Shown here piece after piece: positions 1 through 37,657 of a DNA stretch of 37,657 nt (the stretch's first letter is position 1; the number at the start of each line of letters is the position of its first letter). This DNA is from Candidatus Peregrinibacteria bacterium RIFOXYB2_FULL_33_20 (GTDB lineage Bacteria; Patescibacteriota; Gracilibacteria; UBA1369; GWF2-33-10): positions 1-37,657 of the forward strand of contig MFXK01000024.1 in NCBI GenBank assembly GCA_001788835.1, in the 5' to 3' direction. A program made the position numbers and the translations under genes. The notes beneath the pieces were generated by a model. It saw only the letters and a list, made by a program, of their open reading frames with translations, made no database searches and was not told where the DNA came from.

Positions 1-2
1 CA

Positions 3-2174
3 ACAGTTGTGGCTTTGACAAATCAAACAAGTCCAGGTGGTACAGCAGGGGATGGAGCTAATGGTTATTTCGGGGGACAAGCTGATGGTGATGAAGGAGT
101 GCAAAATACAGAACAAGATACAGTTCAAGATACTAATATAAATGAAAATCCTATCACCGAAACAGAGCCTCAAATTGAAAAAGAAGTTTTATTAGATTTA
201 TATATAGATTCTGTTACACAAGTTAACTCTGGATTTAGGGTCAAAATTTGTGCTGATGGAGATGAGGCAACTGATGTTGAATTTTTGGTGAAAATTGGAG
301 AAATTTCTCAAAATCTTCGTTATGGCGGTTCAATTTTTAATGGGCAATGTAAAGAATTAGCGACATGGGAACTTAGTGCTTATAATATAACTGAAAATAA
401 TGAGTATTCTGTATATGCAAAAGTAGATCCGAATAATTTAATGGAAGAAATAAATGAAAACAATAATGAATTTAACGGTAAAGTAACAGTGGCTTTTTAT
501 TCAGAAAATTCTCAAGATACCCAATCAGATCAGACTAAAGACACATCTACAACTACTGATGATACTTCTCAGTTGACCGAGTCTTCTCAAGATTCTTCAA
601 ATATTAGCAGCATAGAAGCTGGCTTAAATACTGATCAATCTGCTGACAACAGTTCTGTCCCTGCAGAAACCGCAGCAGGAAGTTCAGCTGTGGACGCTCA
701 GGTGGAAGTTGAAAATAATCTTGTAGTAGAAGGCATTCCGCTTAATGTACCTACTGAACACGCTTCAGCTGAAGATAGTCTTAATGATGATAAACTCTCT
801 ACCACAAATGGAAATTCCAATAATTCGATTTTAGTGAAAACTACCGTGAGTTTAGTCCCTACTCAAAGAACCATTGCTGATGTGGAAAATTGCAGTGTTC
901 AATATTATGGATCAGGTAAGGATTATCAAGATATTTTGAAAGTATATAATATTTCTGATAAAGATTCGGTGTATTTAGATATAGATGAAGATGGATTAAC
1001 CGCTAAAGAAGAATGTCGTTATGGCACTAATCCTTTTATGGCTGATACAGATAATGATGGCTTATCTGATGGCGAGGAAGTTGATAATTACAAAACTAAT
1101 CCTTTGGTGGTAGACACAGATAATGATAAATATGCTGATGGTTTAGAAATAAAATATAATACTGATCCGCTTGACCCTTCTAGTTATCCTGATATTTGTC
1201 AGATGACGGAATTATATAGTCTGGATTCTGATAATGACGGTTTGCCAAATTCGGTAGAATGTGAAATTGCTACTGACCCTGAGAGTGCTGATTCTGATAA
1301 TGATGGTTTGTCTGATGGTTCTGAGTTTTTGGATTATCATAGCAATCCTTTGAAACTGGATGCGGAGGTTAAATTACAACTTACTTTTCCTCGTTACGAT
1401 GCGAAATTAGCTACCGCCCAACCTTTCTTCCAGGGGGTGGCAAAAAGTGGCGAAGAGGTAACGATTCTTTTGCAACGTGATTTAAATGGGGAAAATATTG
1501 AATTAGGGGCAGTCGTTGCGGGTGAGGGCAATAAATTTATTTTTGAATCAGCGGATAAATTAATAGACGGTACTTACTATGTTTATATTAAGACCAAAAA
1601 TGAACGATCTTTACCAGTCAGATTTATAATCGACAGCAATTTTAGTTTAGACACGGATTTCCAACCGAAGACACTGGGAGGCGAAACAATTACTCAAGAA
1701 GTTTTAGATGGATTAAAAACTTTGGAGATCAATGAAGCTTTGCCTAATTTTACCGGTAAATTGAAAGTTGGCGAGAATCCTAATGTACATGTGCAATTAG
1801 TTTGGCATAGTATTGTGAGTGGAGCGATTGCTATTCAGATGGGAGATAATATTTCTTCACGGCCAACTCATATTTTAGATTTTGGTCCACATGATTTGTT
1901 CGTTTCCGTAATTGATGCTTATGGTAATCAAAGTTCTTATATCAAAGTACCATTTAACGTGGTTGGAGATAGTCTATTAGCAAATTTCCATAGTAATAGT
2001 TTGTCAATTTATTTATTGGTTTTAGCCTTAGCAAGTTTTGTGGGCATTAGTTATTACATACATTTCCGATACCAATACCCTCATGCCATTGTATTAAGCA
2101 GTCAGGATATTGTAACTAGTGTTGCTGATGGTTTTCACGATAAGCTGATGAGAAAGTTTGATTTTAAAGAATAA
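3..2174 (+). CDS. Surface protein with CARDB-like domain, thrombospondin type-3 repeats and C-terminal membrane anchor (5' partial)
   Basis: The frame is open to the left window edge, so the N-terminus is probably missing; the GTG at 9 is unlikely to be the true start. Residues (counted from 9) about 60-160 look like a CARDB-type Ig fold ending in a typical VDPNN..E.NENNNEF segment. A Thr/Ser/Gln/Asp-rich linker follows. About 323-455 hold five Asp-rich repeats of the DxDNDGLxDGEE type with alternating TNP motifs, which in this family bind calcium. Another beta-sandwich-like region follows (about 456-640). A single hydrophobic segment near 652-675 and a short charged tail suggest membrane anchoring with the bulk outside the cell. 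The role is probably adhesion or cell-surface structure; the ligand is unknown. The last 11 bases overlap the convergent exonuclease gene. Confidence 0.8.
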   Translation, partial: TVVALTNQTSPGGTAGDGANGYFGGQADGDEGVQNTEQDTVQDTNINENPITETEPQIEKEVLLDLYIDSVTQVNSGFRVKICADGDEATDVEFLVKIGEISQNLRYGGSIFNGQCKELATWELSAYNITENNEYSVYAKVDPNNLMEEINENNNEFNGKVTVAFYSENSQDTQSDQTKDTSTTTDDTSQLTESSQDSSNISSIEAGLNTDQSADNSSVPAETAAGSSAVDAQVEVENNLVVEGIPLNVPTEHASAEDSLNDDKLSTTNGNSNNSILVKTTVSLVPTQRTIADVENCSVQYYGSGKDYQDILKVYNISDKDSVYLDIDEDGLTAKEECRYGTNPFMADTDNDGLSDGEEVDNYKTNPLVVDTDNDKYADGLEIKYNTDPLDPSSYPDICQMTELYSLDSDNDGLPNSVECEIATDPESADSDNDGLSDGSEFLDYHSNPLKLDAEVKLQLTFPRYDAKLATAQPFFQGVAKSGEEVTILLQRDLNGENIELGAVVAGEGNKFIFESADKLIDGTYYVYIKTKNERSLPVRFIIDSNFSLDTDFQPKTLGGETITQEVLDGLKTLEINEALPNFTGKLKVGENPNVHVQLVWHSIVSGAIAIQMGDNISSRPTHILDFGPHDLFVSVIDAYGNQSSYIKVPFNVVGDSLLANFHSNSLSIYLLVLALASFVGISYYIHFRYQYPHAIVLSSQDIVTSVADGFHDKLMRKFDFKE

Positions 2175-4392
2175 TGTCGGACATGGTACTTAAATTTTCG
2201 ATTAAAGCATTATTGTAGTTTTGGATACGTCGATCCAGACAAAATGTTTGAGTCTCTCGATTTTGAATTTTAGAGAAACTGTTAATAATATTTTTGATTT
2301 CCAAAGTGACTCTGGGGATAGCAAATTCCAGGAAGGTATTTTTGAATTTGGCTGAACTTATTTTGTTGACTGGATTTTTCATATAATCAAACGGTAAGTT
2401 GTAAATTATCAATACTACTTGGGCTTTCAGTTTTTTATTATGTTTGAAAAGGAAGGAATGCAGATTTTCGTATTTTAGGATCAAAATCCGATTTGAGGAG
2501 GTATTTTGGGCCCAAAGTTCCTGGATTTTGCCGATACTGCCGTTGACTTGTTGAGCAAGAATTGCCGTGTTTTCTTTATCGATTTGATCAAATAATAATG
2601 TATATAGATTATTAGAATTCCTTTCCGAACTACTGATAAATATATAATCAGTGTCGTTTTGATTATTGATTATGCTTAAAATTTGTTCGATATCGGATAA
2701 GAAAATTTGATTTTTTTCTGTTTTTTTGTCTTTATCATTAATGTTAATTTTTGTATCTAAAAAATGTTGAATATAGCAATTTTCTGATAGGCTTAAAGGG
2801 AATTCATTATGTGTTTCTATTTCGCTAAAATAATTATTTAATAAGCTGATTTTTTGTGGGAAATTTTTGGGGTAAAATTTTAAAAAAACCTCAGATTTTT
2901 CAGTTTTGTTTAAAGTAAAAACATAGTTATCAAAATCAATATTTAAAATTAGATCCAAAAGCGTGGTAATTTTTAGCGGTAGAGAATAAATCTTTTTAAA
3001 ATTTTCTATCATTTTTTTAATTTGTTGCCAGCTAATATCATTTAGTTGTTTAGGGATAATTTCTTGTTCTGATTTTTCTGTGCCGAACAACTTTTCGTAA
3101 AAAATTCCTAATAAACCAAATAAAATAGTTAGATTGTTATTGAGATTAGCGCTGTTTTTGCCAGTTGCTAGCAGGTTGTTTAAATAAATAGATTGGTTAA
3201 CGTTGGATAGCAGGTGTTTGATGAACAGGTCAGGATTGCAAATTCTTAGAGATTTCATTTTGTTAAAATTAACAGGATTCGCCTTTATTAATTCATAAAG
3301 AAATTCATGTGTAATCATGATTGCTAGGTTTTTTTGTGTTTGTCGCCAAAATTTGGTTTGCAATAAAGAATAAAAGTCGTGGCTGACTGTTTGCCACAAG
3401 TTTTTTTCTTCGTTAAACAATTTAACTATTTTTTTGGAGATTAAATCTGGATTATCAGGGCTATAGCTTTTTTGAAATTTATCGATAACCAGGATCATTT
3501 TTAAACAAAAAATTGTTTCCAGTGGTGATAGTACTTCTTGTTTTAATAAAATGATAAATTTATCGATATCTAAATAATAAGAGGGTTGAAAAATAACAGG
3601 TTGATTACCAATAAAATTCTTATTGAGAGCTTGGCACTCAATATCTAAGACATCACTTTCAGTGGCTTGTTGTTTTGTCGTAGTTTTTTGATTAGGAAAA
3701 AATGTTTGAAAATCATTATCGCTGGATTGGAGACTTTTATTCTGCCAAAATAGAAATTCCTCTGCCCATACGCATTGGCCTTTTTTTAGGATATGATTGA
3801 TCTGTGGCCAGACATTATCGGCAATGTCTCGGATCTGTTCTTGTAGAATTTTGAGTAATTCAATGCAGGCCAGCACATCATCCAAAGCGCGATGAGCATT
3901 TTCATGCGTAATATGAAATTTATGTCCTAGGACTTCTAAGTTGTAACTTTCTTCGCTAGGTAAAATAATTTTTGCTAGTTCATAAGTATCTAATTGAATA
4001 TTGTTGAAATTAAAGCCATGATAATTTAAAAAATTTATATCAAATTCGATAAAATGCCCGACAACCGGCAAATCACCAATAAATTCTTTAATTTTATTTT
4101 TAACTTCTCCAATTTTTGGCGCTTTATATAAATCCTCACTTTTTATTCCAGTAAGGTGTGTAATTTCTTCTGGGACGTCTCTTTCAGGATTAATTAGGGT
4201 TTGATAAGTATCAATAATTTTATTATCATCAAATTTAACCAAAGCAATTTCAATCACTTTTTCATTCTCAGGATTTAGGCCCGTAGCTTCAATGTCAAGG
4301 CAGATGAATTGGCGATTTGCGATATGCGATTTGCGACTTGCGACTTGCGAAGGGCTTTCATTTTGATCGAAGATGGAGAGTTGTTGAGGCAT
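2164..4392 (-). CDS. DEDDh 3'-5' exonuclease fused to a degenerate DinG-like helicase region
   Basis: The N-terminal 30-190 residues form a DnaQ/PolC-type exonuclease: D33 and E35 in LDIEATG, D118 in the VGHFIEFD segment, H167 and D172 in AHRALDD. The remaining 550 residues resemble DinG family helicases in order of segments: an ITHEFL element near 354-370 like the family's TNHALL, NGSIGKIQELW near 616, and NLPFDYMKNPV near 665 followed by a terminal region ending LDRRIQNYNNALIENL, like DinG's LPF..P and D.R tail. However, I find no Walker A GxGKT/S, no DEAH box and no QxxGRxIR motif, so it is probably not an ATP-driven helicase. Residues 4-8, QLSIF, match the bacterial beta-clamp-binding consensus. 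Residues about 15-28 are encoded by a heptamer array. Probable role: DNA repair or proofreading exonuclease. Confidence 0.75.
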   Translation of the reverse strand: MPQQLSIFDQNESPSQVASRKSHIANRQFICLDIEATGLNPENEKVIEIALVKFDDNKIIDTYQTLINPERDVPEEITHLTGIKSEDLYKAPKIGEVKNKIKEFIGDLPVVGHFIEFDINFLNYHGFNFNNIQLDTYELAKIILPSEESYNLEVLGHKFHITHENAHRALDDVLACIELLKILQEQIRDIADNVWPQINHILKKGQCVWAEEFLFWQNKSLQSSDNDFQTFFPNQKTTTKQQATESDVLDIECQALNKNFIGNQPVIFQPSYYLDIDKFIILLKQEVLSPLETIFCLKMILVIDKFQKSYSPDNPDLISKKIVKLFNEEKNLWQTVSHDFYSLLQTKFWRQTQKNLAIMITHEFLYELIKANPVNFNKMKSLRICNPDLFIKHLLSNVNQSIYLNNLLATGKNSANLNNNLTILFGLLGIFYEKLFGTEKSEQEIIPKQLNDISWQQIKKMIENFKKIYSLPLKITTLLDLILNIDFDNYVFTLNKTEKSEVFLKFYPKNFPQKISLLNNYFSEIETHNEFPLSLSENCYIQHFLDTKININDKDKKTEKNQIFLSDIEQILSIINNQNDTDYIFISSSERNSNNLYTLLFDQIDKENTAILAQQVNGSIGKIQELWAQNTSSNRILILKYENLHSFLFKHNKKLKAQVVLIIYNLPFDYMKNPVNKISSAKFKNTFLEFAIPRVTLEIKNIINSFSKIQNRETQTFCLDRRIQNYNNALIENLSTMSDIIL
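4309..4350. repeat. Six tandem 7-bp units (TTGCGA-type) inside a coding sequence
   Basis: Read on the plus strand the units are TTGGCGA, TTTGCGA, TATGCGA, TTTGCGA, CTTGCGA, CTTGCGA with no spacing. They lie within codons about 15-28 of the minus-strand exonuclease gene. Because 7 is not a multiple of 3, successive units are read in different frames, giving a low-complexity linker between the putative clamp-binding peptide and the exonuclease core. Confidence 0.9.
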
Positions 4393-4466
4393 ATGCGAAA
4401 ATATTTGATCAAAAACACTTTACAGTTTTTTAGAAAAAGTAGCGAATGGAGATTTAATAAAGTTTT

Positions 4467-4494
4467 TTGACAATTATCATATTTTTGATAATAT
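4467..4494 (+). promoter_or_regulatory. Putative promoter with internal operator-like palindrome before the radical SAM gene
   Basis: A perfect TTGACA lies at 4467-4472 and a TAATAT -10-like hexamer at 4489-4494 (16-bp spacer). Between them is an inverted repeat, ATTATCA (4473-4479) and TGATAAT (4486-4492), perfect over 7 bp with a 6-base centre. A protein binding there would block polymerase. The start ATG is at 4518. Confidence 0.5.
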
Positions 4495-4517
4495 GTAAAC
4501 TTAAAAAATTATGAATC

Positions 4518-5789
4518 ATGAGTAAACGTATAGCATTGGTATTGTGTCAAACTTCAGATTCAGATTCTCAAAGGATATGGACACCTCCATTAACAACACC
4601 TCTTTTAGCAGAAATATTGCAAGCTAGAGGTTGGATTGTTAGCTTATTTGATTCAAGATTGTTAATTAATCCAAATAATACAAATGAACAAAATGTATCT
4701 AATTTAGCAAATGCTGTACTAGAAGCATTGCCTGACGTAGTTGGATTTTCTTTTTTATCTCCAAATGCACAATTTAGCGAACAAGTTGCATTTGCAATTT
4801 GTAATCAAAACCCTAAATTGCCAATTATAGCTGGCGGAGCTCATTGTTCTTCAGCACCATATTTATACACTAGACCATATAACGTAATTGTACGAGGTGA
4901 AGCTGATGATATAATTGTAGAAATTGCTGATAAACTTATTAAAGATGGAATGCCTAACCGTCAGCTAATAATTCAATCGCCTGTACCAAATTTACAAGAT
5001 AGTCCAATCGTTGTTGGTGCTAATTGGTTTCCTTATAATGATATCTATGAAGGAGCAGAATATAGGACTGGTTATGTTCAGCTTGGACGAGGTTGCCCAT
5101 TTAGTTGTTCATTTTGTAATTCTTCAAATGGACAAAGAACAAGAGCTAGACCAACTGAGGTGATCTTGAAGGAAGTAGAATTATTAAAGGATAAATTTGG
5201 TGTAAAATATATTGGATTTATAGATTCAATTGCAACCAGTGTCCCATTTTTTGATACAACTTTTGAATCTATAAGTGATATATTTGCAGGTAATACAATT
5301 TCGCTTAATTCAACATTTGTGAGATTTACCGAATTAGTTGCTCAAGTTGTTGCTGATTTCAATGGTGATGTAACTATATGGTTCGGTTTAGAAACAGGTA
5401 GTGAAAGAATTGGGAGACAAGAGTTGAAAGGGAAATGGAACAAACAAGCTACTTTTAAAGCTATCAATCTGTGTAAAAAATATGGAATTAAAATAGGCTT
5501 AAATTGCATATTTGGTTTTGCTGATGAAAATGATGATGATCGAAGACAAACAATAGAATTACTCAGAGAACTACAACCTGATTACCCTAACCCAAATATA
5601 TTAAATCCAATACCTGGGACACTTATCTATAATAGATATCTGCAAACAGGTTTACTTCGTGATCCCTTAGATTTATCTATATGGGACGCAAAACGAATTA
5701 GAGAAACAGGAGAAGGACCTATAAATGATTTAGATTATCAAAAAGTTTATGATGCTTACGAAGAAGTAGAAAATTTAAAGAATAATTAA
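4518..5789 (+). CDS. B12-binding-domain radical SAM protein
   Basis: The N-terminal 135 residues have the Rossmann-like layout of cobalamin-binding radical SAM enzymes (IALVLC..., PDVVGFSFLS, LPIIAGGAHCS, VRGEAD). The radical SAM core starts near 186, with the cluster motif C193-PFS-C197-SF-C200 that ligates the 4Fe-4S cluster. No DxHxxG motif is visible, which is common in this class because the lower axial ligand is often not a protein histidine. At 423 residues it is complete for the shorter members; no extra C-terminal domain is obvious. The substrate cannot be told from sequence; family members methylate, cyclise or rearrange small molecules, lipids or RNA. It ends 2 bp before the convergent cobC-cobS-cobT operon, which suggests that the operon provides its cofactor. 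Confidence 0.88.
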   Translation: MSKRIALVLCQTSDSDSQRIWTPPLTTPLLAEILQARGWIVSLFDSRLLINPNNTNEQNVSNLANAVLEALPDVVGFSFLSPNAQFSEQVAFAICNQNPKLPIIAGGAHCSSAPYLYTRPYNVIVRGEADDIIVEIADKLIKDGMPNRQLIIQSPVPNLQDSPIVVGANWFPYNDIYEGAEYRTGYVQLGRGCPFSCSFCNSSNGQRTRARPTEVILKEVELLKDKFGVKYIGFIDSIATSVPFFDTTFESISDIFAGNTISLNSTFVRFTELVAQVVADFNGDVTIWFGLETGSERIGRQELKGKWNKQATFKAINLCKKYGIKIGLNCIFGFADENDDDRRQTIELLRELQPDYPNPNILNPIPGTLIYNRYLQTGLLRDPLDLSIWDAKRIRETGEGPINDLDYQKVYDAYEEVENLKNN

Positions 5790-5791
5790 TG

Positions 5792-6355
5792 TTAACTATT
5801 CAAACATATTTTTGTCATAGACCCGTATTTCATAATGGGAAATGTATGTAATGGTTGATTGTTAATAATTGAATGTAAACAGGCATTGCTAAAACTATGC
5901 CCAACAATAGCCATTTGCTTAAATGATTTATTTTTTAATTTGTCCCAGCTTGTTTTAATTCTTTTAAAAAATGATTGATAATTTTCTCCTTCTGGGAATG
6001 AAATTTTTTCTAATTGTCCTGTTTCCCAAAAATTATAATAATTTTTTAAATCTTCAGGAAAATTATTTTCGATATCTTCAATTCTAAGATTATCCCATAA
6101 ACCAAAATCAATTTCTTTTAAATTTGGCTCAATAATATTTTTAATATTATGGTTTAAAAATTGACTGATAAAATCTGTCCTTTTGAGACCTGTTGTAATG
6201 CAAATATCAATTTTGATATTATTAAGAAATTTAGCAATTTCTTTTGACTGCACAATCCCTTTATTTGAAAGTTCGCAATCACATTTTTTACCACGGAAAC
6301 TTTTTTGGAAATTTTTTTCAACTTCACCATGTCTTATGATATAAATTATTTTCAT
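5792..6355 (-). CDS. cobC: Histidine phosphatase family protein, probable alpha-ribazole phosphatase (CobC)
   Basis: It begins MKIIYIIRHGEVEKN, with the RHG phosphohistidine motif (H9), then LSNKGIVQSKEIAKFL and the second catalytic histidine in IVGHSFSN, the hallmarks of the histidine phosphatase superfamily. The length (187 aa) fits CobC. The family alone does not fix the substrate, but the position as third gene after cobT and cobS (4-bp overlap with cobS) supports removal of the 5'-phosphate from alpha-ribazole phosphate or cobalamin phosphate in nucleotide-loop assembly. A broad-specificity phosphoglycerate-mutase-like phosphatase is the alternative. Confidence 0.8.
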   Translation of the reverse strand: MKIIYIIRHGEVEKNFQKSFRGKKCDCELSNKGIVQSKEIAKFLNNIKIDICITTGLKRTDFISQFLNHNIKNIIEPNLKEIDFGLWDNLRIEDIENNFPEDLKNYYNFWETGQLEKISFPEGENYQSFFKRIKTSWDKLKNKSFKQMAIVGHSFSNACLHSIINNQPLHTFPIMKYGSMTKICLNS

Positions 6356-7155
6356 TTAATAAATATGAAAATTAGATAAATAACCACTTCAGATATTTGT
6401 TGTGTTGCACCTAAGCAGTCGCCTGTAGCTCCTTGAATCTTATGATGATAATAAAAACCACTAGCAATGCCGATTATACTAGTAGCCAATATTAGATATA
6501 AAGCGTTATATCCTAGTATTAGGATAACGCTTCCAATACTAAATATACTTGATATTATAACTATCCACCACGGCATATTATTTATACTTTCAACAAAAAA
6601 TTTACTTGGACTGGTACTTTTATATGGATAGCGTAAAAACAACATCATTGGTAATATAATCCATCTTGATAGGATTTGAGCTGTACATACTATAGCTCCT
6701 AAATAAGTAGATTCTATATTAGATAAAGTAGTAAATTTAAGAAAAAATATTGCAACAATAGCCAAAGTTCCAAAAGTACCTATTCTACTATCTTTCATAA
6801 CTCGTAATATATCTTTTTTTTTGAATTGTGAACCAAAGGCATCGAAAGCATCTGCCAAACCATCTTCATGCAAACCTCCTGTGATATACATTAACAAACA
6901 AAGAAGAAGAACAATAAGAATATTTTTTGGTAGAAATTCTAAATTAACTTTGATAAATATCCATGCGACAAAACCAATTAAGGCTCCAATTAATGGGAAG
7001 TAAGCTATTGCATATTTTAGTTGTTTCATATCGTCATTTTGACTTGGAAAAAATAACTTTGGGATAGGTATTTTTGTAAAAAAAACCAATGATATTACAA
7101 AGTGTTTATATAGATTTTTGATCAATTTTTGCACTTTCGAATGATGCCATGTCAC
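6352..7155 (-). CDS. cobS: Adenosylcobinamide-GDP ribazoletransferase (cobalamin synthase)
   Basis: It is a hydrophobic protein with about six to seven membrane segments and the family signature GGLHEDGLADAFDAFGS near residues 92-108, followed by MKDSRIGTFG. FFTKIPIPK near residue 25 matches the family's N-terminal FLTRLPVP. CobS joins alpha-ribazole (phosphate) to adenosylcobinamide-GDP at the membrane, the last joining step of B12 assembly. The ATG at 7155 overlaps cobT by 50 bp; a TTG at 7125 would place the FFTKIP motif where it lies in typical CobS proteins, so the true start may be there. No cobU/cobP gene lies in the window to supply the GDP-activated substrate. Confidence 0.92.
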   Translation of the reverse strand: MTWHHSKVQKLIKNLYKHFVISLVFFTKIPIPKLFFPSQNDDMKQLKYAIAYFPLIGALIGFVAWIFIKVNLEFLPKNILIVLLLCLLMYITGGLHEDGLADAFDAFGSQFKKKDILRVMKDSRIGTFGTLAIVAIFFLKFTTLSNIESTYLGAIVCTAQILSRWIILPMMLFLRYPYKSTSPSKFFVESINNMPWWIVIISSIFSIGSVILILGYNALYLILATSIIGIASGFYYHHKIQGATGDCLGATQQISEVVIYLIFIFIK

Positions 7156-8161
7156 TCATCATTTTGCAAGCCAAATCAAAAATATATACTGCTAAAACCG
7201 CGCCAGTTCCTTCTCCTAATCGCATATCAAGATCAAGAAAATCATCAATTCCAATATACTTAATCAACTCTTTATGTGCTCTTTCAACACCTTTATGAGA
7301 AGCAAATAAGTATTCTTTGATATTTGGATTTAATAAACATGCTAAAGCGGCACTACTTAAAGATATATATCCATCAAGAATACAAGGAATCTTATATTTT
7401 GCGGCCCCAATACATACACCGGTCATTCCTGCAATTTCTAAACCACCAATTTTAGTAAGAATATCAATTGCATCAGTTGAACAAGGCTGATTTTTTCTGA
7501 TACTTCTATTAATTATATCAGCTTTGTGTTTTCTTTGCTCTTCAGTGATCCCAGTACCATAACAAGTAAGAGCTAAAGGTTTTATATTGGTTAATACGGA
7601 TGTTATTGCGGTTGTAGATGTGGTGTTCCCAATCCCCATTTCTCCAATGCTTAATAATTGAATTCCATCATTTGCCGCTTTATATGCCATTTCAATCCCA
7701 ATTTCTATAGCATCTTTCACTTCCTGAGTTGTTAACGCAGGTCCATGCAAAAAATTACGAGTTCCTTTCCGGATTTTTTTATTAATTAAACAGTTATTTT
7801 TTTCAAATTCAAAATTTACCCCAATATCAATAATATGTAGTTCAATATTTTGCATACTCGAAAATACATTGATAGCGGCCCCACCATTAAGAAAATTTTG
7901 CACCATTTGTGCTGTGACAGATTGTGGATAAGCACTAACAGATTCTGCGGTAATTCCATGATCTCCTGCAAAAATTAGATGACGTTTGTTAGTAATTTGA
8001 GGATTAAGTGTTTCTTGAATTAATCCAAGCCTTAAAGCAATATTTTCAATTTTGCCAAGACTACCTATTGGTTTAGTTAAATTGTCAATTTTACTTAATA
8101 ATTTTCCCTTTAATGTTTGATCAGGAATATTAATTTGTTTAATGACATCTTGAAAATCCAT
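7106..8161 (-). CDS. cobT: Nicotinate-nucleotide--dimethylbenzimidazole phosphoribosyltransferase
   Basis: It is full length (351 aa) with the family's landmarks: KPIGSLGKIE near residue 31, FAGDHGITAESVSAYPQSVT near 68, GEMGIGNTTST in the middle, and MRLGEGTGAVLA near the C-terminus containing the catalytic glutamate. It transfers ribose-5-phosphate from nicotinate mononucleotide to a benzimidazole-type base, giving alpha-ribazole-5'-phosphate for CobS. It is the first gene of cobT-cobS-cobC. I looked for a cobalamin riboswitch in the AT-rich leader (8162-8296) and saw none. Confidence 0.95.
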   Translation of the reverse strand: MDFQDVIKQINIPDQTLKGKLLSKIDNLTKPIGSLGKIENIALRLGLIQETLNPQITNKRHLIFAGDHGITAESVSAYPQSVTAQMVQNFLNGGAAINVFSSMQNIELHIIDIGVNFEFEKNNCLINKKIRKGTRNFLHGPALTTQEVKDAIEIGIEMAYKAANDGIQLLSIGEMGIGNTTSTTAITSVLTNIKPLALTCYGTGITEEQRKHKADIINRSIRKNQPCSTDAIDILTKIGGLEIAGMTGVCIGAAKYKIPCILDGYISLSSAALACLLNPNIKEYLFASHKGVERAHKELIKYIGIDDFLDLDMRLGEGTGAVLAVYIFDLACKMMSDMASFESAKIDQKSI

Positions 8162-8296
8162 AAGGAATTAATAATTTTAATTAAAAAAAATTTAGAAAAT
8201 AATACAAACTTTCTATATATAAACATATGATCTCAGAGATTTGATGTAATTTCAATATATGTAATAAATTTTAAAATTTTATACATTTTGTTTTTC

Positions 8297-8334
8297 TAAG
8301 TTGTGAAAAATAACCTCTTTGAGGAATAAAATGA
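8297..8334 (+). repeat. Upstream copy of a 38-bp direct repeat before the abiE genes
   Basis: It begins TAAGTTGTGAAAAATAAC and ends GAGGAATAAAATGA, matching 8372-8409 at 34 of 38 positions with a 75-bp offset. It contains a short inverted repeat, CCTC-TTT-GAGG, and its GAGG plus ATG (8331) would act as ribosome binding site and start codon of a 16-codon ORF. Confidence 0.85.
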
Positions 8335-8381
8335 TTTTACTTTTTTTAAGATATGGGGCATTATATTTCTGTAAGTTGTGA
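8331..8381 (+). CDS. Possible 16-residue leader peptide ORF
   Basis: An ATG lies 6 bases after a GAGG. The ORF encodes MILLFLRYGALYFCKL and stops at a TGA inside the second copy of the 38-bp repeat. It may be a leader peptide, or merely the by-product of a duplicated gene-start region. No homology evidence is available. Confidence 0.25.
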   Translation: MILLFLRYGALYFCKL

Positions 8382-8409
8382 AAAATAACACTTTTGAGAA
8401 ATAAAATGA
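8372..8409 (+). repeat. Downstream copy of the 38-bp direct repeat, spanning the abiEi start codon
   Basis: It matches 8297-8334 at 34 of 38 positions, and its 3' end contains the ATG (8406) chosen for the antitoxin gene. Because this class of antitoxin commonly represses its own operon through repeats in the promoter region, the pair is a candidate autoregulatory site. Confidence 0.85.
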
Positions 8410-9026
8410 CATTTTTAGAATTAAAATTCGCTTTAAGTAAGTTTTTAGTTTTTTCTTTAAATGATATTAGGAAGATTGATAGTGCTTTTGACAGAAGAAG
8501 ACTGGTTGAATGGCAAGAAAAAGGATATATAAAAAAAGTTATAAAAAAATATTATATATTTTCCGATATAGGACTTAACGAATATAGTCTTTTTGTAATA
8601 GCAAATAAAATTTATAGTCCGTCATATATTTCATTTGAACAAGCATTGTCATGTTATAATTTAATTCCAGAAGGTGTTTTTGTGATAACTTCCGCAACAA
8701 GCAAAAAAACAGCCGAATTTTTTACTACAGTTGCTAATTTTAGTTATAATTCTTTGAAAGAGACGTTGATGTTTGGATATTGCGTGAAATATGACAGAAA
8801 TAATCTTCCGTATAATATGGCTGACATTGAAAAAACAGTTTTAGATTATTTTTATATTCATAGTAATTTAAAAACTGAAGATGATTTTTTTGAAATGAGA
8901 TTTAATGCTGAAGAGTTTTTGTCTCAATTTGATGAAGAGAAGTTTTTCAGATATTTAAATGTTTTTAAAAATAAAGAGTTAGAAAAACGTATGCAAAAAT
9001 TTTTAATTTTTTTAAAAAATGCTTAA
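8406..9026 (+). CDS. abiEi: AbiEi-family antitoxin of a type IV toxin-antitoxin pair
   Basis: The N-terminal 60 residues look like the winged-helix part of AbiEi-type antitoxins (RRRLVEWQEKGYIKKVIKKYYIFSD). The rest follows the family pattern: YSPSYISFEQALSCYNLIPE, VITSATSKKTAEF, MADIEKTVLDYFY. A TTG at 8394 is possible, but the ATG at 8406 has the same relative position as the ATG in the upstream repeat copy, so I chose it. It overlaps the toxin gene by 8 bp. The expected role is to counteract the nucleotidyltransferase toxin without direct binding and to repress the operon. Confidence 0.85.
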   Translation: MTFLELKFALSKFLVFSLNDIRKIDSAFDRRRLVEWQEKGYIKKVIKKYYIFSDIGLNEYSLFVIANKIYSPSYISFEQALSCYNLIPEGVFVITSATSKKTAEFFTTVANFSYNSLKETLMFGYCVKYDRNNLPYNMADIEKTVLDYFYIHSNLKTEDDFFEMRFNAEEFLSQFDEEKFFRYLNVFKNKELEKRMQKFLIFLKNA

Positions 9027-9795
9027 TTTAAATGAAATAATTTCACAATTTTCTCCTTATTTACACGATCAAAAACGAAATATTTTAAGAGAGTATTTGC
9101 AGTATAAAATTTTAGAGATAATTTTTGATTCTAAATATGCAAATAAGTTATCTTTTTTAGGAGGTACTGCGCTTAGGATTGTTTATAACAATAGCAGATT
9201 TTCTGATGATTTAGACTTTGATAATTTTAATTTAACAAAAGATGATTTCGCGAATTTATCATTGATTATTAAAGAGAGACTGCATAAAGAAGGATTTGAA
9301 GTTGACGTGCGAAATGTTTTTAAAAGTGCTTTTAGAACTTATATTAAAATTCCTGATATACTTTTTCAAAATCAAATATCGCCTTATAAAAATGAAGTTT
9401 TGTTAATTCAAGTTGACACAGTACCGCATTATTATGATTACAAAGTAGATCGAAAATTATTAAATAAATTTGGTGTATTTACTGAAATTAATGTTACACC
9501 GTTACCAATCCTGCTTGCTCAAAAGATTTATGCCGCTTTCCAGAGAAAAAGAACTCAGGGAAGAGATTTTTATGATATTGTCTTTTTAATGTCTTTCAAT
9601 GTAGATCCTGATTTTAATTATTTGAAAAAAGCTATTGATGTGAAAAATAAAGTTGAATTAAAAAAATATATTTTACGAAATTCCAAAAATTTAGATTTTA
9701 CAAAATTGGCATTTGATTTTGAATATTTTCTTTTTAAAAGAAATGACACAAAAAGAGTCTTATTATTTAAAGAATATATAAAAAGTGTGTTGTGA
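9019..9795 (+). CDS. abiEii: AbiEii-family nucleotidyltransferase toxin
   Basis: It has the diagnostic motifs of the AbiEii/AbiGii nucleotidyltransferase family: FLGGTALR (G48-G49-T50) and RFSDDLDF (D64, D66 as metal ligands), then LIQVDTVPHY and the PLPILLAQKIYAAFQRKRTQGRDFYDIVFL block. Characterised members are GTP-binding or nucleotidylating toxins whose activity stops growth and can give phage resistance. It directly follows and overlaps the cognate antitoxin. The intact length (258 aa) and active-site motifs suggest a working toxin. Confidence 0.92.
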   Translation: MLNLNEIISQFSPYLHDQKRNILREYLQYKILEIIFDSKYANKLSFLGGTALRIVYNNSRFSDDLDFDNFNLTKDDFANLSLIIKERLHKEGFEVDVRNVFKSAFRTYIKIPDILFQNQISPYKNEVLLIQVDTVPHYYDYKVDRKLLNKFGVFTEINVTPLPILLAQKIYAAFQRKRTQGRDFYDIVFLMSFNVDPDFNYLKKAIDVKNKVELKKYILRNSKNLDFTKLAFDFEYFLFKRNDTKRVLLFKEYIKSVL

Positions 9796-9815
9796 TAAAA
9801 AAATTGTAATTGAAA

Positions 9816-10271
9816 TTAATTTAAATCAGGATTGGTTCTAAATCCTTTATGATAAAAAGGGCGTTTATTTGTTTTTAAATTCCACGGCCTTACACCTAAG
9901 ATTAATGAGGCAATTTTAAGTTGATAATATTTAGATTCCAGTTCTAAATTAGTGCCATTTATGCCTAGTATAATGATCGGTATTTGGGCGCTAAAATGAT
10001 TATTCAATCCATATTCATTTAAATTCTTTTCATCTGGATTCGACAAGTCTAATTCTTTTCCGTTGATTTTTATTTTTAAATCTTGAGGGATTTTTATTTG
10101 AAATAATGATTCTAATAATGTTACTAATATTGTCCTAGTATTTTGAATAACTAAAATTGATTCTTCTGATATTTCTGATTCTTCTGTTGCTAAAATACAA
10201 TCTAGACCTAAATAATCTATTAGTATCCCAAATTTTTTTAATCTTTCAAAATCAGATGTTTGTTCTCTCAT
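9816..10271 (-). CDS. Hypothetical protein, 151 aa
   Basis: I do not recognise a family. The protein is soluble and mixed alpha/beta, starts MREQTSDFERLKKFG, has an acidic stretch (ATEESEISEES) near 28-38, and ends in a basic segment with aromatic residues. No signal peptide or membrane segment is visible. It lies 33 bp downstream of carA on the same strand, so the two are probably cotranscribed, but nothing in the sequence ties it to carbamoyl phosphate metabolism. Confidence 0.6.
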   Translation of the reverse strand: MREQTSDFERLKKFGILIDYLGLDCILATEESEISEESILVIQNTRTILVTLLESLFQIKIPQDLKIKINGKELDLSNPDEKNLNEYGLNNHFSAQIPIIILGINGTNLELESKYYQLKIASLILGVRPWNLKTNKRPFYHKGFRTNPDLN

Positions 10272-10304
10272 TTTGTAAATTGGTTATTTTACAAGAGAGT
10301 AAAT

Positions 10305-11369
10305 TTAAATCATTTTTATGAACTTGTCAAAAAGATAATTTGTATCAGTTGGGCCGGGAGAGGCTTCAGGATGGAATTGAACTGACATGAAAGGAAATTT
10401 TTTGTGTCTAATGCCTTCAACGGTGCCATCATTAGCGTTTTCAAACCAAACAGACCAGTTGTTTGGAAGAGTTTTTGGATCAACAACGAACCCATGGTTT
10501 TGAACTGTTAGGTAACATTTGCCTGTTTCGAGATCTATACATGGCTGATTTTGTCCTCTGTGCCCATATTTCATTTTGTACGTTTTAGCGCCAGCCGCAA
10601 TGGCCATAAGCTGATTACCCAAACATATACCAAAAGTAGGCAGTTTCATTGCAAAAGCTTTTTGGATATTTTGATGTATTGGAGTCAAAAGTTCTGGATC
10701 GCCAGGTCCATTTGCTATAAAAAGTCCATCAAATTTTTCTTTTGTTGAGAAAACATCATAGTCCCATGGAAATACCGTCAAACTTATATTCCTTTCTAAA
10801 AAGCTTCTTATTATGTTGTTTTTTGCTCCTGTATGAACAAAAGCAACATGTTTTTTGCCTGCTTTATAATGTATTGGTTCTTTAATTGATACGTCTGCAA
10901 CAAGATTTCTTTTATTTGGATCTACGAAATTACATTTACTTTTATCAGATTTTACAATTTTGCCTAAAGTAGAACCATTCTCTCTTAAATATTGTGTTAA
11001 AGTTCGTGTGTCTATCCCAGTTAAAGCAGGAATATTATACTCTTTTAACCACTCTGAGAGAGATTTTTTTGCCTGATAGTGGCTATAATTATGTGAGTAT
11101 TCAGTTACAATTAGCCCTACAATATGTGGTTTCTCACTTTCAAAGTTATCAGATAGATTTGTTTTTTTATTTATTATCTCTTCAGGGACTCCATAATTAC
11201 CAATTAATGGGTATGTCAAAACTAAAATCTGACCTTCAAACGATGGATCAGTAAATGTTTCAGGATACCCAACCATGCCTGTAGAAAATACAACTTCACC
11301 CGCAACTTCGCTGTTAGCACCAAAATTTTCACCTTCAATTTTCGTGCCGTCTTTTAGAATTAGTTGCAT
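10305..11369 (-). CDS. carA: Carbamoyl-phosphate synthase small (glutamine amidotransferase) subunit
   Basis: The N-terminal CarA domain is clear (LILKDGTKIEGENFG, VVFSTGMVGYPETFTDPSF, GIDTRTLTQYLRENGS). A class I glutamine amidotransferase domain follows, with C249 in ICLGNQ and H333/E335 in QFHPEASPGP completing the triad. The usual CLGHQ histidine is Asn here; that residue is not part of the triad. CarA releases ammonia from glutamine for the large subunit CarB, feeding pyrimidine and arginine synthesis. No carB is next to it or elsewhere in the window. At 354 aa it is slightly short but complete. Confidence 0.95.
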   Translation of the reverse strand: MQLILKDGTKIEGENFGANSEVAGEVVFSTGMVGYPETFTDPSFEGQILVLTYPLIGNYGVPEEIINKKTNLSDNFESEKPHIVGLIVTEYSHNYSHYQAKKSLSEWLKEYNIPALTGIDTRTLTQYLRENGSTLGKIVKSDKSKCNFVDPNKRNLVADVSIKEPIHYKAGKKHVAFVHTGAKNNIIRSFLERNISLTVFPWDYDVFSTKEKFDGLFIANGPGDPELLTPIHQNIQKAFAMKLPTFGICLGNQLMAIAAGAKTYKMKYGHRGQNQPCIDLETGKCYLTVQNHGFVVDPKTLPNNWSVWFENANDGTVEGIRHKKFPFMSVQFHPEASPGPTDTNYLFDKFIKMI

Positions 11370-11375
11370 AAAGAA

Positions 11376-11410
11376 AATTTTAAATTCTTAATTTTGAATT
11401 AAAGAACTTT
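11376..11410. repeat. AT-rich heptamer array upstream of carA
   Basis: It has five consecutive 7-bp units: AATTTTA, AATTCTT, AATTTTG, AATTAAA, GAACTTT. It lies directly before the carA start on the minus strand and has the same AATTNNN unit as other gene junctions in this window. Confidence 0.6.
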
Positions 11411-11432
11411 GTCGAAAATGAGTATAAAGAAA

Positions 11433-11463
11433 ATCCATCTTCGTCGCAAGGACTACGATGGAT
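11433..11463. repeat. Imperfect hairpin between carA and the downstream-lying unknown gene
   Basis: ATCCATC (11433-11439) pairs with GATGGAT (11457-11463). Inside, GTC and GAC close a GCAAG loop, giving about 11 of 14 possible pairs. It has no T-run on either side long enough for a classical intrinsic terminator, so it may be a terminator-like structure for the 11496 gene or a mobile hairpin repeat. Confidence 0.5.
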
Positions 11464-11495
11464 AAGAAGAAACAAGGGGAAAGTGAAAAAACGGA

Positions 11496-12155
11496 TCAAA
11501 GAACAAATTTTTTGCATAACCTTAAATTTGCTTTTGAACTATTTTCCATTGACTGCGCTACATTATTTAGAGTGTAAATAATTTCCCCCATCATTTGCAC
11601 GAGTTTATTAAGCTGTTGATCTGGGTTTTCTGTTTGTGCGTCTTCGTAAGCAACCTTTTGTTTACTGATTTCAGCTATACCTCGTTGAAGCATAACCAAA
11701 GTTACCAGTTCGTTCATCGCACTTTTGTTGATATTTTTTTGGACGAAAGGAGACTTGAACTGTAAAAGCATAAATATACTTATAATGACTTTGGCGATCT
11801 TTGCGGTGATAGTTTGAAGTTGTGGTGAAAGGAATTGGAGAGCACGCTGTATCTCCATTTCATTATCAACAACTTGCTTAGTTAAAGCGTACTGCTTTGA
11901 ACGTAAGCGTTGTGCAAGTTCTAGCAAAGAAGAATGCCTTGCGAGTTCTTTTTGAAGCATTTCTGGTGTAATTTGATCATCTTTACTGTAGACAACTTCA
12001 ACTTCATCATCATTGACGGCAAGGCGTATTTTTCGCCTAGTTAATTCAGTCTGGATGGCAATTGTTAATCTGTCAGAGCATGACTCCACTTTGATAATTG
12101 GTTCTTCAGTAATTACACGAATTGCTTTCTGTAGTAATGTTTCTTGAGTAGGCAT
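11496..12155 (-). CDS. Hypothetical helical protein, 219 aa
   Basis: I do not recognise a family. The sequence is almost entirely alpha-helical, with long amphipathic stretches (ITPEMLQKELARHSSLLEL, KQYALTKQVVDNEMEIQRAL) that could form coiled coils and one moderately hydrophobic segment near residues 119-132 (AKVIISIFMLLQF). An upstream TTG at 12230 would extend it by 25 residues, but that TTG is the first base triplet of a good TTGACA box, so I chose the ATG at 12155 (MPTQETLLQKA). The C-terminal half is rich in Gln and Met. Confidence 0.55.
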   Translation of the reverse strand: MPTQETLLQKAIRVITEEPIIKVESCSDRLTIAIQTELTRRKIRLAVNDDEVEVVYSKDDQITPEMLQKELARHSSLLELAQRLRSKQYALTKQVVDNEMEIQRALQFLSPQLQTITAKIAKVIISIFMLLQFKSPFVQKNINKSAMNELVTLVMLQRGIAEISKQKVAYEDAQTENPDQQLNKLVQMMGEIIYTLNNVAQSMENSSKANLRLCKKFVL

Positions 12156-12200
12156 TGGAGGGAGATTAAGGTGAAAATTGTTTGCCAATTTAAAGAAATT

Positions 12201-12230
12201 ATTAAAACATAAAGTTTTACCATATGTCAA
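12201..12230 (-). promoter_or_regulatory. Putative promoter of the 11496-12155 gene
   Basis: On the minus strand TTGACA occupies 12230-12225, and TTTAAT (5 of 6 to TATAAT) occupies 12206-12201, with an 18-bp spacer. The start codon at 12155 would lie about 40 bases after the expected transcription start. Confidence 0.5.
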
Positions 12231-12345
12231 TAGTATTATAATGATCCTTTACCATTTTATCCTCTCAAAAATAGTAAATGATCAGAAAATAAAAGTTGCT
12301 AAATTTTAAGTTTTTGATGTATCTTGAAATCCCGTTTTAAACATT

Positions 12346-12882
12346 ATGAATATTGAACAACTAAAACAGGCTTTGAAATTTGGGATACCTTTTGTTGTGC
12401 TTGATACTGAAACAACAGGGCTTAAACCAGGTGGTATAATTGAAATCGCGGCACAGAAATTTCGAGGACAGGATGTTGTAGCTGAATTTCATTTTATAGT
12501 TAATCCAGAATGTTTTATTGAACAAGGAGCCTCTTTTACAAATGGGCTTACACATAAGATAGTGCAAGAACAGGGGAAAGCAGTAAGCGAAATAATTCCT
12601 GCTTTTGTTAATTTTTGTGGGACATCGACATTGGTTGGACATAATATTGGATTTGATTTGAAATTTATTAATCATCATTTGCGAAATTTGAATATGGCAG
12701 AACTCAAAAATCCTTATGTAGATACTTTGGAATTGGCAAAAAAATATATGTCTCTTGGCACCTCAAATAACAAATTAGGCACAATAGCATCTCATTTTGG
12801 TATTGATATTTCTGGCGCTCATCGAGCTATGAAAGATGTTGATATAACTAGACAAGTTTTTGTGAAAATGCTGAATTTATAG
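12346..12882 (+). CDS. DnaQ-like DEDDh 3'-5' exonuclease
   Basis: All five catalytic residues are visible: D20 and E22 (VLDTETTGL), D104 (VGHNIGFD), H159 and D164 (AHRAMKDVD). At 178 aa it is essentially a bare exonuclease domain, without helicase, polymerase or UvrC-like extensions. It could be a stand-alone proofreading subunit or an RNase T/oligoribonuclease-like nuclease; the pattern TGLKPGGIIEIAA and the AHRAMKDV motif favour the DnaQ/PolC side. It is the second DEDDh enzyme of the window and seems monocistronic. Confidence 0.85.
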   Translation: MNIEQLKQALKFGIPFVVLDTETTGLKPGGIIEIAAQKFRGQDVVAEFHFIVNPECFIEQGASFTNGLTHKIVQEQGKAVSEIIPAFVNFCGTSTLVGHNIGFDLKFINHHLRNLNMAELKNPYVDTLELAKKYMSLGTSNNKLGTIASHFGIDISGAHRAMKDVDITRQVFVKMLNL

Positions 12883-12910
12883 TCATTAAGGTAAGCATGT
12901 TAACTGGATT

Positions 12911-13768
12911 TCAGTTTTCGCTTAGTTTTTTCAATTCATCAATGATGTAGGAATTAACAGTGAACATTTGATTGGATTCGCTGGTAGTTACAAAATAATT
13001 ACCGTTTTTATCCATTTTGCCGACATTGATGGTGATTGTTTTGTTGGTGGTGACAATGTTAATGGCAAAAGGTTCAGCTTCTTTTGTTGTGTCTTCTTCA
13101 ACTTTTTCGCCAGCGTCAATGAAGCCGTTGGCATTCAAAGGGTTAAATTTATTATTGGCAGCGGTCAAATCTGTAATTTGTTGTCCGGCGATGGTAAGGC
13201 TTTTTATGAGGGAGGGATCAATTTTGATAATAGTTTTGTCTCGTAAATCATCCGCGGTTTTTAGCAATTTATTTCCTAAATTTTCATTGACCAAAAACAC
13301 CTTATTATCACCGCTTAGTTTTACGAATTGAGAATTATAACTGGGACCGGGTTTACCAATGTAAATATCCGCCAAGGGGCTGTCATTTTTGGAAAGTTTT
13401 AAATGAGCGGCGTTGATATCATCAAGCCCGTAAGTTTTGAGATTATTAGCATTTTTGGATACAACTTCAGATGATTTGAGTTCTTGCACGCTGGTCAGGA
13501 AATTATTCATTAAATCCTGATCAGCCAGATAATTATTTAAATTTTTGAGTACCCACTGGTTATTGTTTTTATCGATTTCTATCAAATCTTTACCAGGTAT
13601 ATAGATCACGATTTTGTTGACTGTGTCTTTGGCAAAAGTTGGAAAAAGGTTTTGTTGAGAAGAAATTTTTCCGCCAAAAACGGAGAAGCCATAGTCAGCG
13701 AGCAAGAATATCACCAAAACAAGAGCGGTAATGAATAGATATATATTATATTTGACAGCAGTTTTCAT
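12911..13768 (-). CDS. DUF4340-like membrane-anchored protein of the Gld-type ABC operon
   Basis: One N-terminal membrane segment (residues about 9-30) is followed by an extracytoplasmic beta-rich domain with the DUF4340 pattern: KIVIYIPGKDLIEIDKNNNQWVL, LKTYGLDDINAAHLKLS and IYIGKPGP. Such proteins accompany GldG-like subunits and are thought to be auxiliary parts of ABC-2 transporters of unknown substrate. It is the last gene of the four-gene operon, 9 bp after the GldG-like gene. Confidence 0.75.
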   Translation of the reverse strand: MKTAVKYNIYLFITALVLVIFLLADYGFSVFGGKISSQQNLFPTFAKDTVNKIVIYIPGKDLIEIDKNNNQWVLKNLNNYLADQDLMNNFLTSVQELKSSEVVSKNANNLKTYGLDDINAAHLKLSKNDSPLADIYIGKPGPSYNSQFVKLSGDNKVFLVNENLGNKLLKTADDLRDKTIIKIDPSLIKSLTIAGQQITDLTAANNKFNPLNANGFIDAGEKVEEDTTKEAEPFAINIVTTNKTITINVGKMDKNGNYFVTTSESNQMFTVNSYIIDELKKLSEN

Positions 13769-13777
13769 AAATGAGAG

Positions 13778-15247
13778 CTAATAATTTTGTTGTAATTTTC
13801 TTCTTTTTTTAGCTCTAACTAGCCCGAAAGCAATTAGTAAAAGAGAGCTTAAGAAAGTGCCAAGAATTTTAATTGGCAGATAATAATTTTCTGAAATTGG
13901 CGTTAAAGGATTATCAGAAAAAGTCTTGGACCTGATAGCAATTAAATCAGGATCAAGCGTAATAAAATCAACAGCATTTAGCATGAAATTTAAATTCTGG
14001 GGGTAGCGACTGACAAAAGAATCAGTAACAAAATCAGAATCAGCAATGATAATTAGTTGATCGTTGACCATAACACCGATATCAAATTGTTTCGGATCAT
14101 TTAAAATAAATTTTTGTTGGGGATCTAAGTTGAAATTGCCAACTTGATGATCAGCGTAATCAGAAGTTCGTAGGAGTTTGGTAATTTTAATGTCTTCTTT
14201 GTTTTCAATTGTTAAACTGCTCGTCCAGGGTATTATTACTGAACTTAGACCGCTGACAATCGGATTTTGTTTATCGAAATTATCATTAATTAGTTTAACA
14301 AAAAAAGGATAAGGCAATAAGAAATTCATGGTTCCTTGCGAGAAGGAAGCGTTTTCGTGATATTTGTCATATAAAATATCGTTATTTACTGATAGTCCGT
14401 AATTTTTCAAAAAATCATTGATTGAATTCATGTCTAAGACCGTTGTTTGCAGGCCTTGCCCAATGTCAAGGCTGTCAACCAAAAGGATCATTTTTCCGCC
14501 TTTTTTCAAATAATCACTGATTTTGTTAAAATCATCAGTACTCATTTTGTCTTTTGGACCGCTGATGATCAAAGTATCAGTGTCGATTGGGTCATTATTA
14601 GCTAGATTGATTGTTTTGATTTGATAGTTTTTTTCTAAACTTTGAGCTAGAGCTTGAAGATCATTATTAGAGCCGTGTTCTTGATGCCCAGTTAAAAAAC
14701 CAATCGATTTGTTGTCATTATCAATGACTTTTTTCAATTTACTGGTCAGATCGTACTCGAAATTGCCTAAATCTTGAATGAAGGGAATACTTTCCGTTTG
14801 TCCGGCATAAAACACCGCCAAGCCAAAATAACCATTTTGCACCTGATATTTATCTTTTTCCAGGATTTCCATTTGGATTTGCGGGATGCCCACGCTTCCC
14901 GCTTCTTGCATGGTATTGGTGTCGGCAGAAGGATCAAGGTAAGAGACTTTGATATTGCCTTTACTGAAAGCCTGATATTCAGAAAGCAGATCTTTTACAT
15001 ATTGAAGTGAGCTATTTAAATTTGGCGGTAATTTATCAGAAACATAAATTTTGATATTAACAATATCGTCTAATTTGTTAATTATATTTTCACTGGCTGA
15101 GGAAATTTTGTATTTATTTTCTTTGGTTAAATCAATTCTGGCAAAATGACTAATAGAGATTAAATTTATCAGTATTAAGATGCCTAGCAAAATCCAGCCT
15201 CTAATAACTAAATGTTTATTGTGTTGGAAGTGGTGAGAAAAATCCAT
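13778..15247 (-). CDS. GldG-like auxiliary ABC transporter protein
   Basis: It has an N-terminal membrane segment (about 17-35), then a large extracytoplasmic domain with family features: KIYVSDKLPPNL, VKDLLSEYQAFSKGNIKVSYLDPSAD, IGFLTGHQEHG, DTLIISGPK and a GGKMILLVDSLD segment. A C-terminal membrane segment (about 457-478) ends in a basic tail (RAKKRRKLQQ). In Bacteroidetes GldG works with GldA and GldF in gliding, but homologues occur in many non-gliding bacteria, so gliding is not implied. It lies 18 bp after the permease gene. Confidence 0.85.
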   Translation of the reverse strand: MDFSHHFQHNKHLVIRGWILLGILILINLISISHFARIDLTKENKYKISSASENIINKLDDIVNIKIYVSDKLPPNLNSSLQYVKDLLSEYQAFSKGNIKVSYLDPSADTNTMQEAGSVGIPQIQMEILEKDKYQVQNGYFGLAVFYAGQTESIPFIQDLGNFEYDLTSKLKKVIDNDNKSIGFLTGHQEHGSNNDLQALAQSLEKNYQIKTINLANNDPIDTDTLIISGPKDKMSTDDFNKISDYLKKGGKMILLVDSLDIGQGLQTTVLDMNSINDFLKNYGLSVNNDILYDKYHENASFSQGTMNFLLPYPFFVKLINDNFDKQNPIVSGLSSVIIPWTSSLTIENKEDIKITKLLRTSDYADHQVGNFNLDPQQKFILNDPKQFDIGVMVNDQLIIIADSDFVTDSFVSRYPQNLNFMLNAVDFITLDPDLIAIRSKTFSDNPLTPISENYYLPIKILGTFLSSLLLIAFGLVRAKKRRKLQQNY

Positions 15248-15265
15248 TGAAAAAATTTTAAATTT

Positions 15266-15982
15266 TTAGTTTGCTTTCCATTTGGCAATGCTTCTGACGT
15301 TTAAATACAGGAAAAGTCCAATTATCGACAAATAATATATTATATCCCTGGTATCCAAAACGCCGCGAATAATTGAATCAAAATGCTTAGATAAGCCTAA
15401 ATATTGGACAACAGGCACTAGAGTTTGTGGCACAAAATAGGTAACGATATCTTCCCCTAAAATAAACAGGAAAAAAGATAAAGCAATCGCCACAATGAAA
15501 GAAATTATTTGATTTTTGGTGAAACTGGAGACATAAAGCCCAATAGCTAAGTATGAAGCTCCCAAAAAAATTGTCCCAAGATAACTGGACACAATCACAC
15601 CTAAATCAGCATTGCCTAAAGATAATACCAAAATGGGGATAGGAAAGCTTAAAGCAATCATAATGATTAAAAAACTGAGACTACCTAAAAATTTGCCAAT
15701 TACTACATCATAATCTTTTACTGGCAAAGTCATCAAAATTTCAATAGTGCCTAGTTTTTTTTCTTCCGACCAAAGCCTCATTGTGATTGCCGGAATGATA
15801 AATAAAAATATCCAAGGAATGATAGAAAAATAAGTTCTCATGCTAGCCTGTCCATCAATGAAAAAAGTGCGGAAGAATAACCAGCTGCTCATGACCAAAA
15901 AGACACTGATGAAAATATAAGCAACTGGTGAGTTGAAATAGGTGAGTAGCTCTTTCCGAATTATGGCTGAAATGGTTTTCAT
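15266..15982 (-). CDS. ABC-2 type permease (GldF-like)
   Basis: It has six predicted membrane segments and the ABC-2 permease pattern: IIRKELLTYFNSPVAYIFISVFLV at the start, then IPAITMRLWSEEKKLGTIEILMTLPV, which is typical of GldF/NosY-like permeases, and VIGKFLGSL. The protein forms the membrane channel for the ATPase encoded upstream at 16148-17089. The 165-bp gap between the two genes is exceptional in this tight operon and is filled by heptamer repeats. Confidence 0.88.
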   Translation of the reverse strand: MKTISAIIRKELLTYFNSPVAYIFISVFLVMSSWLFFRTFFIDGQASMRTYFSIIPWIFLFIIPAITMRLWSEEKKLGTIEILMTLPVKDYDVVIGKFLGSLSFLIIMIALSFPIPILVLSLGNADLGVIVSSYLGTIFLGASYLAIGLYVSSFTKNQIISFIVAIALSFFLFILGEDIVTYFVPQTLVPVVQYLGLSKHFDSIIRGVLDTRDIIYYLSIIGLFLYLNVRSIAKWKAN

Positions 15983-16002
15983 TGAAGAGATTATAAATGG
16001 TT

Positions 16003-16155
16003 GTAGTCGGTGGTCGGTGGTCGGTGGTCGGTGGTCGGTGGTCGGTGGTCGGTGGTCGGTAATCAGTTAGCTACAGTCTTACTGACTACTGACTACTCCC
16101 TTCTGACTACACATCCTCCCCTCTGACTACTCACTTCTGATTGCTGATTACTCCT
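16003..16155. repeat. Heptamer repeat element with inverted arms, inside the ABC operon
   Basis: TCGGTGG is repeated 7.7 times at 16007-16060. Variants TCGGTAA, TCAGTTA and GCTACAG continue the 7-bp register, and then TACTGAC-type units run to about 16155, just into the ATPase stop region. The arm at 16003-16018 and the arm at 16081-16096 are complementary in 13 of 16 positions; the other three would be G-U pairs in RNA, so a long hairpin is possible. Confidence 0.92.
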
Positions 16156-17089
16156 TAGTCACTTCCGTGAATACATCTTCCAGGGTAATTTCTCGTTTAT
16201 AGATTTCCAGCAAATCAGTACTTTTGCTTCGTCCGAACATTTCCATGATTATTTTTCTTAAATCTAAATCAGAATCAATAAAAATTTCAAAAGCGTATTC
16301 GTTTTTATCAGCCAAACCTTTGGCTTCAATAGCATTGATTCCCTTTACTTTTTCCAGAATGGATTTAATGTCTGTTTCTTTGCCTTTGGCGATAATATGT
16401 AGAGAAACTTTATTTTTTGCTTTACTTTCCAATTCTTCAGGACTGCCTTCTGCCACGATTTTGCCTTTATTGATAATGATAACGCGATTACAGGTGGCTT
16501 CCACTTCCGGTAAAATATGAGAAGACAGTAAAACGGTTTTTTTACTGCCGATGTTTTTAATCAAATTTTTAATTTCTATTCTTTGATTAGGATCAAGACC
16601 AGTTGTTGGTTCGTCCAAAATCAAAATTTCCGGATCATTTATCAGTGCTTGAGCTAAGCCGACTCTTTGTTTGTAGCCTTTTGATAATTCGGCGATGTCG
16701 GAATAAATTTTATCTTCTAAACCGCAAGAATAGACAATGCCTTTGATGCGGGTTTTGGCCTCCTTATAATCTAATTGGTGGAGGGAAGCGATAAATGCTA
16801 AATATTCCCAAACATTCATTTCCGTGTATAAGGGACAACTTTCCGGTAGATAGCCGATTTTGCGCCTGACTGCCAAATTGTTTTCGTAACAATCATGTCC
16901 GGCGACTTTGGCTTCGCCGCTGGTGGCTGGCATATAGCAGGTCAGGATTTTCATGGTGGTGGTTTTGCCAGCACCATTTGGGCCAAGAAAACCGACAACT
17001 TCCCCTTTATCGACATGGAAATTTAGATTGTCGATTGCGACTATGTCTCGATATTTTTTGCTTAAATTTTTTACTTCAATAGCCGCCAC
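16148..17089 (-). CDS. ABC transporter ATP-binding protein (GldA-like)
   Basis: All nucleotide-binding motifs are intact: Walker A GPNGAGKTT near residues 35-43, signature LSKGYKQRVGLAQAL near 134, Walker B LILDEPTTGLDP near 155 and the switch histidine in LLSSHILPEVE. The C-terminal 90 residues are the accessory domain typical of ABC-2 exporters. It is first in the operon with permease, GldG-like and DUF4340-like genes. The exported substrate is unknown. The stop codon lies within the heptamer element. Confidence 0.93.
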   Translation of the reverse strand: MAAIEVKNLSKKYRDIVAIDNLNFHVDKGEVVGFLGPNGAGKTTTMKILTCYMPATSGEAKVAGHDCYENNLAVRRKIGYLPESCPLYTEMNVWEYLAFIASLHQLDYKEAKTRIKGIVYSCGLEDKIYSDIAELSKGYKQRVGLAQALINDPEILILDEPTTGLDPNQRIEIKNLIKNIGSKKTVLLSSHILPEVEATCNRVIIINKGKIVAEGSPEELESKAKNKVSLHIIAKGKETDIKSILEKVKGINAIEAKGLADKNEYAFEIFIDSDLDLRKIIMEMFGRSKSTDLLEIYKREITLEDVFTEVTKE

Positions 17090-17096
17090 TTAAGTA

Positions 17097-17124
17097 AATT
17101 TAAAATTTTAATATCTTAATTCTA
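17097..17124. repeat. AT-rich heptamer array upstream of the ABC ATPase
   Basis: Consecutive units AATTTAA, AATTTTA, ATATCTT, AATTCTA lie between the ABC ATPase start and the lipid kinase stop. This is the same AATTNNN register seen at other junctions. Confidence 0.5.
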
Positions 17125-17172
17125 GGAGCATGAATTGAAAGTTCAAGTTGTTTTTTTGAAAAATTTGTTTCG

Positions 17173-18027
17173 TTAACATACTATTTCAATTACTTTTGGC
17201 ATTATTTCAATTTTAAGTTGCTGACCTTCGAAGACTTTGCCGTCGACCTGGAATGTTTCTTGGTAGGCTGATTTTATGATGATTCTTTGACCTGTGAAAG
17301 CCTGTTTTTTATCGATTTTGATAATACTCCAGGGAAAACGCGGATTGAAGGCGATAACATTCAGGATTCCATCGTCTGGTTTGATTTTGTGTTTTAACAG
17401 GATTTGTGCGAATTTAAGTTCGCTAAAAGGCAGAGCGTTAAAAACCATAATTGATTTAGCAGTGATTTGAATTTCTTGGTCATTAATAGTTAAGTTAAAG
17501 GTTTCTGAAGGGTGGGTGAAAAAATGTTTAAAAAATCCAATGACATACGAAATTAAACCAAATTTTTGTTTGATAGCTCTGGTGGCATGTTTGAGAATGC
17601 GAACATCAAATCCGCACCCAGCCCCGGTAAATCCATAAAAGTTTTGATTGATTTTCATGGCATCAATTTTAGTGATTTTTCGATTTAAACCAATGTCAAT
17701 CGCTTTTTTAACGCTAAATAAAGGCAAATGCTGACTTAAGGCTAGTAAATTTGCGCAACCTTTGGGGATTATGGCAAGGGGGGTGCTGATTTGATGCTGA
17801 AGGCAGAAGTTGGCTACCGAAGCGAAAGTACCGTCTCCGCCCACCACAAAAATTCGATGAAATTGATGGTTCAGGAGTTCTTGCAGATCTTGATGAAAAC
17901 CTGGTTTGGTCTCAATCCAGGTCAGTATAAAACCTTTATCAGTCAGAATTTTTTTGATTTTTGTTCGCAAATCACCAAGTATTCTTGCGCCTGAAACAGG
18001 ATTATAGACAACGGCAATTTTGGACAT
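17173..18027 (-). CDS. Diacylglycerol kinase-family lipid kinase
   Basis: It has the DAGK catalytic-domain pattern: VVYNPVSGAR at the start, the nucleotide loop VVGGDGTFASVANF near residues 60-73, IIPKGCANLLALS in place of the usual GTGNDLAR, and TGAGCGFDVRILKHA in the C-terminal beta domain. It probably phosphorylates a lipid such as diacylglycerol or an undecaprenol-type carrier at the inner face of the membrane. The 284-aa length fits the YegS/DgkB/LCB5 group. The change from GTGND to KGCAN leaves the substrate uncertain. Confidence 0.88.
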   Translation of the reverse strand: MSKIAVVYNPVSGARILGDLRTKIKKILTDKGFILTWIETKPGFHQDLQELLNHQFHRIFVVGGDGTFASVANFCLQHQISTPLAIIPKGCANLLALSQHLPLFSVKKAIDIGLNRKITKIDAMKINQNFYGFTGAGCGFDVRILKHATRAIKQKFGLISYVIGFFKHFFTHPSETFNLTINDQEIQITAKSIMVFNALPFSELKFAQILLKHKIKPDDGILNVIAFNPRFPWSIIKIDKKQAFTGQRIIIKSAYQETFQVDGKVFEGQQLKIEIMPKVIEIVC

Positions 18028-18092
18028 GAAATGTTTTTGAGTAGCGATTTGAGTATAACGCCTCGTTTAAAAATATTGTAGTTGTTTATTTC

Positions 18093-18113
18093 TATTGCAA
18101 TATTATTGCAATA
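18093..18113. promoter_or_regulatory. Tandem palindromes, operator-like, between divergent genes
   Basis: The self-complementary octamer ATTGCAAT occurs at 18094-18101 and again at 18105-18112. The start-to-start distance is 11 bp, about one helical turn. It lies in the intergenic space between the lipid kinase (minus) and the glycosyltransferase (plus), where a repressor could control either or both. Confidence 0.4.
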
Positions 18114-18185
18114 AGTTTTTTGGGTAATTTTGAGGTGTTTTATTGATTTTTTTTTATAATTTAAAAAGTATGATAAATTGTGGCT

Positions 18186-19160
18186 ATGGAGAAAATTTTT
18201 TCAGTTATCATTCCAACTTTTAACCGGGCGGAGATTTTACTCAAAACCCTGGATTCTTTGCGTAAACAAACTTTCCCTAAGGATCAATTTGAGGTCATTA
18301 TTGTTGATGATGGTAGTACTGATGATACAGCCATAAGGATTCAAAAATATATTCAGGATCATAAATCTTTGAATTTAAAATATTTTAAGCAAAAAAATGC
18401 TGGTCAGGGACTGGCAAGAAATTTAGGGATTTCCAAATCTAGCGGCAAAATTATAGTTTTTATCGGGGATGATATCATTATGGATGAGGTGTTTTTATCA
18501 GAGCATTGGAAGACTCATCAAGAACACAAATCTGGCAATGCGGCTGTTTTGGGTAAAATTGAATGGCATAAAGATCTGCAAATCAGTCCTTTTATGAGTT
18601 GGCTAACCAATGGATCTTCAGTTTTTGGTAAATTCGGCGGGCATCAGTTTGCGTTTGAAAAACTGGAGGGTAAAAAAGAAGCCGATTTTAATTTTTTCTA
18701 CACTTCCAATATTTCTTTGAAAAGAGAGATGCTGGAAGATAAAGATGATCAGTTTGATCCTAATTTTGGTGCTTATGGTTGGGAAGATATTGAACTTGGC
18801 TATCGTTTGCATAAACAATATGGCCTAAAAATTTTTTATAACCCAAAAGCCATTGGGTATCATTATCATTATTTGGATGAGAAATCTTTAAAAAACAGAA
18901 TGTTTGCGATAGGAAAATCCGCTCATATTATTGATGCTAAGCATCCGGAATTGAAAAAAGTTCCTGGTTTATGGAAAAAAACCATTTTTGTAATTTTGGG
19001 TTCTTTGCCGTCGTTGGTTTTAATTTGGCTGGCCAACAAAATGTTGAAAAATAAATTTATAGCTTTTTGGTATTATGCTTTGTCAAAGAGGTATTTTATA
19101 AAAGGGGTGAGAAGAGGAAGCTGTCCCAAAACAACCGCAAGCAACATCTGTCCAGAATAA
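18186..19160 (+). CDS. Family 2 glycosyltransferase
   Basis: It has a GT-A fold with FSVIIPTFNRAEILLKTLDSL at the start, VIIVDDGSTDDT near residue 40, AGQGLARNLG near 77 and the metal-binding DD in FIGDDIIMD near 97. PNFGAYGWEDIELGYRL near 198 carries the ED motif that often contains the catalytic base. A C-terminal hydrophobic segment (KTIFVILGSLPSLVLIWLA) suggests membrane association. I chose ATG 18186 over GTG 18180. The last 88 bp overlap the convergent polymerase gene. It probably builds surface polysaccharide with that neighbour. Confidence 0.9.
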   Translation: MEKIFSVIIPTFNRAEILLKTLDSLRKQTFPKDQFEVIIVDDGSTDDTAIRIQKYIQDHKSLNLKYFKQKNAGQGLARNLGISKSSGKIIVFIGDDIIMDEVFLSEHWKTHQEHKSGNAAVLGKIEWHKDLQISPFMSWLTNGSSVFGKFGGHQFAFEKLEGKKEADFNFFYTSNISLKREMLEDKDDQFDPNFGAYGWEDIELGYRLHKQYGLKIFYNPKAIGYHYHYLDEKSLKNRMFAIGKSAHIIDAKHPELKKVPGLWKKTIFVILGSLPSLVLIWLANKMLKNKFIAFWYYALSKRYFIKGVRRGSCPKTTASNICPE

Positions 19161-20410
19161 ATGTCATAAAAATAATGGTCCAGATTGGCAATTATAAATA
19201 TAAATAACAAAAGCGATAACGCCCAGAAATTATTTTGTTGATATAGTTTCCTGACTGCGACTATGAATATTACCAGGACCAAAATACCTGCCAACACTCC
19301 CAATTCATTGCTCAACAATAAAAATGAATTATGAACAGGCTGAAATTGCCATGGTTCCAAAGCTTGGTCACTAAATTCCTGCATTTTGGGTACAAAATTC
19401 CCTATCCCCACCCCAAAAATGTATTTTTTTATCATCTCAAGGCTGATATTTAATTGTTCCACTCTCTCCGTAATCGTTGCTAAATCACGAAAAGCAAATC
19501 TTTCCTGAATAATCTGAAAATTTTTAACAAACAAGACTGATCCCGCTAATAATAATCCACACAACAAAATCTTCCAGCTAAAATACCATTTGCTAATAGG
19601 TTTTACGATTACCCTCCCCCCTGCTTCCCCATCTATTTTTTTCCTTAAAAGCGTATATATTATTAAACTTATTGATAACGCTATCATCGCTGATCTGCTC
19701 ATGCTCAAGATAAGGCCTAGAAAAAACCATGCCATTAATAGTAAGGACCAAAATTTATGTTCGCGCCAAAACTGCATTACAAAAAAAACCGCTACCGCAC
19801 AAGACCCTCCAAAAATATTCGGATGAGGAAAAGTGCCATAACTCCGGATAAGTTTTTCTTGTAAAAAATCCAGCTTGGCCACTCCGGTCATTGCTGGATT
19901 GAGCAAACTTTCTCCCAGGACCCTTAACCCGATAGATCCTTGCGTGGTAAATTGTAATAAACCGATTAAAACCTGAATTGCTATAGTGATCAAATATACT
20001 GCCCGTTTTTCATTTTTACTTAAAATATTACTATTCAAAACTAACATCACTAATAATATTTCAAACAAACGTGATAATTTAAGAACTCCAAAAAAATCTA
20101 TTCTTACAAGCAGACTTTGCACAACCACTATCAAGATTAAGAACACAATTAAATTGAAAAGCACATTCTGCCGATCAAAATTCAAAAAGAGTTCTTCCTT
20201 TATCCACAAAATTCCAAATAAAATCAAAATCACACCAAAAATCACATCATTAATATATAGGCTGAAAGTCAAATACGGACTAAATCCCCCCAAAAAAGGC
20301 TTTTGATAAATAATATCGCTAATCTGGAAAGGCAATAAAAACAGAAACATCATTAACGCCAGTTTTAGCACTTTTTTGGCCTCAATTAAATATACAAAAT
20401 TATTCTGCAA
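19073..20410 (-). CDS. O-antigen ligase/polymerase-family membrane protein
   Basis: The protein has about 10-12 hydrophobic segments and a large extracytoplasmic loop between the last ones, the topology of the Wzy/WaaL family. RSYGTFPHPNIFGGSCAVA near 190 and LILSMSRSAMIALSISLI near 232 match family hot spots (the PNxxG and SRxA elements). GVGIGNFVPKMQEF and PVHNSFLLLSNELG near 337-370 fit the conserved H-N-x-F/Y motif of the loop. It would polymerise or ligate lipid-linked glycans outside the membrane. It overlaps the start of the lipoprotein gene end by 11 bp. Confidence 0.88.
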   Translation of the reverse strand: MQNNFVYLIEAKKVLKLALMMFLFLLPFQISDIIYQKPFLGGFSPYLTFSLYINDVIFGVILILFGILWIKEELFLNFDRQNVLFNLIVFLILIVVVQSLLVRIDFFGVLKLSRLFEILLVMLVLNSNILSKNEKRAVYLITIAIQVLIGLLQFTTQGSIGLRVLGESLLNPAMTGVAKLDFLQEKLIRSYGTFPHPNIFGGSCAVAVFFVMQFWREHKFWSLLLMAWFFLGLILSMSRSAMIALSISLIIYTLLRKKIDGEAGGRVIVKPISKWYFSWKILLCGLLLAGSVLFVKNFQIIQERFAFRDLATITERVEQLNISLEMIKKYIFGVGIGNFVPKMQEFSDQALEPWQFQPVHNSFLLLSNELGVLAGILVLVIFIVAVRKLYQQNNFWALSLLLFIFIIANLDHYFYDIYSGQMLLAVVLGQLPLLTPFIKYLFDKA

Positions 20411-21815
20411 CTTTAAAAGTTTTATTTTTTAAAATGTCATTAATTTGGTTTTGAGCTTCCAACATAGCATCAAGCGGTTTTAAACTATTATCCACTACTG
20501 AACTGATGGCTTTCAAAAAAATTTCTTGATATCTGGCTTCATCAGTCACATCAAAAGTCTTGCTGTAACCGATCTGTTTTGAGAACACTCCATAAATCGG
20601 ATCAGTAGATTGGCTATCGATAAGATCTCGTCTGGCGCTGGGTTTACGCGTCTCTTTATTATATTGAGTTTGACTGTCTTTAGTCGATAGGAAACCAATC
20701 AAATCCCAAGCTAGTTGCGGATATTGTGTAGTTCTGGAAACAACCGGGGCAAAATAATTAGCTAACGTTACTTGTCCCTCGCCTTTAGACGGATCGAACA
20801 CTTGTGGAATTGCTGTTACGACAATGTCTTTTTTGTTAATAGTCTTAAGGCCTTTTTTGGATTGTAATTCAATTTGATCTAGTAAATCATTATAAAGATA
20901 AGAATATCCTACTATCATTGATACTTTACCATTTACAAAAGGGATCATTTCCTTTTCCGCGCTGTTGGGATTAGCCATATATTTATTCCAAGAATATTGC
21001 TTGTTGCTTTGAATACCGAAACTAGTGTAAAGATCCAAAGCATCCCTGCCTGGAAAATAAGCCTGTCCCATAGAGGTCACGCCTTGCTGAGTCGCAAATA
21101 CTGCTTGAGCTCCGCCTTCTGCATAAAATTTGGTAGCTCCTTGTAACAGTAACATTTCCAAAATATCATAAGCTCTAGCAATATTATCTGCCCGCCCAAA
21201 GGCTAAACCAGTCCTGGCAAATCTCTCAAAACTATTATCTTCTTTAGTCAATTTATACACTTGATCTTCAATTTGCGACCAAGTTTGCGCTGGTCCATTG
21301 TCGGAAGGAAGAATTTCCTCGAAATGAGCTTTGTTATAATACAAAGCTAAATTATCAATATAAAGCGGCATGCAGTATAATCTGGTAACGCCGTCATCAC
21401 CTGACAACAAACAATCATTCGCCGCTACTCCCACGAAAGTTTGTTTAAAGGCATCAAGAGAAACCGCATTGCTGTCTGCTGGCGTCAATTTTTTGTAATT
21501 ATTTTTAAGGCTAGAATTTTGGAGGAAAAAGATATCAGGCCCTTCTCCTTCCGCCATTTCGTTCACAATTAGATCCATATATTTCTGTGGATCTTCAAAT
21601 TTGCGATATTCAATCTTGAGCCCTTTATATTTAGCTTTAAATTCCGCAAAAATAGGATCAAAAACCTTGGAATCATCAAAAACATTCCAAACCTGAAGCG
21701 TGATGTTTGGCTGAGTTTGTGTTGTGGCTGTTTTTTTACAACTTACCGAAACTATCGCTAATAAAATGACCAACGCTAGAATTAAAATAAATTTCCAATT
21801 AATTTTTTTGATCAT
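20400..21815 (-). CDS. Family 1 extracellular solute-binding lipoprotein
   Basis: A basic n-region, a hydrophobic core (residues about 9-24) and VSVSC at 22-26 form a plausible, slightly atypical lipoprotein signal with Cys26. The mature part follows family 1 sugar-binding proteins: ITLQVWNVFDDSKVFDPIFAEF, GPDIFFLQNSSL, LYCMPLYIDNLALYYNK, and APVVSRTTQYPQLAWDLIGFLST near the end. Such proteins usually serve an ABC importer, but no permease or ATPase lies next to it. Its partner on the 3' side is the O-antigen-polymerase-like gene (11-bp overlap). Confidence 0.88.
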   Translation of the reverse strand: MIKKINWKFILILALVILLAIVSVSCKKTATTQTQPNITLQVWNVFDDSKVFDPIFAEFKAKYKGLKIEYRKFEDPQKYMDLIVNEMAEGEGPDIFFLQNSSLKNNYKKLTPADSNAVSLDAFKQTFVGVAANDCLLSGDDGVTRLYCMPLYIDNLALYYNKAHFEEILPSDNGPAQTWSQIEDQVYKLTKEDNSFERFARTGLAFGRADNIARAYDILEMLLLQGATKFYAEGGAQAVFATQQGVTSMGQAYFPGRDALDLYTSFGIQSNKQYSWNKYMANPNSAEKEMIPFVNGKVSMIVGYSYLYNDLLDQIELQSKKGLKTINKKDIVVTAIPQVFDPSKGEGQVTLANYFAPVVSRTTQYPQLAWDLIGFLSTKDSQTQYNKETRKPSARRDLIDSQSTDPIYGVFSKQIGYSKTFDVTDEARYQEIFLKAISSVVDNSLKPLDAMLEAQNQINDILKNKTFKVAE

Positions 21816-21954
21816 GATGATTTTTTAAAATTTACAATGCGTATTTTAGATTAAAAAAAAATAAATCTCAAACAACAAATTCCAAATTTTTTTAAACATA
21901 GGTATTGCGGAGAAAATTATGAAATATTTAAAGAAAATTTATTTTACTATATGG

Positions 21955-21983
21955 TTAGCACAGTTTTTTTGCTAAAATATAAT
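21955..21983 (+). promoter_or_regulatory. Putative promoter of the conjugation-type ATPase gene
   Basis: TTAGCA (21955-21960, 4 of 6 to the -35 consensus) and a perfect TATAAT (21978-21983) are separated by 17 bp. TTAGCA and TGCTAA (21970-21975) form a perfect 6-bp inverted repeat across the spacer, a possible operator. The gene starts at 22026. Confidence 0.5.
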
Positions 21984-22025
21984 AGAATGGTTAATTCATA
22001 CAAAAAATAAAAAAGTTAAAAATAA

Positions 22026-24551
22026 ATGATACAGAATATCTTAAATTTTATTGGGGATTTGCATTGGCTAGTTTGGGTGGCGCTAGGATTATTGGCGCTA
22101 GGATTAGGATTATATGCTTTTCGACAGTATTGCAATTTCAAGAGATCAATGAATATGATTTTTTTGCAGATTAAGATTCCTAGAATTGAAGATGAAAAAG
22201 AAGCGCAAAAGGAGAAAGACCGTTACGCCTCAAGCCAGGATTTCAAGGAAGTGGTGGGGATCATGGATCATTTTTTTGATAATTTATATACTGTTTTTCA
22301 TCATGATTTTGAATATATTTTTTTTGGGCAGGAATTTATGTCTTTTGAAATTGCGGTAGTGGACGGCATTACTAATTTTTATATTGTTTGTCCCAGACAA
22401 CTTGAAAATTTGATTGAAAAACAAATTACCACTTTTTACTCTGATGCCTTGATTGAACGAGTTGATGATTACAATATTTTTAAACCTTATTGTAAAGTAA
22501 AAGGTTATTATATGAGATTTACGCAGAGTCCATGGTTGCCATTTAAATCTTATCAATTTACTCATAGCGATCCCTTGAGCACGATTACTAACGTTTTTTC
22601 AAAATTTGGTAAAGATGAAGGGGGGGCGATCCAAATTATGGTCAGACCTGTACCTGATGGCTGGCAGGATAAAGGTAGAGAATATGCAGGTGAACTTTTT
22701 GGCAAAGGTAAAGAACAAAAAAAATTTCATGGCATTACCAAGAAAATTTTAGGACCAATTTGGACATTATGGAATATTTTGTTTATAGGGCCGGAGAAAA
22801 TGGATTCAATTGAAAATTTTGATCAAGAGAAGAACATGACTCGTACTACCCCTGGTATTGATGAAAAAGTTAAAGCTATAGAAAATAAGTGTCGAAAAGT
22901 AGGTTATGAAACTATTATTAGGATTGTTGCCTCAGCCCCGACTTATCATCAGGCAAAGGAGCATTTGACAAATATCAAAAGTGCTTTTGCTCAATTTGCT
23001 TCGGTTGATAATAATTCTTTGGCTCATACTAAGTGGTGCTCGACAAAGCATTTAGTGTTTAATTTTATTTATAGACATTTAAAACGTAATTGGCTACAAA
23101 GAATTTTTCAGCGCAAAATGATCTGTTCGTCAGAAGAACTGGCATCACTTTATCACTTTCCAAGCATTAGATATAACAAAGCGCCAAATATTAATTGGCT
23201 TAGATATAAAATTGCTCCGGCTCCAGAAAACGTTCCAGATTCAGGATTATTACTTGGGCATAATATATTTAGAGGGACTAAGCAGCCAATATATATGAAA
23301 AATGAAGATAGATTTAGGCATTTCTATGTTATTGGACAAACTGGTACTGGTAAATCGTCAATTTTTCAAACCATGATCAGACAAGATTTACGAGAGGGCA
23401 GGGGATTGGCCATTATTGATCCACACGGTTCGCTGGTTGAAGATATTATGCCTTTTATTCCAAGATCCAGAGCTGATGATGTGATTTATTTCAATCCGGC
23501 TGATCTGGAAAGGCCGGTAGGTTGGAATTTGTTGGATGTGGAAACTGATGATGAAAAAGAAATGGTGGCTTTGGATTTGATGAATATCATGATTAAGTTG
23601 TTTAATGAGGAAATATTTGGTCCGCGTATCCAGGATTATTTTCGTAATGGTGTTTTGACCTTAATGGCCCCTGATGAAAAAGAAGAAAGAGGAACATTGA
23701 TTGATATCGTGAGATTATTTACAGATGATGCTTATGAGAAACATATGGTTTCCAAATTGAAAAATCCGGTCGTCAAAAGTTTCTGGACTAATCAGATGGC
23801 CAAAACCGGGCAACGTGAAAAACAAGAAATGATTCCATATTTTGCGGCGAAATTTGGCCAGTTTATTACTAACAAAATGATGAGGAATATACTTGGACAA
23901 ACACATTCAGCTTTTGATGTGCCTAAAGCCATGCAGAACGGCAAAATTTTGTTAATTAATCTGGCGAAGGGTTTAACCGGTGATATCAATGCCAAGCTTC
24001 TTGGTATGCTTGTGGTTAGTAGGATTCAAAATGCAGCTTTGGCCCGCGAAAGAATACCAAAAAACGAAAGAAAAGATTTTTTCTTATATATAGATGAATT
24101 TCAGAATTTTATTACGCCATCAATTGAAAGTATTTTGTCAGAAGCTCGTAAGTATAGACTTAGTTTAAATCTTGCGCATCAGTACATTAAACAGCTGGAA
24201 GGCGATAAACCTAACGCTCCCTCACCGGTAAAAGAAGCGGTGTTTGGTAACGTTGGTACTATGATGTGTTATAAAATAGGTGCTCAGGATGCGGAATTTA
24301 TGGCTAAGGAAATGGCTCCTGTCTTTTCCGAACAAGATTTGATTAATATTGACAAGTTCAAAGCCGTCATGAAGTTAAGCATTGATACCCAGCCAAGCCG
24401 TCCTTTCAGTATTATTCCTCTGAATCCATATACTGAAGCTGGTGATAAGCAAGCGGCAGATGCCTTTAAGCAATTATCAAGGCTTAAATATGGGCGTGAT
24501 GTGGAATTCGTTGATCGTGAAATTTGTCGAAGAATTGGAGTGGCGGCCTGA
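22026..24551 (+). CDS. TraG/VirB4-like type IV secretion/conjugation ATPase
   Basis: An N-terminal membrane segment (about 13-30) precedes a region of some 390 residues without clear motifs. The ATPase core begins near 400: HNIFRGTKQPIYM, RHFYVIGQTGTGKSS (Walker A near 437-444), GLAIIDPHGSLVEDI and YIDEFQNF (Walker B near 689), then a TraG/TraD-like SEARKYRLSLNLAHQYIKQL and a GTMMCYKIG segment. The family moves DNA or DNA-protein complexes across membranes as a hexamer. Proteins of this architecture are common in Patescibacteria, often away from complete conjugation operons, so a role in DNA uptake or export through another apparatus is possible. Confidence 0.85.
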   Translation: MIQNILNFIGDLHWLVWVALGLLALGLGLYAFRQYCNFKRSMNMIFLQIKIPRIEDEKEAQKEKDRYASSQDFKEVVGIMDHFFDNLYTVFHHDFEYIFFGQEFMSFEIAVVDGITNFYIVCPRQLENLIEKQITTFYSDALIERVDDYNIFKPYCKVKGYYMRFTQSPWLPFKSYQFTHSDPLSTITNVFSKFGKDEGGAIQIMVRPVPDGWQDKGREYAGELFGKGKEQKKFHGITKKILGPIWTLWNILFIGPEKMDSIENFDQEKNMTRTTPGIDEKVKAIENKCRKVGYETIIRIVASAPTYHQAKEHLTNIKSAFAQFASVDNNSLAHTKWCSTKHLVFNFIYRHLKRNWLQRIFQRKMICSSEELASLYHFPSIRYNKAPNINWLRYKIAPAPENVPDSGLLLGHNIFRGTKQPIYMKNEDRFRHFYVIGQTGTGKSSIFQTMIRQDLREGRGLAIIDPHGSLVEDIMPFIPRSRADDVIYFNPADLERPVGWNLLDVETDDEKEMVALDLMNIMIKLFNEEIFGPRIQDYFRNGVLTLMAPDEKEERGTLIDIVRLFTDDAYEKHMVSKLKNPVVKSFWTNQMAKTGQREKQEMIPYFAAKFGQFITNKMMRNILGQTHSAFDVPKAMQNGKILLINLAKGLTGDINAKLLGMLVVSRIQNAALARERIPKNERKDFFLYIDEFQNFITPSIESILSEARKYRLSLNLAHQYIKQLEGDKPNAPSPVKEAVFGNVGTMMCYKIGAQDAEFMAKEMAPVFSEQDLINIDKFKAVMKLSIDTQPSRPFSIIPLNPYTEAGDKQAADAFKQLSRLKYGRDVEFVDREICRRIGVAA

Positions 24552-24615
24552 TAACTTTTTTTGCCACAAATAGCTTGTTTTTGCAATGCTAATTCAGTTT
24601 AGGAGCGTATTTTTG

Positions 24616-24624
24616 TGTTATAAT
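24616..24624 (+). promoter_or_regulatory. Extended -10 promoter element before the 3D-domain gene
   Basis: TGTTATAAT combines a TG dinucleotide with a perfect TATAAT (24619-24624). No convincing -35 box lies upstream, as is usual for extended -10 promoters. Confidence 0.4.
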
Positions 24625-24658
24625 AATAAGATTTAAAGAAATTTTTAATTTTTAAATT

Positions 24659-26212
24659 TTGAATTTAGCAACAAATAAAATTAGATTTAAAATGGTTAAT
24701 ATAATATTAATATTATTTCTGTTTTTTGCTTTTTCAGATTTTGTTTATGCTTCGTATCAATCTACGTTTGTGGTGACATCTTATTATTCTCCAGTTCCAA
24801 ATCAGGATAGATATGTTACCGGTTCTTATGAAGGTGATCGGCGTTTGAATGGTAATGGCACGAACGGAGCATCAGGGGCTCAGGTTTTTGCAGGATTTAT
24901 TGCTGCGCCTTCTTCATTTTCTTTTGGCACCAAGATTTTTATACCAGGATTCGGCACTGGAGAAGTGCAAGATAGAGGCGGAGCGATCAAAAATAATCGG
25001 ATTGATTTATGGATGGGGTTTGGCGACGAAGGTTTGAATCGGGCTTTGGCCTGGGGAAGAAGAACGGTGGTTGGTACGGTTTATGATGAGCAGGAGAGTG
25101 AAAATACTAAGTTAGAGGTATTTTTTGATCTTAATCAGGATGTGAACTTATATGTTAATCAAATTTTGGAGGCGCTAGCTTCTTCATATAATAGTTATGG
25201 CGTATCTGCTTCTGTCAATTTAAAGTCGTTTACAACAGATTTAGGGCTGAATGACAGTGGATCAAGTGTAAAATTTTTGCAGGAAACTTTGAAAAATTTT
25301 GCTTATTTAAAAGCAGATATGATTTCAGGTACTTTGGATCAAAACACCAGAATGGCCGTGATTAGCTATCAGATTGGTAAAGGCATTATCGATAATGAGA
25401 CCTCTTTTGGCGCAGGCTATGTTGGTCCGCAGACTAGAAAAAGTTTAGAAACAGATTTGCATTTATTTAAAACCGGTAAATATAAAAAACCGATCAACTA
25501 TTTAGAAGAAATTAAAAAATATCAGGATTTAGATGAGGATCCAGAATACATTCTCAATGAACTTAAAAAAGGTGTCAGTGGAGCAGAGGTGGTTTTGTTA
25601 CAAGAACAACTTTCCACCTTAGGCTATTTAAGAATTGGGGAGGCAACCGGATATTTTGGCGAAGTGACCGAACACGCTTTGAAAAAATTTCAATTAAAAA
25701 CTGGATTGATTGCTAGTCTTAATAGTTTTGGGGCAGGCATCGTTGGCCCTAATACCAAGTTGTTTTTGAATAATCTAGTGGGACAGAGAATTGAAACAAA
25801 GGGGATGATTGCTGTAAAAAGGAAAGAAGAAGAGGAATTGTTGATTTTGGCTAGCAAGACAGATGATAGTGATGATAACAGTAACGATTATGAGAAAATA
25901 ACGACGCAAGGATCAATAGTTATGGCTGAAAATCAGACTCAAGCGGAACAATCAGTCATTATTGCGGATAATATTTTAAGCTCTGAACTAGATTTTGGTG
26001 ATAATAATGAAGAGGTGCAAAAACTGCAGGAACTTTTGAAAAAACTAGGTTATTTTAAAGCGACTTTCATTTCCACTTATTACGGGGAAAATACTAAGCA
26101 AGCAGTGTTAGCTTTTCAGCTTGATAAAGGTATAGTGGTTGATCCTGATGATCAAGGAGCAGGCAGAGTAGGACCTAAGACGCTGGAAGTTTTGAATGGG
26201 GGATTGTTATAA
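24659..26212 (+). CDS. Secreted 3D-domain protein with three peptidoglycan-binding repeats
   Basis: A signal peptide (hydrophobic about 13-30, VYA cleavage site) precedes a 3D domain near 35-145: TSYYSPVPNQ, FGTKIFIPGFGTGEVQDRGGAIKNNRIDLWMG, whose aspartates resemble the lytic transglycosylase MltA/YabE-type active site. Three PG_binding_1-like modules follow (about 193-270, 293-375, 435-515), each with VKFLQETLK/VVLLQEQLS/VQKLQELLK, GYF-like turns and GxVGPxT. It probably cleaves or remodels peptidoglycan outside the cell. The TTG at 24659 lies in a 7-bp AT array and may be spurious; ATG 24692 is the alternative, but it would remove the basic residues before the hydrophobic core. Confidence 0.85.
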   Translation: MNLATNKIRFKMVNIILILFLFFAFSDFVYASYQSTFVVTSYYSPVPNQDRYVTGSYEGDRRLNGNGTNGASGAQVFAGFIAAPSSFSFGTKIFIPGFGTGEVQDRGGAIKNNRIDLWMGFGDEGLNRALAWGRRTVVGTVYDEQESENTKLEVFFDLNQDVNLYVNQILEALASSYNSYGVSASVNLKSFTTDLGLNDSGSSVKFLQETLKNFAYLKADMISGTLDQNTRMAVISYQIGKGIIDNETSFGAGYVGPQTRKSLETDLHLFKTGKYKKPINYLEEIKKYQDLDEDPEYILNELKKGVSGAEVVLLQEQLSTLGYLRIGEATGYFGEVTEHALKKFQLKTGLIASLNSFGAGIVGPNTKLFLNNLVGQRIETKGMIAVKRKEEEELLILASKTDDSDDNSNDYEKITTQGSIVMAENQTQAEQSVIIADNILSSELDFGDNNEEVQKLQELLKKLGYFKATFISTYYGENTKQAVLAFQLDKGIVVDPDDQGAGRVGPKTLEVLNGGLL

Positions 26213-26232
26213 ATCATTTTATGGCCTTAGAC

Positions 26233-26261
26233 TTGACAACATTAATTAACAGTTGTATTAT
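26233..26261 (+). promoter_or_regulatory. Strong consensus-like promoter of the 26291 gene
   Basis: A perfect TTGACA (26233-26238), a 17-bp spacer and TATTAT (26256-26261, 5 of 6) place transcription start near 26268, about 23 bases before the ATG. Confidence 0.65.
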
Positions 26262-26290
26262 GTATATGCTTAATTAATAATTTAATTTTT

Positions 26291-26938
26291 ATGGAGCCAA
26301 TAGTTTGGGAAACTCATGATTATGATAAGGAATTACCAGATTTGAGCGATGCTGAAAGAGATATAGTCCGATCATATGATGCTCAGGGGGCAAGATTAGA
26401 GCCGGAAGGTAAAACTAGAGTTAATTTAACCGAATCTGATATTGTAGTTGCAGAACCTGGTCTGCAAGTTGCTAGAATGGAGAGTAGAGATGATCTAATT
26501 CAGCTTTTAAGGAGTCAAAAATTGACGCAAAGTGGCTTGAATGAGAAACAAATAGTTCCAGCAAAAATTGCAGAATTTGCCAGTTTTGTTAGACAACAAG
26601 GATTTTCACGCCTTAAAGATGATGCTCGAGTAACTGACAGCCATCAATTAATATTACCAGAAGCGGCATTAGAAAAAATTTTAGCATGTATGGTATATGA
26701 AGGAGAAAACAATGACACAATCTCTTCCCCTAGAAGGGAATTGTTAATTGAGATCGTAGACGATTCAGATAGACATTCATTTGCCCTTTTTAATGCAGAA
26801 ACAGGTCAATTAATTCGTAAAGATGGGAGAGTGGACGTAGAACAGTTATTGCCTGAAATTATTTTAATATCTAGCCAACAATCAGAATTATGCCGACAGT
26901 TAGCTGAAACAAGACTGCAATCACTGCATGCTGTATAA
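26291..26938 (+). CDS. Hypothetical acidic cytosolic protein, 215 aa
   Basis: I do not recognise a family. The protein is acidic and hydrophilic, without signal peptide or membrane segment. The C-terminal half (about 140-190) has a beta-rich pattern, LLIEIVDDSDRHSFALFNAETGQLIRKDGRVD, followed by a helix. It has its own consensus-like promoter and no close operon partner. Confidence 0.65.
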   Translation: MEPIVWETHDYDKELPDLSDAERDIVRSYDAQGARLEPEGKTRVNLTESDIVVAEPGLQVARMESRDDLIQLLRSQKLTQSGLNEKQIVPAKIAEFASFVRQQGFSRLKDDARVTDSHQLILPEAALEKILACMVYEGENNDTISSPRRELLIEIVDDSDRHSFALFNAETGQLIRKDGRVDVEQLLPEIILISSQQSELCRQLAETRLQSLHAV

Positions 26939-26965
26939 TGCTTGAGACTTTAATTTCCGGATCAC

Positions 26966-28231
26966 TTAGACAGGATAGGTAAACCAGGATGACACTGACG
27001 AAATTACCAATACAATTGTAGCCAAGATAATTCCTATGATTGTTAGCCATGAGATGATGTTGCCAATTGGTTTGTTTACATTTTCCCCCATAATTTCCTT
27101 GTTGTTTATAATTTTCATCACAAATATCAGGATTATTGGCAGTAAAATTCCGTTAATGTTTTGAGATAAAATCATGATTTTGATAAGTGGAGCGTGTGGA
27201 ATTAAAACTAAAATTGCTGGGATTAATATTGAAATTATAATGATTGTGTAAAAAGTTTTTCCTTCCTCCCAATTTGTATTGAATCCATATTCCCAGCCAA
27301 AAGCTTCACATAGGGCATAGGCGGTTGCAACTGGCAAAATAAAAGCTCCAAGCATTGATGCGCTGAATAATCCAAATGCAAATAATAATTGGGCAAAATT
27401 GCCAGCAAGAGGTTTGAGAGCCATTGCGGCATCTTTTGCGTCTGTGATGTGTACGCCGCTTTTATATAATACTGTAGCCGTTGAGATGATTATAAAAAAA
27501 CTTACAATATCTGTAAGAAAAGCACCTATAAACACTTCTGCTTTTTCTGCTTTATAGTGTTTGATTCCAAGTCCTTTATCAACAACATAGGATTGTATGA
27601 AAAATTGTCCCCACGGTGTGATTGTGGTACCAATTAAGGCTATCATTGTGAACAGAAAAGTTGGCGTCCATTCAATGTATGGAGTAAATAAATGTTTCAC
27701 TGCTTCTCCAAAATCAGGCTTAATAATAAAACCATTAATAATGTAAACAATATAAAATGCTGAAAATAAAAGGAAGATTTTTTGAGTAGTTTTAAAAGAA
27801 CCTTTGTAAAGGATAAAAAATATTATAATAGATGCAATTGGTACAACTAAATATTTACTGATTCCAAAAATTTCAAATGATGAAGCAATACCTGCAAATT
27901 CAGCAGTAATTGTGCCTAAATTTGCAAACATCATTGTTATCATGGCGAATACAGTCCATCCAAGGCTAAAATTTTCTCTAATAACTCCTCCAAGGCCCTG
28001 TCTGGTAATAAGTCCAATTCTTACCCCCATTTCCTGTGTTATTGCCAGAGAAAATGTAATCAAAAATAAAACCCATAGCATTTTTAATCCAAAATGTGCT
28101 CCGACAATAGAATAAGTACTTATACCTCCAGCATCATTATCAGCATTAGCCGCTATAATTCCAGGACCAATAACACTTAAAAAGAAGATAAGTTTTGGTA
28201 TAAATTTGTTATATGTTTTTTTCTCCGCCAT
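26966..28231 (-). CDS. NRAMP-fold divalent metal transporter, probably NRMT-like (Mg2+)
   Basis: It has about eleven membrane segments of the SLC11/NRAMP fold. The first-helix motif reads GPGIIAANADNDAGGISTYS, not the canonical DPGN, and the sixth-helix region reads GTTITPWGQFFIQ without the canonical MPH methionine that selects transition metals. These changes point to the NRAMP-related magnesium-transporter branch rather than Mn/Fe transport; this is inference. The TTG at 28246 lies in a heptamer array, so I chose the ATG at 28231 (MAEKKTYNKF). It is the second gene after a stand-alone MgtE-N/CBS protein, which supports Mg2+. Confidence 0.85.
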   Translation of the reverse strand: MAEKKTYNKFIPKLIFFLSVIGPGIIAANADNDAGGISTYSIVGAHFGLKMLWVLFLITFSLAITQEMGVRIGLITRQGLGGVIRENFSLGWTVFAMITMMFANLGTITAEFAGIASSFEIFGISKYLVVPIASIIIFFILYKGSFKTTQKIFLLFSAFYIVYIINGFIIKPDFGEAVKHLFTPYIEWTPTFLFTMIALIGTTITPWGQFFIQSYVVDKGLGIKHYKAEKAEVFIGAFLTDIVSFFIIISTATVLYKSGVHITDAKDAAMALKPLAGNFAQLLFAFGLFSASMLGAFILPVATAYALCEAFGWEYGFNTNWEEGKTFYTIIIISILIPAILVLIPHAPLIKIMILSQNINGILLPIILIFVMKIINNKEIMGENVNKPIGNIISWLTIIGIILATIVLVISSVSSWFTYPV

Positions 28232-28232
28232 T

Positions 28233-28267
28233 AATTTAAAATTCAAAATTTAGAATTTAAAATTTCT
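28233..28267. repeat. AT-rich heptamer array between the two metal-transport genes
   Basis: It has five perfect-register units: AATTTAA, AATTCAA, AATTTAG, AATTTAA, AATTTCT. They fill the junction between the transporter start and the stop of the CBS protein gene. Confidence 0.8.
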
Positions 28268-29478
28268 TAAGCACTTGGTAAAAGTCTTCTCATTATGTCA
28301 TCTACAGTTATGATTCCTAGCATTCTTTTTTCTTCATCCAAAACAGCAATGGAAAATAAATTATATTTTGTCATGGTTTCAGCTAAATCAGTTAAATTAT
28401 CATTAACTCCTGCGGTCGGCATAAGATTTCCATGTTTCATTATTTTTTTAATTTTTCTGATTTTATCTGCAACAATTAAATTTCTTAAAGATATAACGCC
28501 CATAAATTTCCCATCGTCATCTAAAACATATACAAACTGGATAGAATTAAATTGAGGGGAAAGTTTTTTAATTTTTTCAATGAGTTCATCAACGCTTTCC
28601 TCTGCAGAAGCTTTTACAAATTCAGTTGTCATCAAACCACCCGCTGTATCTTCATCGTATTCTAAGATTTTTTTTATTTTTTTAACTTTTGCTTCAGCTG
28701 GTAATTTATTAATTATTTTATTTGCTTCATGTGACGGTAAAAGCTGAATTAAGTCTACAAGTTCATCAATAGGCATTTTTGACATCAAAGTTGCGGCTCT
28801 TTCTGATCCAAGAGTTTTAATAAGCAGTGTTTTAACTTCCGGCTGGATTTCTTCAAGCACTCTAGCGGCAATATCTTTATCTAATGATTGTAATAATAAA
28901 CTTCCTCTTCGTAAATTTAATTTTTCAATAATATTCGCAATATCCGCAGGGTGCATTTTGGTCAGATTTTTTACTCCTATATCTAATTTGAGTCTGTTCT
29001 CAACGATATGGACATTTTTCCATTCAACAAGTTCAGGTTTGATTTCGATAAAGTTTAATCCTAAGCGTCGCAGAAGAGCAAAACTACTTATATCAATTCC
29101 AACTAAATACATTGCTTGTTTTATTTTACTGAATTGTAAATCATTAACCCTTACAACTCTTACCCCCTCCAAATCTACAATTTGTTTGTCTAATACAGAT
29201 TTTTTTAAATATGCATATTTAGTTGCGTCTGGTAAATCCTGTTTTAGTTTATTTATTCCATCAAAAAGAATTATTTGTCTGCCCCATCTTTCAATTGCAT
29301 TTGCCGGTACAAAATAAATTTCTTTTTTTAATGATTTCATTAAAAGCCCCATTACTTCAGGAAAATCATCATTTTCATTGCTTGTCGGAATTTCAACTAT
29401 TACATCTTTTATTTTACCAATTACTTTATCTTCATCATCAATTATTTTTTTACCCAGTAATGTGCTAAAAAAGAGCAT
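28267..29478 (-). CDS. PRC-barrel/MgtE-N/CBS-pair protein without a transport domain
   Basis: Residues 1-75 are PRC-barrel-like (LLGKKIIDDEDKVIGKIKDVIVE). About 155-260 resemble the MgtE intracellular N domain, a superhelix of short repeats (MHPADIANIIEKL, LDKDIAARVLEEI, MPIDELVDLIQLLPSHEANKIINKLP). About 270-403 are two CBS domains, starting EYDEDTAGGLMTTEFVKA and ending VLDEEKRMLGIITVDDIMRRL. In MgtE this cytosolic module senses Mg2+ and gates the channel; here the MgtE membrane domain is absent. The next gene encodes an NRAMP-fold transporter, so this is probably its regulatory subunit. Confidence 0.88.
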   Translation of the reverse strand: MLFFSTLLGKKIIDDEDKVIGKIKDVIVEIPTSNENDDFPEVMGLLMKSLKKEIYFVPANAIERWGRQIILFDGINKLKQDLPDATKYAYLKKSVLDKQIVDLEGVRVVRVNDLQFSKIKQAMYLVGIDISSFALLRRLGLNFIEIKPELVEWKNVHIVENRLKLDIGVKNLTKMHPADIANIIEKLNLRRGSLLLQSLDKDIAARVLEEIQPEVKTLLIKTLGSERAATLMSKMPIDELVDLIQLLPSHEANKIINKLPAEAKVKKIKKILEYDEDTAGGLMTTEFVKASAEESVDELIEKIKKLSPQFNSIQFVYVLDDDGKFMGVISLRNLIVADKIRKIKKIMKHGNLMPTAGVNDNLTDLAETMTKYNLFSIAVLDEEKRMLGIITVDDIMRRLLPSA

Positions 29479-29679
29479 AAGGGTAACTTAAAGTGTGACT
29501 ATATCATATACACCTTTTAAAAGTTAAATTTCAAATATATAAAATAAAAACCACAATATTACAAAATTTTTAACATTATTAGTCAAGTTAACTTCAAGTT
29601 TAGGCCATGATAGATATTTAGAATAGATGGCTTTTAATGTATTTTTTCTTTGTTGTTTCAAATTTAAAAATCAAATTTT

Positions 29680-31092
29680 ATGGAAACAGTAATGGACAAA
29701 ATCGTTGCACTTTGCAAAAGAAGGGGATTTATATTTCCTGGTTCTGAGATATATGGTGGGCTGGCGAATACTTGGGATTATGGTCCTTATGGAGTATTAT
29801 TGAAAAATAATATCAAATTAGCATGGTGGAAGGCTTTCGTCCAAGAACGTGATGATATGGTTGGTTTAGATGCCGCAATTTTGATGAATCCGAAGACTTG
29901 GGAGGCTTCAGGACATGTGGCAAGTTTTTCTGATCCTTTGATGGATTGTAAAAAATGTAAAGAAAGAGTTAGAGGGGATAAATTAATTGAAGAAAAATTT
30001 GGAGTTGAAGCTGTAGCTGGGAAATCATTAAAAGAAATAGGTGAAATTATTGAAAAAAATAAAATTCCATGTCCAAAATGTAAAGCTTGTGATTTTACTG
30101 AGGCCAGAAGTTTCAATCTTATGTTTAAAACTCATCAGGGAGTTGTGGAAGGTGAAGGAAGTGATGTTTATTTGAGACCTGAAACAGCACAGGGAATTTT
30201 TGTTAATTTTAAAAATGTTGTTGATACCTGCAGAGTTCGTGTGCCTTTTGGAATTGCACAGATTGGTAAGGCTTTCCGAAATGAGATAACTCCAGGGAAT
30301 TTTACTTTTCGGACACGCGAATTTGAACAAATGGAAATTGAATTTTTTATTAAACCTGGAACTGAAAAAGAATGGTTTGAAAAATGGTGTATTGAATCAA
30401 TGAATTGGTTTGTAAATTTAGGCATTTCTAAGGATAAACTTAGATTTCGAGAACATCAGAAAGATGAACTTAGCCATTACTCAACAATGACAAAGGATAT
30501 TGAATTTAAATTTCCTTTTGGCAAGGCACAGAAGAAAGATAAATTTGATGTGGAAAATTTAGAAACATGGGGAGAATTGGAGGGTATTGCTTACCGTGGA
30601 TGTTTCGATTTATCACAACATGCGAAATTTTCAGGGCAAAAATTAGAATATCGCGATCCTCAAACAAATGAAGTATATGTTCCACATGTTATTGAACCTT
30701 CATTTGGAGCTGATAGAACAGTTTTAGCTTTTTTGATCAATGCTTATAATGAAGAAATTTTAGAAAATAATGAAAGTCGTATTGTTATGAAATTTCATCC
30801 AAGAATTGCTCCGATTAAGGTTGCTATTTTCCCTCTTTCCAATAAATTAAGCGAACCAGCTCGAAAAATTTATAATGATTTGAAAAAATATTTTATGTGT
30901 GAATACGACGAAAGTGGATCAATTGGTAAGAGGTATCGAAGACATGATGAAATTGGAACTCCTTATTGCGTCACAATAGATTTTGAAACTGAAGCTGATC
31001 AATCTGTCACAGTAAGAGATAGGGATTCTATGCAACAAGATCGAGTTCCTCTTGCTCAATTGCCAGATTGGCTGCTGCAGAATTTGCAATAG
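29680..31092 (+). CDS. glyS: Glycyl-tRNA synthetase, single-chain (alpha2) type
   Basis: This is a class II synthetase with the GlyRS signature: [30 protein letters not shown] at the start, [21 protein letters not shown] with a CxxC metal site paired to CPKCKACDF near 128, motif 2 in [25 protein letters not shown] near 206, motif 3 in [14 protein letters not shown] near 343, and a C-terminal anticodon-binding domain ([10 protein letters not shown] onward). It charges tRNA-Gly. At 470 aa it is complete. Its last 65 bp overlap the convergent thiolase-like gene. The 201-bp upstream gap is AT-rich; I see no T-box in it. Confidence 0.96.
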
Positions 31093-32548
31093 TCTTTTGG
31101 CAATATTCAAGTAGCATTAAGGAAATTGCTTCAAGCGGTCCCCAAACGCTGGTGATTAATGTCAGATTTTGGTGCGCATTATTTTGTTGTTTGTAATATC
31201 CAAAGAATTGGTCAATCATGCTAATGGCGGTGGCTGAAGATGGATGTCCGCCAAAAAGCCCACCCAAGGGACATATTCTTAATTTTTCTAATTGAGTTAC
31301 ATCTTTATCGCACATATTTATAAAGTTTTGCATTTGATCAGCTAAATTATCCCCAGCTATTTTCCCGAGCGGATTTAGAAATAAAGCCACTAATATTGAG
31401 AAAGCATTGTGAATCGAAATAGCCATTTTATGAGCTTCATCATTTGTTAGATCAGTTGATTCTTTTAATTTGTTGTAGGCTATTTGAATAGTTTTGTCAG
31501 ATTTAATAGTTTTTCCGTCGTTTACTCCGTGATATCTATCTGCAATGCTGTAAATATTTCTTTCCGTAACCATTCCTCGTATTTTTAACGCATGTTTAGT
31601 TGTTTGCTGATCCTCTAGGATAATTGCTCCAGCGCCGTTAGCATTGAAACAGCAATGTGATTTTTTGAATATTTTATGATTGTCCATAACTCTGTCATCT
31701 TGAATCTTTGCCAGAATTTTTTTGAAGTTATTTTGATCAGTATCAGATGGATCGAACCATTCATTCTCTTTGTTCTGAGGATTCAAAGCTTGAGGATTCT
31801 TGAAAGCCATTAATCTGGAATAAGCGGCCGCATAATCTAAATGTTTTTTTAATAGTTCATCAGGGATATTTAAGTTTCGGCCTAAATTAATTATCATACC
31901 CTCTATGACTTTGCTCATGGTGTTGCTTTCTTCACTAGAGCGTAAAGAATCAGGAATGACAGTATCAGCCAAGCTATAACTTGGGTTTTTAAAACCATTC
32001 ATAATTTCTCCGCCTCCAAATACTACGGCTTCGTCTGCTGTCACATATTGACAGGCTTCTTGAATGGCAGGCTGGCCATTGGATTTTACTCGAGTAACTA
32101 TAAATTTTGCTTGTCTTAAGCTTTCTTTTGTTTCTTCAGGTATGGAGAGATTATTTTCAGTTAAAGCCAGAATTTTTTGTCTGACTCTCCAAGCTATTTG
32201 GTTTAATTTTGCTGCACAAAAAAGTTCAGTATTATCTAATTCCAGTTTGATTCGTTGAATTTTGTCATCTTCTATCGGTTCATTTCCCCTAATGCCCAAT
32301 GATTGGTTGACTTCAGAAGCTTCTCTTAATCGGTCAAAATATAGTTGATTGGCAATAACCACCGTGGAGATTTTCAGTGGATTTTGATCTTTTAGTCTGT
32401 TGTTGAGGTTTTTTCGGATGGCAGAAATAATTTGTTCTGCGAGCATATCCGTTAAATTCAAATTTGAAGCTTCTTTATCCTGAAGTGTCCTTTGAGCATG
32501 ACTGGAAGCAGTGATATAAACTGTCTGTTTGGTATGCTCGATAGTCAT
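31028..32548 (-). CDS. Thiolase-fold protein lacking both catalytic cysteines
   Basis: The chain follows thiolases throughout: [13 protein letters not shown] at the start, [35 protein letters not shown] (151-186, equal to NQLCGSGLRA...AGGMESM), [16 protein letters not shown] (298-312, equal to the NDGAAA region), [10 protein letters not shown] (375-384, equal to the NEAF element), and [18 protein letters not shown] (426-443, equal to VNGGAIAIGHPIGASG). The nucleophilic cysteine position is K155, and the C-terminal CxGGG loop has become TSVWGP with no cysteine. H435 of GGHP remains. An insertion of about 50 residues lies near 75-145. It is probably non-catalytic as a thiolase; its present role is unknown. 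Confidence 0.8.
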
Positions 32549-32612
32549 ATAAAAAAATATTTTTAGACCATACTATTGCAGACAATGAGAATTGAGTCAA
32601 AAGATAATATTT

Positions 32613-33008
32613 TTAATAATGCCAACCTAAATATATAAATAGAACCCCTGCCAAAATTTTCACTAGCACAAAGAATCTTACTTCATTAGTTTGCATTTTA
32701 TTTAAAAATTTCATGATTTTTTTATGAACGATCAGCTCAGGCATCCAGGTAAAGCTAATGCCGACAAAAAACAATAAGGCTCCAATAATCGGGAAAATTA
32801 TATAAACGCCATCTACATAAAATTCCCACATTAAAACTAGTAGAGATCCTAATAGCACCGCCCAAACACCAACAATTCTCATTAAATTTTCATTGCCTAG
32901 ATATGAAATTATTATTTTTTGAAATTTAGCTGGATATATAAGACCAGGCAGACGGCAGATAATAATTAAGATACCAATGAGCACAGGAAGCATTTGAGGG
33001 AAAGACAT
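32613..33008 (-). CDS. Small four-helix membrane protein, 131 aa
   Basis: I do not recognise a family. Four hydrophobic segments (about 7-22, 43-61, 66-86, 110-128) make it an integral membrane protein with short loops and a basic stretch before the last helix. It lies 64 bp downstream of nothing on its own strand that clearly groups with it; the thiolase-like gene follows it in the same direction, so they may share a transcript. Confidence 0.6.
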   Translation of the reverse strand: MSFPQMLPVLIGILIIICRLPGLIYPAKFQKIIISYLGNENLMRIVGVWAVLLGSLLVLMWEFYVDGVYIIFPIIGALLFFVGISFTWMPELIVHKKIMKFLNKMQTNEVRFFVLVKILAGVLFIYLGWHY

Positions 33009-33187
33009 AGGGGGAATTTAGTTTGTAAAATGGGAAAAGACCACCGACTACTACTTTCACTATTCTATTCCAGATTTTGAAAATTAGAAATATTTTTTTT
33101 GATTTTTTGATTGGAAATGCTAATTTATATAAAAAGTAATTTGCTTTATACTTTTTCCTTTTAACTCTTTTCTTTTCACTAAATATT

Positions 33188-34120
33188 ATGAAAATTTCCA
33201 TTATTGGAGCTGGATTCGTTGGTTCAACAACAGCTTATAGGCTTGTTGAACGAAAAATGTGTCATGAACTTGTTTTGTTTGATGTGAATGAAGGCATTGC
33301 CAAAGGTAAAGCTTTAGATTTAAGACAAGCGGCTCCATTTCTGTCATCTGATGTCGTTATTTTTGGTACTAGTGATTATAAGCAAATGGCTAATTCCAAT
33401 ATTGTAATTATTACCGCCGGATCACCAAGATTGCCCGGGATGAGCCGTGATGATTTGTTGGTCAAAAATGCTTCCATTATGAAAAGTATTGTTCCTCAGA
33501 TTGTTAAATACGCACCAAATTGTATTATAATTTGCGTGACTAATCCTTTGGATATTATTACTTATTTGGTCTATAAACTGTCAGGATTTGATTCATCTAG
33601 AGTGATTGGCATGGCCGGATTATTAGATAGCGTGAGATTCAAAGCGTTTTTGGCGGAAAAACTGAACGTATCTGCTTCTCAAATTCAAACGATGGTTTTG
33701 GGTACTCATGGCGACACCATGATTCCGTTGATTAATCATACTTTTGTGGCTGGCATTCCTTTGAAAGATTTAATGTCAAAAAAAGATATTGAGGCAAGTG
33801 TCGATAGGACAAGACATGCCGGCGCAGAAATTGTGGCTCATCTAAAAACTGGCAGTGCTTATTTTGCGCCGGCTGGATCAATTTTTGAAATGGTGCAAGC
33901 AATTGTTCGTAACCAAAGACGAATTGTACCTGCTTCAGCTTATTTACAAGGAGAATATGGATTTAAAAATGTTTATTTAGGCGTACCGGTGAAACTAGGG
34001 GCAAATGGTTTAGAGGAAATTGTGGAAATCAATTTGAGCGATTCTGAACGTAAGGCTTTAACAAAAGCTTATGCACATGTACAGGGAATGATAAAAGCGC
34101 TAGTCCACAATCGCATTTAG
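33188..34120 (+). CDS. mdh: NAD-dependent malate dehydrogenase (LDH-like type)
   Basis: The Rossmann start MKISIIGAGFVGS and D32 fit NAD binding. R81 and R87 in RLPGMSRDDLL are the malate/oxaloacetate-specific arginines (lactate dehydrogenases have Gln at the first). N119 (VTNP), D147 and R150 (GLLDSVR) and the catalytic H174 (LGTHGDTM) are all present. It interconverts malate and oxaloacetate; in a fermentative cell with an incomplete citric acid cycle it would serve redox balance. At 310 aa it is full length. Its last 21 bp overlap the convergent small gene. Confidence 0.94.
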   Translation: MKISIIGAGFVGSTTAYRLVERKMCHELVLFDVNEGIAKGKALDLRQAAPFLSSDVVIFGTSDYKQMANSNIVIITAGSPRLPGMSRDDLLVKNASIMKSIVPQIVKYAPNCIIICVTNPLDIITYLVYKLSGFDSSRVIGMAGLLDSVRFKAFLAEKLNVSASQIQTMVLGTHGDTMIPLINHTFVAGIPLKDLMSKKDIEASVDRTRHAGAEIVAHLKTGSAYFAPAGSIFEMVQAIVRNQRRIVPASAYLQGEYGFKNVYLGVPVKLGANGLEEIVEINLSDSERKALTKAYAHVQGMIKALVHNRI

Positions 34121-34342
34121 CAGATTTCTCATTTCGGTGTATTTTTCCTCTTCACCCGTTTCTTTGGTGATTAGTTTTAGCTTTACAGAGTCGCCGATGT
34201 TGATTTTTGGGGGGAGCTTTTCCGTAGGCCATCTGAATTCGATATTGCAGGCAGACTTAAGAATCGCAAACTGATCATTGATTTCTTCGACTTTGGCATC
34301 AATTGTGTAGAGCTGCGGTTTTTCGTAATTGTGTAAACCCAT
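34100..34342 (-). CDS. Small beta-rich protein, 80 aa
   Basis: The pattern YTIDAKVEEINDQFAILKS...RWPTEKLPPKINIGDSVKLKLIT resembles small beta-barrel proteins of the DUF3006/OB-like type, in which a regulator or nucleic-acid-binding role is often proposed but unproven. No membrane segment is present. It is preceded on its strand by a heptamer element and by the pyrophosphatase gene. Confidence 0.6.
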   Translation of the reverse strand: MGLHNYEKPQLYTIDAKVEEINDQFAILKSACNIEFRWPTEKLPPKINIGDSVKLKLITKETGEEEKYTEMRNLLNAIVD

Positions 34343-34350
34343 GAAAAAAA

Positions 34351-34460
34351 TTTTGAATTTTGAATTTTGAATTCTAAATTATGGTAAATTTTATTTAAAA
34401 AAATTTAATTTTTTACAAATCCTTTAATTCAAAATTAAGAATTAAGAATTTAAAATTTCT
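34351..34460. repeat. Opposed AT heptamer arrays between hppA and the small gene
   Basis: TTTTGAA occurs three times in tandem plus TTCTAAA at 34351-34378. AATTCAA, AATTAAG, AATTAAG, AATTTAA, AATTTCT run at 34426-34460. The two arrays are roughly complementary in opposite orientation, with about 47 bp between them. Confidence 0.75.
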
Positions 34461-36531
34461 AAAATATTCCTTTAATAGTAGCGATAAGCGGAGCAATGAT
34501 AAGGGCGACGGTATTAATTACTTTGATTAAAGCATTTAAAGCTGGTCCGGCAGTGTCTTTGAAAGGATCACCAACGGTATCGCCAGTCACTGCTGCTTTG
34601 TGGGCAGCTGAACCTTTACCACCATGTTCGCCGCCTTCAATATATTTTTTGGCATTATCCCAGGCACCACCCGTATTGGACATGAAAACAGCAAGACCAA
34701 ATCCGCTTACGATAACTCCAACAAGAAGTCCAGCAAGTGCTAGAGGTCCAAATATGAAGCCAACAAGAATTGGAGTTAAAACAGCAATAATTCCAGGAAC
34801 TATCATTTGTTTAAGTGCCGCTTTTGTAACAATATCAACACAAGCTGCATAATCAGGTTTAGCTTTGCCTTCCATAATTCCAGCAATTTCTCTGAACTGT
34901 CTTCTTACTTCTTCAACAATAGTATTTGCCGCTTTGCCAACTGAAGTCATGCAAACTGAAGAGAAAATAAAAGGAAGTACTGATCCAATAAAAAGTCCAA
35001 CCAATACTGCAGGGTTAGTTAAATCAAATGAAAATCCAGTTGTAACATACTTAACTAATTCTTCTTTATAAGCCTGCATAAGAACAACTGCTGCAAGTGC
35101 CGCAGAACCAATTGCGAATCCTTTTGTTACAGCTTTTGTTGTGTTTCCAACTGCATCAAGAGCATCAGTGATTTTACGTACACTTTCTGGAAGTTCAGCC
35201 ATTTCAGCAATACCTCCTGCGTTATCAGTGATCGGTCCGTAACTATCAAGTGTAACAATCATTCCCGCCATAGACAACATTGATACACTGGCTATTGCTA
35301 TACCATACACTCCATTTTCAAGCATTGATCTTTCTCCAAATATATAAGCAAAAATAATAGCTAAAACAATTATTGCTAAAATAGGTACTACGCTTAACAT
35401 ACCCTCTCCAAGTCCGATAATTATATTTGTTCCTGCTCCAGTTTCAGATGCTTTTGCAATTCTTCTTACAGGTCCGAATTGTGTTGAAGTGTAGTACTCT
35501 GTAGCCATAAATATTAATCCAGTAACAGCAAGTCCAATCAAAGTTGCTAAGAAAATATAAAGATCTCCACTAAATAAATATTTTACAGCAAAGAAAAATC
35601 CTATTGCAGATAATAAAGCGTTTACCGTAATACCTTTATAAAGAGCTTTCATTATATTTTGATTTTTTCCAACTTTGATGAAAAAAGTTGCAATGATAGA
35701 AGCAATGATAGAAATAGCTCCTATTATTAAAGGAAGTACTACAGCATTTTCTCCAACCTGTTCGTTTAAACTAACTCCAATAAGCATTGCCGCAATTGAA
35801 GTTACAATATAAGTTTCAAATAAATCAGCGGCCATACCAGCACAATCACCAACATTGTCACCAACGTTGTCAGCAATAACTGCAGGATTTCTTGGATCAT
35901 CTTCAGGGATTCCAGCTTCAACTTTACCAACCAAATCAGCTCCAACATCAGCGGCTTTGGTATAAATACCTCCAGCAACTCTTGCGAATAGACAAACTAG
36001 TGAAGCCCCAAATCCTAATCCAACTAAAATTTGCATTGTTGTTTCAACAGGTATTCCAAGTTTTTTTGTGTATATATAATAAAGTCCAGAAAGTCCAAGC
36101 AGTCCAAGTCCTGCAATGCTAAGTCCGCTTACGCTACCTCCTTTTACAGCTATAGAAAGTGCTTCCTGTAAACTTTCTTTTGCTCCATGAGTTGTTCTTA
36201 CATTTGATTTAACCGCAGTTCTCATACCTATATATCCTGCAAGAGCAGAAAGTATTGCTCCAACTAAAAATGATATTGCTGTTAAATAGCCAATATTGAA
36301 CTTACCTTTACTGCCAAGGCTAAATCCTATAATTAAAAAGATAATTATAGCAAAAATAGCTATTGTCTTATATTCACGATGGATAAAAGCCATTGCTCCT
36401 TCTTCAATAGCCGCGGCAATTTCTTGCATTTTTTGGGTGCCGCTATTTTTTTTTAGAATTTGAGTTATCAAAAATATGGCATAAGCAAGTGATAATAAAC
36501 TTAATATGATAGCAATGACTGGAATAGACAT
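34459..36531 (-). CDS. hppA: Membrane-bound proton-type pyrophosphatase, K+-independent class
   Basis: About 16 membrane helices and the family's substrate motifs are present: [43 protein letters not shown] near 185-230, [15 protein letters not shown] near 435, and [12 protein letters not shown] near 630. It couples pyrophosphate hydrolysis to ion pumping. In [16 protein letters not shown] the residue after GNTT is K466; K+-dependent enzymes have Ala there, and Lys replaces the K+ requirement. K+-independent members pump protons. The 690-aa length is complete. It probably helps energise the membrane of a fermentative cell. Confidence 0.95.
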
Positions 36532-36541
36532 GGGAGAAGTT

Positions 36542-36661
36542 TAGAATATAGAATATGGAATGTAGAATGTAGGAAAGTGTGAAAGAAGATGTAGTCAGTG
36601 GTCAGTTCGAAACTACTGACTACCGACTACTGATTACTTACTCTCAGTTCTCAGTTCTAAT
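36542..36661. repeat. Composite heptamer element with a hairpin, upstream of hppA
   Basis: The first array is TAGAATA, TAGAATA, TGGAATG, TAGAATG, TAGGAAA (36542-36576). After 14 bases come GTAGTCA, GTGGTCA, GTTCGAA, then CTACTGA, CTACCGA, CTACTGA, TTACTTA, CTCTCAG, TTCTCAG, TTCTAAT. Arms 36591-36606 and 36615-36630 pair in 14 of 16 positions (15 with a G-U). The hairpin sequence closely matches the element at 16003-16155. Confidence 0.9.
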
Positions 36662-36782
36662 TTCAAAGACAGATGACATTTTAGGGATTTTGTTCTATTT
36701 TGGGAAATGTAAGTATTGAAGAATGCTTGCGTTTTTGCTTTTATGGTAGTAAAATATTATCTTACAACATAAATTTTTAAAT

Positions 36783-37657
36783 ATGTTTAAATTTACTAAA
36801 AAGGAACAAGAACTTTTGGAGCCAAGTAAAGATTCGAGAGTTTCTCAAGATAGAGTTTTACTAGGTGGAGTACAACGAAATCTTTTACAAAATGGAAGAG
36901 ATGTTTTAAATCCATTTGATCCTAAATTTGATAGATTAGTAATTAACCCATCCAGAGGACCAGTAGATGTTATGACAGAAGCAGTTAGAGATAAACTTTC
37001 CTCAGCCATTTCTCCTGAATTATGGAAACTTCCAGAAGACTCAAGACTGAATAACTATATGGAACAGTTTGATCAAGTGGCTAGTAATCAAGCATGTAAA
37101 TTGGATTTGAATTCATTAATTAATTCTGCCACAGACAAGGAATTACAAATATCTAAATTAAAGGGAAAAGGTCGTGATGATTTAATTAACGCGACTGACG
37201 AGGAAAAGAAAAATGTGGCTAAATATGTAATTGCTACAAGACTTCTAAATGATGAGGTTGATGTAGGACCAAAAAATAACAGAACTAAAAAGAAGAAAAT
37301 AGAGGTAGCACAAAGTCTAGAAAAAAAAGGCAGATTTATTGGAATACTAGATGGAAAAGCGTTATTTGCAGATGATGGTCCTTCGTTTGCTCCAGGTACT
37401 GAAAATATGACATGTGAAAAAGCTAATACTTTTGTTGATGAACAAGGACTAGAAATGTTCCCACATAATAAAGCAGATAAATGTGATTGGATAAGTTTAA
37501 AGAAAGAAAATAGCGATGAATTTTTATCAGATGCAGAAATTTTAAAGAAATTATTAGAATCAAAATTGTTTAGTAAAGAGGTTTTGTTAGCTATGCAAGC
37601 TACTGGCAAGCCTATCATTGAATGCTTGAAAGATGGAGAATGGAATGGAACCTGGTT
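36783..37657 (+). CDS. Hypothetical protein, 3' partial (291 codons visible)
   Basis: The frame runs open from ATG 36783 to the window end, so the C-terminus is missing. The protein is hydrophilic and begins MFKFTKKEQELLEPSK; it has a Lys-rich patch near 167-172 (NNRTKKKKIE) and a FIGILDGKALFADDGPSFAPGTENMT segment near 184-210. No signal peptide or membrane segment is visible and I do not recognise a family. Codon use is typical of the neighbours, and the antisense ORF over the same stretch looks like a shadow. A TATTAT at 36755-36760 could be a -10 box. Confidence 0.7.
   Translation, partial: MFKFTKKEQELLEPSKDSRVSQDRVLLGGVQRNLLQNGRDVLNPFDPKFDRLVINPSRGPVDVMTEAVRDKLSSAISPELWKLPEDSRLNNYMEQFDQVASNQACKLDLNSLINSATDKELQISKLKGKGRDDLINATDEEKKNVAKYVIATRLLNDEVDVGPKNNRTKKKKIEVAQSLEKKGRFIGILDGKALFADDGPSFAPGTENMTCEKANTFVDEQGLEMFPHNKADKCDWISLKKENSDEFLSDAEILKKLLESKLFSKEVLLAMQATGKPIIECLKDGEWNGTW

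Follow-up and report, generated by a model that had tools for sequence, protein, structure and literature searches.

Why would a bacterium with a reduced genome carry genes for the last steps of cobamide assembly, and what could it do with them if the steps before are missing? The question is raised by a block of genes in a 37,657-nucleotide stretch of DNA (the window) from Candidatus Peregrinibacteria bacterium RIFOXYB2_FULL_33_20. This stretch is contig C24 of a genome of 1.5 Mb, which consists of 42 contigs and is 96.4% complete with a contamination of 0.54%. The four genes of positions 4518-8161 were scored against Pfam and NCBIfam profile families using the curated cut-offs. The features are as follows.

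4518..5789, plus strand: B12-binding-domain radical SAM protein, 423 aa; PF04055 67 bits and PF02310 42 bits.
5792..6355, minus strand: cobC, alpha-ribazole(-5'-P) phosphatase of histidine phosphatase branch 1, 187 aa; PF00300 99 bits.
6352..7155, minus strand: cobS, adenosylcobinamide-GDP ribazoletransferase (cobalamin-5'-phosphate synthase), 267 aa from a GTG start.
7106..8161, minus strand: cobT, nicotinate-nucleotide:dimethylbenzimidazole phosphoribosyltransferase, 351 aa; PF02277 415 bits, TIGR03160 417 bits (cut-off 319).
4439..8317 (approximate limits), no strand: segment missing from the syntenic site of G001, a genome of the same family but a different genus; from blastn and gene order on L149.

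The three cob genes form an operon that runs from 8161 to 5792 on the minus strand. The overlap between cobT and cobS is at most 50 bp and that between cobS and cobC is 4 bp. The stop codon of cobC is 2 bp away from that of the radical SAM gene, and the two genes are convergent. This arrangement had been described in an earlier, sequence-only reading of the window, and the coordinates and the families agree with it. That reading had also noted that cobU and cobA are missing from the window, and neither was found there.

At the level of sequence, the identities of cobT, cobS and cobC are solid. CobT keeps the active-site glutamates E174 and E317, at the same numbers, together with 56 of the 62 positions at which at least 90% of 87 homologues agree. 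Its best match in the Protein Data Bank is the CobT of T. thermophilus (1wx1, E 9e-73). CobS scores 173 bits with PF02654 (cut-off 23) and 119 bits with TIGR00317 (cut-off 110), and its best NCBIfam subfamily model is NF001277. The real start of CobS is perhaps slightly downstream of the GTG, because the Pfam match begins at residue 23. Highly conserved positions are retained at 21 of 23 sites, and the protein has H95-D97-G98, D101, D104 and G241-x-TGD (the numbering omits the start residue). The histidine phosphatase motifs of CobC are present (RHG at 8 and GHS at 152). Its top NCBIfam model is the alpha-ribazole phosphatase family TIGR03162, but the score of 105 bits is under the cut-off of 163, so that the name CobC leans partly on the operon context. 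All three reading frames are intact, with no sign of degradation, and the proteins are ordinary members of described families.

The operon is extremely rare in the lineage. CobT exceeds the family cut-off in one of the 40 genomes sampled from the order and in one of the 380 sampled from the phylum, and CobS in one of the 380; in each case this is the genome of the window itself. The control genomes matched as expected, showing that the CobT and CobS searches work. Two further matches in the phylum, to CobT in G238 and to CobS in G224, were rejected as short and below the family cut-offs. The earlier suggestion that this would be an unusual ability for the lineage is thus well founded. A study of groundwater CPR bacteria reports that cobS is absent from its CPR genomes, and describes a plasmid linked to CPR on which 'cobS and cobT' are called cobaltochelatases (PMC12023590). 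The cobaltochelatase CobS and CobT share their names with the nucleotide-loop enzymes, but not their ancestry (PMC8123684).

The contig is native to the lineage, as the CarA it encodes is 57-65% identical to CarA in 33 other genomes of the order (the identity to G001 CarA is 85%, over 27 aa). In G001, the gene order is carA, a 166-aa protein, AbiEii, AbiEi, an exonuclease and a thrombospondin-type-repeat protein. The genes of the window follow this order too, except that the radical SAM gene and cobC-cobS-cobT lie between the exonuclease and AbiEi. In blastn alignments, positions 467-536 of the G001 site correspond to 4367-4438 of the window and positions 528-901 to 8318-8691. The G001 DNA therefore passes directly from the homologue of 4438 to that of 8318, and the site is empty, being about 3.9 kb shorter. 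The G001 genome is 73% complete, but the syntenic site itself is intact. The simplest reading of the two sequences is a single insertion of about 3.9 kb in the genus of the window; loss in G001 would also demand loss across the order and the phylum. The horizontal acquisition of the segment from another bacterium is therefore well supported, and the transfer that the sequence-only reading had proposed is borne out by the empty site. The radical SAM gene lies within the same inserted segment, which makes its joint arrival with the cob genes likely. No target-site duplication was found around the insert.

Base composition is a weak argument for this transfer. The genes of the block have a GC content of 0.25-0.33 (the mean for the other genes of the window is 0.339) and a GC3 of 0.15-0.19 (0.27 for the others). 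The AT-richness claimed earlier is borne out only partly, as the AbiE genes next to the block match it in AT content and have an equally low GC3. These genes, at 8394-9795, encode AbiEi and AbiEii, a type IV toxin-antitoxin pair (abortive infection), whose members are 92% and 86% identical to those found at the corresponding locus of G001. At 8269-8409, a 66-nt stretch that takes in the AbiEi start region occurs twice in tandem; the copies are 79% alike with a spacing of 75 and are perhaps the AbiEi operator. Unlike the AbiE pair, the genes on the exonuclease side of the insert are only 40-50% identical to those of G001. The exonuclease gene (2164-4392) encodes 742 aa, comprising an N-terminal DEDDh exonuclease domain followed by about 500 fast-changing residues without assignment. 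Its product is 40% identical to the G001 copy, which contains a short internal repeat, APLEHLCI.

The donor of the segment is left open, because CobT and CobS are placed differently and grouping with Bacteroidota is rejected for neither (AU p 0.165 for CobT and 0.39 for CobS). CobT, whose relatives outside the lineage are 37-47% identical, sits on a long branch close to a pair formed by Myxococcota and Desulfobulbaceae (89). CobS, also on a long branch, shares a starred clade (96*) with Bacteroidota and Pseudomonadota. The order cobT-cobS-cobC is also found in Bacteroidota, for example in Persicobacter JZB09 and on the Parabacteroides distasonis plasmid NZ_OY725752 (cbiB - S4 - cobU - cobT - cobS - cobC). 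Operons of this kind normally have cobU close by, but that of the window has no nearby cobU and no riboswitch; its CobT is about 40% identical to theirs and does not clearly group with them, whereas CobS, about 28-34% identical, does fall with Bacteroidota and Pseudomonadota. Carriage by a mobile element was considered and rejected: viral contigs contain one partial CobT relative (33%) and no relative of the radical SAM protein, phages searched with the radical SAM query gave no match, and the plasmid relatives of CobT are all below 60% identity, the best being 41%.

The consumer of a finished cobamide is most clearly seen elsewhere in the genome. Contig C34 encodes NrdJ, the adenosylcobalamin (AdoCbl)-dependent ribonucleotide reductase (1048 aa; NF005122, 1296 bits with a cut-off of 859), and contig C20 a PduO adenosyltransferase (TIGR00636, 201 bits with a cut-off of 108). 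The pduO gene is at the contig edge (L010 116-2252, G000:C20), divergent from a gene for a large FG-GAP-repeat protein. NrdJ exceeds its cut-off in 33 of the 40 genomes of the order and PduO in 29, which indicates that B12 use is native to the order and that the lower-ligand genes are the sole novelty.

The radical SAM protein had been named as the nearby user of the operon's product, but this is not supported, as nearness is the sole reason for it, the gene is convergent and it has no family assignment. Both class B domains exceed the Pfam cut-offs and the CxxxCxxC motif is present, as GCPFSCSFC, and the protein may bind cobalamin. No NCBIfam equivalog or subfamily model reaches its cut-off, and the closest proteins found are about 23-29% identical. 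A second B12-binding-domain radical SAM protein of 461 aa (L008 1441-2826; G000:C10:93385-94770) adjoins a small nucleotide-kinase-like protein. It is the sole other match to the B12-binding family in the genome, a weak one that is below the Pfam cut-off.

The steps that should precede CobS are harder to account for. A search of the whole genome for CobU and CbiB found neither, and no cobU remnant is present upstream of cobT in the window. A FecCD (BtuC-type) permease was not found in the genome either. Seven FecCD matches in relatives were checked and turned out to be ABC-3 metal permeases; the 40 genomes of the order contain no confirmed BtuC-type permease, despite NrdJ in 33 of them. An Rfam scan matched no family in the window, which therefore has no cobalamin riboswitch, nor was one found in the rest of the genome or in 20 relatives. 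Of the corrinoid-handling functions that the sequence-only reading had suggested looking for in the genome, PduO is thus present, but CobU and the permease were not found, nor was CbiB, and the proposal that the operon finishes salvaged precursors is weakened to that extent. Cobinamide salvage in the ordinary manner of E. coli is incomplete on present evidence: E. coli has the same three enzymes in its cobUST and cobC genes, but it also has CobU.

As neither CobU nor CbiB was found, the cell is likelier to exchange the lower ligand than to complete cobinamide de novo. The favoured reading is that the acquired CobT, CobS and CobC remodel scavenged cobamides and that the product serves NrdJ, although we hold it tentatively, at somewhat below even chances. 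It would also require the fewest missing parts. The 3.9-kb segment would enable the cell to carry out the three final steps in making a cobamide. CobT would convert dimethylbenzimidazole, or a similar base, to alpha-ribazole phosphate, the membrane enzyme CobS would join this to a scavenged corrinoid, and CobC would take off the phosphate. CobS itself would act on scavenged cobamides that are already complete, pseudocobalamin for instance, and exchange their lower ligand. The product would then be adenosylated by PduO and consumed mainly by NrdJ. The activities and the substrate of the three enzymes, the direct exchange, the uptake route and the source of the base are what we infer here. To our knowledge, few CobS homologues have been reported to carry out direct exchange, and no feature of the sequence is known to determine it. 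The CobS of V. cholerae is said, by Ma and Beld in 2021, to act directly on pseudocobalamin.

Two known systems resemble the proposed one. Remodelling in Vibrio cholerae involves CobS according to Ma et al. 2020, as cited in PMC7733943, and the likeness would be that of a cell whose CobS swaps the lower ligand without a start by an enzyme of the CbiZ or CbiR type. CobU is normal in such salvagers, but was not found in the genome of the window. Algae that remodel pseudocobalamin have COBT, COBS and COBC without CbiZ or CbiB (PMC4850488); they share with the window the same three genes, the absence of a detected CbiB and the use of B12 by a cell that does not build the corrin itself. The algae differ in being eukaryotes that use METH, and their initiating enzyme is disputed, the one responsible being still unidentified according to PMC7733943.

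The main rival of remodelling is ordinary cobinamide salvage, in which CobT, CobS and CobC complete cobinamide, and CobU, or a non-homologous kinase and guanylyltransferase such as CobY, was missed or is in a gap. We consider it unlikely, but worth keeping in view. Among 39 reference loci with adjacent cobT and cobS, 37 have cobU within 4.5 kb, which makes its absence here unusual; at 96.4% completeness and in 42 contigs, cobU could sit in a gap, and the genome-wide search was one for CobU and CbiB. Nevertheless, that search found neither of the two, and cobU is not at its usual place beside cobT.

It is improbable that the operon is non-functional, a piece of a longer nucleotide-loop operon that was recently acquired and is now being lost. 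The missing first gene, cobU, the lack of a riboswitch and the long branches in both trees would agree with such decay, but the three overlapping frames are intact, and nearly all invariant residues of CobT and CobS are kept, which is not expected for a long-neutral sequence. A partner might instead carry out the missing steps, an attached host giving the cell an activated corrinoid (AdoCbi-GDP or AdoCbi-P), or alpha-ribazole phosphate or a cobamide being given back. Lineages of this kind are commonly held to live attached to other cells, and the missing CobU and CbiB would fit such an exchange. We regard it as quite improbable, however, because we know of no transporter for AdoCbi-GDP-type intermediates, no host is identified and remodelling is the simpler model. 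An assembly chimera or bin contamination is very improbable, for although the assembly has 42 contigs and the block is found nowhere else in the lineage, it lies within one contig of a genome with 0.54% contamination, between flanks that are neighbours in G001, so that a chimera would need two misjoins at one intergenic site.

What is new, then, is the setting. A reduced genome has acquired an intact lower-ligand operon without CobU, and the operon is absent from its relatives. In the literature searched, no paper was found that joins Patescibacteria, ribonucleotide reductase and B12. Remodelling has a more far-reaching version, possible but doubtful, in which an ultra-reduced bacterium acquired the three-enzyme set whole, without CobU, CbiB or CbiZ, and uses it to convert the cobamide of its host or community for an essential ribonucleotide reductase.

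Most sampled genomes of the order rely on B12 for deoxynucleotide synthesis, yet no BtuC-type importer is seen in them and none of the 21 scanned has a cobalamin riboswitch. That one member gained genes for the lower ligand suggests that growth is limited by which form of cobamide a partner supplies. The operon offers a way to test how reduced, probably host-associated bacteria depend on corrinoids, and could show whether CobT, CobS and CobC alone suffice for remodelling without CobU.
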